From NCBI GenBank assembly GCA_902787595.1, contig CADAHD010000124.1, positions 1 to 6,917 on the forward strand: a stretch of 6,917 nucleotides of DNA. Direction: 5' to 3'. Positions 1 through 6,917 of this stretch are shown here, one piece after another. This DNA is from an uncultured Lachnospiraceae bacterium (lineage in GTDB: Bacteria; Bacillota_A; Clostridia; Lachnospirales; Lachnospiraceae). Below the pieces are notes generated by a model. It did not search any database, was not told the origin of the DNA, and worked only from the letters and a program-made list of their open reading frames with translations. Made by a program: the position numbers and the translations under genes. The first letter of the stretch is position 1; every line of letters starts with the position of its first letter.

Positions 1-2644
1 ACACGCGCTCAATAAAATCATTAAGATCCTTATACAAGCCGTGTGCCTCGCGCTCATCGACTATCAGCTGTATCACGTTCCTGCCCACGCCTTTTATGGC
101 TGTGAGCGAATATAATATGCCTTCTTCCGATACTGCAAAGCCCACATCCCCGTGATTTATGTCCGGCGGCAGAAGCTTAAGCCCCATCTGGCGCGCTATC
201 TGGTTATATGCGGCCACTTTGCCGGAAAACTGTATGACCGAGGTCATCAGCGCCGCCATATATTCCTTGGGATAATAATACTTAAGCCAGGCCGTCTGGT
301 ACGCCACCACGGCGTAGCAGGCTGCATGCGATTTATTAAAGCCGTACTTTGCAAAGTCTATCATCATGTTGTAGACGCTCTGCGCCACATCATACGGGAT
401 GCCGTTCTTTACGCAGCCGGGCACTTCTTTGGGCCACTCTTCCTGCGGCTTTCCCTCTCTGCGCGCCTCTTCGATCTCTCCGGCGTTTCCGTTAACAAAT
501 ATCTCCCGCTCGCTGTCCATGACCTTCTGCTTTTTCTTGCTCATGGCGCGGCGCACGTTATCGGATCTGCCCATGGTATATCCGGCCAGTTCACGCACTA
601 TCTGCATAACCTGTTCCTGATAAACTATGCAGCCGTAGGTAGGCGAAAGTATAGGCACCAGTTCCTTGCAGGGATAGCTTATGCTGTCCGGATCCTCTTT
701 GCTCGCTATATACTGCGGGATCATATCCATGGGGCCCGGGCGGTATAAAGAAATGCCTGCTATGACATCTTCCAGATTACCGGGCTTGAGCTCCTTCATA
801 AAGCTCTTCATGCCGCTGCTCTCAAGCTGGAAAATACCTTCGCACTTGCCGGTGCTGATATAGGCAAAAACTTTGGGATCGTTATAATCTATCTTTGAAA
901 GGTCGATCTCCTTTCCGCTGCTCTTGTATATATTCTTTATGGCGTTCTGTATCACTTCCAGATTGCGCAGCCCCAGGAAATCCATCTTAAGAAGGCCCAG
1001 ACGCTCCAGCGTGGTCATGGTGAACTGCGTAGTAATGGGGCCGTCCGCGCCGCTGCGGCTTAAGGGCACGAATTCATCCGCCGCCTCGGGACAGATGACC
1101 ACGCCCGCCGCATGCATGGAAGTATGCCTGGGCAGTCCCTCCAGCTTCATGCAGGTATCGATCAGCTTTTTTACTTCGTCATCATTATCATACTGACCCT
1201 TAAGATCCGGATTCATCTCCAGAGCCTTTGCCAGGGTGATGCCCAGCTCCGCCGGCACCATTTTTGCCAGCATGTCGCAGCGGGCATAAGATATGTCCAT
1301 GGCGCGGCCCACGTCCCTGATCACGCCCCTGGCCTGCAGGGTACCGAAGGTGACTATCTGCACCACCTTCTCACGGCCGTATTTTTCGCTTACGTAATCA
1401 ATGACCTCCTGGCGCCGCTCCGGCCCGAAGTCAACGTCGATATCGGGCATGGACACACGCTCGGGATTCAGGAAACGCTCAAACAGCAGGTTATATCTGA
1501 TAGGATCTATATCCGTTATCCTGAGGCAGTACGAAACTATGCTCCCGGCGGCGCTGCCACGTCCCGGGCCCACAGGGATATCATGGCTCTTTGCAAAATT
1601 GATAAAATCCCATACTATAAGGAAATAGTCTACAAAGCCCATCTCCTTTATGACCGACAGCTCGTAATCCAGGCGCTGTCTGAGCTCAGCCTTCTCCTCA
1701 TCCGGCCTGTCGTGATAGCGCTCCTTAAGGCCTTCATCGCAGAGCTTGTTCAGATAAGTCCAGGGCTCGTACCCTTCCGGCACCTCGAAATGGGGCAGCT
1801 TGCTCTCGCCGAATACTATCTCCACATTGCAGCGCTCGGCTATGCGCGCGGTATTTTCGATGGCGTCCGCCGCATAGGGGAAAAGCGCGAGCATCTCTTC
1901 TTCGCTCTTAACATAGAACTGTCCGCCTTCATAGCGCATGCGGTTCTCATCCGACACCTTGGCCTGGGTCTGTATGCAGAGCAGCACATCATGCGACTCA
2001 GCATCAGCCGCATAGGTATAATGGCAGTCATTGGTGGCAACCAGAGGTATGTCCAGCTCCTTACTGATGGTCATCAGTTCCATGTTCACCAGACGCTGCG
2101 CAGGGATGCCGTGATCCTGCAGCTCCAGGAAATAATTGCCCTCGCCGAAAACGCGCTTGAACCACCGCGCTTCTTCGCGCGCTTCATCAAGCTGGCCGCG
2201 CTGTATCATGCGGGGCAGCGATCCGGCCAGGCAGGCTGAAAGGCAGATAAGCCCCTCGTGATACTTCTCAAGCACTTCCTTATCCACACGGGGTTTATAG
2301 TAGAAGCCTTCGGTAAAACCTATGGAAACTATCTTCATAAGGTTCTGATAGCCCTTCTGATTTTCGGCCAGAAGGATCAGATGGTTGTAGCGCTCCTCAC
2401 CACCGGACAATTCCTTGTCAAAACGCGAGCCCGGCGCCACATAGACCTCGCAGCCCAGAATGGGTTTGATGCCTTCCGCCTTTGCCGCCTCATAAAAATC
2501 CACCACGCCGTACATAACGCCATGGTCGGTAATGGCGGCTGCGCTCATTCCCAGCTCTTTAACCCGCTTAACATATTCTTTTATCTTATTGGAACCGTCC
2601 AGCAGACTGTATTCCGTATGCACATGAAGATGAACGAATGACAT
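1..2644 (-). CDS. dnaE: DNA polymerase III subunit alpha, N-terminal ~881 residues (cut by left edge)
   Basis: Replicative DNA polymerase catalytic subunit of the C family. Translating the minus strand from ATG at 2644 gives an open frame to the edge with no stop. It begins MSFVHLHVHTEYSLLDG, a typical PHP-domain start. Putative PHP metal ligands are visible: H7, H9, H41 (TDHG), E66 (GCE), H88 (YNH), D206 and H208 (NDCHY). The polymerase core has GPGRGSAAGS, then MPDIDVDF with D401 and D403, and KMDFLGL with D555; these three catalytic aspartates carry the same numbers as in E. coli DnaE. Later KSHAACYAVVAYQTAWLK and a helix-hairpin-helix-like stretch follow. The clamp-binding and OB-fold C-terminus (roughly 270 residues in the family) is outside the window. 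Base 1 is a leftover of an incomplete codon. The start is supported by a good ribosome binding site. It lies downstream of metK on the same strand but has its own promoter behind a terminator. Clostridia usually also carry PolC, which is not seen here. Confidence 0.97.
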   Translation of the reverse strand, partial: MSFVHLHVHTEYSLLDGSNKIKEYVKRVKELGMSAAAITDHGVMYGVVDFYEAAKAEGIKPILGCEVYVAPGSRFDKELSGGEERYNHLILLAENQKGYQNLMKIVSIGFTEGFYYKPRVDKEVLEKYHEGLICLSACLAGSLPRMIQRGQLDEAREEARWFKRVFGEGNYFLELQDHGIPAQRLVNMELMTISKELDIPLVATNDCHYTYAADAESHDVLLCIQTQAKVSDENRMRYEGGQFYVKSEEEMLALFPYAADAIENTARIAERCNVEIVFGESKLPHFEVPEGYEPWTYLNKLCDEGLKERYHDRPDEEKAELRQRLDYELSVIKEMGFVDYFLIVWDFINFAKSHDIPVGPGRGSAAGSIVSYCLRITDIDPIRYNLLFERFLNPERVSMPDIDVDFGPERRQEVIDYVSEKYGREKVVQIVTFGTLQARGVIRDVGRAMDISYARCDMLAKMVPAELGITLAKALEMNPDLKGQYDNDDEVKKLIDTCMKLEGLPRHTSMHAAGVVICPEAADEFVPLSRSGADGPITTQFTMTTLERLGLLKMDFLGLRNLEVIQNAIKNIYKSSGKEIDLSKIDYNDPKVFAYISTGKCEGIFQLESSGMKSFMKELKPGNLEDVIAGISLYRPGPMDMIPQYIASKEDPDSISYPCKELVPILSPTYGCIVYQEQVMQIVRELAGYTMGRSDNVRRAMSKKKQKVMDSEREIFVNGNAGEIEEARREGKPQEEWPKEVPGCVKNGIPYDVAQSVYNMMIDFAKYGFNKSHAACYAVVAYQTAWLKYYYPKEYMAALMTSVIQFSGKVAAYNQIARQMGLKLLPPDINHGDVGFAVSEEGILYSLTAIKGVGRNVIQLIVDEREAHGLYKDLNDFIERV

Positions 2645-2650
2645 TTGCAA

Positions 2651-2656
2651 CCCTCC
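2651..2656 (-). promoter_or_regulatory. Ribosome binding site of dnaE
   Basis: The minus strand reads GGAGGG, 6 nt before the ATG at 2644. This fixes the dnaE start, because the encoded protein then begins exactly where DnaE proteins normally do. Confidence 0.85.
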
Positions 2657-2681
2657 GCATTGTATCGAACACACATTCTGT

Positions 2682-2710
2682 ATTATACCAAAAAGGGAGG
2701 GCCCGCGCAA
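2682..2710 (-). promoter_or_regulatory. Predicted dnaE promoter, extended -10
   Basis: On the minus strand a perfect TATAAT (2682-2687) is preceded by TGG, giving an extended -10 (TGGTATAAT). With a 17-nt spacer the -35 is TTGCGC (2705-2710), which matches only TTG of the consensus; the extended -10 could compensate. Transcription would start near 2675, leaving a leader of about 30 nt. The -35 falls in the loop and stem edge of the metK terminator, so terminator and promoter share DNA. Prediction from sequence only. Confidence 0.6.
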
Positions 2711-2724
2711 GACGAGCCTTCCCT
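2690..2724 (-). terminator. Intrinsic terminator of metK (probably bidirectional)
   Basis: A 12-bp stem pairs 2694-2705 with 2713-2724, with one A/C mismatch and one G-T wobble, around a 7-nt loop. On the minus strand it is followed directly by a T run (2690-2693, extended by the A-T closing pair). It lies about 75 bp past the metK stop. On the plus strand the same hairpin is followed by G and five T (2726-2730), so it could also stop antisense transcription coming from the dnaE side. Confidence 0.85.
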
Positions 2725-2767
2725 GTTTTTAATAAGAGATAGTTTATTGGTACAATTTACTCTGTCA

Positions 2768-2797
2768 AGATCCTTCGCTTCGCTCAGGATGACAAAG
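2768..2797. repeat. Dispersed-type imperfect palindrome next to metK stop
   Basis: The plus strand reads AGATCCTTCGCTTCGCTCAG followed by GATGACAAAG; its minus-strand core is TCCTGAGCGAAGCGAAGGAT. The ends ATCCT and AGGAT can pair, and the middle is a GCGAAGCGAAG tandem. From memory, this motif recurs in intergenic DNA of many unrelated bacteria as a short interspersed element. Only one copy is in this window, so repeat status here rests on that recognition. It directly abuts the metK stop codon (2798-2800) and would be transcribed in the metK 3' untranslated region. Confidence 0.55.
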
Positions 2798-3985
2798 TCA
2801 CAGATACTTCTTCAGCGCCTCTGCCTTATCCAATGCTTCCCAGGGAAGCGAAACATCATCGCGTCCAAAGTGGCCGTAAGCCGCAGTGGGCTTGTAGATG
2901 GGTCTGCGCAGGTCGAGCATCTTGCTGATGCCTGCGGGACGCAGATCGAAGTTCTCGCGTACGATCTCGAGTATCTTAGTCTCGGGCAGCTTGCCGGTGC
3001 CGAAGGTATCCACGCGTACGGAAGTGGGCTGAGCCACGCCTATAGCATAGGAAAGCTGTATCTCGCACTTGTCAGCCAGGCCTGCTGCCACGATGTTCTT
3101 TGCAACGTAGCGCGCAGCATATGCAGCGCTCCTGTCCACCTTGGTGCAGTCCTTACCGGAGAATGCTCCGCCGCCGTGACGCGCATATCCGCCGTAGGTG
3201 TCTACTATTATCTTACGGCCGGTAAGACCGGAATCGCCGTTAGGTCCGCCGATAACAAAACGTCCGGTGGGATTGATAAAGATCTTTGTATCAGAATCTA
3301 CCATATCTGCAGGCAGCACGGGATCCAGCACATACTTCTTTATGTCTGCATGGATCTGCTCCTGGGTAACGTCAGCCGCATGCTGGGTAGAGATTACGAC
3401 TGCCTCAAGTCTCTTTGCCTTGCCGTTCTCATCATACTCTACAGACACCTGGCTCTTGCCGTCGGGACGAAGATATGAAAGCGTGCCGTCCTTGCGTACC
3501 TTGGTGAGCTGTCTGGTGAGCTTGTGCGCCAGAGAGATGGGATAAGGCATAAACTCTTTGGTCTCGTTGGTCGCAAAACCGAACATCATGCCCTGATCGC
3601 CGGCGCCTATAGCCTCGATCTGCTCGTCGCTCATTTTGTTTTCCTTAGCTTCCAGAGCCTTGTCAACGCCCATTGCTATATCGGCGCTCTGCTTGTCCAG
3701 AGCCACGATAACGCCGCAGGTATCGCAGTCAAAGCCCTTTGAAGAATCGTCATAACCGATCTCCCTTATGGTATCGCGCACGATCTTCTGGATATCCACA
3801 TTAGCCTTGGTGGTGATCTCGCCCATTACCAGCACCAGCCCGGTAGTAATGGCGGTCTCGCAGGCCACGCGGCTCATGGGATCCTGAGCCATCAGTGCAT
3901 CCAGCACAGCATCAGAGATGTTGTCGCAGATCTTGTCGGGATGTCCTTCCGTCACCGACTCGGATGTGAAAAGTATTTTTTCCAT
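2798..3985 (-). CDS. metK: S-adenosylmethionine synthetase (methionine adenosyltransferase)
   Basis: Makes S-adenosylmethionine from methionine and ATP, releasing phosphate and pyrophosphate; a cytosolic, normally tetrameric enzyme. The 395-residue product has the usual family length. It starts [18 protein letters not shown], with the ATP-site His at H15 and Asp at D17. The signature GAGDQG is at 127-132, the P-loop-like GGGAFSGKD at 271-279, GDSGLTGRK at 250-258 with conserved R257 and K258, and DPVLP at 221-225. No frameshift or missing motif is seen. The ATG at 3985 follows an AAGGAGGA ribosome binding site and matches the family start. Upstream lie a predicted promoter, a SAM-I aptamer and an intrinsic terminator, so its mRNA is predicted to be cut short when SAM is plentiful. 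It is transcribed away from murA and toward dnaE, with a strong terminator between metK and dnaE. Confidence 0.98.
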
Positions 3986-3992
3986 CGCTTCT

Positions 3993-4000
3993 TCCTCCTT
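3993..4000 (-). promoter_or_regulatory. Ribosome binding site of metK
   Basis: The minus strand reads AAGGAGGA, 7 nt before the ATG at 3985. This near-perfect Shine-Dalgarno sequence fixes the start. It lies about 50 nt beyond the riboswitch terminator, so control is expected at transcription rather than by hiding this site. Confidence 0.9.
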
Positions 4001-4051
4001 AACAAATGGAAAATGGCGAAGTTCCCTGTCAAGAATAAGTCTTTTTGTATC

Positions 4052-4076
4052 AAAAAACCGCTTACGGAATAAGCGG
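4052..4076 (-). terminator. Riboswitch expression-platform terminator before metK
   Basis: On the minus strand CCGCTTA (4070-4076) pairs with TAAGCGG (4058-4064) in a 7-bp perfect stem around a 5-nt loop, followed by six T (4052-4057). The 5' arm overlaps CTTATT (4068-4073), which is complementary to AATAAG (4096-4101) in the 3' arm of aptamer helix P1, with GG/CC pairing continuing after an A/G mismatch. P1 plus terminator and this antiterminator therefore exclude each other, as in an OFF-switch S-box leader. Confidence 0.9.
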
Positions 4077-4093
4077 ATCAGAACTAACAGACC

Positions 4094-4206
4094 CTCTTAT
4101 TGTTCGAAGACATATCGTCTTATCGCTCAGGTTGGCACCTTCCTTATGGCTAAGGGGTTGCCGTGGCTTCACAGGTCCTATGTACCTCCACCACTCTGAA
4201 TAAGAG
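4094..4206 (-). promoter_or_regulatory. SAM-I (S-box) riboswitch aptamer controlling metK
   Basis: The minus strand shows the S-box core in order: CTTATTCAGAG, GGTGGAGG, a GTGAAGCC segment, CGGCAACC, then AAGGTGCCAA and CCTGAG. Helix P1 is a perfect 7 bp: CTCTTAT (4206 to 4200) with ATAAGAG (4100 to 4094). P2's distal part is GGT/ACC, P3 has GGC/GCC, ACC/GGT and an apical CCTTA/TAAGG, and P4 carries an AAGAC/GTCTT hairpin. All conserved blocks are in the expected order and spacing. Known family behaviour: SAM binding stabilises P1 and permits the downstream terminator to form, lowering metK expression. It starts about 20 nt after the predicted transcription start. Confidence 0.95.
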
Positions 4207-4235
4207 AACTTCTCAATATTGTGTTTGCATGCTAA

Positions 4236-4264
4236 AGAATACTCTATATATAGCCCTCTGTCAA
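4236..4264 (-). promoter_or_regulatory. Predicted sigma-A promoter of metK
   Basis: The minus strand has a perfect TTGACA (-35, 4259-4264), a 17-nt spacer containing an alternating CTATATATAG stretch, and TATTCT (-10, 4236-4241; 4 of 6 consensus bases). Transcription would begin near 4229, just ahead of the SAM-I aptamer, which fits the expected leader arrangement. Confidence 0.8.
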
Positions 4265-4282
4265 TAGAAAAGGAAAAAAATT

Positions 4283-4311
4283 TTGACAATTACTGCCATG
4301 TGCATTATAAT
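4283..4311 (+). promoter_or_regulatory. Perfect-consensus sigma-A promoter of murA
   Basis: TTGACA (4283-4288), a 17-nt spacer and TATAAT (4306-4311) give 12 of 12 consensus bases at ideal spacing. An A-rich stretch (4265-4282) precedes it and could act as an UP element. Transcription would start near 4318, leaving a leader of only about 24 nt before the murA ATG. Confidence 0.88.
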
Positions 4312-4330
4312 TACTGAGATTAAATTGAAC

Positions 4331-4335
4331 TGAGG
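4331..4335 (+). promoter_or_regulatory. Ribosome binding site of murA
   Basis: TGAGG is followed by six T and then the ATG at 4342. The match to the Shine-Dalgarno consensus is weaker than for metK or dnaE, but position and spacing are right and no other start fits the family N-terminus. Confidence 0.7.
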
Positions 4336-4341
4336 TTTTTT

Positions 4342-5634
4342 ATGGACAGGTATGCAATTTGGGGTGGGCCTACCCTGCAGGGAGAAGTGCAGATCGGCGG
4401 AGCTAAAAACGCTGCTCTTGCAATACTTGCAGCCGCGGTCATGACCAACGACCCCGTACGCATTGAAAATGTACCCGCCGTGACCGATGTGAACGTTCTG
4501 CTCAAAGCAATGGAGCAGATAGGCGTTAAGATAGAGCGCCCCGACAGACACACGGTCGTTATCGACGGATCTAAAATAGAAAGCAACATAATAAACGACG
4601 AATACTTAAAGCGCATCAGAGCCTCCTATTATCTGGTGGGCGCGCTTTTGGGAAAGAACAGACAGGCGCAGGTGCCACTTCCCGGCGGCTGTAATATAGG
4701 TGTGCGCGCTATCGACCAGCATATCAAGGGCTTTTCTGCCCTGGGAGCTAAGGTCCGCATACAGCACGGCTGTATCAGCGCCGAAGCAAAGGAACTGCGC
4801 GGAAACCATATCTTCCTGGATAAAGTTTCCGTAGGCGCCACCATCAATATCATGATGGCGTCCACTCTTGCCACCGGCAAGACTATCATAGAAAACGCAG
4901 CCAAGGAGCCCCACGTGGTTGACCTGGCAAACTTCTTAAACAGCTGCGGCGCTAATATCAAAGGCGCCGGTACCGACGTGATCCGCATCAAGGGCGTTGA
5001 GCGCCTGCACGGCACGGAATATGCCATAATCCCCGATCAGATAGAAGCAGGTACTTATATGATGGCATCAGCGGCATGTCACGGCGACGTGCTGGTTCGC
5101 GGCGTCATCCCCAGGCATCTGGAGTGCATCACCGCAAAGCTCTGCGAGATCGGCTGCCATATTACCGAATATGATGACGCCGTAAGGGTTTCCGCTCCGG
5201 AGCCTCTTACTTCCACACAGGTTAAGACCCTGCCCTATCCCGGTTTCCCCACCGACATGCAGCCGCAGATCACCGTGGCTCTTGGTCTGGCACAGGGTAC
5301 CAGCATAGTGACAGAAGGTATATTCGAGAACCGTTTCAAATACGTTGATGAACTGGTGCGCATGGGCGCTTCAATCAAGGTAGAGGGCAACATGGCTGTC
5401 ATTACCGGCGTGTCCCGTTACAGCGGTGCCAGCATTACCGCTCCCGACCTTCGCGCGGGCGCGGCTCTTGTCATCGCAGCGCTTGCCGCAGAGGGTGAGA
5501 CCATTGTCGAGGACACCCGTTTCATCGAGCGCGGTTATGAAGATTTCGAACTGAAATTAAAAGGCCTGGGCGCTAGGATCGAAAAAGTCAGCTCAGACCG
5601 TGAATTACAAAAGGCCAGACTGAAGCTGGCCTGA
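4342..5634 (+). CDS. murA: UDP-N-acetylglucosamine 1-carboxyvinyltransferase
   Basis: Catalyses the first committed step of peptidoglycan synthesis: transfer of enolpyruvate from phosphoenolpyruvate to UDP-N-acetylglucosamine, in the cytosol. The product has 430 residues, within the Firmicute range (about 417-436). Visible motifs: LQGEVQIGGAKNAAL with K22 and N23; PLPGGCNIG with active-site C117 (Cys115 in E. coli), the residue alkylated by fosfomycin; PTDMQPQ with D305; PDLRAGAAL with R371; and ERGYE with R397. All key residues are intact and the two-lobed inverse-barrel fold is expected across the full length. It has its own strong promoter, divergent from metK, and ends 3 bp from the convergent HD-GYP gene, whose terminator overlaps its last seven codons. 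Many Firmicutes carry two murA paralogues (murAA, murAB); which one this is cannot be decided here. Confidence 0.97.
   Translation: MDRYAIWGGPTLQGEVQIGGAKNAALAILAAAVMTNDPVRIENVPAVTDVNVLLKAMEQIGVKIERPDRHTVVIDGSKIESNIINDEYLKRIRASYYLVGALLGKNRQAQVPLPGGCNIGVRAIDQHIKGFSALGAKVRIQHGCISAEAKELRGNHIFLDKVSVGATINIMMASTLATGKTIIENAAKEPHVVDLANFLNSCGANIKGAGTDVIRIKGVERLHGTEYAIIPDQIEAGTYMMASAACHGDVLVRGVIPRHLECITAKLCEIGCHITEYDDAVRVSAPEPLTSTQVKTLPYPGFPTDMQPQITVALGLAQGTSIVTEGIFENRFKYVDELVRMGASIKVEGNMAVITGVSRYSGASITAPDLRAGAALVIAALAAEGETIVEDTRFIERGYEDFELKLKGLGARIEKVSSDRELQKARLKLA
5609..5632 (-). terminator. Terminator of the HD-GYP gene, inside the murA 3' end
   Basis: A perfect 7-bp stem, AGGCCAG (5612-5618) with CTGGCCT (5626-5632), surrounds a 7-nt loop. 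Read on the minus strand, the hairpin starts 5 nt after the HD-GYP stop codon and ends in TTTT, so it fits a short intrinsic terminator for that gene. On the plus strand the nearest T run (5648-5652) is 15 nt away, too far for a standard terminator, so how murA ends is unclear. The hairpin is also coding DNA for the last murA codons. Confidence 0.65.
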
Positions 5635-5637
5635 TGA

Positions 5638-6915
5638 TCATAATATCTTTTTGATGCTCAATCCCGGAGTTTTATCAAGCTCCAGGAAACTTCCGTCAGA
5701 CATTTCAAGCATGGGTTTTGACAGGCGCTGTTTATTTATCCAGCGTACTGTTCCCGTGCGTCCGTCACTCAGCAGAACGCGGTTATCTATATATGTATTT
5801 ACCACGTTCTCGAGGAATTTCATGATATAGGGGATCTCGTACTTCTGCAGCCCCTCTTCCTCAAATATCTCTATAACTTTGAAAGGACACATTCCTTCGC
5901 GGTATACTCGGTTGGCGGTCATGGCGTCATAAACATCCGCTATGGCCACTATCTTTGCGAACCCATCGATCTTATCCCTGGTCAGCCTCATGGGATATCC
6001 GCTTCCGTCGCACTTCTCATGGTGCTCTAAAGCCGACAGCTTGATATGATCGCTTATATTCTGGTTTTTTAATATATTATAGCCCTCTATCGGATGGGAC
6101 TTGATAGCCGCATATTCCGCATCCGTAAGCTTGCCGGGCTTTTTGATTATGCTGTCGGGTATCTTGAGCTTTCCTATGTCATGCATCATGCCGCAGGCCG
6201 TAGCCAGCTTGACATTTTCTTCATCGAATCCCAGCCATCTTGCAAACACGTTGCAGATCATGGCCACATTCATGCTGTGTGCATATGTCAGGTCATCAAA
6301 ATCGCGCATATTATGAAGCATGTCGAATACGCCGAAGGTATTGCCCTGGGCGCTGATTATGCGCATCGTATCCCCTATCATATTGTCCACGTTTATGGGG
6401 GTATTCTTCTCGACTATATCATTCAGATTGGTGCGCAGTCCCTCGACATTCTTTGAAAACGACTGCTTGAACGCCTGAAACTCCTGACTGGCTTTGAGTT
6501 TTTCGAAATGTGAAGGCTCCTCCTGCTGATTTACCTGAATATCGGCATCCTCTTTCACATCTATGCCTGTCAGGACGCTCATCAGTGAATCGGCAGCATC
6601 CGATAAAGATGCGGGATCCATTCCGCCAAACTTGCTCAGATCCGGTTCGTCATCTTTAATCTCTTCTATCTCATAACCTACCGGATCCTCTATACGTATA
6701 TCATATATCTCATAGGCCTCCAGCCTGGCTATAGCCTTTTCCGTGAGTACATAACCCTTCGGAAAGACCAGCTGATTGCCGTTGGCGATGACATCACTGG
6801 CCACCACCATGCCTGCCTTGGAACAGACAGTTTCAGCGATAAACGCAGCGCCTTGGCGCAGCAAAGTGAAGGTCATGGCAGGAGGCGCGCCCATCACGCA
6901 GGAGTTTGCCGACAA
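5638..6915 (-). CDS. HD-GYP domain protein, predicted cyclic-di-GMP phosphodiesterase; start unresolved
   Basis: Predicted to hydrolyse cyclic-di-GMP. Numbering from a TTG at 6915 (425 residues), an N-terminal domain common in this family spans about 35-77 (GMVVASDV, then LVFPKGYVLTEKAIARL), an acidic linker spans about 80-135, and the HD-GYP domain about 190-345. Canonical motifs are present: H213 (AHSMNV), HDIGK with H245-D246, H274 (SHP), HHE at 298-300, DGSGYP at 303-308 and D327/D330 in ADVYDAMTANR. A small C-terminal domain (about 370-425) ends in DGSFLELDKTPG. No membrane segment or signal peptide is seen, so it is probably cytosolic. The frame stays open to the right edge. No start codon between 6810 and 6915 has a convincing ribosome binding site, and this stretch is antisense to a corrinoid-protein reading frame. 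The true N-terminus is therefore probably missing, and residues before about 35 may not be native. Confidence 0.85.
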   Translation of the reverse strand: MSANSCVMGAPPAMTFTLLRQGAAFIAETVCSKAGMVVASDVIANGNQLVFPKGYVLTEKAIARLEAYEIYDIRIEDPVGYEIEEIKDDEPDLSKFGGMDPASLSDAADSLMSVLTGIDVKEDADIQVNQQEEPSHFEKLKASQEFQAFKQSFSKNVEGLRTNLNDIVEKNTPINVDNMIGDTMRIISAQGNTFGVFDMLHNMRDFDDLTYAHSMNVAMICNVFARWLGFDEENVKLATACGMMHDIGKLKIPDSIIKKPGKLTDAEYAAIKSHPIEGYNILKNQNISDHIKLSALEHHEKCDGSGYPMRLTRDKIDGFAKIVAIADVYDAMTANRVYREGMCPFKVIEIFEEEGLQKYEIPYIMKFLENVVNTYIDNRVLLSDGRTGTVRWINKQRLSKPMLEMSDGSFLELDKTPGLSIKKIL

Positions 6916-6917
6916 GA
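6788..6917 (+). pseudogene. Fragment of a corrinoid (vitamin B12-binding) methyltransferase protein, cut by right edge
   Basis: The plus-strand frame beginning at ATG 6788 reads SLATTMPALEQTV, later SKVKVMAGGAP, then ITQEFADK at the edge. This matches, in order and spacing, the TTTMPAM, DKVKVMVGGAP and TQEFADEIGADGY block near the C-terminus of MtaC/MtbC/MtmC-like corrinoid proteins, recognised from memory. That block is normally preceded by a helical domain and a DxHDIGKN cobalamin motif. Here a TGA stop lies at 6773-6775 and no such motif exists in any plus-strand frame upstream, where the DNA instead encodes HD-GYP on the other strand. It is therefore a 5'-truncated piece. No ribosome binding site precedes the ATG. 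It may be a gene remnant at a rearrangement point or an assembly join. Confidence 0.7.

Follow-up and report, generated by a model that had tools for sequence, protein, structure and literature searches.

A probable technical chimera of HD-GYP and corrinoid-protein genes at the right-hand end of a Lachnospiraceae sequence

The window, the whole stretch of 6,917 nucleotides analysed here from an uncultured Lachnospiraceae bacterium, carries on its minus strand an HD-GYP domain protein gene (5638 to 6819), and the sequence of this gene meets, within 6797 to 6819, an interior segment of a gene for a methyltransferase corrinoid (B12-binding) protein read on the plus strand. This join is absent from the relatives examined. 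Very probably the window ends on the right in a technical chimera, in which a short stretch of another organism's corrinoid gene became linked to HD-GYP sequence through a short antiparallel shared word. The earlier note had proposed a breakpoint between the two readings, and both homologies proved to be real and to meet where it had put them.

The HD-GYP gene and its missing start

An open reading frame of 425 amino acids on the minus strand (5641-6915) matches the Pfam families PF13487 (HD_5, 94.8 bits against a cut-off of 27.2) and PF01966 (HD, 66.9 bits against a cut-off of 22), and its translation contains HDIGK and HHEKCDGSGYP, which we take to be the HD and GYP motifs. The family named in the earlier note for this strand is thus right, and the reading extends six bases beyond the end it had given, to 6819 instead of 6813. 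Homologues were listed as the best 120 of at least 1,164 proteins passing E 1e-100, among at least 7,998 scored candidates. In these 120 the match starts between residues 28 and 38 of the frame, at residue 35 in 85 of them, and none aligns upstream of residue 28. The nearest three listed proteins (P0005, P0006 and P0007, recorded from 3, 1 and 4 contigs) begin to match at residue 33, the K codon at 6817-6819, and are identical to the window frame at 388, 387 and 387 of 393 residues. At 98-99% identity they are presumably of the same species as the window. Past 6819 they continue into a normal start, MKHVRTEVL followed by KAGMVVA, and read MKHVRTEVLKAGMVVASD, where the corresponding region of the window frame reads ETVCSKAGMVVASD. 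The N-terminus is MKHV in 101 of the 120 listed homologues. Compared with the HD-GYP proteins of Lachnospiraceae (PF13487/PF01966; P0005-P0010), residues 33-425 of the frame align to P0005 without a gap, but the window frame lacks the first nine residues and the start codon that these proteins have of their own, and unrelated sequence stands in place of MKHVRTEVL. The listed start, a TTG at 6913-6915, lies inside the stretch without HD-GYP homology, in agreement with the earlier remark that the frame has no credible start.

The same limit was seen at the DNA level. Twenty-four related loci were fetched, of which 23 cover the HD-GYP N-terminus, the other (L021) having matched residues 100-390 only. 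In 23/23 of them an ATG precedes the position of the K codon by 27 nt. From the K codon onward, 16-26 of 30 bases agree with the window in these loci; over the 30 bases before it the agreement is 5-9 of 30, near chance. The nearest genome contig (L001, from an uncultured Lachnospiraceae bacterium) is collinear with the window, at 86.7% identity in a single alignment spanning 6,862 columns. This alignment begins at base 6819, which is position 99 when the window is reversed. In bins of 20 bases, identity to this contig is 17-19 of 20 in the seven bins that cover 6678-6817, and falls to 4-7 of 20 between 6818 and the window edge. The starting points of the homologues, the N-terminal loci and this drop in identity together indicate that the HD-GYP sequence ends at 6819. 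The earlier note had suggested looking among relatives for the same N-terminus through 6915; it was found in 0 of the 23 loci and 0 of the 120 listed proteins.

To the left of the HD-GYP gene, names read from the translations give dnaE at the left end of the window (minus strand, cut by the edge), metK (2798-3985, minus strand, S-adenosylmethionine synthetase) and, between metK and the HD-GYP gene, murA on the plus strand. A SAM riboswitch (RF00162, 4094-4206, minus strand, 78 bits) lies upstream of metK, the arrangement expected for a riboswitch 5' of this gene. Pieces aligned by blastn placed metK downstream of the HD-GYP gene in L001-L006, and upstream of and divergent to it in L008-L013 and L019; dnaE is also upstream in L008, L009, L011 and L019, and murA takes this position in L018 and L020. 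L001 has a LysM-G5-M23 peptidase gene next to the HD-GYP gene on its upstream side, and L003, judged by eye, has the same peptidase there. Rumen or omasum samples are named for many of the 23 related loci other than L001. Two further observations concern these loci. A 28-bp word that separates dnaE from the metK end (2767-2794) is present once in the window and twice in L001 (4698-4725 and 8806), one L001 copy being exact and the other having one mismatch; the exact copy adjoins the HD-GYP gene just upstream. The word is absent from the other 23 loci (L002-L024) with up to three mismatches allowed, and resembles a small intergenic repeat dispersed in the species group. The MAG of isolate RUI117 contributes two HD-GYP relatives, L005 with 81% and L015 with 80% identity to the window. 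They lie on separate contigs, for which the contig names state multiplicities of 35 and 14, and because these differ, the bin may be mixed.

The corrinoid-protein arm and the junction

From 6797 the plus strand reads LATTMPALEQTVSAINAAPWRSKVKVMAGGAPITQEFADK in a frame of 40 residues that is open over 6797-6916. These residues match the NCBIfam models MtgC_2 (E 8.3e-7), MtbC (1.9e-6), TIGR02370 (2.4e-6) and a second MtgC model (2.5e-4), the alignment covering about positions 144-191 of methyltransferase corrinoid proteins. The scores, 20.6-28.7 bits, do not reach the family cut-offs of 215.3-370, and lie far below them because only 40 residues of a protein of about 200 are present. Matches were also found to the PDB entries 1y80 (E 9.7e-7) and 7xcn (E 0.0011), and weakly to the Pfam B12-binding family (E 0.022, 15 bits, under the cut-off of 32.1). 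The strand opposite the corrinoid segment matches no Pfam family at E 1. Among database proteins of about 22-70 residues, to which the candidates of that search were limited, three are 88-89% identical to the segment (E 1e-13 to 4.8e-12). The profile search, seeded with members of the family, scored at least 8,000 proteins, and of the best 120 corrinoid proteins listed P0230 is the closest (87.5% over 40 residues); overall, identity between the arm and the closest homologues listed is 85-89%. The corrinoid similarity that the earlier note had read from LATTMP at 6797 onward, and had wished to see checked against protein databases, is therefore borne out by the NCBIfam models, 1y80 and the 88-89% identical proteins.

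Full-length homologues read SALLTTTMP and the window reads MTSLATTMP; this change from SAL to MTS ahead of LATTMP indicates that corrinoid homology stops at 6797. The L-x-TTMP motif was found in 120 of 123 homologues, and x is T in all 120; in the window it is A (codon 6800-6802), and base 6800, which lies behind the A-for-T change, probably belongs to the HD-GYP side. Within the motif M-x-GGAP the arm has A, whereas the homologues have V (120/123) or I (3/123), and the A may be an error or a variant. DxHxxG is the cobalamin-binding motif of these proteins. It does not occur in the 40 residues present, and the homologues carry it upstream of the segment (GDLHDIGKN in A1). Against the TIGR02370/MtgC/MtbC corrinoid proteins, 39 window residues match TIGR02370 positions 146-184 of 197; unlike the full proteins, the window has neither the N-terminal domain nor the first part of the B12-binding domain, and the window edge truncates the C-terminus. 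The GC content of the arm is 0.582, against 0.514 to its left, but 98-bp pieces spread widely around a mean of 0.513 (s.d. 0.069, maximum 0.663), so that the value is not diagnostic.

HD-GYP homology thus reaches 6819 from the left, and corrinoid homology reaches 6801 from the right, or 6797 with one mismatch. These identity limits define a junction zone compatible with both genes of 19 bp (6801-6819), or 23 bp (6797-6819) with the mismatch at 6800, in which KAGMVVAS and LATTMPAL are encoded antiparallel. This is somewhat longer than the stretch of about 15 bp that the earlier note had given as satisfying both families. Beyond it the foreign arm proper (6820-6917, plus strand), delimited by NCBIfam, PDB and homologue identity, runs off the edge: 98 bp past 6819, which would correspond to about one short read. 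On account of the odd length of the window, its edge is assumed to be the contig end.

We also considered whether the junction microhomology is the longest word common to both genes, using 20 corrinoid genes as stand-ins for the actual parent. With these, the exact run in the junction register is 5-13 bp. It is the longest same-orientation shared word in two of the 20 (L065, 12 bp; L066, 13 bp); in the remaining 18 the longest such word is 9-10 bp and located elsewhere, and in the opposite orientation the longest shared words are 8-13 bp. The proposal was rejected, as it holds in 2/20 stand-ins only, and for the same reason the word test alone does not favour the junction register; the short exact runs count against a chimera formed on a shared word.

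Searches for a parent of the arm

Thirty-five genomes of the genus of L001, many of them MAGs and possibly incomplete, were searched for a corrinoid gene like the arm. At E 1e-3, TIGR02370 matches were found in 33/35 (34 matches in all), but the family cut-off was passed by 0/35, compared with 1 of 14 control genomes. Thirty of the 34 matches sit in frames of 802-876 residues, which we read, from their length, as MetH. The other four frames have 200, 203, 240 and 555 residues. The 200-residue frame is cut by a contig end, and those of 203 and 240 residues overlap the end of separate upstream frames of 680 and 616 residues that, by eye, read like the start of MetH; for these reasons all three, 33-44% identical to the arm, look like cut or broken MetH. 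Full-length P0230 gave no match above 41% identity in the genus. Taken together, the TIGR02370 and P0230 searches indicate that a gene like the arm is not seen in these genomes.

A same-genome partner was sought with the 40 residues in the genomes of 12 relatives, selected among the 24 loci fetched, and rejected, since 12/12 gave weak matches only (best E 0.0048). These fall at 15 places with 34-44% identity, 11 of them in frames of 827-868 residues, again read as MetH from length, and four in frames of 105-111 residues. When DNA 6790-6917 was compared with seven of these 12 genomes at E 10, the best place was the HD-GYP start of L001 itself (E 0.003), and the other matches were taken for short chance matches. 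The arm DNA, searched without a positive control, matched 0/35 genus genomes at E 1e-4.

In the wider family, DNA 6797-6917 matched one of 397 genomes at E 1e-8, with 82% identity over 56 bp. The protein segment matched in 105/299 family genomes at E 1e-3, many of the matches lying in frames of MetH length; four genomes carry frames of 214-221 residues with 70-73% identity to it, and frames of corrinoid-protein length elsewhere in the family are 60-73% identical to the arm. A threshold of E 1e-12 was passed in 9/299 family genomes and in 0/391 genomes drawn from the class, the latter searched without a positive control, which makes another member of the Lachnospiraceae in the same community the probable donor. 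The names of the homologues cannot tell the donor, because the listing covered the best 120 of at least 8,000 scored proteins and the profile had been seeded with family members. A plasmid search returned 10 records, all below 60% identity, and the family, class and plasmid searches did not find the parent gene of the arm.

Origin of the join

The earlier note had named a real inversion or deletion and a chimeric sequence end as the two alternatives; these are the right ones, and the evidence favours the chimera. A rearrangement or insertion in this strain would have fused a start-less HD-GYP gene to a corrinoid gene in the opposite orientation, and relatives do differ in gene order at this locus, metK being upstream in some and downstream in others. 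However, the nearest proteins are intact, no genome of the L001 genus set passes the corrinoid-family cut-off, and the arm stops at the window edge after about 98 bp, so we regard such an event as very unlikely. Its more specific form, in which the strain gained a corrinoid gene that its genus was not seen to carry, with loss of the HD-GYP start through the insertion, is highly improbable. That two functional genes truly overlap in antisense deserves almost no credence: both frames are open across 6797-6915, but HD-GYP homology is lost right of 6819 and corrinoid homology left of 6797, and the pair was seen in 0/23 relatives covering the HD-GYP start.

The normal N-terminus of the nearest proteins, the absence of a family-level corrinoid match in the 35 genomes and an edge arm of read length instead favour a technical chimera. 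A piece of another organism's corrinoid gene would have become attached to HD-GYP sequence through a short word common to both, either in the assembly graph (a misassembly) or through a chimeric read or library molecule, and this one event would cover the short dual-compatible word, the 98-bp foreign arm and its position at the edge. Mis-joins by k-mer assemblers have been described. The join is lacking in the three nearest proteins, whose same-species status is suggested by their 98-99% identity. A metagenome-assembly study reports for a mock community that chimeric sequences lay at the ends of contigs in every case, and it names 21 as the smallest of a canonical k-mer set (PMC8172020). With chimeric contig ends of short-read metagenome assemblies the window has in common a foreign arm at its end and a join on a short shared word (compare PMC8172020). 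If the sample had been amplified, the technical chimera could also have arisen within one genome by whole-genome amplification (MDA), if a displaced 3' end found a short complementary word in an inverted template and was primed there anew. The inverted orientation of the join and its place on a short word that suits both genes would fit this unlikely sub-case, and in one study more than 85% of MDA rearrangements were inverted with deletions and more than 70% of junctions were primed at 2-21 nt (PMC1855051). Yet the mechanism favours the same molecule, and no such corrinoid gene was found in the genus of L001.

Most likely, then, the last ~98 bases were added through an error in sequencing or assembly, and the antisense overlap would be an artefact rather than biology; we saw no new biology in the HD-GYP/corrinoid overlap. 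Its significance lies in quality control: the 425-residue call would burden the HD-GYP protein with 32 false residues where nine true ones belong, and the arm could falsely suggest a B12-dependent methyltransferase system in the genus. A real join would amount to the disruption of a gene at strain level, and its interest would be modest.
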